Part shown: positions 1 to 64,000 of the stretch, in pieces
Numbering within the stretch: the stretch's first letter is position 1
How the letters are laid out: the number at the start of each line of letters is the position of its first letter
DNA from: Hysterangium stoloniferum
Taxonomy: Eukaryota > Basidiomycota > Agaricomycetes > Hysterangiales > Hysterangiaceae
NCBI GenBank assembly: GCA_015178975.1
Contig: WHVD01000136.1
Coordinates: 158,887-222,886, forward strand
DNA: 64,000 nt
Reading direction: 5' to 3'
Notes under the pieces: model-generated
What the model was told of the DNA's origin: nothing
What the model saw: the letters and a program-made list of their open reading frames with translations, nothing else
Databases searched by the model: none
Translations under genes and position numbers: made by a program

Positions 1-2993
1 CCCGAAAAATATCATGATTTCGCGGACATTTTCAGTAAGCAAAAAGCTGACTGGCTTGCACCACATAGGCCTTACGACCTAAAAATCGATATTGAGCCCG
101 GTTCAAACCCTCCGTTAGGACCTATTTACCCATTATCCCAATTGGAACTTTCGTCTATTCGGGAGTTCCTGGATGAACATTTGTCGATAGGTTTTATCCG
201 TCCCTCAAAGTCTCCGTATGGAGCACCTGTCCTTTTTGTCCGAAAGAAGGATGGCTCTCTTCGACTATGTGTTGATTTCAGAGGATTAAATTCCATTACA
301 CGGAAAGACAAGTATCCACTTCCACTCGTTACCAATTTACTCGATGCCCCACAGAAAGCTCGGATCTACACCAAAATAGACCTCAAACACGCCTATCATT
401 TGGTCCGAATTGCCGAGGGCGATGAATGGAAAACTGCTTTTCGGACTCGCTATGGATCCTTTGAATGGTTGGTTATGCCGTTCGGCCTTACCAACGCCCC
501 TTCCGCTTTTCAACGTTTTGTTAATGATATATTTTCCGACATGCTTGACGTATGTGTTATAGTCTATTTGGACGACATTTTGGTATTTTCCAAGGATCCC
601 GCTCTTCACGACGAACAAGTCCGTGAAGTTTTTCCGAAGACTCCATAAAAATGGTCTTTTTGCCAACGGTAAAAAATGCTATTTGACATGGATTCTATTG
701 AATACTTAGGTTTCATTATCGGACCTGATGGTTTCCGTATGGATGAAACCAAAGTTCAAGTTGTCCGTGATTGGCCCGAACCACAGAAAGTCAAGGATAT
801 TCAGTCATTTTTAGGTTTTGCCAACTTTTACCGACGTTTTATTCAGAACTACTCAGATATTACAGTACCGCTCACTCATCTTACCCATAAAACTCAACCA
901 TGGGTCTTTGACGATAAATGCCGATCCACCTTCCAGACTTTAAAAAATGCTTTCACTTCTGCCCGATCCTTTCCCATTGGAAACCTGATGTTCCGATTAT
1001 TGTGGAAACCGATGCTTCTGATTATGCAATTGCCACAATTCTTTCCATTCAAGATTCCGACGGTGAAATTCATCCGGTCGCATTTCTTTCTCGGACACTT
1101 TCAATATCTGAACTCAACTACGATGTTCATGATAAGGAACTTTTGGCAATTTTTGAAGCTTTTAAACATTGGCGCCATTATCTCGAAGGTTCCTCAACTC
1201 CCGTTGACGTTGTTACCGATCACAAAAATCTCGAATATTTTTCTACCACTAAACTTTTAACCTGCCGGCAAGCCCGCTGGTCTGAATTCCTTTCTGCTTT
1301 CAATATGATTATCCGTTTCTGACCCGGACGTCTTGGTGGAAAACCAGATGCCATGACTTGACAATGGGACGTCTATCCTAAAGAGGGGGAAAGTAATTAT
1401 GCCGTTGTTAATCCGCATAATTTAAAACCAGTTTTTACAACGCAACAACTTTCCGCATCTATCCGAGCAACTTCCCTCTACTACCCAATTATGCGTAGCG
1501 TCATGATTATGGACATTGAGCAATTACATCAAGATATCCTTTCCGCACTCACTTCCGATCCGGTTCTCAAGCCACACCTAGAAGTTCCTGACAATCCGGA
1601 CCAACCCCGATGGTCACAGGACTCTCAAGGTTTTATCCGTCTCGATGGACGTATCTACGTTCCAGATTCCAACAATCTCTGACTCCATGTACTTCAGTAT
1701 AAACATGATCATCCAATCTCCGGACATTACGGCATTAACAATACTCTTGGTTTAATCCGTAGAGAATATACATGGCCCAACCTCCGAGATTTCATAACCC
1801 AGTTCTGTAAGTCATGCACCACCTGCTTACGCTCTAAGACCCAGAGGCACAAGCCATACGGCCTTCTCAAGCAACTCCCGATACCAGAAAAACCCTGGAA
1901 TTCAATTTCCATGGATTTTATCGAACAACTCCCGACTTCCGAAGGCTTTACATCCATTCTAGTTGTTGTGGATCAATTCTCAAAACAAGGCATTTTCATA
2001 CCCACTCATGATACAATCACGTCCTTACAATTAGCGGAACTTTTCATTATTCACGTATTTTCCAAACACGGAGTTCCGTCTCACGTAACTTCCGATCGAG
2101 GCTCCAAGTTCATCTCCCACTTCTTCCAGGCCCTTGGAAAAGCCCTCGACATGAAACTACACTTCACCTCGGGATATCACCTGGAAGGTGATGGACAAAT
2201 GGAACGTGTAAATCAAACATTGGAACAATATCTCCACATCTATTGCAATTATCAACAGGACAATTGGAAATCCCTTCTTCCGATCGTGGAATTCGCCTAC
2301 AATAACTCCCCGAATGCAACTACTGGCATATCTCCTTTCTTCGCCAACAAAGGCTATAATCCGAATCTCACCGTACATTCCGAACGAGATTTGGCTTCTG
2401 TCCGTGCTCAAGAATTTATTACCGACCTCGACGAATTACATCAAGAACTTCGGAAAGCTATTTCTTCCGCACAGGAATATTATCAATGTTCCGCGGACAG
2501 AAACAGGATCCCGCCTCCTAACTTTAAAATCGGTGATCAGGTTTTTGTAAAAGCTCAATTCTTCCGTACTACCCGACCTTCTAAAAAACTCGCTGAGAAA
2601 TTCTTAGGACCTTTTGAAATTATAGCACAAGCCGGTTCACTCTCATGGACTCTCCGACTTCCCGATAGTATGCGAGCAGTTCATCCCATTTTCCACGTTT
2701 CCATGTTAGAACCCTGTGTTCCTAACAAAATCCCAGAACGTATTCAACCTCCGTCCCCTCCAGTCATTATTGACGGAGAACCTGAATTTGAAGTTTCCGA
2801 AATTTTGGATTCTAAAATCGACAATTGCCGACGTACTTGTAAATTGCTTTATTTAGTCAAATGGGCAGGCTATGAAGGTACCGACGAGGAAACTTCATGG
2901 ATATTGGCCACGGAACTTGGACATGCTATGGAAATTGTTACTGACTTCCACATGGCTTATCCAAGTAAACCCGGACCTTTATCATCACTCTAA
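1..2993 (+). pseudogene. pol: G1-a pol: reverse transcriptase, RNase H, integrase, chromodomain (broken)
   Basis: Polyprotein that copies and integrates the retrotransposon. The reading frame is open from position 1. RT (to about 630) contains the YLDD catalytic motif near 566-580. A frameshift near 630 leads to a second RT/connection segment (676-960), and another near 960 leads to RNase H (VETDASD, VTDHKNLEYF; to 1320). TGA codons at 1321, about 1360 and 1681 interrupt the link to the integrase. The integrase shows a YCKSC-like zinc half-site (FCKSCTTC), the catalytic core (SMDFIEQLP, VTSDRGSKF, then the glutamate in the MERVNQTLEQY segment) and a C-terminal chromodomain (LYLVKWAGYEG) ending at 2993. 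Comparison with the G1-e pol suggests CGA to TGA changes for at least one of the stops. Not functional. Confidence 0.93.
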
Positions 2994-3095
2994 CCCTTTC
3001 CTGTTTTCTTTCTGTTCAGTTTCCGACACTCCCGACACTTCTGATATCACACTCGTTTTAGGTTTTGCAAGTCAAAAAAAAAAATATTATTAGGA

Positions 3096-5642
3096 CTATT
3101 TTAAAGTCTCTGATACCCCAAATCCACCTTCCGGCTCTTCAGCAATTTCCGCACTTTCCACCATATCCTGCACCTCTTCATCCTCACTCTCCGATTCTTC
3201 CGGTCCATTTCCTGACTCCCACCTTTTTTCAACACTTTCCGCCAACAGATCATTAGGCTTTTCCTGTGCCTTATCGGAAAACCTCTCAGATACTGCGATA
3301 ACACCAATGCTAACCATTATCTTCTCCAGGAAATCGTTTTGCCTCCGGAAATCTCAGATTAACGAATGGAAACCTTTCTCCTGGATATCATTATGGCGAT
3401 CCATTGTGTCCCGCATTTTCATGACTTCTGTCCCGATAAAAACCAACACATCGACGGTTTCCTTGAGGAGCTCAATGTCTGTAGTATCCATTTTCGGTGT
3501 CTCAGTTTCCGCAGCTTTGGCCGCTCCTGAACTTCCCGCTGTAAGTTCGTTACTAGGAAAAGACCTAATAACCTGCGTGCAATGGTCAAGTCTTTATGAC
3601 GGTCACTGACACAGTCGTTCTTGAAACCAGTCTATAACCAAACACACTCGGAGCGAGAGGCTAGAGATCGGACCTTGGATGACATAAACGAAGATGATAT
3701 CAAAAGGCTGACATAAGCCTAATGTCGAGGAGTGTAGAACTTCAACAATAAGAGACACTACAGTATCCCTTACTGGCCATAGGAGTGAGACTGAGAGTAA
3801 AGTAAGACTTAAGAGATTGTCCTTAAGAATGAGCTTCAAAATGAGATACAACGAAATTGCTTGTTCAATAGTGGGCAAAGGAGAGGCCCTTATATACATG
3901 AGGAAGCACAGGTCAAAACAAACATCTACAAACAATGACACAATAACGATGCAATATGGTGTGAGTCATCTCTGAGTCATCACAATAGGAGTGTTAGTAA
4001 AGCTGTGAACAAAAATAGGGGGAGGCTGCGCTGAACAATAAGAGAATGACAAACAAAAGATGAGATCAGACATGTGATACGGATAAATGGGGAAACACAA
4101 TAGAACAATAGGAGAAGTGAGTCAGACAATAGGGATGATGGAGTAATAGAAGTGATGGCTGATGAAATATCAATGATATGAGTCAGAAACACAAGAATCC
4201 CACGATAATGTGTCACCCTCAAATGCTATGCTTGATTTCGAAATATTGACAATATTACCAATCGATGAACCGAGATTGGACGTATTGTGTTCCTAGTTTT
4301 GCAGTATAAGGAGGGGACACAATCAATCACCATTTAGAACCAGGTGGTGAGTAGGCTCCACAACCATGCAAGGAACATGAATTGACGACGACCTCGACGA
4401 GGCTCTACTTGACTTCCCTCTGGAACCGGGGTCCTAAATAACTTGGGTCCTCTGTGATCTCCTACTGGAGTGAACGTTGCCATGTAATAGATTCCCGATG
4501 ACGGTGGGGAACAGTCCTGCTGGAACACTCGATCGAATTGATAGTGGAGGATTTCGGAGGAGCCATCATAGTGCTCTATACGAATGAAGACAGGATCGTC
4601 TGGAGCATATGGGAGTCGAATACCTTGTCGACAGAGGAAACGATGGTATTTCTTGGAGGAGCATGAGTGGGCTGGTAGGGGCTTGGAAATGATGTCTGAG
4701 GATGAGGAGAAGTGAGATGTTATTGGCTGGAGTTCTATTTGGGAGTGAAGAGTTGGTTTCGAGTAGGAACTGAGGGTTACTTTGGAGGACGATGCAGTGT
4801 TGAACATGATGGAGTTTTGGTCGTCTTTTTGATGAAACTGATTTGGCTGTGTAGAAGTCATCTTGAGTGCCAAAGTATATATAAGAATTTGTGCTGTGAC
4901 GTGACTTGAAACTATAACCATATTAGTCTCTTTCCGATTGAACTCTCTACACCGCATCGTTAGCTTTTGGAGTCTTCTCACCTTGTGGAACCCTTTTCGA
5001 GGCGAGGGTGCATGGAAGTTTGAGAACCGCACAGGGATAACAAGTTCCACCCCATTTTACCTTCTGTTTCCAACATGTCATATTCCGTATGGAACATCGA
5101 TAACACAGAGTTTCATGGACGATTTCCATCCGTTCCGGAGCCTTGACCTTTGGTTTCTGTTTCGGAAGTTAATTCAAATACCGACCTTTTGTAGATGCAC
5201 TTACTTTAGGACTTGAAGGTCCAGCCTCTCCCTCCACCTCCATCTCCACAGCTTTTCGCTGTATCAAAAGTTATCGGTCGGAACCATGGAAAATATGGAT
5301 CAAACTTACTTTTCCTTCCCTTATCTCTTTCAGTTTTTCCGCCATCTCTGACTCCCGCTGTAACTTTTCCGCCTCTTCCTTCTTTTTCTGAGCCTCCGCT
5401 GTTTTCTGGATCCACGCTTCTTTTTCCGCTTTCGCCCGCTCCAACTCCTGTTTTTCTGCCTCTTCTGCATCTTTCAACTCCTGCATCAACGCCTTCTCCT
5501 CCTCTTCCTGTCGTCGCTTCAACTCCTCCATCCTTTGTCGTTTTTGTTGAAGTTCTGCAACCTTCAACATCTTTTGTAGAATGGCAATTTCGGTATCTGA
5601 GTCTTCCGGGGTAGTGATGAATAACGGCCGATGAATTGACAT
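3096..5642 (-). pseudogene. G1-a antisense accessory gene: coiled coil plus Zn2Cys6-type cluster, three exons
   Basis: Gene on the strand opposite pol, lying between pol and the 3' LTR. Exon 1 (5642-5310, 111 codons) encodes a long charged Glu/Lys/Gln-rich segment, probably a coiled coil. Intron 1 is 5309-5259 (51 bp, GTAAGT..CAG). Exon 2 is 5258-5205 (18 codons). Intron 2 is 5204-5157 (48 bp). Exon 3 starts at 5156 and encodes a cysteine pattern C-X2-C-X6-C-X10-C-X2-C-X6-C (5105-5010), which fits the fungal binuclear zinc cluster. Exon 3 then meets a stop at 4947 and is separated by about 1.35 kb of unrelated sequence from its homologous C-terminal coding part (about 3550-3096, acidic end). 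Splice phases are consistent (all phase 0). A nuclear DNA-binding role is inferred from the cluster type only. Broken here, but structurally the same as the copies in G1-d and G1-e. Confidence 0.8.
3600..4930 (-). other. Insertion inside the antisense gene, with an unrecognised ORF
   Basis: About 1.35 kb separates the two halves of the accessory exon 3. On the minus strand it holds an ORF 4861-4334 (175 aa) preceded by a TATA-like stretch (about 4880). The protein is Ser-rich at its N-terminus, then has a globular-looking part (PDDPVFIRIEHYDG). I do not recognise it. The rest (about 3600-4330) has no long convincing ORF but holds another TATA-like sequence (about 3890-3897, minus), as an LTR might. 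Boundaries are approximate and I found no clear target-site duplication. It could be an unclassified LTR element or a retained spacer. Confidence 0.4.
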
Positions 5643-5690
5643 ACAAGTTGTGGATAAAGAAACAAAAACGTGAATTCGAATATTTGGAGG

Positions 5691-5698
5691 TTTTTATA
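5691..5698 (-). promoter_or_regulatory. TATA box of the antisense accessory gene (G1-a)
   Basis: On the minus strand TATAAAAA lies 49 nt upstream of the ATG at 5642 and outside the LTR (5827-6391). The G1-d copy has a TATA sequence at a matching distance, so the accessory gene seems to carry its own core promoter. Confidence 0.6.
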
Positions 5699-5826
5699 CT
5701 CAGCACATCAGCCAAAACTCTCACCTCCAGAATTGCGTAAATTTCACGACACATAATAATCAGCCGTCACTTCAATCACTCAGTACCTAATCGCCTCTAT
5801 GGGATTTCGGCCTAACAGGGGGGTAC

Positions 5827-6391
5827 TGTTACGACCCGTTCCCGGATGTTTCAATATCCGATTTCCGATCTCCGACTTCCGACTTCCGATCCCCGACTAT
5901 GGAACATCATAGTTACTGTATCATCCGCATTCTTCCCTTGTTCCACATTTGGTAATTTGTCCGTTGACAAGTATTCACTCATTTGTTTGTTGTATTCCCA
6001 TTTCGGAATATTGTCTCCCTAATATGTCTTATTGTATTTCCATTTTAAGAACACTTCCGTTTCCGTCTTATTATGGTCTTAGTTTGTAGTACAATAACGA
6101 GTAGACTTATATTAGTTTCTGCAAATTTGTACTTTACCTTAGATCTGATATCGACTTAGTTTCTTATTCCTCCTCCCGTCTTTCTGTACGCTTGATATTC
6201 GGAACTCTTCGGAACTCTGAATATCCATATCTTCCGTTGTAAGTTTTACTTCCGAAATTAAGGACATTGAGCGTTTGCGTAGAGGCGCAGCACATAAGCT
6301 GAAGCCGACATCCTGACCCTATCCACGAGTTTCCAACTTCCCGGTGACTTTCCGATAGTTCTGGAATAAGTTCCCGACACGGCACTTAACA
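5827..6391 (+). repeat. 3' LTR of G1-a
   Basis: 565 bp beginning TGTTACGACC and ending CTTAACA. It is preceded by a G-rich polypurine tract (AGGGGGGTAC, 5817-5826). It carries the conserved G1 stem-loop (6283-6307). A CpG-poor relative of this LTR, in reverse orientation, is the solo LTR at 18799-19310. Confidence 0.88.
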
Positions 6392-6850
6392 CAGACGGAT
6401 TTTATTTGGTTGCAGATATTACTTTTCCCCAAGGTGCTCAAAGCATTCAGAACAAGACCAAAGCTTCACTGAAGTATGGTAATCAATTGCTATCCCACTT
6501 GGGACATTTTGTACAACTAGCAGTTGATTAGAAACTACTTTCATATCAGCAGACAGCTGAGTGGGGTATGTGAGCATTACAAGATGGTTTTGGTCAACTT
6601 CATGTGCCTTTCCCTCTGGATCCTTCTCAATGTTTACAATTACTTTATGTTATCACTTGAGCCTTCAATCTTTGGGTACATTGTGTTAGTACATGTATAA
6701 ATCAGGTTCATGCAGTGTATTGTGATATCTGGCAAGAGGCTGAGGGAGATAATCTTTATTCAAAATTTTCATCAATGCTCATGGGTGATATTCACAAGAA
6801 TTATCACATGAGGTGCTTCCATACAATGGCTGTTGAGATACAGCAATAGT
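6392..6850 (+). pseudogene. PIF/Harbinger-type (DDE_Tnp_4) transposase fragment
   Basis: C-terminal part of a DDE transposase of the kind common in agaricomycetes. Reading from about 6396, one frame gives GFYLVADITFPQG (second catalytic Asp region), then SYQQTAEWGM (catalytic Glu region), and ends with a short HTMAVEIQQ tail before TAG. Three internal stops occur, two of them TGA where the family usually has Arg, so CGA to TGA decay is likely. The N-terminal half is missing because the G1-a LTR abuts it. The assignment rests on my memory of the family pattern, not on a search. Confidence 0.7.
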
Positions 6851-8842
6851 GTTAGATCATTAAAAATTTTCTTGGGTCCAGTATAGACAATTACAAACAT
6901 GTTATAGAGTAGTATATAGTGGTACACAAGAATGATTTACAAATGCCAGCTGTACTCCATCTCTCACAACAACTGCACCAACTAAACCTGAGTCATCAGA
7001 AATGGACACTGATACTGATACTGAACCCACAAAGCTACAACCACACTCCTTGCACTGCAAGTGATTGCCAATGGACATTCAACTCCGATAAATATGCACA
7101 GATCTTAGATCAATTCTCTACCGTATGCGGTGACAATTTCCAGACAACAAGGACAAAAAATGTGATGCATGTACGAGCATAATAAGTGGATAAAATGAAA
7201 AATACAGTCAGAAATGTTTAGCCGCGGTCGCAATCGTGAGCTTCCATTGGTGTATCGCAATCAGATAGGATATTCATCGGCCTCCCGTGGAGCATCCGCA
7301 TGTGCTTGTCCCGGAAGGATAGTCACGGCCGAAATCTTCTACTGTTACCCTTTGATCCTTCAATATGCATCTGCAGAATTTATAGAGGTGTGACGTATTT
7401 TACAATTCCATGTGCTTTCAATTTGGGCGTGCTCCCGGCAGTGTACTATAGTGTTTCGTGCAACTCTTAGGCCAGAATGTGTTGGTTTTATGCCGATGGT
7501 TGTAGAACTTTATAAACGACCATAATTCACCCTGTAGAGATAAAAGGGCGGGGACTATATAATAGAAGCCTTAGTTAGAACAGTGAGGTGAGCAACTTTA
7601 CCTATATAATATGACTACATGCTATTAAAATACGCGTGTCTCTATCACGTACTCGGGTAGCAGAAAACCCTCGCAATCGCGCAGGGAGCTATATTCGCAT
7701 GTAGCTACGTATATAAACCCTAAGAATAATAGAATGCTATATGGAGAAGACAATGGGAATATGAAAAAAAAGGGGGAATAATGGAACAATAGGGGAAGGG
7801 AACAAAGGAACATGAGCTTGGATGATGCTCGAAATCCAACACATGCACTAATTAATGTGGGTGTCTAAGACTATAAGGAATACGACGCTACTACTTACGC
7901 CTTAGTTGGAATCGTCAGGTGAGCAACTAAGGCGGCAAAACTTTGTTGACTATCCTATTATAGCACTTCGGCGATCCATCGCCTGCCTCCTATACAGTCG
8001 GTACTGTTTATTCAACATTAATATTTTGAAATATAACAAGTGAAATATTACCTTTCTTGAGCATAAGAGCTGTTTTAAAGGGCTTCCATATTGCTAAACG
8101 GGAGGGTATATCAATAGAAGCACTGGCTTGCTACCAATCTTGGCATTTTCCTTATTTTAACAACAAATCAGTTCCTATATTTGAAAGGCTCTTAAGGAGA
8201 GAAAGGGAATGTGACTCATTTAAAGTATAATTACGGTTATTCCGGGACCTTAATGGGTGTAGATGAAGTTACACGAGGATTATTACGCCACTAGAAACCA
8301 GATCAAATACGAGCGTTTTAACAATATATGGAAGCGGGGTCACGTTAATTAGGCTGCAAGCTCTTCAACACCGCTTGTTTTTTGCTTTCAAATATATATA
8401 CATAAGTGCCATATGGCCATCAAACAGCGATGGCAACACGTATGTGAGATAAGCACGCACGCTGCGGACGTCCGCTATGGTTAAGTACTATAAACACGTG
8501 CCCTTCCAAGAATTATATCCTATACCCAAGGTCCAAGTGGAATTAGCTCACTTGGTGTCCGAGGTAAACGCTGATGTCAGCAAAGAGACAGGAAAGTGCA
8601 CATAAGGCGATTAGCTACAACAGTTTATGTGCAAAATTGTGAGAATTGAGTGACATGGACTAGTTTCTACGTGGTTATGAAGGTCTACCGAGTCTTTGAA
8701 GTCGTTAAAAGAGTCATATGATAGCTTCTGAATGCACACCCAAGAAGCCGAGGACTTATCGATATCCGTCGACCAAAATAGGCTGAAGAGGCGCAAGACG
8801 AGAGAAAGCATTGACACAAAGGATCCGTAGATTCTCACAAAT
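6851..8842. other. Intergenic sequence, no gene recognised
   Basis: 6851-7190 follows the transposase relic and may include its tail (an acidic, Thr/Asp-rich stretch near 7000). From about 7190 base composition changes to CpG-containing, non-repetitive sequence. A 59-codon ORF at about 7214-7393 (+) is unsupported. A direct repeat of about 28 bp (near 7570 and 7895, sharing GGTGAGCAACT) is present. 8600-8842 is probably 3' flank or UTR of the Roadblock gene. Confidence 0.5.
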
Positions 8843-9510
8843 TCAATAAAACTGGCTGGGAAAATGTTGATCAGGTGGTGGTGGCGGGGGTAAAAGCCGA
8901 TCTCCGAAAGCAGCGAGCGGCTCCGCTAGGTGGCTAACGATGCCTCGTGCCTGATTTGAGCATGTGAGGAAGAAAATATGTTGCATATATTAGACGAAGT
9001 GAAAGGGAAAAGACCTTAATCTGTAATTCAGCCCAATCGACCTCGTCTGTAGCGTTAAGAGCAACGAGCAGAGGTGGTTCATTAGGCCCGTTTGCAGGCA
9101 TGGATGTGGAAGTCGACCGAAAATGCGAACGTCCAGTACGTGCGGGGCCACTCGTCCTTGAGTTTCTGTACAAAGGCAGAACAATTATCTTTCCCAGCTG
9201 TTTCGAGGGTCACTTCACAGGTGAAAAGGAGAGCAGAAGGGCCACTGACTTCTCCTTCAACCATCCCTATGCCTTGGGAACCTACCTCAAGCCAAATCTC
9301 ACTGGCGACGCCAACGAGGATGCGAATATTATCTTTGCTATTGTTGGTGGCCTGAGCAATTATGTTTCCTGATGGCGTAAAAAGGATGGCCGTGTGGAGA
9401 CGAGGGGGGGAAGTTACTAGTTTTGGAAAAAAGTGAGATAAATTGGAGTTCGTATTGCGCATGACTTTACCTGAGGCCAGGACGTTCCTCAACGTTGGAA
9501 GACTTAGCAT
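8843..9510 (-). CDS. Roadblock/LC7-domain protein, Ragulator (LAMTOR2-like) subunit candidate
   Basis: Intact four-exon host gene of 165 aa. Exons: 9510-9471, 9416-9250, 9197-9015, 8950-8843. Introns of 54, 52 and 64 bp are all GT..AG, and the joined frame is open to TGA at 8843-8845. The protein has the Roadblock/LC7 layout: an N-terminal helix (MLSLPTLRNVLAS), the strand HTAILFTPSGNIIAQ, then ILVGVASEIWLE, then GMVEGELGKIIVLPL, and a C-terminal helix region (LLVALNATDEVDWAELQIK) ending in a Pro-rich tail. Members of this family in fungi act as scaffold subunits of Ragulator/EGO-type complexes on the vacuole or late endosome, in TORC1 signalling. That specific role is inferred from resemblance. 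The second splice joins GMVEGE directly to LGKIIVLPL, which restores the family pattern and supports the model. No mobile element is seen within it. Confidence 0.8.
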
Positions 9511-11320
9511 GGTATAAAGATGCAAAAATTGGTTAGAAAACAGTCATAGTAATTTCCACAGATCGGGCGAAGAGCCAAAATATCGGGTTTAATACCGCCG
9601 CTACTGAGACTAGTCTTTGAGGATAAGGTTCAGCGTTAATGGACCAGGAATGTCAATGGGTCGGGGAAGTCAAAGAGAAGTTAGTTCTATTGTTAGAGTG
9701 AACTGTAGTCTACGCCGTCAAATTAAAACTAATATATCTTCTCGATTTGATCATAACAAGTTGTATGCGCGAGGCGCTCTGTCCACATTTTGCTGTTCTC
9801 TTCAATGGCTTTGAATGATGCTTAGTACGTGGTTTGAAGGAAATACATTTGAGTCAAGGACGTAGACAAGCTTCGGTGGCCAGTAAGTGTTAGGAAGGTG
9901 ACTCTAATAATAACTCAGTCTCGTATAGCGTATTATGGACTACGGTCCACAGGCGCATTATCTACGATATATACGCTTCGAATAACAATAGAAGAATGTG
10001 AAAAATGTGAAGTGGCAACAAAGGGATAGATGAGACATCAAGAACAATGGGCTACGTAGTTAGTCTATATGCGGTCGCCTTTGCTTTGTGACCCCCTGAA
10101 TGTCTTGGCTATCTTGGGAGTTCAGCGGTGTTGTCCAAGAGTGAGTGGAAGGGCCCACGATATCGAGGCGAGTCATGTACGTGTTTGAAACAACATGATG
10201 GGTGACATGTTTTAAGTGGTCCACTTGTTAGGATAGCAACATATGCCACAAACCCGATGCCACTATAAGGCACGGATACGTACTTCTTAAGTTATACAGC
10301 ACTCGTATTAGAATGTGAAATTCGCAGACACTGTCCGACTATCGTAATATGGTTATTCGGCATCATCACATTTAATGTGATTTTCTTTTCGATAAGGATC
10401 GTCACATACCTTATTTCACAGCATCATACTTCTTTTCTCCCACAAGCAATCTTCGAACGCGTAAGTCAACCATCTTCGCCGCCCTCTTTTGACGAACTTC
10501 CTCTTTGAATCTTACATATTAGGTCGGCACTAGTTTCTAATAGCGTCGATTTTGTGGCTTTTGAACTTCGTGCCATTGATGTCCCAAATATATCCATCTA
10601 TCGGAGATCTAGATCATAGAGACCGCAACGCGCCCATTATCATAAACCTTAGTAAAGGCAGGACGGACTTATAACCAACTTACTACTATTTTCCATAGGT
10701 AGGCCTATTGAAACGTGGGCAGATGGTAATCTTATATTTTGGTTATTTTTGTATTTTACCAAGTTTTCTTATTTTGCTAAGTGTGGTGGTGGTTTGATAT
10801 ATCTGGAAATATGCCGAGCGGTGGGCTTAGTTGGGAATGACTGACCTTGACCTTCTGTTGGATTCAGATCTCAGAGAACCATTTATGGTGGTTTGGGTTG
10901 TTTCAATACATCCCATCACAATATCAAGCCTATAAGTGATAAACCCTGAGGTAGTGCTACTCTCCAATGTTGAAGCCCTTACTCTGCTTTGTGAGCTTGA
11001 AAGCGAGCAGCTTGCCAAAACACAGGCAGCTTCTGAATACTTTGACAGATGTTCCTGAAGATACAGAGAAGTGAATGAGAGACATGTCTGTCCATCATAG
11101 AATAGTCACAGCAGGATATGAATACCAATGATTTGAAGTCTCTTGGATTGCTCCCACGTTTGTACCACCATCTGGAACCGAAACTCTTCAGTACACCCAC
11201 CCAACGAGTCTCTGACCACAATATTAAATAAGTTATATCAAATTATCTATAACATCAATTTTCTGAAAACCAACACTGGCCATTACCACACATCTTGGCT
11301 CAGATCATCACTCTGCACTG
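9511..11320. other. Intergenic sequence, no gene recognised
   Basis: Non-repetitive, CpG-containing sequence to about 10700. A possible intron-like segment (GTAAGT..TTAG, about 10461-10522, +) occurs but no open gene around it could be supported. 10800-11320 contains short open stretches (for example about 10950-11060, +, an acidic helix-like peptide) interrupted by stops. This may be a decayed transposon gene, which I could not classify. Confidence 0.4.
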
Positions 11321-11660
11321 TGTCATGAATCTACAAGCTCAAATTCCAATAATATTCAATTTGATATTCCTTGGACATTCTTTGGACATTCCTTTGACTT
11401 TTTGACTCCATTTCTGACCCAACTATCTTTCGAGATTCTTTGACTACTTTTTGACTAATCTTCAACTTGTCTCAGTTTGACATCATTGATGATTTCATTC
11501 TGATATCATATTATCATCATAGGTAAATGATAAATGGTATAAAAGGGCAATGATAGAAGCAAGGGAAGTCAATCAGAAACCTATACCATAATCTGTATAA
11601 TTACTATTGTATTATTAATTTGACTTCTATTCATAATATCTTTGACTTTATTCAGTCCTC
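11321..11660 (+). repeat. LTR-like repeat, copy 1 (TGTCATGAA...)
   Basis: About 340 bp starting TGTCATGAA that shares most of its length with 17349-17680, including the shared middle block GATGATTTCA and a TATA-like TATAAAAGGGCAATGATA (TATATAAGGGCAATGATA in copy 2). Similarity ends beyond about 11660. The TG start and TATA suggest an LTR. No internal coding region or target duplication was found. Confidence 0.5.
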
Positions 11661-11879
11661 ATATTCTTCAGCTTTTACAACCTGGATACATTCCAAACTG
11701 CAATATGCTTTCTAGTTCCCTTCTGGGACATTTTCTGGCTCTTTTCAGTTTCTCTGAGGAGCATTTATTTGTTTCCCTTGTGGAACAAATCTGGATGTCA
11801 CCCCTTTGACTAGCAGTATGAGTTGCTTGATTATTTCTAGGATACCACTGTCTCACCCACTATAATCCATTGATTTCTG

Positions 11880-13405
11880 AGTATTGAGCAGTAAATTTTC
11901 CGAAACTTCTGATGCCTCTCATTTGACTGTATTGGTCTGCTCTGAATCTTTCAGACATCTCTGGCCTTCAGGCAACCCTCAGCCCTTTCTGGGCATTTTC
12001 TGGCCTTTTGGTACCTCGGGTCCCTTTTGGCATGTTCTACTCTTTCAGTCAACTTTGGATTCTTCAGATTCCTTGGATTTCTGGACTTTCCAGAATCTTC
12101 GGACCCTTTGGATTCCAATTACCTGTTGAGTATATGCTCATGAAGATCAGTTTAATCTGGCTTTTCAGGCATCTCTGTATTAGAATAAACTGCAAGCCTG
12201 GGGAGCAAGTTGAATGACTCTCTATGTAGGGCAGAGAATGCGACTTAGATAGAGCAGTGTAGAAATAAACCGATGCTATAACTAGGCTTCCAGTTGAGGT
12301 TTCTACTCCTCAACTGGGGCTAACTATATACTATATTACATGGTTAGTGCATGGGTCTGTGCTCACAAGGAACTCGGAACTCCGTCACTAAACTAATAAT
12401 ACTATCACGGAAGTCCATGAACCGGTGATAACCTAAGCAGTCACAATACAAGGTATGAGGTCATACTAATAGATGATACCTCATATTCCAACACTCTGGC
12501 CTTCGGGCACCCATGGCCCTTCTGGGCCTGGCCTTTTTGGCATCTCTGGTCTTTTGGTTTCCCACTCTCTCACTTAAACTCAGATTCCATGGTTTCTTCC
12601 GAACTTTCCAGAACCCTCGGAACCTTTGGAACTTTTGGATTCTTCAGACTTCCGGACTTTCCGGAATTTCCAGACCCTTTAGATCATACCTGTTTGTTGA
12701 GTGATTGTTTGCTGAGATCAGTTAATCCAGCCTTTCAGGCACTTTTGGCCTTCAGGCAACCCTTAGCCCTTTTCTCCGGCACCCCTGGCCTCTTTTGGCA
12801 CTCTTGGCCTTCGGCAACCCTTGGCCCTTTTGGGCACCTCAAGCCTTTTGGCATATTCGGCCCTTTAGGCATTTATGGCTGTTTTTGGTATGTTCAACAC
12901 TTTCACTTTACTTCAGATTCCTCAGATTTCTGGACTTTCCAGAATCCTCAGACCTTTCCATTGAGTGTTTGCTTGCCAAAAATCAGTTTAATCCAGCCTT
13001 TCAGGCAAACTTTGGCCTTCGGGCAATCCTAGCCTTTTGGATCCCTGGCCTCTCTTCCGGCCTTTTTAGCCCCTTTGTCCGACTTCAAATTCTGTGAATT
13101 TTCGGACCTTCCGGAATCCTCGGACTTTCCAGAACCTTTGGATTTTCAGAATTTCTTGGACTTTCTGAAATCCTCAAATTTTCCAGAACCCCCAGATTTT
13201 CCAGAAATCTCAGACTCTCCGAATTTTAACTCTTTGTTGAGTTTTCCTTCTTGCCATGATTGTTTTTATCTCAGCTTTTTAGCATATATGGCCTTTTGTG
13301 CCATTCCAACCCTTTTAGCATACTTGGTCTTTTGGCACCAATGTTTCAACTCAATTTCAGATTTCCAGATTTTCCAATCTCTCTGAACTTTTGGAAACTT
13401 CGGAT
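11880..13405. repeat. Degenerate CT-rich repeat tract
   Basis: About 1.2 kb (excluding the solo LTR at 12178-12493) of diverged short units built from two themes: a GGCCTTTC/AGGCA-type unit and a CTTTCCAGAATC/TTCGGA-type unit. ORFs across it are repeats without domain content. Similar wording recurs at 15780-16000, just after the G1-b pol, so it is probably retroelement-derived. Confidence 0.55.
12178..12493 (-). repeat. Solo LTR, Ty1/copia-like
   Basis: 316 bp. On the minus strand it begins TGTTGGAATATG and ends TTATTCTAATA. It is flanked on both sides by CTCTG (12173-12177 and 12494-12498), a 5-bp target-site duplication. The TGTTGGAATA...TATTCTAATA termini resemble copia LTRs; the last base pair differs from the usual CA. 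It sits inside the CT-rich tract. Confidence 0.75.
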
Positions 13406-15777
13406 TCTGAAAATGCCGTCACCCAGCCCTTCTCTGAATATCTCTCTGCTTTCAATATGGTAATCCGCTTCTGTCCAGCTGCCTTGGTGGAAAACCCGAT
13501 GCTATGACTAGACAATGGGACATCTATCCTAAAGAGGGGAGTAACGACTATGCCACAGTTAATCTGCATAATTTCAAGCCTATGTGTTCATCAGAACAAC
13601 TGTCCAAGTTAATCCAAGCTACTTACCTTATACATCCAGTCATGCACAGTGTTATCCTTATGGACACCAAAAAATTACATCAAGATATATTATCGGCATT
13701 TCCATTAGACCCAGTCACCAAAGCACACCTCAATAACCCATCTGACCCCAATCATACCCGATGGTCACTCGACCTGCAAGTTTTCATTAAACTTGACAAC
13801 CACATTTATGTTCTGGACTCAAACACTCTCTGACTTTGAGTTTTACAGCATAAACATGACCACCTGATCTCGGGACATTTCAGTATCAATAAAACCCTTG
13901 GACTTATCTGAAGAGAATATACATGGCCCGGTGTGAGAGGTATGGTGAAATATACTCAGGAAATATAGTCTGGATGAGCCCATACTATATTTCCATTATT
14001 ATTTCTACTTTCTCTCTATTTTATTATACACTTATATTTAGTTTGATGACCTATGTATGCAGTACATTGACTCTTGTGGGTGCATACATGCCAGACTTAT
14101 GTATTCTAGCACCCGTAGTTAGAACTCAGACACTTTTTACCCGGTGACCACGACTTACCCAGACACCTGTTAGTGTCCTGTAAGTTGTGATTGGGGTATC
14201 ATCTTGACCATCACACATGGGCTTTAACTATCTATGCAATCAGAGTTTCGAACTGTATCAGTTGAAACTCCATCTATATCTCAATCCACGTGGACTACAT
14301 CCACGCTACTCTATTATTCGACTCTCTCGTTACTTTCTTCTACACTTGAGCAGTCATTCGGAATCGTACTTAACAGTTGATTCCCTTTATTTGTTTTAGC
14401 TCTCTACTCTACTTTAGATAGCTATTTCACTCAACCGTATTGAACTAAGTAGTCAATACCTGTTCAGTCTGTATTAGACTTAGACAGTCAATACATCTTT
14501 GTGTCATACCTAAACGGTCGATATTCTTCATATATAGAACAGTTAGAACTTCCACCACTCTTCACACCCGGTCTCCAAGATTTTGTCAAGCATTATTGTA
14601 AATCATGCACCAACTGTGCACATTCCAAATCAAGATGTCACAAACCATATGGCCTACTCAAACAACCCCTAATACCAGAAAAACCCTGGAATTCAATATC
14701 AATGGATTTCATCAAACACCTACCAGCATCCAATGGCCATACTGCAATTTTTGTTGTTGTGGATCGGCTTACCAAGCAAAGTATTTTCATTTCAACTTAT
14801 GATACAGTAACATCCATACAGTTGGCTGAATTGTTTGTCACTCATGTATTCTCCAAGCATGGCATTCCATTGCATGTCACTTCCGATTGCAGATCTGAGT
14901 TCATCTCTCACTTTTTTAGGTCACTCGGAAAAGCACTTGACATGAAACTCCATTTCATTTCTGGCTACCACCTGGAAAGTGACAACCAAACCGAATGCAC
15001 TAATCAAACACTGGAACAGTACATCTGAGTCTATTGCAACTATTAACAAGACAATTTGAAATCACTTCTACCACTTGCCAAATTTGCATATAACAATGCC
15101 CCAAATGCTACTACTGGCATTTCGCCTTTCTTCACAAATAAAGGCTACAACCCAAACATCACTATCCATCTGGAACGCAATCTCACTTCAACCTGTGCTC
15201 AGGACTTTGTCACAAACCTCAATGAGCTACACCAAGAACTTCGAAAGAACATCGCATTGGCCCAGGAACATTACCAATACTCTACAGACAAAAATCGGCG
15301 GCTGCCCCCAGAACTCAAGATTGGTGACTGAGTATTTGTCAAAGCCGAGTTCTTCCGAATGACTAGGCCATCCAAAAAGCTCACCAATAAGTACTTAGGG
15401 CCTTTTGAAATTATAGCACAAGCAGGCACACACTCTTGGACACTTCGGCTCCCCAAGAATATGTATGCAGTACACTGGTATTTCATGTCTCAATGTTAGA
15501 ACCTTACGTTGCTAACATGATACCAGAATGCATACAACCTCCACCTCCACCCATGGTTATTGACGGGGAACCCAAATTTGAGATATCGGAAATCCTAGAT
15601 TCAAAGATGGATACTCACTGATGTACCTGCAAACTACTATATTTGGTCAAGTGGACAGGTTATGAAGGTACCAATGAAGAAGCATCCTGGATGATTCTTG
15701 CCACAGAACTCGGAAATGCATTGGACATTGTCAAAGACTTCCATCAAGCATATCCGAACAAATCCAGACCCCTATAA
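13405..15777 (+). pseudogene. pol: G1-b pol remnant (end of RNase H, integrase, chromodomain)
   Basis: 5'-truncated Ty3/gypsy pol. It picks up at the end of RNase H near 13430, continues through the linker (13504-13830; LHQDILSAF), is interrupted by a 635-bp solo G2 LTR at 13932-14566, then resumes with the integrase zinc half-site (YCKSCTNC) and core (SMDFIKHLP; the Arg after the second Asp is now Cys, VTSDCRSEF). TGA or TAA codons occur near 13831, 15026, 15045 and 15328. The chromodomain end reads YLVKWTGYEG with a TGA a little upstream where the G1-a copy has CGA. Several stops are thus explained by C to T change. Not functional. Confidence 0.88.
13932..14566 (+). repeat. Solo LTR of family G2 inside G1-b pol
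   Basis: 635 bp, TGTGAGAGG...CTTCACA, flanked by CCCGG at 13927-13931 and 14567-14571. It is collinear with the 5' LTR at 29202-29838. Removing it and one CCCGG restores the interrupted integrase alignment, so G2 was active after G1-b inserted. Confidence 0.93.
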
Positions 15778-16381
15778 CCTATGGCACCCTGACATTTTCC
15801 GACACTCTCTGCATTTTGGCATCTTTGGACTTTCATCACCCCTGTTCCCCTTGCCCTGTTTGTCTGCTCCCACATTTTCAGTGTGCTTGGATCCCTTGGA
15901 ACTTCCGGACTCTGTTCTGGACCTTTTCAGACTTTCAGACCTTATTGGATTTTCAGACATTTTTAGTTTTCTGGACCTTTTCAGAGGTTTTGAATTTACA
16001 TTCAAGTATCCAAATATGACCATGGCCTCATCCTGACCTTCATCTTGATCTTGACTTTCTGAATCCTCTCTGAATCCTCTCTGAATCCTTTCCAAACCCT
16101 TTCCAAACCCTTTCCAAACCCTTTCCAAACCCTTTCCAAACCCTTTCCAAACCCTTTCCAAACCCTTTCCAAACCCTTTCCAAACCCTTTCCAAACCCTT
16201 TCCAAACCCTTTCCAAACCCTTTCCAAACCCTTTCCAAACCCTTTCCAAACCCTTTCCAAACCCTTTCCAAACCCTTTCCAGCACCTTGCCAAATCACAT
16301 CCCCTTCTGACCTTCCTGCTTTTACCTTATTCTTCAGCACTTTTTCAGCCTCCTTGGGATTTTGGCCAAATGGGGGGATAC
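15778..16381 (-). other. G1-b post-pol region with 11-bp minisatellite
   Basis: Between the pol end and the 3' LTR, at the location of the antisense accessory gene of other G1 copies. Here no Zn2Cys6 pattern is present. About 18 tandem copies of an 11-bp unit (CCAAACCCTTT) run from about 16083 to 16281, next to three copies of a related TGAATCCTCTC unit. Because 33 bp has no stop on the minus strand, all three minus frames stay open and encode an 11-aa repeat (WKGFGKGLERV). Coding status is doubtful. The G-rich polypurine tract ATGGGGGGATA immediately precedes the LTR. Confidence 0.6.
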
Positions 16382-17174
16382 TGTTATGACCGTGTCGTAA
16401 CCTGTGTCGCAACCCGATGGTTTCTGAGAATACTACTGTCCATCGACATTCCAAGTTATTGATCAAGTCATCATTTCGGCAACTGTCAGAACACCGACGC
16501 TGACGTATACCTTCATGGTGATCAAACCCCATTTATACCCCTGTCAAAATATACTCGTACCATCTGGTTATGCTTTGATATGTCCCCTTTCATTATGATG
16601 ATCCATTTTACTCTATGTTTCACATATGCCTGTATATACTTGTAGCCTGTGGACTATTCCCTTTTCTTGTAATCCCACTCTCGGCTAAATCTCGGCTTCC
16701 GATCTTATTGTAACCTTCTGGTTTCTAGTCAAGTCTATTTGTCAAATAGTGTTTCTGCTCTTCCCTTAGTTTGTAGTTTCTAGATGCCGATAACTCGTAT
16801 ATAAGACCCACTGTAATGTAACTACTAGACAATCAGAATATCAACTTAGATACCTCTCTATTTCTGACTCTGTTATCTATTCACAACCACCACATTCCAA
16901 CTCGATCCAATTTATGATTCAACCTACATTTACGACTTCAACCTCTAATCTCCAACTCTCACTCTCCAACTCTCTGACCCAACCCTCAACTTATCCTTCA
17001 GTTTCCGATTGGTAGTTTACCGAGAGGTTTACTTGACAGGACTAGTTTCTGCCCGCCCGAAATTTAAGGACACCTGACAGTAACTTGCGAGGGCACAGCA
17101 CATAAGCTGAAGCCAAGTCCTTCCATTTGGTCCCCATCGGTCTACTGACATCCATAAGTTTTCTGTTCTTAACA
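16382..17174 (+). repeat. 3' LTR of G1-b
   Basis: 793 bp, TGTTATGACC...TTCTTAACA. It has a TATA box near 16798 (GTATATAAG) and the conserved stem-loop at 17089-17114. TGTTATG in place of TGTTACG is a CpG transition relative to other G1 LTRs. Confidence 0.88.
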
Positions 17175-17348
17175 CTGGTTCAATATCTTCACTGAAGCTG
17201 AACATATGCATCTATTACAAACTGTTGACAAATGGGTTTTCTGAGCAACTTTACATTACTCACAGAACATATTCAGTCATTATCCATACATAGTGTCCCC
17301 ACCACATCTGACTGCACCCCTATGGATCTTGATTTTCATGACCTCTTG

Positions 17349-17680
17349 TGTCATGAACGTACAAGCTCAAATTTCGATAATATTCAATTTAATACTTCTT
17401 CGACATTCCTTTGACTTTCTGACTCAACTTCCAACTCAATCTCCAACTCGACTTCCAACTCGACTATTCTTCAACAATATCTTCGACAATCTCAAATATC
17501 TTTGACTTGTCTCAGGTTGATGTCATTGATGATTTCACTTTGATATTATATTATCATCACGTATATAAGGGCAATGATAGGAATGAAGGAAGTCAGTCAG
17601 AAAACCTGTATCATAATTATGTATATTATTACTGTATTATATAATTGTCGAACTTTTTCCAAGTCCTTCTTTGACTTATT
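17349..17680 (+). repeat. LTR-like repeat, copy 2 (TGTCATGAA...)
   Basis: Relative of 11321-11660 in the same orientation, with the same TATA-like site (near 17563). The neighbouring stretch to 17873 shows nothing recognisable. Confidence 0.5.
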
Positions 17681-17878
17681 TATTTGTGAGCCTCTGTGTC
17701 CTATCTTTGCCTCACACTTTATCAACAGGACGAATTAATACTTCATCGAATGAGGCATCTTTATTCAATATTGTTGAATATTCTTCAATTGTTTATTCAA
17801 CTTTATTGAGTAAAATTCGATTTGTGACATCTTGTCACAGAATGTCACTATCAGCACTGACCCATCTTACTGTATCAT

Positions 17879-18601
17879 TGTTACGACTGTGTTGCAACCC
17901 TTTGCACGCCAATGGTAACCGATGGTATATCGTCATAGTTATCCTTCTTCAATCAAGACAATATCTCAGAGGCCGTCGGTCCCCCGATGCTGACGTATGC
18001 CTTCTGGTCAATCAAACCCAACTACACTTTTCTGTCTGGTTATGCTTTGATACGTCCCTTTCATTATGTTGATCCGTTCCACTCTATGTTTCACATATGC
18101 CTATCTATATTTGTAGTCCTTGAACTATTTCCTTTTATCGTAATTTCGCTCTCGGTTATCATCGGCCTCCAAACTAATCATAAACTTCCCGTTCCTAGTC
18201 AAGCTTATTGTTAATGCCGTTTTCCGCCCTTCTCCCCATTAGTATTTTTTAGACGCCTGTTACTTGTATATGAACCCGCTGTAGTTGTAGTTACTAGGCA
18301 ATCAGAATATCGACTCAGAATACCCTCGTACATCTGTAACAGTCTCATACTAAGGATCCCCCCATCCGCCTTCACATGCGCTTGTCCACTCTCGGCCCCA
18401 ACCCCTGGCCCAACACTCGACTTGTCCTTCGGGTCCCGATCAGTATCTCCCCGAAAGGAACTCTTTAGGATTAGTCTACGCCAGTCCGAAATCTAAGGAC
18501 ACCCTACGGATATTTGCAAGGGCGTAGCACATAAGCTGAAGCCAAGTCCTTCCGATCGGTCCCCGTCGGCCACTGACATTAGTCAGTTTTAGTTCTTAAC
18601 A
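17879..18601 (+). repeat. Solo LTR of family G1
   Basis: 723 bp, TGTTACGACTG...GTTCTTAACA, flanked by ATCAT at 17874-17878 and 18602-18606. It contains the conserved G1 stem-loop (about 18519-18546). A solo LTR with intact target duplication indicates LTR-LTR recombination after insertion. Confidence 0.93.
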
Positions 18602-18798
18602 ATCATATGGAAATCATCCTAAGATCTCCATTTGCTCTCTCCAAAACATACTCACCATTAATCCTCCACTTCACTGATCCCACTGTTGTCAATGACTACA
18701 TAAAACAACACATTACAATTGATAGTAAACTTCATCCTGTCCTCAAATTCAAACACAGACCCCCTTAATGCCCCAAACATTAACAGTTTGGTCACTTC

Positions 18799-19310
18799 TG
18801 TTAAGCTCTTGTGTTGGAATGCTTATTGCAGATACTATCAGAAGATAACTTGGGATCTTAAATACTTTCAGATAGGGGTAAGGACTTGGCTTCAGCTTAT
18901 GTGCTGTGCCCTTACACAAACACTCAGATGTCCTTATTTCATGGGGTCAATGTACACTGTGGAGGTGAAGGATATCTGGGGTTCTGAAAAGTTCCAAATA
19001 TTGAGTGTACAGAAAGAGATGAGGAATAAGCTAACTAAGTTGATATTAGATCTGAGTTGTACATACATGTCTGTAGAACTAATATAGGTTGTTCTGTGAT
19101 TGTACTACTGACTTAGATCACAATAAAATGAATTCAGATAGGGATTGTGAAATGGGAACATAATAAACAAATGAGTGAATACTTGTCAACAGACAAATTA
19201 CCAAATACAGAACAAGGATTGTGATGTGGAATATGTCTGGGAACTAGGTAAGGTTCCAGTGGTGGGAATTATATTGGAGGATTGAGGTATCTGGAGAACA
19301 GATTGTAACA
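18799..19310 (-). repeat. Solo LTR of family G1 (G1-a subtype)
   Basis: 512 bp. On the plus strand TGTTAAGC...GATTGTAACA, flanked by ACTTC at 18794-18798 and 19311-19315. It aligns along its whole length to the reverse complement of the G1-a 3' LTR, with most CpG sites replaced by TpG or CpA. Stem-loop at 18888-18910. Confidence 0.92.
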
Positions 19311-19372
19311 ACTTCCTACAGTACATTCCTGCAGAAATCCTCCTGCCTGCTATTTCAACTATTACTCTCATC

Positions 19373-20393
19373 ATGAAAGCTATTTCTCCTCTCAAAAGAG
19401 AACAAGCCATCTCTCTCCTCCAAAATGGACTCTCCAATAGGAATGTGGCTTCTATAACAGGTGTTAGCAAGTCTACTATCAATATAATTGCTCAGGAGAT
19501 GGACATAGACAAAGAAAACCTGAAAGGAGGATGTCCTTCCAAGCTTTCTCCTACTGACCAGAGGAGGATCATACATCAAATCACCTCTGGAAAGCTAGAT
19601 AATGCTGTCCAGATCACACACTTCATCAATTCCATCAATGAATCCTATGTCTCATCCAAAACAGTCAGGAGGACCTTGAAACAGTATGGTTTAAAAGCTG
19701 TAGTCAAAGCAAAAAGGCCCTTGCTCAAGGCTCAACATAGAAAGGCCAGGTTAAGCTTTGCCCTCAAGTACCAAAATTAGACTGTGGATGATTGGAAAAA
19801 GGTCTTGTGGTCTGATGAGACCAATATCAATAATATTAGGTCATATGGACATCAATATGTGTGGAAGAAAGCTGGAGAACTACTTTTTGAAAGGACAACC
19901 CAATCTACAGTCAAGTATGGAGGTGGAAATACAGTATCATAGTGTGGGGCTATATGGGTTGGAATGGAGTGGGAATGCTTGCAGAGATTGAAGGAAGGAT
20001 GGATTCTGCACAATATGTGGAGATCCTGGCTCAGCATTTGTCCCAGAGCATTGAATATTTGGAGATTTCAGCAGGTGAGGCCATTTTCCAGCAGGATAAT
20101 AACCCTAAACACACATCCAAGATGGCACAAAAATGGGTTTCTGAAAATCATATTCAGGTGTTAGACTGGCCAGCACAGTCTCCTGACCTGAATCCCATAG
20201 ATCATCTTTGGTTCCACCTGAAGAAACAGCTTCAAAAATATCTTTCACCACTGAAGGGAGTTTGGGAGTTATGAGAGAGGTGGAAGTGGAATGACCAAAG
20301 ATTGAGCCTCAGGAGTATCAGAAACTTATAGAAAGTATTCCAAAAAGACTAGCTGCTATAATAAAGGCCAAGGAAGGCCATACAAAGTACTAG
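19373..20393 (+). pseudogene. Tc1/mariner-type transposase
   Basis: DDE transposase of a cut-and-paste element. The N-terminus has a helix-turn-helix (EQAISLLQNGLSNRN...GVSKSTI), then a second paired-like domain (SSKTVRRTLKQYGL). Catalytic residues are visible: Asp in WSDETNIN (after a stop at 19778), Asp in FQQDNNPKHT, and an acidic third residue in SPDLNPIDHLW, 34 residues later, giving a DD34D spacing. The frame breaks between 19780 and 19942 and again near 20272, and the tail ends KEGHTKY-TAG at 20393. About 340 aa in total would match family size. Not functional as read. Confidence 0.85.
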
Positions 20394-20427
20394 AATAACA
20401 AGATATCTGATTCAAAAGGAGCAGGGG

Positions 20428-20632
20428 ACAAAACTGTCCCAAGATTGGTTATTTTTAAATATTCACTATGATACCAATTTCCATCAATATTATGTAATAG
20501 TTGGGAATATGAAAGGTAGTATGCTAGGGCATCTGCTAGAATATTTTCACCATTTTAGGAAATTTATATGACCAGTTATACAACATTTAATGGGAATTAT
20601 CAAAACATTGGGACAGTTTTGTCCCCTACTGT
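20428..20632 (+). repeat. 3' terminal inverted repeat region of the Tc1 element
   Basis: GGGGACAAAACTGTCCC at its inner edge (about 20428) and the inverted GGGACAGTTTTGTCCCC at its outer edge (about 20609-20626), followed by CTACTG and TA. The matching 5' end was not found upstream of 19373, where two G1 solo LTRs have inserted. Confidence 0.65.
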
Positions 20633-20634
20633 AT

Positions 20635-22763
20635 GTATGTATGTGTTAGAAAATACTCTTCACATGATTGTCTTTGCCCAAGTGGAGACAAATGTACCAA
20701 CACACAGTCTTGCAGTAATACCATACTAAAATGTGCTTTATGCACTGGTGTTAATAGCAAGACTAAAAGAGAAGGGAAATAAAGATGGGGGACTGAAAGG
20801 TCAGTATGTACTTAACCAGTAACTCCACTATGTGTTGTGCCCTTGCATGAAACCATTGGGTGCTCCAGTATTTCAAAAAAAGCAAGAAGTACTGTATATA
20901 CGTAGTAGGATGTCTAATGACACTTAGCTGGGATTATATTGTTAACCACCAACCATGAGAAACAATTCTCCATATTACATCCTACACAATTCATAGTCAA
21001 TTAATAGAACCTATTGTATATGGTTTTCCAAGTTATATAAATACCTACTAATACTTTTGTTGGTACATATTTTGTTTTTTAAAAGCTAAACTGTGATCAT
21101 TTCCCAGTAAAATATGTGAGATATCATTGGAGATTTTTCATCCTATGGCTTTCTTTATTAAGTGAAACTACCTATATATTATTGGTATGTTGAATCAAGT
21201 AGAAATCTGTTCAGATTGACAAATCCATTCCAATGTAATACATATGTATTCAGAGATGTCAATGACATACACATGCATGAAATGGACCATTTGAGGGGAT
21301 ATGCCTTTTAAAAGTCTTAATGTTTTAATCTACTAAACTCTTTTATAAGATATTCAGCTCCTGAAAGATGCTTTGTTTCATAATATACAAATAATTTTTA
21401 AACATTTGCAAAGTGTGAGAGATCAAATTTGAATCAAATCCCAGATGTTTAAATGACCTTTAGAGTATATTAGAATTTGATACACTTAATATTTTTCCTA
21501 AGTAGTACTAACAATATTTCAGAATAGTGAAGGTATTATCCTGCAAGCTTCTAAAATATGATAAAAGGGATCTAAGTGGGCATTCTTAATTGTTAATTGT
21601 TATTTGAACTAGAGAGTAGTAGAGTACAGCATGGGGAACTTATACTACAGTAAATAAAAACAAAGACAGGGGGCCAAAGATAGGTTTATTATACTGTATT
21701 AGCAGAACAAAGAAAATCAGGGAAATGGAACAGGGGATCAAGAAAATGGGATACAAGGCAAAAATAAATGATAAATGCTCTCTGATGATTGATGAAGTGA
21801 TGCAAGGGATAATGGAATACCATTGAAGTGGAAATGGGATGGAGTGGCTAGAAGAGGAGATCATTAAGTGGATGTATTGTCAGAGCTGCCACTATTGGGA
21901 ACATCAATGTCAGGGTGCTGGAGAACAGTATGAGTTGAAAACACATGTGGAGGCAAGGAAGACACAGCTCTAACAGTACTCCCCCACTGTGTAAAGACCC
22001 TATGATAACCTTCTAGAGAATGACATGTGTGACATGCATTCACTGTAACTATTCTTGCCTATCAGTCATGTGCACTTATTGAATATAAAATTCAAGTTTT
22101 TATGAATAGTCTTTTGACCTCTTACCAACACTCCCATGCATTCTCTTCCCCTCTTTTTTATGCTCCAGTGATGATGAGGACACTTTGATGATGACTTCAG
22201 GAAGCCAAAGACAAAAAATGATAGCACAAAGAGTGGAAAGTTGTAGACAAGAAAGTGAAGGAGGTATTAGATTTTTTGGATTTATGAACAATGTTACACA
22301 TGATGGATGGATGACCAGCTATGGTATTGCCAGTGATTAGGTATATATGTAATCTAGTTACTTGTACTACCTACTTCATATGTTTGTAACATATTCTTTG
22401 TATCCAATTCAAGTCAAGCATACTGTACTATGAAATCTTGAAACTCAACACGAACATATATGTAACTTAGCTTGAAGGGCATTATCAAGCACTGCTGAGT
22501 GGGGCTGAAACCCACTGGACTTGCACAGCTTTGACTAGCCAGTCACTTTATCATCATAGACATTGCTCATTGACTCCTTCCAACACCTGCACTACAAAGT
22601 CAAAGCAAACTGCCATTGCACCTTGTTGAAAAGCATGCACTGCACCAAATTTTGAACCTGAACTTGTGGACACCTTGTTGAAAAGCATTGCACACTGAAC
22701 CTGAACTCAAACTGAAACCAAACTGTAAGCCACACCCAAACTCAACCTGAACTGAACCATTAG
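20635..22763. other. AT-rich sequence, no gene recognised
   Basis: Only short random ORFs. 20780-20890 resembles the end of a G1-type LTR (TATGTGTTGTGCCCTTGCA, then GTGCTCCAGTATTTCA), matching in inverted orientation a shard at about 56570-56640. 22600-22760 carries short repeats around TTGTTGAAAAGCATGCA that reappear, inverted, at 25770-25950. Confidence 0.45.
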
Positions 22764-23165
22764 TGTGGGAGTATGCTTTTACCACAGTTTCATTGTAGTA
22801 AAACACTCCTTTTATTTCATTTATATTTTACATATTTTACTCACATTTTCCTATCCTTTACATTCTTCGACTATTGCACCATTTAATTAGTTCAAAGCTC
22901 TGTGTATACTTGTGGGGGCTCTCAGTGCCAAATAACAATAGACACACTTTTCCCCAAGCACCATCACTTGTAAGACATAAACTAGGTCTACAGCAAGTGG
23001 TGATCAGGGTAATGTGTCAGCTACCATATAGGTAGCATTATCTGAGCTATCTAACACTTCTGGCCTTGAACTATATCAGTCAGGGCCTCCACTTGAATCA
23101 TTCTTCCTCCCTTTCTACTCATTTCTTTGTATATAGAACAGTCAGAACTTCCACCACTCTTCACA
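22764..23165 (+). repeat. 5' LTR of a G2 element
   Basis: 402 bp, TGTGGGAGTATGC...CTCTTCACA, close to the solo LTR at 43513-43986 (reverse complement). It is followed by the primer-binding site TGGTGATCCAAGCC at 23167. Confidence 0.8.
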
Positions 23166-24780
23166 GTGGTGATCCAAGCCAGACTGTTCTTTCCCTATGA
23201 AGAAAATCTTTTTTATTTCAACTATCAAATTCTAAGTACAAAAGCTCCACAGGTATGGAGAAATTCACAAAAATGTTCAACAGATCCAACTACATAGCCA
23301 TGAGGGTGTCAACATTCACAACTTCACAAAATGCTGTCTGGAACTCCTCACATGCTGAGTGTCATGAATCTGGTCAAATGGAAGGTAACTCAACCTTCGA
23401 GCAGTCGAGTCCCTTGGAAAGGCAAAATGCTCACACTTTCATGAAGGATATCCTGGTCTTCCTGCTGAGACAAGTTATGCTCAAACACCATGGCCAACTA
23501 CTTTATGCAGAACCCATTGATGAAAAGTGGGACATGTATTACACTTCTTGAATCTTGAGGAATGAAGTTGCTGCTGCCACAAGGGACTATAGGACAAGGT
23601 ACCCATCCATGCCTACCATGGTAGCAGCTTGGTTAGGTCATTATCAGACCATCCTATCAGCACAGGATTTATTCACACAACCAGGAACCCTTGAAAATTT
23701 GACCTGATCAATCCCCGAATGGTTGAGTGATGTTACTTCCATCAAGGAAGGGGGAAGAATGATTTTCAAGCGGGAAGTGTTCTCTCTATTCCTCGAGGCA
23801 CTTCGTACACATGATGATGTGCTGCAAATTCTCCATGTCCTGCTCGGTGGGGATTATGTTGTGCCCAAAGTTGACTACCAATATATGTACATTTGAATGC
23901 TGGAGGAGTCTCTTAATGGAGTCACATTGAATGTATCATTTGCATACTTCACTCTAAGGGCCGGTTAAAGTGAAATCAGAGAAGACTCAATAAGATGGTT
24001 TTGGAGGTGCTCCATCCCTATAATAACTCGATTCAAGCACTCATGTCGCCAGTCTACATGTCTAGTTCCTCCCTTCAAGGAGTTGGAGTTACAATTACGG
24101 ATGAGCCCACTCATTTTGAACTGCCCAATGATGTTACTGTCAAGAAAACATTGTTGCCAATGTGAAACCCGGTGCCAGCTAAAGCTCCCTTTTCAGTGCG
24201 TGCAACCTCACTAGTGACAATTTCCTCTGAAGCCCTGAATTCTCAGGAGGAACATCCTGGGATCCATGCCAGATCGACCACCAAAAAAGGATAGTTGAAT
24301 GTGTCTACAGAAAAGATCACAGTCAAAGTCGACTCCAGTTCCCTATCATCCTCAGGTTGAGATTCACAGTGTCCTGATGAATCTCACCATCCATTGCCTA
24401 TCCATCGTGGACCCTCCAATGAATTGTTTAATAGCTCAAACAATTGGGACTGTGATAAAGGCTTGGGAACTGGGGGGCAGAAATCAGATGATGGTTTTGA
24501 TGATAGAAAAGGCCCGGGACAGGACTCACCAATGGTAAAGCCATCCCATCTCGCAGAGCTCAACAAAAGCCTTCCCATGGAGACACCACTGGGAATTCAT
24601 CAATATAAACCCCTAATCCCAGAATGGGGGGTGCTGATGAAGTTTCTGCAAATGGAAGGCAACCATGGACATGCCACACTGGACACCTCTCAATGGACCA
24701 AGCCAAGGACAGATACATTCCCATTTGACCCAGGACACTCCTTTGAAAATTATGTCATGTGGGGGACAATCGTTATGTTG
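23166..24780 (+). pseudogene. gag: G2 gag remnant 1
   Basis: Decayed gag following the LTR. Fragments parallel the better copy at 29839-32265: YAEPIDEKWDMYY near 23508-23550 (YAEPIDVKWDTYY in the other copy), the LNKMVLEVLHPYNNSIQ segment near 23985-24040, and a Ser/Asn/Asp-rich region at 24394-24500. Many stops are present. A later gag piece (NCTELSRF, about 26470-26510) lies beyond the repeat-rich 24.8-26.4 kb section, so the gag is also interrupted there. Confidence 0.75.
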
Positions 24781-26890
24781 TGAGATCATTCTGGAACAAC
24801 AATATCACAAAAAGGGGAAGTATAGGGGGTATAAGAGAAGGCACATATGGATCATCACCTACAGCCAGCAAGAGTGCACAAACGACTGTGTCACCAGTCT
24901 TGCTGATGAAACAGTCGAGAGCTGGGTGCAATGTGTGAGCATGTAGCTGCATAGGTGCAGGTGTATGGATGTGCAGTGTGTGGATGTGGGTGTGCAGTGT
25001 GTGGATGTGGGTGTGCAGTGTGTGGATGTGGGTGTGCAGTGTGTGGATGTGGGTGTGCAGTGTGTGGATGTGGGTGTGGCAGCATGCAAATGACCATGTC
25101 ACCAGTCTCACCAATGAAACGGTTGAGAGCTGGGTGCAGTGCGTGAGCATGTAGCTGCACAGGTGTGCAAGCATGAAAACACACTGTGCAGGCACGCAGG
25201 TGTGCAAACATGCTATGATAATGCACAAATGCACTGCATGGGTGCGTGAGTGCACTGCATGGGTACGCAAGTGCACAACTGCACTGCACAAGTGTGCAAC
25301 TGCGATACACAAGTGCACAATCACACTGCACCAGTGTGCAAGTGCAGTGTGTGGGCGCAGTTTGAAGGTGTGTGGGCACAGCTTGAAGATGCAGGTGTGC
25401 CAAGTGTGGCATGGGTGTGGTTTGAGGGTGCACTGTGCAGTGGTTTGAGTATGCTGTGCAGCAGTTTGAGGGTACACTGTGCAGGTGCACAAGTCAGTGT
25501 GTATGGACAGTGTTGCCAAGCAAGGTGATTCCAGAGAAGGGAACGTACCTTACCCAGTCCTTCCAAACAACAATGGTGTGAGGTTGACAGTGGAGCATGA
25601 AACAGAGTTCCAAAACCTGTGGATGCACGTGGGCGTAAGGCTGTGTCACCCCATAATGAAGTCTTCACACCATCTCGACTTTCTACATCACCTACTCTTA
25701 GCCTCCCCCATGGTTGGAGCTTCGCACTAAAAAAGTCAGAGCTTTGCCTCTCTTGACCTTCACAACTTTCAGGTTCAGTGTGTGACACCTTTCAATAAGG
25801 CATGGCTAACGATTTAGGTTCAGTGTGTGATGCCTTGCAACAGGGTGTCCACAAGTTCAGGTTTGGGTTCAGCATGCAATACTTTTCAATGAGGTGTGGC
25901 TAATAGTTCAGTTGGTTCAGGTTTGGCATGTGACACTTTTCAATGAGCCACAGCAATGCACTTGTCGCTCACAGTCAAACTTGTGAGGTATGCCAATGCG
26001 CTTGTCGCTCAGGGTCAAACTTATGAGGCACACCAACACACTTGTCGCTCATGGTCATACTTGTGAGGCATGCCAACACACTTGTCACTTGCAGTCATAC
26101 TCATGAGGTACACCAATGCACTTGTTGCTCGTGGTCAAACTCGTGAGGCACACCAATGTGCTCATTGCTCATGGTCATACCTGCGAGGCACGCCAACACG
26201 CTTGTCGCTCATGGTTGAATTCACGAGCATCCTTCTCATATGCGTTGATGTGCCAGTAGCCCTCTGGTCACACAACACTGTGTCCCGACAACATTTTGCC
26301 AACACACATGGACCCTTTCCCCCCCACCCACTCTGCTTTACTTTTGTCAGTGGTTGACTAACTGCAAAAGGTCTGATAACTCACAGGGAAACACCTAGAC
26401 TGGATACGTCTGGAGGGACTGAGGAAAGTGTACACACCCAACCCTGGTGCCATATTTGGGTTCACTATCACAAATTGCACTGAACTCAGTCGATTTTGTG
26501 ATTTTTTCTTTTTCCTCTGGACCCACCCACCTACTCACAGCATTTCTGGACACACTCTAGAACCACCACGGGCTAGACCTTTCAGGAACACAGACCACAA
26601 CCTAACTGTGCATGACAATGGTTAATTTGTGAGATTGTTGTGGAACCACAATATCACAAATGGGGGGCAGTATAGGGGGTATAGGGTATACATCCTGGCC
26701 AGGAAGGCTCACAGCATCATGTATGCTGCTAGGTCCCATAGACTAGCAGCATGGGAAGATCCTAATCCTGAGTCTTACACTACCTGGCCACAGCAAAGCA
26801 TCATGAACCTCCTCTGGCACTCATTTAAGGAGGAGGAGATTCCGATGGACTCTAATGATAGCTTACCTTCCTAACCCCAAGATGCACTGC
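24778..26890. repeat. Repeat-rich section interrupting G2 gag
   Basis: Contains several tandem or dispersed repeats. A 55-bp direct repeat (24778-24832 and 26628-26685, sharing ACAATATCACAAA) brackets the section. A duplication of about 80-90 bp is seen at 24870-24953 and 25085-25160. 24955-25080 is a 21-bp minisatellite, GTGTGCAGTGTGTGGATGTGG, about 5-6 copies. 25955-26227 is a 40-bp minisatellite of nearly 7 copies. Long minus-strand ORFs across 24.8-25.5 kb (His/Thr/Cys-rich) are products of the repeats, not genes. Confidence 0.7.
25955..26227. repeat. 40-bp minisatellite, about 6.8 copies
   Basis: Six full 40-bp units plus a partial one, each containing CTTGTCGCTC-like and GTGAGGCA-like blocks, with clear unit-to-unit variation mainly at CpG/TpG positions. 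No spacer structure. Confidence 0.8.
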
Positions 26891-26902
26891 CCAATGAGTT
26901 AC

Positions 26903-29076
26903 TGTTATGTATTTTTAGGTTTTTTCCATTTTTTAAAACCAATTCCCCTAACAAATTGCGAAAAAGAGAATTTAAATGTAATTATATTGCAACGATAAAA
27001 TTGTACAATATTTGCTTGATCTATCTTGAATTTATACAATTTATTTTGTATTTTTATCTTATAAATTAAGCAAGTTATTGAATTTCTAACTTTTATTCTT
27101 TTTTGATTAATATGTCGGCAACTCAGTGCTTATTCACAATGCATGAGTGATCACGTGATATTCACATGACATTTCAAACTCCGATGCCGACAAAACACGA
27201 TGTGAAATAATCACACATATTCAAGGCAATATATATATTTATATTATTATAATAAATATTATTATATTTATAGTTAACTAAAAATAAATATAATAATTAT
27301 ATAATAATATCAAACCAGCCACCTGGTGTTTATTACACGGCGTGCGGGAAAATTGTCACAACGAGTGACAGCCATCACAACAGGTGACAGTTGTCACAAA
27401 GGCACGCGATGGTCACAAGGGTGCACAATGGTCACAAGGGTGTGTGACAGTCACAAGGGCACATGATGGTCACAAAGGCGCGCGATGGTCACAAAGGCAC
27501 GCAATGGTCACAAAGGCATGTGATGGTCACAAAGGCATGTGACGGTCACAAAGGCATGCGACGGTCACAAAGGCATGCGACGGTCACAAAGGCATGCGAC
27601 GGTCACAAAGGCATGCGACGGTCACAAAGGCATGCGACGGTCACAAAGGCATGCAATGGTCACAAAGGCATGTGATGGTCACAAGACATGAAGGGTATCA
27701 TGCGCACACACAGGCACGAGAGCATTATGTCATCATATATGCTATTACAGCAAAAACCGGAAATTCCCTGGAATATTCCAGTGGCTTCCAATGGAATAGT
27801 AGATAGTAGGTACTAATAATAGATAGAATATTGTAGAATATTCTATAAGATTCCAGAAAGTTCTATTATGCCAAGAATATTCTATGAAGTAGTTAGGACC
27901 TTCCACAATGCTCTAGAAAATTCTAGAAAATTCTAAATGACATCATTCCTTCCAGAATGACATTATTCAATCTTCTAGAATCTTCTAAATATCTCAGACC
28001 AAAATGTATATAAGGAGCTCAGCTCCAGCCTTGAATAATATATCATCTTTACTACATTTTATCAGCCACATCAGTGTGCCACTGCAGCAAGCAGTTATTC
28101 CACCCCTAGTTGGGCTGTTGGATAAATATATACAAACACTTAGTCACCTCTAGTTGAGCTGCTGACCTAAGTTATCTCAGGATTTCTTTGTCACCTCTTG
28201 TTGAGCTTCTGACAATAATCCTACCAATCAGGATTCTCAGTCACCTCTTGTTGAGTAATTTGACTACAATCCTACAATCAGGATTCCCTGCCACCTCTTG
28301 TTGAGCTTCTGGTATTAATCCTTTATACTATAGTCACCTCTTAATTGAGTATTGATTATTAGTTTTCTTTACATTGTTATTTGTAGTTTAAGACTTCAGT
28401 CACCTCTTGTTGAGTAATTTGACTGATTATCACATTGCAAATAATCCTTGTTACATTTCTTGTTATTTGTACTCTAAGACTTCAGTCACTTCTAGTTGAG
28501 TAATTTGACTGTTTATTACATTACAAATAATCCCTGTTCCTTTGTTCATTTATTGTGAATCAGTAAAGCATATTCACATAAACAAATACTGAGAATATCC
28601 TTGCAAGATCCTAAGACTACATTAAGATCCTTATTAGTATCACAGTAGACCCTGTAGGTTAGTGTAAATAAAGCATATATTAGCCAAATAGTGTTTTATT
28701 CTATATCTAATCTTTTGACTTGTTTATAAATATTTTTACTGTTTGATAAATAGTATAAAATATATATAAACTAGCTAGAATCGAAGTTGAATCTAGATTC
28801 TGAATCAGTGAATCGTTATTCATATTTTAGTAATTGTTTTCACAGAAAAAGAACAAGCTTGCACAAGCAGCTCTCAAAACCTTCTTTGTGAAGTAGGGTG
28901 CATATATTCAAGTAAACTCTTGACTTCAGGGGTTCTAAGTCTATTTAGGCTGCCACTGATTAATATAAAATACTTAAATTATTTTACCTTGCAGTGAATT
29001 GAGTATTTGCACATTTTGATAGAGCATTGGACTCCTTTTTCGGAAAATAGTATTAAAATAAGGCTAATACATCACA
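26903..29076 (+). mobile_element. Giant LTR-like repeat, copy 1
   Basis: About 2.17 kb, TGTTATGTATTTTTAGG...CTAATACATCACA, near-identical over most of its length to 35519-38300. No ORF with domain content. It holds a 19-bp minisatellite (27340-27690), a TATA-like TATATAAGGAGCTCAG near 28007, and a series of CACCTCTTGTTGAG units (28070-28510). The second copy has a 5-bp target duplication, so this is best explained as a solo giant LTR or a non-autonomous LTR unit. No duplication is visible here (GTTAC left, TTTAT right). Confidence 0.7.
27340..27690. repeat. 19-bp minisatellite
   Basis: Roughly 17-18 copies of CACAAAGGCATGCGACGGT and variants. The equivalent place in copy 2 (about 35985-36120) has only about six units, so array length differs between copies of the same repeat. 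Confidence 0.85.
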
Positions 29077-29201
29077 TTTATATGACAGCCTGTCTGCCTA
29101 CAGGACATCTACTATGAGGAATACCTTGCATCCTGGAAGGAGACAATGTGGCAGTGTCTAGAAGGCTATTGAGTAGTCCATTGCTGTTCGAGGACTGGAG
29201 G

Positions 29202-29838
29202 TGTGAGAGGTGCGGTGAAATATACTCCTGAAATATAGTCTGGATGAGCTCATACTATATTTCCATTATTATTTCTACTTTCTCTCTATTTTATTATATG
29301 CATATAATTAGTTCAACAACCTATGCATTTGGTACATCGACTCTTGTGGGCACATATGCGCCAGACTTATGTATTCTAGCACTGGTAGTTAGAACTCGGG
29401 CACTTTTTGCCCCGCAACCACAACTTACCCAGACACCCAGTTAGTGTCCTGTAAGTTGTGATTGGGGTATCGTCTCGACCATCATGGACAGGCTTTAACT
29501 ATCTGCGCAATCAGAGTTTTGAACTATATTAGTCGAAACTCAAACATTATCTCAATCTGTGTGGACTACATCCATGCTACTCTGTTATTTGACTCTCTTG
29601 TTATTCTCTTCAACACTCGAGTAGTCATTCAGAATCGTACTTTACAGTCAATTCTCCTTTATTCATTTTAGCTCTCTATTCTACTTTAGATAACTAATTC
29701 ACTCAACTGTATTGAACTAAACAGTCAATACGTGTTCGGTCTGTATTAGACTTAGATAGTCAATACATCATCGTGTCGTACCTAAACGGTCAATATTCTT
29801 TGTATATAGAATGGTTAGAACTTCCACCATTCTTCACA
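29202..29838 (+). repeat. 5' LTR of a G2 element
   Basis: 637 bp, TGTGAGAGGTGCGG...ATTCTTCACA, collinear with the solo LTR at 13932-14566. It is immediately followed by the primer-binding site. Confidence 0.9.
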
Positions 29839-32265
29839 GTGGTGATCTGGGCCAGACTGCTCTTTCCCTACAAAGAAAACATTACTCTACGACTATTAAT
29901 TTTTAAGCACACAAATAACCACTGGCAAGAACCAAACACTGAGATCTTCAACAACCCCAAGTAGTTCAACACCTCATCAAAGACCTGCTAGTCTGGAACC
30001 ACCCCGTAATGTCACCATGAGGAAGTCTTCGTTGACTTTTCAAAGACCAGCCCCTCCTGGGAATTCCCCTGGAGCAGCAGCTGGACTGTCAACAGATACT
30101 CTCCCTGATCCACCTGAGGAATGTCCATCAACTGGACAGTTGAGCACCCCTGGAGCTAATGTCAAGCCTACCCATGCACCCAAGCCTGTTCTCGCATTCC
30201 CACCAAGGCAGGTCATCCTCAAGCAGTTCCTTGGGGGTCATATGGTTTATGCTGAGCCTATCGATGTGAAGTGGGACACATACTATGCCGATTGAATCTC
30301 TGCTAATCAGCTTACTCCTTTTGTGGAGGAGTATGAAATGGATTACCCTTCTTTACCGGTGACTGTAGCAGTCTGGTTAGGTCATTATCAGGGTTTCTTA
30401 TTGGTGTGGGACTTATTCACATGACCAGGAACCCTTGAGGATCTGACCCGCTCAATTCCCGAATGGTTGAGTGATGTTACATCCATTATGGAAGGGGGAA
30501 GAATGATTTTTAGGTGGGAAGTGTTCTCTTTATTCCTCAAAGCACTTCATGCACATGATGACACACTGCAAATTCTTCACATCCTACTCAGTGGGGATCA
30601 TGTCATGCCCGAGGTTGACTACCAGTATATGTACATCTGAATGTTGGAGGAATCTCTTAATGGAGTCACATGAAATGTATCGTTCGCGTACTTTACTCTA
30701 AGGGGCCGGTTGAAGCGAAATCAGAGGAGGCTCAATAAAATGGTTTTGGAGGTGCTTTACCCTTATAATAATTCGATTCAAGTGCCTGATTCACCCATCT
30801 CCACGACTAATTCGTTCGTTCGCAACCTAAATGGGTCTCCTGATACTCGTTTCCTCCATTCGCTCAATTGTCCTGTCCTTTTGCAAGACTTCCCGTTGGA
30901 TATGAGGATGCAAGTTATAGATCGCTTTCAGGAAAAGGGGATTGAAGCCTGTGCTCCCTTCCATCAGCCTCAGCCACATCAGCCTTTGAATATGATCGAA
31001 ATTGAGAGAGGAATCGTGACAGAACCCAGCCCTACACCCCACCAGGGGATTCATCGCTCTCGCGTCATGTTCATAAGAATTTTGGATAATCCTAACTTCA
31101 GTGATGAACAACCCACGATTAGGAATCGATCAGTTGCCAACAGGGGTTGACTGTCCTTCTCTACCACATTCACCGAGGGTATAGCTGGTCAGGTCGCTGG
31201 TCGAGGATTGCTGAATCCAGACAATCCATTCCCTGCTGATCTCCTTGAATCCTTTTCTGCCACCAGGAGGACCCCCTAGCAGTTCATCTGGGAGTTCTAA
31301 TAATTCAGACTATGGAGGGAATTTGGGATGTGGGGGACATCACAGTGGAGTACCTAACTCCCCCTTTCGAACTCTGACGCAGCCTTGAGCCAGTGCATTT
31401 ATCAATGACTTACCTAAGGATAAAAAGATTGCTCTTAACACCAATGACATCAAGATAAAATGGTCTGACCTTCCTGAATACGATGGAACTCAATCCAAGG
31501 CTTTGGACTATATCATGAATATCATGAGTCTCTTGGAGATATCAGACTCCATGAGCATGTTGTTAGGAGTCACTCTGCCAAGATGACTCACTGGCAATGC
31601 CAAGGTCTGGTGGAGCACCCTGGACCATGAACATTGCACTGAATTCAGTCGATCTCACGGATTATTCCTTTGGGGCATTGTAGAGAGATTACTTGGAACT
31701 CATTGGCATGAATTGTTAGCCTTAGAATGGGAAGCCATGAAATTTTGACAAGATGGCCATGATCGTGAGACACCCGTTCACTACATTCAATGGAGAATTA
31801 AACTTTATCGATTCTTGTATGGGTTCTACCAAAATCGAACGGACAAAATGTGCAGACTCATCCTAATGCTGCCCATGGAATGGCTTTACCTTCTACAAGG
31901 ACAACCCATAAATGACATCATGAGCTTGCAGAATTATGCTAACAATATACAAGAGGCTCTGATTAATGCTTGGGTCCAAACACATTGAGAGCATTATTGG
32001 TTTCAGAAGCCCAGAGTCATGATTGCTGAACAGGAAGAGTCAGATCCCTGGCATGAGGAAGAACACTCTAGAGGAATCGACCCCACTAATCGTGGTTATG
32101 TCCTTCTCAGCAAAACTGAAGATAAAACCAGTCCTTATAACATGAAACAGGGTAAGAAACATGGCAAGTTCTTTTTCGAATGAAGCAACAAGAAAAGTGT
32201 CGCTAAACCTCTGAAGGAGTGCTGGATTTGCGGGAGTTTGGAGCATTTTAAGATCGACTGCCCTC
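29839..32265 (+). pseudogene. gag: G2 gag remnant 2 with CCHC zinc knuckle
   Basis: Capsid/nucleocapsid gene of G2, decayed. Open pieces: 30017-30295 (Pro-rich N-terminus to YAEPIDVKWDTYYAD), 30710-31150 (LNKMVLEVLYPYNN...), then about 31400-32265 with stops. The latter contains a capsid-like segment (GNAKVWWSTLDHEHCTEFS...FLWGIVERLL) and a nucleocapsid knuckle CWICGSLEHFKIDC, matching C-X2-C-X4-H-X4-C (about 32220-32260). Several in-frame TGA codons sit where CGA is plausible. It ends abruptly at 32265, where integrase sequence of the other family begins. Confidence 0.82.
29840..29855 (+). promoter_or_regulatory. Primer-binding site of G2 (tRNA type)
   Basis: TGGTGATCTGGGCCAG begins one base after the LTR end. 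The related element has TGGTGATCCAAGCC at 23167. A TGG start matches the complement of a tRNA 3' CCA, so tRNA priming is expected. The specific tRNA is not identified. Confidence 0.6.
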
Positions 32266-32321
32266 ACATGGGTGTTTCCCCATTCTTTGCAAATAAAGGA
32301 TATAATCCAAATATTACAGTA

Positions 32322-33866
32322 CAGTAGGCAACAAAACCATTTGGATGTTTCTTTGTTTTGAAAAGGCCCTTTAGCATTAGCCCAAAATAAATTATGATAG
32401 ATGCTCTAATATCACAAAATGTTGATTACATAACCATGATGTCATATGTCCATTTATGGCAATGTAATAATAGGATTAATGAAGCTTGTACATCCGAACA
32501 GTTTTGTTGCCTGCATTTTATAAACCCTATATACTAAACTAGTACTTGGTATAGCCTCCCTTGGCCTTAATTCCAGCTTCAACTCTTCTAGGCATACCTT
32601 TTATCAAGTTCTGACACACCTCCTTTGGTATCTTTTCCCATTCTACTTGACAGTGATCCCAAAGTTCCTCCACTCCATTAGGTAGTGTGTTGTAGTCAGT
32701 TAGCCTCCTTTTCAAGGGTTTAGATCTGGAGACTGTGGTGGCCATTTCATAACAGTATAGCCATGGTCATCAAACCACTTTTGAGCATTTTTCTGGTATG
32801 CTTTGGCGCATTATGCTGCTGGAAGATGGTATCAGATGGAGTTTCTTTGTAAAACTCAAGGGATTGCTGAAGTTCATCCTCCAAGATGGAGCAGTAAAGC
32901 TGTGAATCCATCTTCCCTTAAATCCTGGTGGCATATCCAATGCCTTCCCAATGCATGCAATCCCACATCATCACACTACCACCACCAAACTTCAATGTTC
33001 CCTCCACCTCACAGGAGGGAGAGGGTAGAGAGACATCAGGAGTACACTCTGGAGGTCTGGAAGAGAGTTGTATTCTCTGATGAGACCAAAATCAATTGTC
33101 TTGGGTCAGATGGAAGGAAGTGGTTGTAGAAAAAGGTGGGGGAGGGGTTGACTAATAGGCAGGTGGAGGGAACATTGAAGTTTGGTGGTGGTAGTGTGAT
33201 GATGTGGGATTGCATGCATTGGGAAGGCATTGGATATGCCACTAGGATTGAAGGGAAGATGGATTCACAGCTTTACTGCTCCATCTTGGAGGATGAACTT
33301 CAGCAATCCCTTGAGTTTTACAAAGAAACTCCATCTGATACCATCTTCCAGCAGCATAATGGGCCAAAGCATACCAGAAAACTGCTCAAAAGTGGTTTGA
33401 TGACCATGGCTATACTGTTATGAAATGGCCACCACAGTCTCCAGATCTAAACCCTTGAAAAGGAGGCTAACTGACTACAACACTACCTAATGGAGTGGAG
33501 GAACTTTGGGAGCACTGTCAAGTGGAATGGGAAAAGATACCAAAGGAGGTGTGTCAGAACTTGATAAAAGGTATGCCTAGAAGAGTTGAAGCTGGAATTA
33601 AGGCCAAGGGAGGCTATACCAAGTACTAGTTTAGTATATAGGGTTTATAAAATGCAGGCAACAAAACTGTTCGGATGTACAAGCTTCATTAATCCTATTA
33701 TTACATTGCCATAAATGGACATATGACATCATGGTTAGGTAATCAACATTTTGTGATATTAGAGCATCTATCATAATTTATTCAGAATTTTTAGAATTTA
33801 TTTTGGGCTAATGCTAAAGGGTCTTTTCAAAACAAAGAAACATCCAAATGGTTTTGTTGCCTACTG
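32322..33866. mobile_element. Tc1/mariner foldback element with 690-bp inverted arms
   Basis: 1545 bp flanked by TA (32320-32321 and 33867-33868). Ends CAGTAGGCAACAAAACC and its inverse. Left arm 32322-33009 is the near-perfect reverse complement of right arm 33171-33866, leaving a loop of about 161 bp. The arms contain the 3' half of a Tc1 transposase, including the same internal deletion around the third catalytic residue, so the arm was duplicated after that deletion. The element cannot encode an intact transposase. Confidence 0.92.
33010..33632 (+). pseudogene. Tc1 transposase, C-terminal half (inactive)
   Basis: Reads EVWKRVVFSDETKIN (first catalytic Asp in SDET), a TAG at about 33127, then GGGSVMMWDCMHW, IFQQHNGPKHT (His where the second catalytic Asp is expected), and a tail EELWEHCQVEWEKIPKEV ending GGYTKY-TAG at about 33630. 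The SPDLNP motif runs into a TGA, and the third catalytic acidic residue is deleted. The inverted partial copy occupies 32520-33009. Confidence 0.82.
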
Positions 33867-34478
33867 TACATCCAGAATGAAATCTCACCTCTGTCTGCAC
33901 TCAAGAGTTCACCATGGACCTCCACAAGCTCCATGAGGAACTCTGGACTGCAATAATGTCTGCCCAAGAGCAATACCAACATTCAGCTGACAAACACTGG
34001 ATTCCACCACCCAACTTCAAAATTGGCGATTGTGTTTTTGTCAAAGCTCAATTCTTCCAGACTACCCATCCATCAAAAAAGCTTGCTGAAAAATATTCAA
34101 GTCCATTTGAAATAATCACACAAGTAGGTTCAGTCTCTTGGACCCTACGGCTTCCAGATAGCATGCACGCGGTACACCTGGTATTTCATGTTTCTATGTT
34201 AGAACCTTGTACTGCTAACACTATCCTGGATTGCGTGCAATCTCCACCCCCTCTGGTCATTATTGATGGAGAACCTGAGTTTGAAATCTCACAAATTTTA
34301 GATTCAAAAATTGACAAGTGTCGACACACTTGTAAACTGCTTTACTTGGTCAAGTGGGTGGGTTACCAATGAAGAAACCTCATGGATTTTGGCCACAGAA
34401 CTCCATAATGCTACAGAAATTGTTACTGACTTTCATACAGCTTACCCACTCAAACCTGGACCACTATATTCTCTTTGA
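33867..34478 (+). pseudogene. pol: G1-c pol remnant: integrase C-terminus and chromodomain
   Basis: Continuation of the integrase interrupted by the Tc1 element. Reading from 33914 gives the LHEELWTAIMSAQEQYQHS linker, the GPFEIITQ-type SH3-like region (here SSPFEIITQ), FHVSMLEPC, and a chromodomain (LYLVKWVGYQ) that is then frameshifted; a second frame continues to about 34478. Compared with 62700-63280 almost every CpG in this copy is TpG or CpA. Non-functional. Confidence 0.88.
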
Positions 34479-34689
34479 CTGCACTTCACAGACCCCATGC
34501 TATGCTTGGACTCATTCTCATTATTCCCTATCGCCCTATGTCTGTCTTTGCTTTTACAGGTTCTGACATGTCTTTCAAGTCCTTAAGCAGAGTTTCTGCA
34601 GACTTTGATTTTTATGTTTTTTTCACACTTTACTTTTATTTTCAAATTATTAAACTTTTATTATATTCTTCAATCTACATTTATGGGGC

Positions 34690-35020
34690 TATGCTTCTGC
34701 CCAACTTCAGTCATCTCCTGAGAGAGCTCCACTACCTCTGCAGGCACCCCATCCTCATCCAAACTGGCATCCTTGGAACTCCGATCTGCAGCTCCTCATA
34801 AACATAGCTGCCAAACTCCACCAGGAACTTCCAAAACTCTGAGTGGAGCCAGCAGAGTTTGTACACCACCACTACCTGCACCTTGTTGCTCTTCCTAAGC
34901 AACTCATTTTGGGCCTCTATGCCCTTGGCAATCTGCCCCGAAACTTCATCCAGTCCCAAAATCCCATCTGACCCACTTATATCCTGCACCATGGACCCCA
35001 TGGGCTGCTCTGTTATAGTC
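34690..35020 (-). pseudogene. G1-c antisense accessory gene remnant
   Basis: Minus-strand reading shows GIEAQNELLRKSNKVQVVVV, the segment that in G1-d and G1-e follows the Zn2Cys6 cluster (GIEAQNELLWKSNKV, GIEAQNELLRKSNKV). The cluster, coiled coil and promoter are deleted: at about 35018 the sequence passes directly into LTR. Confidence 0.85.
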
Positions 35021-35518
35021 AAATGACCTGTCACAATTCAGACTCTGCTCCATTCCATTCCATTCCTAACACCAAGTTTGGTGTTTACTTATCTCATTTT
35101 ATATTTGCTAGTTTCATTTTCATTATTACTGGCTTTGGTATGTTATTCATTCCACAGTCTATATAGTCTGGCAGATATTGTACATACAATCCAGTCAGAA
35201 AATCAGCTTAGATTCTCCCCAGTAATCTAATACATTTTCTGCTCTAAACTCCTCTTTGAATTACACCACTCTCACTAGTCAGAGCCCATGGGCTCCAACA
35301 CATCTATCTCTCAACCTCTGACTTATTTATCTCAACTCCCTGACCTCTCGACCCATGACCTCTTGACCCATGACCCCTCAACCCACGAACTCTGCCTGGA
35401 CTCCCTGGGATTCCTGTCTGCCCATTTGAAATCAGACAACATGATCTCATGAGGGTGCAGCCTATGTATAAGCTGAAGCCAAGTCCTACCAGATTTGCCG
35501 TGGGTTTCTCCAGAAACC

Positions 35519-38300
35519 TGTTATGTATTTCTAAGTTTTTTCCATTTTTTAACCAATCTCCCCCTAACAAATTGTGAAAAATAAGATTTAAATGTAATTA
35601 TATCACGATGATAAAACTGTACAATATTATCTTGATTTATCTTGAAATTATGCAATTTATTTTGTATTTTTATTTAATAAATTGAGAGAGTTATGAAATT
35701 TCTATCTTTTATTCTTTTTTGATTAATATGTCATACACTGGCGACTCAGCACTTATTCACAATGCATGAGAAATCACATGATATTCACATGACATTTCAA
35801 ACTTTAATAATGACAAAATGTGATGTGAAATAATCACGCATAATCAAGGCGAAATATATATTTATATATGTATTATTATAATAAAATATTATTATATTTA
35901 TAATTAACTAAAAGTAAATATAATAATTATATAATAATATAAAATCGGCCACTGGCGTTTATTACACGGCACATGGGAAAATCATCACAACCAGTGACAG
36001 TTGTCACAAAGGTGTGTGATGGTCACAAATGTGCACGACAGTCACAAAGGCGCACGATGGTCATGCGACAGTCACAAAGGTGTGTGACAGTCACAAAGGC
36101 GTGCGACAGTCACAAGACATGAAAGGTGTCATATGTGCACAGGTGCGAGAGCATTATGTCATCATGTATATATGCTACTACAGCAAAAACCGGAAACTCC
36201 CTGGAATATTCCAGTAGCTTCCAATGGAATAGTATAATAAGACTAATAGTAGGTATTGTAGAATATTCTATAAGATTCTAGAATGTTCCATTATGCCAAG
36301 AACATTCTATAGTGTCTTAGAAGTAGTTAGAACCTTCCACAATGCTCTAGAAAATTCTAGAAAATTCTAAATGACATTATTCAATCTTCTAGAATCTTCT
36401 AAATGTCTCAGACTAAAATGTATATAAGGAGCTCAGCTCCAGCCTTGAATATTATATCAAATCATCTCATCAACCCACCACATCTGTGTGTCACTGCAGC
36501 AAGCAGCCTATTCCACCCCAATCTGGGCAGTTGGACATCTAATTCCACCTCTATCAGAGCTGTTGGAAACCCTTGCTGTTAAGAGCAGAAACTGACAGAT
36601 GTCGGCTGGCCGACAGGGACCAAACGGAAGGACTTGGCTTCAGCTTATGTGCTGTGCCCTCGCAAGTTACCGTCAGGTGTCCTTAAATTTTGGGCGGGCG
36701 AAAACTAGTCCTGTCAAGTAAACCTCACGGTAAACTACCGATCGGAAACCGAAGGATAAGTTGAGGGTTGGGTTGAGGGGTCGGAGACCAAGAGTTGGAG
36801 GCTGAGAGAGTCAGAGACTGAGAGAGTCGGAGACTGAGAGAGTTGGAGACTGAGAGTGTCGGAGACTGAGAGTCGGAGACTGAGAGTCGGAGACTGAGAG
36901 TCGGAGACTGAGACAGTCAGAGACTGAGACAGTCGGAGACTGAGAGTTGGAGAGTGAGAGTCAGAGAGTGAGAGTCGGAGAGTGAGAGTCGGAGATTAGA
37001 GGTTGAAGTCGTAAATGTAGGTTGAATCGTAAATCGGATGGAGTCGGAATGTGGTGGTCGTGAATAGATAATGGAGTCGGAAATTAGAGGGTATCTAAGT
37101 CGATCTAAGTCGATATTCTAAGTCAATATTCTAAGTCGATATTCTGATTGTCTATTAGTTACATTACAGCGGGTCTTATATACGAGTTATCGGTGTCTAG
37201 AAACTACTAACTAAGGGAAGAGCGGAAAACGGCATTGACAAATAAGCTTGACTAGGAACCGGAAGGTTACGATAAGCTCGGAAGCCGAGATTTAGCCGAG
37301 AGCGGAATTACGAGAAAAGGGAATAGTCCATGGGCTACAGGTATATATGGGCATATGTGAAACATAGAGTAAAACGGATCATCATAATGAAAGGGGACGT
37401 ATCAAAGCATAACCAGATGGTAGAGTATATTTTGACAGGGGCATAAACGAGGTTTGATCACCGTGAAGGTATATGTCAGTGTCGGTGTTCCGAAGGTTGC
37501 CGAAATGATAACTTGATCAATAACTTGGAACATTGATAGATGGTAGTATTCTCGGAGACCATCGGGTTGCGACATGGGTTACGACACGGTCGTAACACTT
37601 GCCACCTTTATCAGAGTTGTTGGCCCAATCAGATCCCTTGTCACCTCAATCTGAGCTGTTGACTGATCTGTTGTTCCCCCTGTCACCTCAATCTGAGTTG
37701 TTGACTTTTGTTCCCTTTGCCACCTCTTAGTTGAGTAGCTGGCTATCCTTTATTACTTATCCACCTCTAGTTGAGTTGTTGGTTATCAATTAAAGTAATA
37801 AATATTTTAGGTTATATTGAGATTAGGAATACATATATTCTAATTTCTACCTGGTTTTTGGCATAAATAAATACTGAGAATATTCTTGCAGAATCCTTAA
37901 GACTACATTAAGATCCTGATAAGTTAGTATCACAGTAGACCCTGTAGGTTAGTGTAAATAAAGCATATATTAGCCAAATAGTGTTTTATTCTATATCTAA
38001 TCTTTTGACTTGTTTATAAATATTTTTACTGTTTGATAAATAGATATTTTAGTAATTGTTTTTGCAGAAAAAGAACAAGCTTGCACAAGCAGCTCTCAAA
38101 ACCTTCTTTGCGAAGTAGGGTGCATATATTCAAGTAAACTGTTGACTTCAGGGGTTCTAAGTCTATTTAGGCTGCCACTGATTAATATAAAATAATTAAA
38201 TTATTTTACCTTGCAGTGAATTGAGTATTTGCACATTTTGATAGAGCACTGGACTCCTTTTTTTTGGAAAATAGTATTAAAATAAGGCTAATACATCACA
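35519..38300 (+). mobile_element. Giant LTR-like repeat, copy 2
   Basis: TGTTATGTATTTCTAAG...CTAATACATCACA with a 5-bp duplication AAACC, about 1.76 kb once the solo LTR at 36577-37597 is removed. TG...CA termini and 5-bp duplication fit an LTR element. No internal coding region is present. Confidence 0.85.
36577..37597 (-). repeat. Solo LTR of family G1 nested in the giant LTR-like repeat
   Basis: 1021 bp, plus-strand TGTTAAGAGC...GGTCGTAACA, flanked by CTTGC at 36572-36576 and 37598-37602. It is enlarged relative to 16382-17174 by a tandem array of AGTCGGAGACTGAG-like units (about 36780-36990). Stem-loop at 36636-36659. Confidence 0.93.
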
Positions 38301-38327
38301 AAACCCTCCATGTACACACCCTTAACA

Positions 38328-38511
38328 CTTATGTCATAATATTTTAGAGCAACTAATAACATACAGACCTAACCAACCACCAAATTTCAGGTCTGTATCT
38401 ACAGTTTTTCTTGAGTTATTCAAGAATCTTTGCACAACTAGAAATCATTGGAAGGGTTTGTCCCTCACTGTATATATACTTGATTAAATAATTTTTAAAG
38501 CTTTTGGTTAT
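38328..38511. other. Spacer with possible Tc1-type terminal repeat shard
   Basis: Contains GGGTTTGTCCCTCACTGTA (about 38456-38474), like the outer end of Tc1 terminal repeats in this window (TTTTGTCCCCTACTGTA). The 5-bp duplication GTTAT of G1-d ends here (38507-38511). Confidence 0.4.
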
Positions 38512-39351
38512 TGTTAGGATACACACACAGGCCAGGTTTCCGGAGAAACCCACGGGATATCTGGTAGGACTTGGCTTCAGCTTATAGGCTGTGCCCTCAC
38601 TAGATCGTGTTGTCCAATTTCAAACGGACGGACGGGGATCCCGGGGAGTCTGGGCGGGGTTCGTGGGTTGTAGGTCGTAAGTCGGAGGTCGTGGGTCGTA
38701 AGTCAGGGGTCATGGGTCATGAGTCGAGTTGGTTGAGAGAGGTAGATGCGCCGGAGCCCGTGGGCTCCGACTAGTGCGAGCGATGTGAATCAAGTAAGGT
38801 TTTAGAGTGGAAAATATTATTAGATTACTGGGGGGAATCTAAGCTAACTTTCTGACTGGATTGTATGTACAACATCTGCCAGTTTATATAGACCATGGAG
38901 TGAATGACATACCAAATCCAGTAATGGCGAAACGAAACTAACAAAACATGAAACGGGAATAGTAAACACCAAATTGGTGTTAGGAATGGAACGGAACGGA
39001 GCGGAGTCTGAATCATGACAAAGCATAACCCATAACGGGAAACGGAGCGGGAGCGGAGTCCTAAATCGTGACAGGTCATTTGACTAAAACGGGAACGGGG
39101 GTCGATTAGAGCAGTGACGGGATTCTAAGCGGGGTCCAGTGACTGATGCGTGGGACGAAGATGGACATAGACAGAGACGGAGTCCGGGGGAAGTCTGGTG
39201 ACTGATATGTGTCATATTGAGGTCGAACGTAACAAGTCTTGACGTAACGGAGTCCGGGCAGGAAATCCTATAAACAGACGATTGGTGCTTGTAGCGCGTG
39301 GGGGCGTACGGGTTAGTGCCCAGAGTCCGGCGGGATTGTCCAGTCGTAACA
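38512..39351 (-). repeat. 3' LTR of G1-d
   Basis: 840 bp, plus-strand TGTTAGGATACAC...GTCGTAACA. It differs from its partner at 46276-47240 mainly at CpG sites and by lacking a long GGAAC array. A purine-rich tract (element orientation AAAGGGAGGATAC) adjoins it at 39352-39364. Confidence 0.95.
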
Positions 39352-39502
39352 GTATCCTCCCTTTATGCCGAAGTCCCAAAGAGGCTCTAGACCTAGATAA
39401 GGTTCCTGTCGGCTATGCGCATGTGTCAAAAAGTCATGTCGGTTACACGTATGTGTCAAAGAGTCATGTGATCTGGAAGGTAAGGTTCAAACGCGACGAG
39501 CC

Positions 39503-39513
39503 TATATATAAAT
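39503..39513 (+). promoter_or_regulatory. TATA box of the antisense accessory gene (G1-d)
   Basis: TATATATAAAT 50-60 nt upstream of the ATG at 39563, followed by a pyrimidine-rich leader (TTTCTTCTTCTTTATTACCC), a layout typical of fungal Pol II promoters. It lies between the LTR and the accessory gene, not in the LTR. Confidence 0.65.
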
Positions 39514-39562
39514 TTGAAAAAATAGAAATTTCTTCTTCTTTATTACCCCCATCATCGATAGC

Positions 39563-40556
39563 ATGGGACCAAAGCCCACGCCACGCAAGCCTATGCCAAC
39601 CACCGGGCCCTCCACGGGCAGTCAGTACTGGGTGCCGCTGTCCGCTGCCCAAATCTTGGCGCAGTGGGACGAGCAACGACGACAGCATGAAGAGGCGGAG
39701 CGAGAAGCCTGGGAGGTCGAGGAGGCCTTGAACAGGGAATACCAGGCGGCCATGGCCGCGGAGGAAGAGGCTGTGAGGCAAAAGCAAAGGGAGGAGGAGG
39801 AGGCTGCGCGAGTGGCCACGGAGAAGGCCAGGGTAGCGGCTGAGAAAGCCCGGGTGGCCGCGGAGTGAGCTCGGTAGTTGCAGGAAAGGTAAGTCCCATA
39901 GTTCAACTTCTTGTTTTTTTTTGACTTGGCATTTTCAGCGCAAGGCAGCGGAAGTCGAGTCCAAGTCCAAGGGGGAGCAAGAAAGCCCCAACAAAGTGAG
40001 TCTCGTGTCTGTGGGTATACCGTGGAGCTAACTGTGTCAACAGAAAGCAAGGAAGGCGGCGCCAGTCTGCCTATCGACTTGGAACGACCTGCAGTGTTCC
40101 GGTTGTAATGACTGGAACACTGAGTGCAATCGGAAGTCCGGCCAGGGCCTGGGGTGTTATCAGTGCATGCACCTCAAGGCGAGGTGCTCGCTCGTTCACG
40201 AGCAGGCTGCGGGGTCCGGTTCACGGGAGAATAGCGGGTCGGACGGGTACTCCGGTTTGGAAGAAGCCTTGGGACGGATCGCCGAGGGCATTGAAGCCCA
40301 AAACGAGTTGCTCTGGAAGAGCAACAAAGTCAGCGTGATTATGGCGAATGATCTCCGCGCAATCTGCAGGGACCACTTCAAGTTCCTGATGGAGTATGCC
40401 GGCTTTGTATATGACAAGCTGGAGGACGGGAGTTCTGAGGAGGAGGTGCCCACAGAGATCGCAGAGCTACCCGAGGAGATGAATGAGGCTGGAAAAGCTG
40501 AGGTGGAAAAAGAGGCGGGGAAAAAAGATAGCCCCATCAATGTAGATGAAGAATAG
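39563..40556 (+). pseudogene. G1-d antisense accessory gene: coiled coil plus Zn2Cys6-type cluster
   Basis: Best preserved copy. Exon 1 39563-39888: N-terminal PTPRKPMPTTGPSTG, then a long Glu/Ala/Arg-rich coiled-coil segment. Intron 1 39889-39938 (50 bp). Exon 2 39939-39995 (19 codons, charged). Intron 2 39996-40043 (48 bp, with GCTAAC branch-like site). Exon 3 40044-40556 (170 aa) carries C-X2-C-X6-C-X9-C-X2-C-X6-C (40095-40187), then GIEAQNELLWKSNKV, a helical stretch and an acidic tail ending INVDEE. Exon 1 has in-frame TGA (39866) and TAG (39875), which look like CGA and CAG changes, and seems one base short before the splice site. So this copy is a pseudogene, but splice sites and the zinc cluster are intact. 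Expected role, by cluster type: nuclear sequence-specific DNA binding; the target is unknown. Confidence 0.85.
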
Positions 40557-40756
40557 AAGTAAAAACTTTAATCATAATTTGAACATAAAAAAGTAAAGCG
40601 TGAAAACATAAAAATAGAAGTCAAAGCCAAAGTCCACGGGGAGTCCGCTTAAGACTTGACAAGACATGTCAGAACCTGTAAAAGCAAAGAGAGACATAGG
40701 GCGACAGGGAAAAATGAAAATGAGTTTAAACGTAACACAGGGTCTGCGGGGTGTGG

Positions 40757-43700
40757 TTAGAGAGAAGATAATGGTCCAGGTTTGAGTGGGTAAGCTGTAT
40801 GAAAGTCAGTAACTATTTCCGTGGCATTACCGAGTTCCGTGGCCAAAATCCATGAGGTCTCTTCATCAGTGCCCTCGTAACCCGCCCACTTGACCAAGTA
40901 AAGCAGTTTACAAGTGCGTCGACGCTTGTCTATTTTTGAATCTAAAATCTGTGAGATTTCAAACTTGGGTTCTCCGTCAATGATGACAGGAGGAGGCGGA
41001 GATTGCATGCGATCCGGGATAGTGTTAGCAGTACAAGGTTCTAGCATAGAAACATGAAATACCGGGTGTACCACGGAAGCTGTAGAGTCCAAGAGACTGA
41101 ACCTACTTGTGTGATAATTTCAAACGGGCCTAAATATTTTTCAGCAAGCTTCTTTGATGGACGCGTAGTCCTGAAGAATTGAGCTTTGACATAAACACAG
41201 TCGCCAATCTTGAAGTTGGGTGGCGGGATCTGGTGTTTGTCTGCTGAATGTTGGTATTGCTCTTGGGTGGACAATATTGCAGTCCGGAGTTCCTCATGGA
41301 GCTCGTGGAGGTCCGTGGTGAACTCTTGAGTGCAAACAGAGGCGAGATTTCGTTCTGGATGTACTGTAATATTTGGATTATATCCTTTATTTGCAAAGAA
41401 CGGGGAAACGCCAGTAGTGGCTGAGGGTGCATTGTTGTAAGCAAACTCTGCAAGTGGTAACAAGGTCTTCCAATTGTCCTGTTGGTAGTTGCAATATACG
41501 CGGAGGTATTGTTCCAATGTCTGGTTGACATGTTCGGTTTGTCTGTCACCTTCCGGATGATGTCCGGACGTGAAATGTAATGTCATGTCCAAGGATTTTC
41601 CGAGGGATCTAAAGAAGTGAGACACGAACTCTGATCCTCTATCGGAAGTCACATGGGATGGAACTCCGTGCTTGGAAAATACATGGATAATGAAAAGTTC
41701 CGCTAACTGCACGAATGTAATTGTATCATAAGTAGGGATGAATATACCTTGTTTTGAGAATCTGTCAACAACGACTAGAATAGCAGAAAAACCTTCGGAA
41801 TCCGGTAGGTGTTCAATGAAATCCATAGATATAGAATTCCACGGGTGTTCCGGTACCGGGAGTTGTTTCAAAAGGCCGTATGGCTTGTGTCGCTGAGATT
41901 TCGAGCGGGGACAAGTAGTGCAAGATTTACAATAGTGCTTAAGAAATCCACGGAGTCTGGGCCAAGTATATTCTCTTCTTATTAATGATAGAGTTTTGTT
42001 GTACCCGAAATGTCCTGAGAGTAGATGATCATGTTTGTATTGAAGGATCCTGAGGCGGAGGCCGTCGGAGTCCGGTACATAGATACGATCGTCAAGTCTA
42101 ATGAAACCATGTTGATCAAGAGACCACCGAGGTTGATCGGGGTCCACGGGATTGTCCAGATGAGCTTTAGTAACTGGGTCTAGCGGAATTGCCGATAGAA
42201 TATCTTGATGTAACTTCTCAATATCCATAATGATAATTCCATGGACAATGGGATTGACGAGGAAAGTTGCGCGGACCGATGCAGTAAGCTGTTGATTCAT
42301 GAAAATAGGTTTCAGGTTGTGCGGATTTACTGTTGCATAGTCGTTGCTCTCCTCTTTAGGATAGACGTCCCATCGTCTAGTTAAAGCATCGGGTTTGCCG
42401 CCGAGACGGCTGGGTCGAAAGCGGATAATCATGTTGAAGGCAGAGAGATATTCAGACCAGCGGGCCTGCCGGTGGGTCAAGATTTTTGTGGTAGAAAAGT
42501 ATTCCAGGTTTTTGTGATCTGTTACAACGTCAATAGGAGCTCCTGAGCCTTCCAAATAGTGTCACCATGCTTTGAAAGCTGAAAAGATTGCCAGAAGTTC
42601 TTTATCATGAATGTTGTAGTTGAGCTCTGCTCCGGTAAAAGTCTGGGACAGAAAAGCCACGGGGTGAACTTCTCCGTCGGAGTCCTGGATAGAGAGAATG
42701 GCTCCAAGTGCATAGTCGGAGGCGTCCGTTTCAACAATGAGCGGGAAGTCCGGTTTCCAATGCGACAGAATAGGAGCTGTAGAAAAAGAATTTTTTAAAA
42801 GATTGAAAGCTTTTTGACACTTATCATTAAAGTTCCACGGAGTACCCTTACGTGTAAGATGGGTAAGGGGTACCGTGATGTCGGAATATCCACGGATAAA
42901 ACATCTGTAAAAATTGGCAAAGCTGAGGAAGGATTGTATATCTTTAACTTTTCGGGGTTCGGGCCAATCTTTGATGACTTGCACTTTAGTTTCGTCCATG
43001 CGGAGTCCATCGGGTCCCATCATGACACCTAGGTATTCCATGGAGTCTGTGTCAAAAGTACATTTTTTACCGTTTGCAAATAAACCATGTTGTCTGAGCC
43101 TCCAGAGAACTTCACGGACTTGTTTGTCATGTTCCGCGGGATTCTCGGAGTAGATAAGAATGTCGTCCAAGTAAACAATGACACATACATCGAGCATGTC
43201 GGAGAAAATGTCATTGATAAAACAATGAAAAACAGACGGAGCATTGGTGAGTCCAAAGGGGATGACCAACCACTCGAAGGCGCCATAACGGGTTCTAAAA
43301 GTGGTTTTCCATTTGTCGCCCACGGCAATCCGGACCAAATGATAGGCGTTCTTGAGATCTATTTTGGTGTAAATCTGGGCATTCCGCGGGGCATCGAGCA
43401 GGTCAGATATGAGTGGGAGTGGATATTTGTCCTTTTTGGTGACAGCCTTGAGTCCTCTAAAATCAACACATAGTCGAAGGGATCCATCCTTTTTTCTGAC
43501 AAACAGAACAGGTGTGAAGAGTGGTGGAAGTTCTGACCGTTCTATATACAAAGAAATGAGTAGAAAGGAAGGATATTGACCTATTCGGTGCAATATAAGA
43601 GAAAGTGAGAGAAAGAGCACGAGATGACGAAGGAGTCAACGAGTGCGATGGTTCGAGTGGAGGCCTCCACTATTACAGTTCGAGGCCAGAAGTGTTTAGT

Positions 43701-45080
43701 AGTTCAGATATTGCTACTTATGTAGTAGCTGACACGTTACCCTAATCACCGCTCGTAGTAGACCTAGTTTGTGTCTTACGAGTGGTGGTTCTTGGGTTAA
43801 AGTGTGTCTGAGTTCTAATTGGTGCTGAGTGCACCCACAAGTATACACAATGCTTCGAACTAATGAAATATGCAAGATTCGAAGAATATGAAAGATAGAA
43901 AAATATGAATAAAATATGTAAAATATAAATGAAATAAAAGGAGTGTTTTACCACAATGATACTGTGGTAAAAGCATACTCCTCACAACAGGTGCTCCAAA
44001 AGGAGACTTTGAGGGTCGAATAAAACCTATAGACAAATGTTCATCCAGGAAATCACGGATTGCGGATAATTCCGTGGACGAAAGCGGGTAAATATGTCCT
44101 AGGGGTGGCTGGGCACCATCTTCAAGATCGATTTTTAAGTCGTATTCTCTATGAGGCAGAAGCCAGTCAGCTTTCCGCTTGCTAAAAACATCTGCGAAGT
44201 CATGATATTTCTCCGGGACGCCTTCTAGGTCAGCGGCTTGCTCAGATTCAGATACCGGGGTTGAAAAACGTCCAGTTGCTTCATCAATTTTTAAATTGAT
44301 AGTGAACGCCTGGGACCCATCCATTTTTGAAGCCCTAATAAAAGCTGCAGCATTAATCAGAGAAATGGACGGAGGTGCCGTGGGTTCTGGGGAAGCCATT
44401 GGTGCCATAGGGATCACAGGAGTCCTCGAGACTGCAGGTGCCAGGAAGGCCATGGGTGCCGTGGAGGCCGAGACAGGCGCAGTTTCCTTGGTCACTGCAG
44501 GAGTCCGGAATGTTATACTGTTAGCTATCCAGTCAATCAACGGATTGTAGTGGGTAAGCCAGTTATGTCCTAGGACCACCGAGCAACTTGAGTCTAACTG
44601 GGTCACATAGAAAGTGACCAATTGAGATGTTCCACAAGGGAAATTGATGGGTAAATCACAAGCTTGGGTAACAACCGAATTACTTGTGCCATCGAAGAGG
44701 TGGAGACCGATGGGATTTATCGAATAGGTTGACAAAGAATTTTTTTGCGTGAATTTTGTATCTAAAAAACAATGAGTCAAGCTGGAATCTATGAGAGCTG
44801 AAAAAACGAATTTCAGAATCATATTAGACATAAGTTTAACGAAAAATGAATCAGAATGTGAAAGAGCGGATGCGTTGAGGCGAGTGAACTCTTGAATGCA
44901 CGGAGAGGCAATGCAACCCCTAACCCGCGTGGAGTCTGTGGGGTTGCTTACTCTTTTTTCAAATCGGCAGCCAGTTTGTCCTTCAATGGGGTTTCCATGG
45001 AGGCTTTGGCTGATCAACCCTTTGAAGAGTTTGCTTTTGCCAGTGGACATTCCGGGACTCAATGACCGGGTTTGCCGCAC
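40757..45080 (-). pseudogene. pol: G1-d pol: protease, RT, RNase H, integrase, chromodomain
   Basis: Reading from 45080: protease motif is DSSLTH (DSG in G1-e), then the RT start up to SKSPFGAPV, interrupted by the G2 solo LTR (43513-43986). RT resumes at 43512 with [14 protein letters not shown], has YLDD, and passes into RNase H (VETDASDYALGA). A TGA at 42562-42564 stands where G1-e has CGA. The next ORF (42555-41041) carries the RNase H end, the integrase zinc site and the DDE core with intact motifs (SMDFIEHLP, VTSDRGSEF, the Glu in TEHVNQTLEQY). A deletion of about 13 nt near 41083 shifts the frame before the chromodomain (41092-40757; LYLVKWAGYEG). The integrase is the best preserved of the older copies. 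Confidence 0.93.
43513..43986 (-). repeat. Solo LTR of family G2 inside G1-d pol
   Basis: 474 bp, flanked by ACAGG at 43508-43512 and 43987-43991. On the minus strand it starts TGTGAGGAGTATGC and ends CTCTTCACA. It lies exactly between GAPV and LFVRKK of the RT. Confidence 0.95.
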
Positions 45081-46239
45081 AAGAGACAGAGGTTGTTGTC
45101 CATACGACGTTGTCTTTCTTGTGGAGTCAATTTGCCATCGCGTCCGAGTTTGCCTGAGAGGTCGGGTTTTCCGGCTTGCTTGCCGGACTGTTGACCCTTG
45201 TTGTTGTCCTTATTGTCCTTATTGTTGTTGTTGTTGTTTGAAGACTTTTTATCGTTCTTCTTGTCAGATTGCGTGGAGTTCTGGTTGCTGGTTGACAAAT
45301 TATTGTTATTGTTTTTGTCCTTGGACTTGTTTACTTTGTCCGCGGATGTCTCGCAGGCAACTTCCGCGTGACGTTCCCAATAACATGCATCTGCATTTTG
45401 AGCTTTGAGGTGCATACGGGACAGGTTTTTGGCTTGCCATCTTCTCCTTTCGAGACTTCGTCTTTAAGGTGGGACGGCAGACCGGCGTAGAATTGGTGGT
45501 GGAGAGCGGGATCACCCCACTGACAGCAAGCTGCAAGATTATTGAATTGGACGATATAGTCCGTGATGCGCTGCGTGTCCTTCATACGAAGATTTGTGAG
45601 ACTATTCTCGGCTTCTCTTGTCGGGTCATATGGGCCGAAGTTGGTTTCAAGCTATTCAACAAAAGCCTCCCAATTTTCAAGCCAGAGCAGCTCTTCCTCG
45701 GATATTCCACTAAAAGCCGGTTCAAACCATTTCAATGCGGATCCCGACAAATATGACAGTGCGTAGTTGACTTTTCGGGAGTCTGTGGAGAATGCAGTGG
45801 CACGATCACGGAAGTTGAAGCGACATTGCATGAGGAAAGTAGAGAGTTTGTTTGGGTTGGAACCTGTGAAGGGTTCCGGAGCATTGACTTTTGACCATGG
45901 AGGTTCTTGTTCTCTTTTCTTTCGTTCTTCGAGCAGGTGCATCATGAATTTATCTATAGTACCTGCTAAAAATTCAGAAGTAGGATCCCCCAAATGCGGT
46001 CGTTGAACAGGCGGAGGGATTTCGAGAGGGATTTCGACACCTTTACCCTTGTCAGGGGCCACGGAATCATCCTCATGCTCAGATTCGTCCAGGTTTTCCG
46101 GGACTTCTTCGATACGGGCTTCTTCCATGGGTTCCAACTGGTTCGCAAGCATCTGACTGGTATACAGAGTTAACGGGGAATGAAGAGTCGACGGTCCAGG
46201 TATTGATGACTGTGCGCGTGTACTTCTTCTTGGTGGCAT
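45059..46239 (-). pseudogene. gag: G1-d gag with CCHC knuckle
   Basis: Starts MPPRRSTRAQSS at 46239, like G1-e gag. The first ORF stops at 45652 inside the capsid region (ENWEAFVE). The frame continues, shifts near 45410, and reaches the Asn/Lys-rich low-complexity linker and the nucleocapsid knuckle CLLCGKPGH, where a TGA replaces the following CGA near 45059. Product role: particle assembly and RNA packaging. Non-functional here. Confidence 0.92.
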
Positions 46240-46275
46240 AATGAAAACAATCTGCGAGTATTAGTCAGAAAATAC

Positions 46276-47240
46276 TGTTAGGATACACACACAGGCCGGG
46301 TTTCCGGAGAAACCCGCAGGATATCCAGTAGGACTTGGCTTCAGCTTATAGGCTGCACCCTCGCTAGATCGTGTTGTCCAATTTCAAATGGACGGACGGG
46401 GATCCCGGGGAGTCTGGGCGGGGTTCATGGGTCGTAGGTCATAAGTCGGAGGTCGTGGGTTGTAAGTCGGGGGTCGTGGGTCGTGAGTCGAGTTGGTTGA
46501 GAGAGGTAGATGCGCCGGAGCCCGTGGGCTCCGACTAGTGCGAGCGATGTGAATCAAGTAAGGTTTTAGAGCGGAAAATATTATTAGATTACTGGGGGGA
46601 ATCTAAGCTAATTCTCTGACTGGATTGTATGTACAACATCTGCCAGTTTATATAGACCATGGAGTGAATGACATACTAAATCCAGTAATGGCGAAACGAA
46701 ACTAACAAAACATGAAACGGGAATAGTAAACACCAAATTGGTGTTAGGAACGGAACAGAACGGAACAGAACGGAACAGAACGGAATGGAATGGAACGGAA
46801 CGGAACGGAACGGAACGGAACGGAACGGAACGGAACGGAACGGAACGGAACGGAACGGAACGGAACGGAACGGAATGGAACGGAACGGAGCGGAGTCCGA
46901 ATCGTGACAAAGCATAACCCATAACGGGAAATGGAGCGGGAGCGGAGTCCTAAATTGTGACAGGTCATTTGACTAAAATGGGAACGGGGCTCGATTAGAG
47001 TGGTGACAGGATTCTAAGTGGGGTCCGGTGACTGATGCGTGGGACGAAGACAGACATAGACAGAGACAGAGTCCGGGGGAAGTCCGGTGACTGATATGTG
47101 TCATATTGAGGTCGAACGTAACGAGTCTTGATGTAACAGAGTCCGGGCGGGAAATCCTATAAACAGACAATTGGTGCTTGTAGCGCGTGGGGCAATACAG
47201 GTTAGTGCCCAGAGTCCAGCGGGATTGTCTGGTCGTAACA
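46276..47240 (-). repeat. 5' LTR of G1-d, with GGAAC expansion
   Basis: 965 bp, 125 bp longer than its partner because of about 25-30 GGAAC units (about 46745-46890) where the 3' LTR has only a few. The self-priming pair is present: AGTCAGAGAAT in the leader against ATTTTCTGACT after the LTR, with one G-U type mismatch. Confidence 0.93.
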
Positions 47241-47245
47241 GTTAT

Positions 47246-48346
47246 TTTCCTAGGGCTGCCAGAAAATGTAAATGGTATTGATAACAAGATCATTACATTA
47301 ATATAAACATAGGCCAAATGGTGAATTACTGAATACAAATATAGGTTTGCTGTCCAAGGTTTTTGGCAGGCTAAAGTCACTGCAGTTGACATTGACAATA
47401 TGATAATGCCAGAAATTTCAAGTCAGTCATCATGCAATTCAAGGACAATCTCAAAGAATGAAATCTGTTGGACGTCATCCTAACCACATTAGCAATAGGA
47501 AGTTAAGACTATGGAGTCTCAAACTAGCTGTCCAATTAAGAATCTTTGAAGCTATCTCTTCATAAATTGAATACAAGCTCTCAGTCTTCGAGAGTTTCAT
47601 ATGGACCCGAAGTCCAGTAGCGTGGATAGTAAGAGGAGGAGACAAGCGTGATCCACATGGCTCGCATATCAGATGATGTCAAAGAAACACCTTTTGAGTG
47701 GGCGTTCCGGTCGTTGTTTCACCATCGGTCGAAATGAGTGAAACGCGAGGCGAGCCTGGAACCATTAATCTGGCATTTCCTTCGCTTCGACGCCTGTTCC
47801 GCCTGTTGTTTCACTGATTATTTTCGATACAACTTGACAAAAATCGGTGACGCAGAATACCTTGGAGTGGCACTTCACGGTCGTTTGTGCCTGATCACAT
47901 AGCTCCCATTCATGTCAGCCGCGTGTCACGAGCAGCTCATGTTGTTGGCCTCTTTCCCGACTGTCAAATTATTATCGCTGTTTCTCCACATGACTATTTT
48001 CAATCATAATGTTTACGCCACCATAGTGTTAAACATTGGGACAACCAATTAGATAGTCATACGTTACTAGTCCCTCCACGCAGATGGTGGTTGTGGATTA
48101 CAGAATATGGGCGGTGGGTAGGATTAGGAAAGGGAATACGTGAAATATCTTCCCTCGTCTTAATGCAATACAAAAAGACCCCGAAGGTAAGTATCCTTTG
48201 TGCCGACCATCCTCTCCTTTTGCATATTTGTGGGGAGGAACCGCTTAAAAAAATAATGTCTAGGAGAACTCAAGTGGTTATTGGAAATCCAAGTCAAAAG
48301 GGACCACATCACATGGACAATCTCATTTTTGTGACAGTAGGGTTAT
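47246..48346. other. Host sequence, no gene recognised
   Basis: Non-repetitive, CpG-containing. ORF 48091-48417 (+) overlaps the spliced kinase gene on the other strand and has no recognisable domain. 47640-47950 is GC-richer but shows no supported ORF. Confidence 0.45.
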
Positions 48347-49602
48347 TCAAAAAGGGATGCTTTCGGGAGATAGTGAACGCAGTATATCCAGCGGTGTCCT
48401 ATCACGCGCCATTCTAAGACGATCCAGTGCGACTGCTGCTGTAGGTCTGTTGAGTGGGTTTCCATCGGTCATTTCAAGATAGAGCTGCTTAATTTCGGAT
48501 GGAAGAGCCGAGATTTGCTATTTGGGCGGTGTCATTTACCAAGAGTGGGATAGCAACTGAGGGACAAACATTGAAGGTTTCGCAAAAGAGGGTCCCCATT
48601 TGCCAGATATCACATTTGAAAGGACAGTAGGGTTTCCCCGAAAGCATCTCCGGAGCGGGCAAGCGTCCGTACTCCTCGATCGGTCTGAGAATGGGAATAC
48701 CGGAGACAAGACGATCAGAGAGTAGAGAATCTTCCGCAGAACAAACAGCGAACTCGAAGTCATTTAAGTAGTACCGAACCGGGAACTGTGACCGGAATGG
48801 TCCCGATTCACCACGAACACGTGGGCCGTTAACAAAATTGATCAAAATATTATCGTTATCGATGTCCTGGGTCAAATGCTGATGAGTGTAGTGGGTAGAG
48901 GGTAGAGGGAAAGAGATCTTACCCGATGTGCCACCAAACGTCCATGCACAAATGCGAGGCCCTACCAAAAAGTTGAGTTGGGATTTATAAATAAAGAAAC
49001 AAGACACAATGACACCTCTAACAACTGTATAGTAGCATCTATCACCTCGTGAAGCTGGTAGTACCACCCCGCAATGAATCCACAAGCCATCAATGGAAAG
49101 ACTGCAAAAGTCATATCTTCGAGAGTAATGAGTCGCAGCACCGGTACGGTGTGATTGTCACCGCGAGATCCTACATTTCCCACTGCCAGGCGACGTAATG
49201 CTTCTAGATGGTTCAAGCCGTTATCCCCTTTGGCTACCAATCTAATCAGAACGTCACGGTCATCCAGTGTCCTAGCAGGACAGATCAGAGTTTTCTTTTG
49301 ATCAAAAAATATCAGTGGTGGACGTATACGCCATTGATGATACATACAACGAGGTCGAAAAAAGGATTATAACCAATCTCATCACTAACAGCGACGCGGT
49401 ATGCAAACGGATCCGGGCATCGTTCATTTTCATTTGGTGGCCTGACTGTGAAGTCTGCAGACGTAACCCAAAGGACGAGACCTTGGTCTTGAAAAAAGGG
49501 CACAAGGTGTTGCCATATGCTATCCCGGGGATATACATTATTGTGGGGTTGATAACGGTGCCACTGGTCAAGGGTTTGGGGTAGATAAGGCAGAGAGGTC
49601 AT
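48347..49602 (-). CDS. Protein kinase-like domain protein, agaricomycete type
   Basis: Intact five-exon host gene of 346 aa. Exons: 49602-49348, 49294-49016, 48961-48923, 48866-48570, 48517-48347. Introns of 53, 54, 56 and 52 bp all lie in phase 0 with GT..AG ends, and the joined frame is open to TGA at 48347-48349. Kinase features: DVLIRLVAKG (N-lobe), the catalytic loop AHRDIDNDNIL, whose HR and D fall on either side of intron 3, a magnesium-loop variant NDFEFA (DFG to DFE), the APE motif (PAPEMLSGKPY) and CDIWQMG in helix F, and a C-lobe NRPTAAVALDRL. This pattern belongs to a kinase-like family that is expanded in mushroom-forming fungi, usually of unknown substrate. Catalytic Asp and Asn are present, so activity is possible. 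The start is the first ATG of the open exon; an upstream exon cannot be excluded. Confidence 0.85.
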
Positions 49603-50310
49603 CCCAATGGTATAAAGCCGACACGTAATATACCGGCGGGCAGAGTGTCGAACAGCATAAATCTACGGTGACCCACATACTCCCATCGAGCGCTAAACAA
49701 AGTTTGTGTTGCACAAAAATCACCACGTCCATATTTATAAGCAAGTTAGCCCTAGTGTACCCGGGCTAATATGTTATCTTTGGCCTTTTCCACGGTGAAT
49801 ACTGTGAAATGTTGTAATACGAAGCTATAACAAATACTGTATCTATACTCAGTTTCATATAAAGTAAATGAGGACTATATTCTATAATTGCTAACCTATA
49901 ACAAATATACTAATAAGAAATCAGTATTAGTTATGGAGCATTATTTCTAAAATATCTACTTGTTGAAATAGGCTCGTGCGCCCAAGCTTAAGTTGCGCCC
50001 AAGCTTAAGTTTAGACTAACACAATGTCACCAAATAACACCGTCCCATCCCGTATCAAGCTTATATGACAGTACCCAGCCGTACCGTACCTTAGAACATG
50101 TATTACCATCTCAGTCGAATGTCAACCGAAGAGTATTTAACTAGGACAGTTTCACACCCATACCTCAGTCGAATCACCCTTACGTGTCGACTGAGTATAT
50201 TTGTTATACTACTAACATCAGTCTCATATAAAGTAAATGAGGACTGAGAAAAACATTTCTAACTCAGATATATGTGTATGATCTATTCCCTGACTTCTCA
50301 GGGCACGCTA
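49603..50310. other. Upstream region of the kinase gene, AT-rich
   Basis: No gene seen. Contains a 17-bp tandem duplication around GCGCCCAAGCTTAAGTT (about 49978-50011) and a 25-bp direct repeat TCATATAAAGTAAATGAGGA (near 49855 and 50222), which may mark an old LTR. Confidence 0.4.
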
Positions 50311-50312
50311 AA

Positions 50313-50460
50313 GATGCAAAATACAGCAATATGACCTGGACAACCACAATGGTGACAGTGACCTTCATTGGTGGGATCACACCAATGAAAACCTTTGTCA
50401 TCTTCTATAATAGGTGGAGGGACCTAGAAAATTGACTGGATGGTTTCATAGTATTCCCAT
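50313..50460 (-). pseudogene. gag: Retroelement gag zinc-knuckle remnant
   Basis: On the minus strand CHHCGCPGHIAVFC (50357-50316) fits C-X2-C-X4-H-X4-C, preceded by GFHWCDPTNEGH and followed shortly by a stop. The sequence differs from both G1 and G2 knuckles, so it is probably a trace of another LTR element. The remainder is not recognisable. Confidence 0.6.
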
Positions 50461-50470
50461 ACTTGGGACC

Positions 50471-50740
50471 TGTTAGGGTATGTACATGGCAGGTTTCTGG
50501 AGAAACCCGCAGAATATCCGGTTGGACTTGGCTTCAGCTTATAGGCTGCACCCTCGCGAGATCGTGTTGTCCAATTTCAGACAGGTGGATGGGAATCCCG
50601 GGGAGTCTGGGCAGGGTTCGTGGGTTGAGGGATTGTGGGTCGGAGGTTGTGGGTTGAGGGGTCATGGGTTGAGGGGTCGTGAGTTGAGATAGGTAAGAGA
50701 GATAGATGTGCCGGAGCCCGTGGGCTCTGACTAGTGTGAG
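50471..50740 (-). repeat. G1 LTR fragment
   Basis: Plus-strand TGTTAGGGTATGTAC..., collinear with 46276-46545, including the stem-loop (50530-50552) and the GGAGCCCGTGGGCTC hairpin. It breaks off at about 50740, where G2 pol begins. Confidence 0.85.
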
Positions 50741-53563
50741 TGAAAAGGATGCCGTTTGGGCTTAGAAACGGTCCCTCCACGTTTCAGCGTGTTATGCAAA
50801 CGGTTTTAGCACCCTACCTATGGATCTTTTGTTTGGTTTACATCAACGACATAGTAATATTCTCTAAGAATTGGGATGATCATCTGCTTCACCTAAATCA
50901 GGTGCTCGGTGCTATTGCTTCGGCCGGCATCACTCTCTCTCCCAAGAAATGTTTTATTGGATATAATTCAATCTTGTTGTTGGGTCATAAAGTATCCAGG
51001 TTGGGTTTCTTGACCCCCAAGAGAAAGTTCGCGCTATATTGGAACTGGCCCCACCCACTAAGGTTTCTGAACTGCAATGGTTCCTTGGGATGGTCCTTTA
51101 CTTTTCGGCGTATATACCATTCTATTCATGGATGGTGTCCCCTTTATTCTCCCTCCTAAAGAAGGGAACACCCTGGATGTGGACCACTGAACATGTCAGA
51201 GCTTACAAGGACGTTAAAGCCACGCTAGGAGCAGCACCAGTGCTGGGACATCCCGTTAGTGGGATGCCCTATTGGCTGTATATGGACGCTTTGGATTTTG
51301 CCCTAGGCTGTTGTCTCCAACAAGTCCAGAAGATGGCTTTAGGAGACTTAATGGACACGAAAATCTATGCCCAAGCCAAGTTGGCTTTCAACCATGCACA
51401 GGATGTGCCATCCTTCGTTCATCGGTATAAAACCAAACAGCTCAAGATTGAATGGTCGGACTCGTGGGGACCCACCTTCGAGGCGACCGAAGTTACCGTT
51501 GAACGAGTCATCGCATATTGGAGTTGCACTCTGAAAAGCGCTGAATGTAACTATTCCACTACGGAACGGGAAGCGTTAGCAGCGAAGGAAGGACTAGTCC
51601 ACTTCCAACCCTTCATTGAAGGTGAACATGTTCTGATCATTATGGACCATGCAGCTCTGCAATGGGCTAGATCGTACGAGAACACTAATTGTCGACTAGC
51701 CGCATGGGGGGCAATATACGCTGCATTTCCAGGTCTCGAGATTCTACACCGAGCAGGAAGAGTCCACAGCAATGTGGACCCACTGTCCAAACTCCCTCAA
51801 GTACCAGCCTTCATGAGCCCTATTAGAGATGACTTGCAAGCTATCACCTCGATCTCTCTGGACAAGAGTACTGAGGAAAATCTATGGAAGGACGAACCTG
51901 CTAAGAAGGCGGTCTTCTCTATCACATCCAATTCTATGGAACCTTTTGGAGCAACTCAAAAAGTCCGACAGTCAGAATGGGATTCTCATAATGCAGTAAG
52001 GGATGATCAGGAAGACGAGTCTGATTTTGCATTGCGTCATCCTCAGCTGCTAATCAGTATCGAGGAGGGATACATAAAGAAATTTCTAGAGGGTTACTCG
52101 AAAGACCCCGTTTTCAGGAATCTCTACACTCTAGATACCCCAATGCAATTGTTACTCCTTCTCACTACTTTGTGGGAGCAAACAGACTCCTGTACTTTCG
52201 TGACTCAGACTGGAAAAGTCAAGTCTGTGTGCCCGGTACCATGACTAACTCTATTTTAAAGTTGGTACATGATAACCCTTTTGAGGGAGCACACGCCAGA
52301 GGTCATCGATTATTCAAGCTAATGAAAGACTGGTTCTTTTGGCCAAAAATGCTGCAAGATTGCATGGTGTACCTGTGTACCTGCAACATCTGCCAAAAGA
52401 CCAAGCTCAATCGCACTGCTTGTCAAGGAGCCCTCAGACCTGCTGACATACCTTTTAGGCCTTTCGAAGTAGTTTCTATGGACTTGATCACTGGACTACC
52501 CAACTCAGGAAAGGATCTGTATTCCGCAGTCTTTGTCACCATTGATAAATTGACGTGTTTCGCTATTTCAATACCTACTTTCTCGAACCTTACGGCTGAA
52601 GGATTTGCATGAATATTTGTCAAACAGGTGGCCAGCCCCTTCGGACTGCCCTCTCGAATAATCTGTGATCGGGACAAGAGATGGACCTGCAGGTTCTGGT
52701 GGGAAGTCTGCAAGATTTATGGTACCACCCTTGCAGTATCTTCAGCTCATCATCCTCAGATGGATGGACAAACGGAGAATATGAATGCGACCATAGAACA
52801 GATGCTTCGAGCATATTGTGCTTCTGCTAGGGAGAGTTGGTCCCAATGGATTGAGGTGGTTGTCCACACATACAACTCAACCATTCACAGTTCCACAAAC
52901 TATGCTCCGGCCTTCTTATTAATGGGATACCTTCCGAGAGGAATGTCTCACGTTCTAGGAGGTGACGAACCCCTAGTTCCTAGAGAACTATCAGACAGCC
53001 CTATGGCCGACCAATGGATTCTCGAACTAGAAAATCATCGACAGATGGCACGGGATTCAATCGCTTGAGCCCAAGAAATTCAAGCACGAGCGTATTACAA
53101 GAAGCAAAGACCTGTAGAAGATATCTCTGAAGGAGATCTTGTATTGGTGAACCCCCACTCCCTCGAACTTGTGGAAGTCAAGGGAACTGGGAAGAAACTA
53201 ATACAAAGATGGATTGGACCATTTGAGGTCCTGGAGAAATTGAACCCTCAAGTATTTAGACTTAAGATTCCCCCGGAGTATCTGATGCATCCAGTCATTA
53301 ACTGGGACCATCTACGGAAATACCAACCCTCTCCTCCCAACCTCAGTCCAAGATCCCAACTTGAGAACCTACGATAGTTGAAACCAGATCATGAAGAATA
53401 TGAGGTCAAAGCTATTGTTGGATATAGAAAACAGCAAAACCGTCTGCTATTTAGGGTGTGCTGGAAAGGTTACGGACCTGAAGAGGCTTCATGGTTAAAC
53501 AGTACTAACCTCAGAAACGCTCTGGCACTTCTGAGGGCATACAAGGTGCTGTTCAAAATCTAA
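50740..53563 (+). pseudogene. pol: G2 pol: RT (partial), RNase H, integrase, chromodomain
   Basis: 5'-truncated. RT begins at RMPFGLRNGPSTFQR and its catalytic motif reads YIND (first Asp of YIDD replaced by Asn). A frameshift near 51040 leads to RT connection and RNase H (YMDALDFALGC, TTEREALA, IIMDHAALQW). A further shift near 52180-52240 leads to the integrase: His-His-Cys-Cys zinc site (CTCNICQKTK), core SMDLITGLP, ICDRDKRWT and the Glu in QTENMNATIEQ. TGA at 52610 and 53066 and TAG at 53375 interrupt it; the TGA codons sit where Arg (CGA) is plausible. The chromodomain (FRVCWKGYGPEEASW) ends at 53563. Inactive. Confidence 0.92.
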
Positions 53564-53806
53564 CGGAATATATGCACTCGAGGAACCATCTATTCTATCT
53601 TTTATTCCATTTCTTTTGTAACTTCCTTTCAGAAACATCTCAGTCGCTCAGTGAGCCATCTCATTGGCTTTTATTCTCTTTCATTTTTTCTCTCCTCTGG
53701 TCGGTTGGGACAACCATTCATTGGCGGCAGACACATTTACCCCAAAAACCCCAGCCACAATTAATGAATCTCATTTAAAGTCCAACTGAGCAGAGTTTCA
53801 ATTCAA

Positions 53807-53820
53807 TATATATATAAAAG
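53807..53820 (+). promoter_or_regulatory. TATA box upstream of the G2 third ORF
   Basis: TATATATATAAAAG 101 nt upstream of the ATG at 53921, followed by a pyrimidine-rich leader. Suggests separate transcription of the third ORF inside the element. Confidence 0.55.
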
Positions 53821-53920
53821 TACACGTAAATTCACATAAATTTTCTTTATCTTTCATACCACGTCCTTCACCTATCTGCAGTTCTTCCCTCTACTTTCAA
53901 CTCCACCACCTTGCCGCGTT

Positions 53921-55843
53921 ATGATGCTCCCATTCCAACAAAACAAGCAAATCCTCCCTAAGTTCAAAAAGATCCCGCGGGCCCCAATAGCCAGTACATC
54001 CACAACTGGTGGGGGATTCATTACCCATATGCCTCGTACAGACAATGTCGAGAGCAATTGGGGTACCCCAGGACCAACCCCCCTGTCGACTGTCTCCTTT
54101 GGTGCTGAGCCGGGGGGAGATAGTGGTACTAATTGGAGTAAGCCGTTGGGGCACTCCTTCAGACTGTCATCAGAGGAAGTCACTGCTACTATGCAGAGGC
54201 AGGAAACATTTATGGAAGAACATAACGCTAGGCGGCTCACCTGCAAAAGAGAAAGATGCACTGAGTATAGAATTCAACAGGAGGCAAGGGGAGCAAGAGA
54301 GGGAGTCCCCTCCAAGTGACAGCGGCATGAGGACAGAGTATGATTTGGAAACAGAGCTTCCACGCCGATCTTTCCCCCCCCTTGGGAGAGAAATGGGCTG
54401 ACTTTGCTGAGACAGATGAGAGTGAGGGTGGGATGCCTTGCATTAGAACGACGGGAACCAAGAGCTGGAAAGAAAAGGAGGGCACCATCTTCTATGACTG
54501 GGAACTACTCCAGTGTATTAAGTTGCAACGGATAACCCTTATTCGAGGGGATGGTCAAGCACTGCCCCAACGAGAAAAAGGATATCGTAGGGGACCAATT
54601 GATTTTTCTTTGGATGAGGATGGGGAGGAAGACGAGGATAGGAATGATACGTATAGCATCCGATATCTGGGAGAGGATTGTCACGAAGGGTTCCTCCTTC
54701 CCTCAAAAGTTCACTTCGTGACCAGTGACCCTAATCAGCGACAAATGCGGAAACCATCATCCAAAGTATGGAGGGGTCATCATCCTAGTCAACTGTCACA
54801 GGAATGTGAACCTTCCCTGATTCCAGTTCCATGCCTTTTGCCAACTTCGTGGCCCCCTCCCATCCTCCACCCTGCACCCACTCCCCCGGCCCCGATTCTA
54901 GCGCTTCATCTACCCCCTTCCCCCAAGGCTATACCAGTTCCTACCCCACTTCCACCGTCACCAGCTATCCCTCCCGACTCTCCGTATTCATATTGCGTGT
55001 CCTTAGGTAGCCCTATCCACAACCTTCCACAGGAGTGAATGGATGTCAATTTGGACCCTCTTACACCAGACGTCATCGTTCCCCTGACGAGCGGAAAGGC
55101 AAAGGAGATACAGAAGGCTACCACTCCTCTCCCAGAGTGATCCCCTATTCCCATCCTTGACAGCTCACTTCCCCCAACCGAGCTCATCTCCACCACTTTC
55201 TGGATGTGAGTAGCTGTCAACTACCCTTCCAAGCAGTTTCCTGTCGGAAGGGTGCTATCACAGCTAGTGCTGGTACTTCAGCAGCCGCTCCTTCAAGGGA
55301 GCCTTAAGGGTTGTTACGGTCTTGCTCTGTCATCTGAGATTATGGAAGACTTCTATCTCCTTCGAGGATCCTGCGGAGGGGGAGAACGTTGCACGAGCAG
55401 CCCAGGAGATTAAACTCTCTATGTTCCGGCATATCATAGTAGAACCACACCATCTGCCCCCAGACTCAGTGAGTATCCTCTCTATTGCCGGCCTCGTAGA
55501 TTTACTCGAGGCCCTCGTCCCGATGCCTCCCACAGAGACCACTACCCAGACTCCTGTTCCTGCCCCGCTACCCACATCTTCATTTCCCCTCCCCAATGCC
55601 CCTCTTCTCGCGTGGATCTCCACTCCGCTGGTTAGTGTCTGTGCAGTCATTCGTTGCAGAGAGAAGGCCTACAGACGCTGGGCCGACTCCTTGCACAGGG
55701 ATTCTAGTAATTTGGCTCGGGTGAGAATAGCTGAATCTTTCAGAGTAAAAAGGGAACAGTGGGGAAACATCATTTTGGACCTTGGGGGATCCTCACAGGA
55801 AGCTTGGGATGGCGTCCCAGATGGTCTTCGACACCTTGTATAG
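53921..55843 (+). pseudogene. G2 third ORF (sense strand, between pol and 3' LTR), broken
   Basis: Three long open pieces: 53921-54319, 54340-55038 and 55322-55843, separated by a frameshift near 54330 and stops around 55036-55140. Part 1 is Gly/Thr/Pro-rich then charged (ARRLTCKRERCTEYRIQQE). Part 2 has an acidic stretch (DEDGEEDEDRND) and a Pro-rich tail. Part 3 ends with a helical region (REKAYRRWADSLHRDSSN). The last stop lies 25 bp before the LTR. It resembles neither gag nor an envelope-like protein (no signal or membrane segment seen). Function unknown. Confidence 0.6.
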
Positions 55844-55868
55844 CACATCCCTTTGAACTGGGGGGCAC

Positions 55869-56468
55869 TGTGAAGGGTATGCATATATCATGATTGGACT
55901 GTGGAATAATAGACGTATTATAGTACTTTATTATCTAGTTTTCTATTTCTTTTCTCTAATTCTCTATATCTTTCAAGCATACCTTTATTTCTTAGTTCAA
56001 AGCCTTGTGTATATCTATGGGTGCTCTCAGCATCAAATGACAAGACACTTTTACCGAGCAGACACCACCTCGTAACGACTCAGACGTCGAATAGCGAGAG
56101 GTGTCAAGGGTAATAAATCAGCTACCCATAGAGGTAGTGTCTTCTAGCATATTAATAGAATTTGGACTCGAACCGTGAAGGTTGAGTTCCACTCTCAAGA
56201 CTCTGTGCTCGTCGACACTGTAGTCGACTCACGCTGCTCTCTCTCCTTCCTAGATATTCAGTCTTTCACTGATTATCTATCTTATTTCTAGCTACTAGTT
56301 GTACCATAAAGGTCAACTCTTTTATTCTCTTGTTCTAGTTGTCACGAGCAACTGTACAGTTGCTCTTGTGACATGTAGTGCATCCCTATACTAGTACTAT
56401 CAGTCTAGTAATCTATAGTATTGTACTGAAGCAACAGTTACATTCCCCTGACAGGGATACCTCTCACA
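55869..56468 (+). repeat. 3' LTR of the G2 pol element
   Basis: 600 bp, TGTGAAGGGTATGC...ACCTCTCACA, preceded by the purine tract TGGGGGGCAC. It shares the block GCTCTCAGCATCAAA (GCTCTCAGTGCCAAA) with the LTR at 22764-23165. Confidence 0.85.
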
Positions 56469-57397
56469 GCCAGCCATGACTCTTACCCCTTTGACCCTTA
56501 GCATTTCAGCCTTCTGGTCAATTCAGCTAAGTGTTGTCCTTAGTATGTAAATTTGTATTACCTGCTCATTCTGAAATACTGGAGCACCCTAACAGTTCAT
56601 GTGAGGATGCAACACATAAATTTGAAGCCAAGCTTCACTTGTTTTGTAGAATTGGACCTCCCAATTAGTATGATTCACCTTTTTGGACCCTGAAAATCAT
56701 CCCCTTTGCCCCCTTTTACTTACATAGATCTTAACACAAACCATGATTTCCTCATCCTATTGAAGCCTCCCCTAGTCCAACCCCTTGCTTTTCAAGTCCT
56801 GTGGTCCCTTTCCAGACCTTCTGATCCTATGCTGGTCCTTCCTATTTCTTACCATCACTATCCCTCTCATTACAGCCATCAGTTGCTCCTGCTATGTAAT
56901 ACCACTGAAGAGTAGGTGACTAACTCTAGAATTATGCTTTAGTAGCCTGATGTCTGGAAGCCTCCAGAGGCTTGTAGTGCTCGTGTTCCTTTGGTAGAAG
57001 GATCCTTGTTCCCTATTAGGTAGAGTTATTTTTAGACTACTGGGTGCATATGGGCCACACCTCACAGGGGAGTCCTTAGTGTTAAGTGCAGGGCTTATAG
57101 GTGGGTCTCTAGGGGAAACCCACAGAAGTTCTGGTGAAGGATGTGGCTTGTTAAGAACTGAAAACTGACTAATGTTGGTAGGCTGATGGGGACCAATCGG
57201 AAGGATTTGGCTTCAGCTTATATGCTGCACCCTTGCAAATATCCGTCGGGTGTCCTTAAATTTTGGACGGGTGAAGACTAGTCCTAACAATTACCTCAGA
57301 GTGAGTTACCGATCAGGACTGAAGGATAAGTCGAGTGTCAGGCCAAGGGGTTGGGGACCGAGAGTGGGCAAGTGCATGTGTAGGTGGAGAGCGGGAT
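56469..57397. repeat. Spacer with nested G1 LTR shards
   Basis: 56570-56640 is a divergent LTR end with a degenerate stem-loop. 57079-57148 is the start of a G1 LTR in reverse (TGTTAAGTGCAGGG), cut by a second reverse G1 LTR start at 57149 (TGTTAAGAACTG, stem-loop 57209-57232), which is itself truncated by the G1-e insertion at 57398. 56700-57000 shows nothing recognisable. Confidence 0.6.
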
Positions 57398-58217
57398 TGT
57401 TACGACCCGGACAAATCCCGCCGGACTCCGGGCACTAACTCGTACGCCCCCACGCGCTACAAGCACCAATCGTCTGTTTATAGGATTTCCTGCCCGGACT
57501 CCGTTACGTCAAGACTCGTTACGTTCGACCTCATTAAGACACATATCAGTCACCGGACTTCCCCCGGACCCCGTCTCTGTCTATGTCCGTCTTCGTCCCA
57601 CGCATCAGTCACCGGACCCGCTTAGAATCCCATCACCGCTCTAATCGAGCCCCGTTCCCGTTTTAGTCAAATGACCTGTCACGATTTAGGACTCCGCTCC
57701 CGCTCCGTTTCCCGTTATGGGTTATGCTTTGTCACGATTCGGACTCCGCTCCGTTCCGTCCCGTTCCTAACACCAATTTCGTGTTTACTATTCCCGTTTT
57801 ATGTTTTGCTCGTTTCGTCTCATTATTACTGGATTCGGTATGTGATGCATTCCACGGTCTATATAAACTGGCAGATGTTGTACATACAATCCAGTCAGAA
57901 AATTAGCTTAGATTCCCCCCAGTAATCTAATACATTTTCCTCTCTAAAACCCTACTCTCATCAGACCGCTCGCACTAGTCGGAGCCCACGGGCTCCGGCG
58001 CATCTATCTCTCTCGACTATCTCGACTCACGACTCTCGACTCACGACCTACGACTCACGACCCACGAACCCCCGCCCGGACTCCCCGGGATTCCCGTCCG
58101 CCTGTCTGAAATTGGACAACACGATCTAGCGAGGGCGCAGCCTATAAGCTGAAGCCAAGTCCTACCGGATATCCCGCGGGTTTCTCCGGAAACCCGGCCT
58201 GAGTGTGTATCCTAACA
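57398..58217 (+). repeat. 5' LTR of G1-e
   Basis: 820 bp, TGTTACGACCC...ATCCTAACA. Contains the TATA box (57860-57866), a GGAGCC/GGCTCC hairpin (about 57976-57991), the conserved stem-loop (58131-58157) and a GGGTTTC/GGAAACCC hairpin (about 58178-58197). Confidence 0.95.
57860..57903 (+). promoter_or_regulatory. LTR core promoter and predicted transcript start of G1-e
   Basis: TATATAAAC at 57860; AGTCAGAAAAT at 57893-57903 lies about 33 nt downstream, the usual fungal or animal TATA-to-start distance. These 11 nt are exactly complementary to the primer-binding site at 58220-58230. Confidence 0.7.
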
Positions 58218-58230
58218 GTATTTTCTGACT
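58218..58230 (+). promoter_or_regulatory. Self-priming primer-binding site of G1-e
   Basis: ATTTTCTGACT (58220-58230) starts two bases after the LTR and is the reverse complement of 57893-57903. There is no TGG, so it does not look like a tRNA primer site. Tf1 and sushi-type chromoviruses prime reverse transcription from the first 11 nt of their own mRNA in this way. Confidence 0.75.
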
Positions 58231-58253
58231 AATACTCGCAGATTGCTTTCATT

Positions 58254-59546
58254 ATGCCACCAAGAAGAAGTACACGCGCACAGTCATCAATGCCTGGACC
58301 GTCGACTCTTCATTCCCCGTTAACTCTGTATACCAGTCAGACGCTTGCGAACCAGTCGGAACCCATGGAAGAAGCCCGCATCGAAGAAATCCCGGAAGAC
58401 CTGGACGAATCCGAGCGCGAGGACGATTCCGTGGCCCCCGACAAGGGCAAAGGTGTCGAAATCCCTCCTGAAAATCCTCCGCCTTTTCAACGACCAAACA
58501 CGAGGGATCCTACTTCTGAGTTTTTAGCAGGTACTATAGATAAATTCATGACGCACCTGCTAGAAGAACGAAAAAGAAAGGAACAAGAACCTCCACGGTC
58601 AAAAGTCAATGCTCCGGAACCCTTCACGGGTTCCAACCCAAACAAACTCTCTACTTTCCTCATGCAATGTCGCTTCAATTTCCGCGATCGCGCCGCTGCA
58701 TTCTCCACGGACTCCCGAAAAGTCAACTACGCACTTTCATATTTGTCGGGATCCGCATTGAAATGGTTCGAACCGGCTTTTAGCGGGATTACCGAGGAAG
58801 AGCCGCTCTGGCTTGAAAATTGGGAAGCTTTTGTTGAGGAGCTTGAAACCAACTTCGGCCCGTATGACCCGACAGGAGAAGCCGAGAATAGTCTCACAAA
58901 TCTTCGTATGAAGGACACGCAGCGCATCACGGACTACATCGTCCAATTCAATAATCTTGCAGCTCGTTGTCAGTGGGGCGATCCCGCTCTCCGCCACCAA
59001 TTCTACGCCGGTCTGCCGTCCCGCCTTAAAGACGAAGTCTCAAAAGGAGAAGATGGCAAGCCAAAAACCCTGTCCCGTATGCGCCTCAAAGCTCAAAACG
59101 CGGACGCACGTTATTGGGAACGTCGCGCGGAAGTTGCCCGCGAGACATCCGCGGACAAAATAAATAAGTCCAAGGACAAAAACAATAACACCAATTCGTC
59201 AACCAGCAACCAGAACTCCACGCAATCCGACAAGAAGAACGATAAAAAGTCTTCAAACAACAACAACAACAATGAGGACAATAAGGACAACAACAAGGGT
59301 CAACAGTCCGGCAAGCAAGCCGGAAAACCCGACCTCTCAGGCAAACTCGGACCTGATGGCAAATTGACTCCACAAGAAAGACAACGTCGTATGGACAACA
59401 ACCTCTGTCTCTTGTGCGGGAAACCCGGTCATCGAGTCCCGGAATGTCCGCTGGCAAAAGCAAACTCTTCAAAGGGTCGAACAGCCAAGGCCTCCACGGA
59501 AACCCCGTCGAAGGACAAACCGGCTGCCGATTCGAAAAAAGAGTAA
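58254..59546 (+). CDS. gag: Gag polyprotein of G1-e
   Basis: 430 aa, intact. Ser/Arg-rich start (MPPRRSTRAQ), acidic stretch near residues 40-65, capsid-like region at about 95-230 (KVNAPEPFTGSNPNKLSTF, then ALKWFEPAF and ITDYIVQFNNLAARC), a Lys/Asn/Ser low-complexity linker at about 300-355, and a nucleocapsid zinc knuckle CLLCGKPGHRVPEC (C-X2-C-X4-H-X4-C, about residues 385-398). It forms the virus-like particle and packages element RNA. Pol lies in the -1 frame, and the overlap ends in an A-rich slip-like stretch. The ATG is the first after the LTR and is shared with G1-d. Confidence 0.95.
   Translation: MPPRRSTRAQSSMPGPSTLHSPLTLYTSQTLANQSEPMEEARIEEIPEDLDESEREDDSVAPDKGKGVEIPPENPPPFQRPNTRDPTSEFLAGTIDKFMTHLLEERKRKEQEPPRSKVNAPEPFTGSNPNKLSTFLMQCRFNFRDRAAAFSTDSRKVNYALSYLSGSALKWFEPAFSGITEEEPLWLENWEAFVEELETNFGPYDPTGEAENSLTNLRMKDTQRITDYIVQFNNLAARCQWGDPALRHQFYAGLPSRLKDEVSKGEDGKPKTLSRMRLKAQNADARYWERRAEVARETSADKINKSKDKNNNTNSSTSNQNSTQSDKKNDKKSSNNNNNNEDNKDNNKGQQSGKQAGKPDLSGKLGPDGKLTPQERQRRMDNNLCLLCGKPGHRVPECPLAKANSSKGRTAKASTETPSKDKPAADSKKE
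59530..59546 (+). promoter_or_regulatory. Candidate -1 gag-pol frameshift site
   Basis: In the gag frame TCG AAA AAA GAG TAA ends gag; a -1 slip on the A run continues as AGA GTA AGC in the pol frame. The run is also present in G1-d (FEKRVSNP segment). The exact slip position and any downstream structure are not established. Confidence 0.5.
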
Positions 59547-62500
59547 GCAACCCCGCGGACTCCGTGCGGGTTAGGGGTTGCGTTGCCTCTCCGCGCATTC
59601 AAGAGTTCACTCACCTCAACGCATCCGCTTTTTCACATTCTGATTCATTTTTCGTTAAACTTATGTCTAATATGCTTCCGAAATTCGTTTTTTCAGCTCT
59701 CATAGATTCCGGCTCGACTCATTGTTTTTTAGATACAAAATTCACGCAAAAAAATTCTTTGTCAACTTATTCGATAAATCCCGTCGCTCTCCGCCTCTTC
59801 GATGGCACAAGTAATTCGGTTGTTACCCAAGCTTGTGATTTACCCATCAGTTTCCCTTGTGGAACATCTCAATTGGTCACTTTCTATGTGACCCAGTTAG
59901 ACTCAAGTTGCTCGGTGGTTCTAGGACATAACTGGCTTACCCGCTACAATCCGTTGATTGACTGGATAGCTAACAGTATAACATTCCGAACTCCCGCGGC
60001 GACCGAGGAAACTGCGCCTGTCTCGGCCTCCACGGCACCCATGGCCTTCCCGGCACCTGCAGTCTCGAGGACTCCTGTGATCCCTACGGCACCCACAGCT
60101 TCCCCGGAACCCACGGCACCTCCGTCCATTTCTCTGATTAATGCTGCAGCTTTTATTAGGGCTTCAAAAATGGATGGATCCCAGGCGTTCACTATCAACT
60201 TAAAAATTGATGAAGCAACTGGACGTTTCTCAACCCCAGTATCCGAATCTGAGCAAGCTGCTGACCTAGAAGGCGTCCCGGAGAAATACCATGACTTCGC
60301 GGATGTTTTTAGCAAGCGAAAAGCTGACCGGCTTCCGCCTCACAGAGAATACGACTTAAAAATCGATCTTGAAGATGGCGCCCAGCCACCCCTAGGACAT
60401 ATTTACCCGCTTTCGTCCACGGAACTATCCGCAATCCGTGATTTCCTGGATGAACATTTGTCCATAGGTTTCATTCGACCCTCAAAGTCTCCTTTTGGAG
60501 CACCTGTTTTGTTTGTCAGAAAAAAGGATGGATCCCTTCGACTATGTGTTGATTTTAGAGGACTCAATGCTGTCACCAAAAAGGACAAATATCCACTCCC
60601 ACTTATATCTGACCTGCTCGATGCTCCGCGGAATGCCCGGATTTACACCAAAATAGATCTCAAGCATGCCTATCATTTGGTCCGGATTGCCGCGGGCGAT
60701 GAATGGAAAACCACTTTTAGAACCCGCTATGGGGCCTTCGAGTGGTTGGTCATCCCTTTTGGACTCACTAATGCCCCGTCTGTTTTTCAGCGTTTTATCA
60801 ACGACATTTTCTCCGACATGCTCGATGTATGCGTCATTGTTTACTTGGACGACATTCTTATCTACTCCGAGAATCCCGCGGAACATGACAAACAAGTCCG
60901 TGAAGTTCTCTGGAGGCTCAGACAACATGGTTTATTCGCAAACGGTAAAAAATGTACTTTTGACACAGACTCCATGGAATACCTAGGTGTCATGATGGGA
61001 CCCGATGGACTCCGCATGGACGAAACTAAAGTGCAAGTCATCAAAGATTGGCCCGAACCCCGAAAAGTTAAAGATATACAATCCTTCCTCAGCTTTGCCA
61101 ATTTTTACAGATGTTTTATCCGTGGATATTCCGACATCACGGTACCCCTTACCCATCTTACACGTAAGGGTACTCCGTGGAACTTTAATGATAAGTGTCA
61201 AAAAGCTTTCAATCTTTTAAAAAATTCTTTTTCTACAGCTCCTATTCTGTCGCATTGGAAACCGGACTTCCCGCTCATTGTTGAAACGGACGCCTCCGAC
61301 TATGCACTTGGAGCCATTCTCTCTATCCAGGACTCCGACGGAGAAGTTCACCCCGTGGCTTTTCTCTCCCGGACTTTTACCGGAGCAGAGCTCAACTACG
61401 ACGTTCATGATAAAGAACTTCTGGCAATCTTTTCAGCTTTCAAAGCGTGGCGACACTATTTGGAAGGTTCAGGAGCTCCTATTGACGTTGTAACAGATCA
61501 CAAAAACCTGGAATATTTTTCTACCACAAAACTCTTGACCCGTCGGCAGGCCCGCTGGTCTGAATATCTCTCCGCCTTCAACATGATTATCCATTTTCAA
61601 CCCGGCCGTCTCGGCGGCAAACCCGACGCTTTAACTAGACGATGGGACGTCTATCCTAAAGAGGGGAGCAACGACTATGCAACGGTAAATCCGCACAACC
61701 TGAAACCTATCTTCACGAATCAACAACTTACCGCATCGGTCCGCGCAACTTTCCTCGTCAATCCCATTGTCCGTGGAATTATCATTATGGATATCGAAAA
61801 GCTACATCAAGATATTCTATCGGCAATTCCGCTAGACCCAGTTACTAAAGCTCATCTGGACAATCCCGTGGACCCCGATCAACCTCGGTGGTCTCTTGAT
61901 CAACATGGTTTCATTAGACTTGACGATAGGATCTATGTACCGGACTCCGACGGCCTCCGCCTCAGGATCCTTCAATACAAACATGATCATCCACTCTCAG
62001 GACATTTCGGGTACAACAAGACTCTATCATTAATAAGAAGAGAATATACTTGGCCCGGACTCCGTGGATTCGTTAAGCACTATTGTAAATCTTGCACTAC
62101 TTGTCCCCGCTCGAAATCTCAGCGACACAAGCCATACGGCCTTTTGAAACAACTCCCGGTACCGGAACACCCGTGGAATTCTATATCTATGGATTTCATT
62201 GAACACCTGCCGGATTCCGAAGGCTTTTCCGCTATCCTAGTCGTTGTTGACAGATTCTCAAAAACAAGGTATATTCATCCCTACTTATGATACAATTACG
62301 TCCGTGCAGTTAGCGGAACTTTTTATTATCCACGTATTTTCCCAAGCACGGAGTTCCATCCCACGTGACTTCCGATCGAGGATCAGAGTTCGTGTCTCAC
62401 TTCTTTAGATCCCTCGGAAAATCCTTGGACATGACATTACATTTCACGTCCGGACATCACCCGGAAGGTGACGGACAAACCGAACGCGTCAACCAGACAT

Positions 62501-63279
62501 TGGAACAATACCTCCGCGTATATTGCAACTATCAACAGGACAATTGGAAAACCTTGTTACCACTTGCAGAATTTGCTTACAACAATGCACCCTCGGCCAC
62601 TACTGGCGTTTCCCCGTTCTTTGCAAATAAAGGATATAATCCAAATATTACAGTACATCCAGAACGAAATCTCGCCTCTGTTCGTGCTCAAGAGTTCACC
62701 ACGGACCTCCACGAGCTCCACGAGGAACTCCGGACTGCAATATTGTCCGCCCAAGAGCAATACCAACATTCAGCGGACAAACACCGGATCCCGCCACCAA
62801 ACTTCAAGATTGGCGACCGTGTTTTATGTCAAAGCTCAATTCTTCCGGACTACCCGTCCATCAAAGAAAGCTTGCTGAAAAATATTTAGGTCCTTTTGAA
62901 ATTATCGCACAAGTAGGTTCAGTTTCTTGGACTCTACGGCTTCCGGATAGCATGCGCGCGGTACACCCGGTATTTCATGTCTCTATGCTAGAACCTTGTA
63001 CTGCTAACACTATCCCGGATCGCGTGCAATCTCCGCCTCCTCCTGTCGTCATTGACGGAGAACCCGAGTTTGAAATCTCTCAGATTTTAGATTCAAAAAA
63101 ATTGACAAGCGATCGACGCACTTGTAAAACTGCTTTACTTGGTCAAGTGGGCGGGTTACGAGGGCACCGATGAAGAAACCTCATGGATTTTGGCCACGGA
63201 ACTCGGTAATGCCACGGAAATTGTTACTGACTTTCATACAGCTTACCCACTCAAACCTGGACCATTATCGTCTCTCTGA
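59540..63279 (+). pseudogene. pol: Pol polyprotein of G1-e (frame open to 62290, then small indels)
   Basis: Aspartic protease DSGSTH near 59705, RT with [19 protein letters not shown] and YLDD (about 60845), RNase H with VETDASDYALGA, DKELLAIF and VTDHKNLEYF, integrase zinc domain (HDHPLSGH...YCKSCTTC) and the first core Asp (SMDFIEHLP). At about 62270 one extra A shifts the frame. Further single-base insertions follow near 62341, 62823, 63097 and 63125, after which the rest of the core (VTSDRGSEF, the Glu of TERVNQTLEQY), FHVSMLEPC and the chromodomain (about 63135-63210) can be read in shifting frames, ending at TGA 63277-63279. The open frame extends upstream to 59414, overlapping gag. 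With the indels as sequenced, integrase would be truncated. Confidence 0.92.
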
Positions 63280-63489
63280 CCGCACTCCGCGGACCCCGTG
63301 TTACGTTTGGACTCATTTTCACTATTCCTGTCGCCCTATGTCTCTCTTTGCTTTTACAGGTTCTGACATGTCTTGTCAAGTCTTTAAGCGGATTCCCCGC
63401 GGACTTTGGCTTTGACTTTTAATTTTATGTTTTTCTTTCACGCTTTGCTTTTATAATTCAAATTATTTTTTTATTCTATACTACTTTTT

Positions 63490-64000
63490 CAGTCTACATT
63501 TATGGGACTGTTCTTTTTCCCTGCTTCCTCAGCTATCTCCTCTGGGAGCTCCGCGACCTCCGCGGCAACCCGTCCTCATCCGATCCGGCATCCTCGGAAC
63601 TCCCGACTTGCGGCTCTTCAAAGACATAGCCGCCATACTCCGCCAGGAACTTCCAAAACTCCTCGCGGAGTCCGGACAGCTCCTTTGCCACCACAATTTG
63701 GACTTTGTTGCTCTTCCGGAGCAACTCGTTTTGGGCCTCGATGCCCTCGGCGATCCGTCCAAGGACCTCGTCCAACCCGGACAACCCGTCCGTCCCGCTT
63801 ATGTCTCGCGCCCGGATCCCGTGGCCTGCTCGTGCACAAGCGAGCACCTCGCCTTGAGGTGCGCGCATTGATAACATCCCGGCCCCCGGCCGGCCTTTCG
63901 GTTGCATTCCGTGTTCCGGTCGTTGCAACCGGAACACCGCGGCTCGTTCCGCGTCGGAAGACGGACTGGCGCCGCCTTCCTTGCCTTCTGTTGAGTTGGT
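63490..64000 (-). pseudogene. G1-e antisense accessory gene, exon 3 (partial)
   Basis: Minus strand. Acceptor CAACTCAACAG ends an intron at 63988, and exon 3 begins at 63987 as in G1-d. Cluster C-X2-C-X6-C-X9-C-X2-C-X6-C lies at about 63936-63844. A 1-nt deletion near 63810 and another shift near 63560 break the frame. Between them GIEAQNELLRKSNKVQIVVAKE is readable, and after them the family tail SPINVD ends at 63490-63492. Exons 1 and 2 are outside the window. Confidence 0.85.

Follow-up and report, generated by a model that had tools for sequence, protein, structure and literature searches.

Does the strand opposite to the genes of a fungal retrotransposon carry a gene of its own, and if so, what would its product do for the element? 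The question is raised by a 64,000-nucleotide stretch of Hysterangium stoloniferum DNA (hereafter, the window), in which a putative gene on the plus strand (39563–40556) lies within an element that reads in the other direction (Table 1). The original prediction, made from the letters alone, described it as three exons, the second of them tiny. The structure is as described, with two GT..AG introns and an exon 2 of 19 codons. Both introns are phase 0 in each of the two element families treated below, A and B. The prediction had also claimed identical intron positions in a divergent copy on the minus strand (5642–3096); that copy does share both, with an exon 2 of 18 codons, and the alignment between intact A and B proteins has an E-value of 1e-22.

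Table 1. Coordinates of the element, the antisense gene and its copies within the window.
Feature	Positions	Strand	Remarks
Full-length family-A Ty3/gypsy chromovirus, subfamily A2	38512–47240	−	8.7 kb; GTTAT on both sides; carries the antisense gene
5' LTR of this element	46276–47240	−	49 mismatches in 860 aligned bases against the other LTR
3' LTR of this element	38512–39351	−	
TATA-like box	39503–39512	+	Some 60 bp upstream of the ATG, within the element but not in the LTR
Antisense gene, exon 1	39563–39888	+	Charged and helix-like; interrupted here by two in-frame stops
Antisense gene, exon 2	39939–39995	+	19 codons; middle of bipartite-NLS-like stretch
Antisense gene, exon 3	40044–40556	+	Six-Cys cluster C-X2-C-X6-C-X9-C-X2-C-X6-C, helix with GIEAQNELL, acidic tail
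Family-B copy, exon 1	5310–5642	−	
Family-B copy, exon 2	5205–5258	−	18 codons
Family-B copy, exon 3, first part	4952–5156	−	Contains the six-Cys cluster
Insert splitting family-B exon 3	3540–4951	−	1,412 bp, TG..CA
Family-B copy, exon 3, remainder	3096–3539	−	
Family-A copy, exon 3	63490–63987	−	Frame lost after cluster; exons 1–2 would fall past the contig end
Family-A remnant, exon 3 tail	34690–35020	−	Adjoins LTR-like sequence; no cluster

The host elements are Ty3/gypsy chromoviruses, with gag, protease, reverse transcriptase, RNase H, integrase parts and a chromodomain. Pfam domains were assigned on four pol or gag pieces from sister copies: the family-A pieces match gag, RVP_2, RVT_1, RNase H, Integrase_H2C2, SH3_Tf2-1 and Chromo at or above the cut-off, and the family-B pieces match rve and SH3_Tf2-1 at or above it and Chromo exactly at it. 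The LTRs of the one element examined in this respect (38512–47240) have TG..CA ends and a 5-bp target duplication.

In both sister families, A and B, the antisense gene lies between pol and the 3' LTR. The stop codons of pol and of the antisense gene are 210 bases apart in a young copy (L006), so the two genes do not overlap. TATA-like boxes precede the ATG by 60 bp in family A and by 56 bp in family B, in both cases within the element but not in its LTR. Among representatives of the four subfamilies (A1, A2, B1 and B2), the frame of the antisense gene is the only one that is open in both long exons of all four. A sense-strand open reading frame at the same place was considered and rejected: some A1 frames are open there, but neither A2 exon 3 nor family B has an open one.

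The original prediction saw the same gene in four copies of the window. The antisense gene is indeed there, but all four copies (4/4) are damaged; the one at 39563 has its two in-frame stops near the end of an exon 1 whose length is 3n+2, and the window lies at the end of its contig, which cuts the copy at 63987. The six-Cys cluster, claimed as common to the copies, is found in three of the four, as the remnant at 34690–35020 keeps the exon-3 tail alone. The CpG observed/expected ratio of this remnant is 0.11, compared with 0.99 (L006) and 1.13 (L032) in young copies, hinting at methylation- or RIP-like decay. The insert in the family-B copy resembles a solo LTR, with GCGG on both sides; the best 40 of its 277 candidate copies, itself included, are 96–100 per cent identical, and it carries a 175-amino-acid open reading frame that has no Pfam match. 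Elsewhere in the window (32386–33782) there is an inverted repeat whose two arms, 303 and 323 nt long, are 99 per cent complementary.

Intact copies are found across the genome (111 Mb in 554 contigs searched). The family-A exon-3 query has at least 150 matching places (150 of the 150 scored, the best of 1141 candidates), and the family-B query likewise at least 150 (150/150, the best of 813 candidates). For each family, we fetched the 30 loci that scored best by protein, a sample found through the antisense gene itself and biased toward intact copies. Exon anchors allowed 26 of the family-A loci to be parsed. Of these, 24 passed the script test, and without L002, whose exon 3 is cut to 61 positions, 23 encode a whole protein of 294–297 amino acids. 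In family B, full-length open frames of 343–350 amino acids are present in 15 of 19 parsed loci; 16 passed, including the split window copy, which is not counted among the 15, and one of the 15 (L055) has a tail that is frameshifted in the alignment. Most loci align to one copy spanning the end of pol, the gene and part of the LTR: 23 of 30 over at least 3.15 kb in family A and 23 of 30 over at least 2.9 kb in family B. Intronless copies, as traces of spliced transcripts, were not seen among loci parsed with anchors that required introns, and the two longest open frames listed (L095 and L096) both keep the two introns. At two further loci (L061 and L062), read by eye, the 3' part of the family-A gene adjoins LTR sequence like that of a third family, C. 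A GenBank model from H. stoloniferum, BU17DRAFT_80596 (P0001), seems to run across this junction; it has one place in the genome at 99 per cent identity over residues 65–201, and the next best place is at 91 per cent.

Is the reading frame maintained for its protein? A dN/dS near 1 had been named in advance as the outcome that would speak against the gene, and the opposite was found. Whole-gene comparisons of one representative per subfamily give ratios of 0.22–0.24: 0.222 for A1 (L006) against A2 (L093) over exons 1 and 3 (dN 0.167, dS 0.751; 41/41/105 differences by codon position) and 0.235 for B1 (L032) against B2 (L039) (dN 0.071, dS 0.302; 23/27/61). Exon 2 was left out of the A1–A2 comparison because its length in L093 is off by one. 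Neutral simulations (500 per comparison) matched the observed changes in number and kind and took CpG context into account; a ratio as low was reached in 0/500 for A1–A2 and 0/500 for B1–B2. The simulated genes acquired on average 5.3 (A1–A2) and 3.5 (B1–B2) stop codons, compared with none observed, and only 3 and 8 of the 500 simulations, respectively, were free of stops.

The constraint extends along the gene. Over 56 B1–B2 pairs, the ratio of sums is 0.30 for exon 1, 0.16 for the cluster part and 0.30 for the exon-3 tail, and the A1–A2 values of dN and dS point in the same direction (exon 1, 0.158/0.827; cluster, 0.094/0.744; tail, 0.219/0.674). Because exon 1 and the exon-3 tail lie outside the search queries, there is less worry that loci picked by score must look constrained. 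Pairs taken inside B1 or inside B2 give equally low ratios (medians 0.28 over 28 pairs and 0.31 over 21 pairs), so some bias toward intact copies may remain, and picking by score may help to cause them. The YN00 method returns a higher B1–B2 ratio (0.41, a single pair) and A1–A2 ratios of 0.29 for exon 1 and 0.22 for exon 3. Ratios between families A and B were set aside, as their synonymous sites are saturated. Together, these comparisons indicate that the antisense open reading frame is conserved at the protein level, and they support a real, selected, element-borne antisense gene.

The proteins of both families begin with a charged part, continue with a stretch that resembles a bipartite nuclear localization signal (NLS) and is formed by the junction of all three exons (KRK-x16-KKAR in A, KRK-x15-KKPK in B), and then carry the six cysteines. 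The arrangement C-X2-C-X6-C-X9/10-C-X2-C-X6-C is kept in 38 of 38 open coding sequences of A and B combined; by chance, such spacing arose in 0 of 200000 random placements of six cysteines. The 23 family-A proteins have no cysteine besides the cluster, and the family-B proteins have 6 to 8 in total. The cluster is followed by a helix (with GIEAQNELL in A) and an acidic tail. Heptad periodicity of the exon-3 helix is above that of shuffled sequences (reached by 16 of 1000 in A and 47 of 1000 in B). The coiled coil that had been proposed for exon 1 was not secured, as its periodicity is not clearly above that of shuffles (reached by 87 of 1000 in A and 338 of 1000 in B). AlphaFold2 models are poor (mean pLDDT 46 and 55), and a fold search with the second of them found no match at E 0.001.

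The spacing of the cysteines invites comparison with the zinc clusters of fungal regulators. Zn2Cys6 domains follow the rule C-X2-C-X6-C-X5-12-C-X2-C-X6-8-C and have basic residues between the second and the third cysteine. All 38 open coding sequences conform to the spacing. Their basic residues are few, with one arginine between the second and the third cysteine in each family (NDRNTE in A, SIRNMT in B). The Pfam family Zn_clus (PF00172) is matched by 11 of 13 cluster sequences at E-values up to 10, and it is the only Pfam family touched by more than one of the 13, but the best match (E = 0.026, 15.1 bits) is below the gathering cut-off of 21 bits. Six of the seven best stretches are out of register, and the whole proteins score 8.0 bits (A) or do not match (B). 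When sequences were shuffled with the cysteines fixed, 2 of 10 matched Zn_clus, one of them better than any real sequence (E = 0.0042, 17.6 bits). With sub-cut-off scores, out-of-register stretches and matching shuffles, the Pfam result is evidence of no more than the cysteine spacing. With the cluster profile, the PDB gives a single match at E-values up to 10, the fungal regulator PPR1 (E = 0.3), and a single-sequence PDB search with exon 3 returned four chance-level matches (best E = 0.066), none of them a zinc-cluster protein. The likeness to PPR1 and PF00172 is thus one of cysteine spacing, and the protein differs from them in its sub-cut-off score, in its few basic residues and in that Cys-fixed shuffles do as well. 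We regard the module as probably metal-binding and do not file it under Zn2Cys6.

Candidate target sites were sought in the LTRs. CGG half-sites, a possible mark of LTR targets, were rejected: pol and the antisense gene are enriched in them just as the LTRs are, so that they are uninformative on targets. The original interpretation stands in part. A selected antisense gene is supported; that the element encodes its own DNA-binding regulator is plausible, with a spacing that fits Zn2Cys6 on one side, and sub-cut-off Zn_clus scores, equally good shuffles and no LTR-specific CGG enrichment on the other. The LTRs also contain 7-bp tandem arrays (38661–38726 in family A and 5857–5890 in family B), at different places within the two LTRs; by the same measure, the family-C LTR of the window has none. 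In the two family-B LTR stretches, the array cores CCGAC and CGACT are over-represented, and none of the three pol stretches tested contains CGACT, a pattern that says no more than that the arrays are there.

How old is the association between gene and element? Median DNA identities of pol over 63 loci are 77.4 per cent between A and B, 72.0 per cent between A and C and 72.1 per cent between B and C. The C-terminal part of pol is 86 per cent identical between A and B over 319 amino acids, whereas the homologous antisense proteins are 30 per cent identical over 210 amino acids, with intron positions, architecture and the NLS-like stretch in common. By these sequence comparisons, the antisense protein diverges much faster than pol between the families, yet is constrained within them. 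In family C, the more distant sister, neither tblastn nor a six-frame profile search of 30 loci found anything significant that resembles the gene; five of the 30 were readable up to the LTR with the anchors used, and these have a charged antisense stretch that is not distinguishable from chance. The original prediction had listed absence from the same place in other family members as evidence against it; absence from a related family was seen in part. The distribution fits either a gain in the ancestor of A and B or a loss in C. Family C is repetitive despite having no detectable antisense gene, which counts against the self-regulator reading given below, though its copies look old. Between pol and LTR (15772–16385), the family-C element of the window carries tandem repeats of 11 bp, together with a charged stretch on the antisense strand whose kinship to the A/B gene is unsupported.

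Relatives are few. The search of the protein database gave two relatives, both from H. stoloniferum, and an alignment query returned one of these two again (among the best 7993 candidates). The family-B query found no relative in the protein database, none was found in viral_contigs, and the protein searches, whose method needs shared five-residue words, gave no match among ascomycete proteins. One of the two database proteins (P0002) has the exon 1–exon 2 junction that we propose but lacks most of exon 3; for that junction it is an independent, predicted gene model.

The place of the gene, its intron structure, its conservation, the homology of its A and B forms and the selection on its protein can be read from the sequences themselves; its function has to be argued. 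We favour a nuclear self-regulator that would tune the transcription or persistence of the element by binding DNA or chromatin, a reading that we hold to be an even call on the sequence features described. An accessory protein of about 300–350 amino acids would be encoded on the antisense strand of the element. Transcription of its gene would start at a separate TATA promoter, situated a little inward of the 3' LTR, and run toward pol, followed by splicing. Its introns, being antisense to the genomic RNA and thus presumably invisible to the splicing of that RNA, would escape removal and be copied at each transposition. The protein would enter the nucleus via the bipartite-NLS-like stretch and be held together by its helices, and the six-Cys module, probably zinc-binding, would contact the DNA or chromatin of its own family. 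Such binding may tune the element's transcription or persistence in the manner of HTLV-1 HBZ and of what has been proposed for the Grande gene23 and Retand TRP28 proteins, which would be the nearest functional parallels. A bolder version is less likely than not: each of the two sister families would carry on its antisense strand a captured, spliced, fungal-type zinc-cluster regulator that recognizes the DNA of its own family and co-diverges with it, giving each family a private control or anti-silencing circuit that is passed on by way of the antisense introns.

Rather unlikely, in our judgement, is a protein that acts in the nucleus against host silencing of its own family by binding short repeated motifs in the non-coding DNA of the element. 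The precedent is VANC of the Arabidopsis VANDAL transposons, proteins which the elements encode and which evolve in step with the DNA that they target (PMC5735166); VANDALs are not LTR elements, and VANC is named here as a functional analogue only, for its fast, family-specific divergence. Counteraction of silencing would agree with a divergence between sister families that far outpaces pol, with the CpG-depleted old remnant (0.11, 34690–35020) as a hint of methylation- or RIP-like pressure, and with the 7-bp arrays and their core words, but the arrays of A and B do not share a position within the LTR. Less probable again is a factor for nuclear traffic that carries the preintegration complex into the nucleus or exports the genomic RNA, like retroviral Rev or, as reported, CERV of Cer1, with the Cys module binding RNA or the complex. 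The NLS-like stretch, the helices and selection at the level of the element would suit such a role; nothing in the protein is RNA-specific, however, and family C has no detectable gene in the 30 loci searched. It is very improbable that the antisense transcript acts as RNA (by dsRNA or interference) with an incidental reading frame, since the built-in convergent overlap with the sense transcript is largely outweighed by the dN/dS of 0.22–0.24, the third-position bias and the introns kept between open exons. Equally improbable is a recently captured host gene travelling as a passenger: the introns and TATA promoter do resemble those of a host gene, but two families at 77 per cent pol DNA identity both keep the gene under constraint, and no host-type relative appeared in the protein searches.

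Comparable antisense genes are known from other retroelements. HBZ of HTLV-1 is a spliced gene whose product is a coiled-coil bZIP protein with a regulatory role. It resembles the gene described here as an antisense gene of a retroelement with a nuclear protein (PMC11963269); the likeness is by description, not by sequence, and no bZIP is among the Pfam matches of the antisense protein. The plant elements Grande and Retand are similar in the place and orientation of their antisense genes and in the nuclear or DNA-binding role proposed for them, and Grande has its own promoter upstream of the antisense gene, as we propose here (PMC7264820 and PMC11963269). They differ in being plant elements rather than a basidiomycete chromovirus, and the fungal gene is distinguished by its predicted splicing, its three exons and the six-Cys cluster; the Pfam family TRP28 (PF04195), from Retand, has no match in the antisense protein at E-values up to 10.

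A fungal case is brtn, an antisense gene reported for the Boty elements of Botrytis (PMC7264820, PMC8365987, PMC4227169 and PMC5987419). In Botrytis cinerea, it lies between pol and the 3' LTR of a fungal chromodomain element (PMC7264820 and PMC4227169); Botrytis is an ascomycete, and the comparison rests on the described place and orientation, not on the sequence of BRTN. With brtn on record (PMC7264820), the claim that no fungal case had been described can hold at most for this domain. Among the matches listed from the freely licensed literature, none describes an antisense gene of this kind in a basidiomycete, or one with a six-Cys cluster. Antisense accessory genes at this place are thus already known from Grande, Retand and Boty, and the basidiomycete, three-exon, six-Cys form is a new variant.

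No function has been established for the antisense accessory genes that LTR elements carry (PMC7264820). In H. stoloniferum, a single fungal genome contains many young copies that are nearly identical, and the gene combines a conserved Cys module and a candidate promoter with measurable selection, so that the localization of the protein, its binding to DNA and its effect on the element are directly testable. The gene also shows introns that survive retrotransposition, presumably by virtue of lying antisense to the genomic RNA, and its accessory protein outpaces pol by far in the divergence of the sister families.
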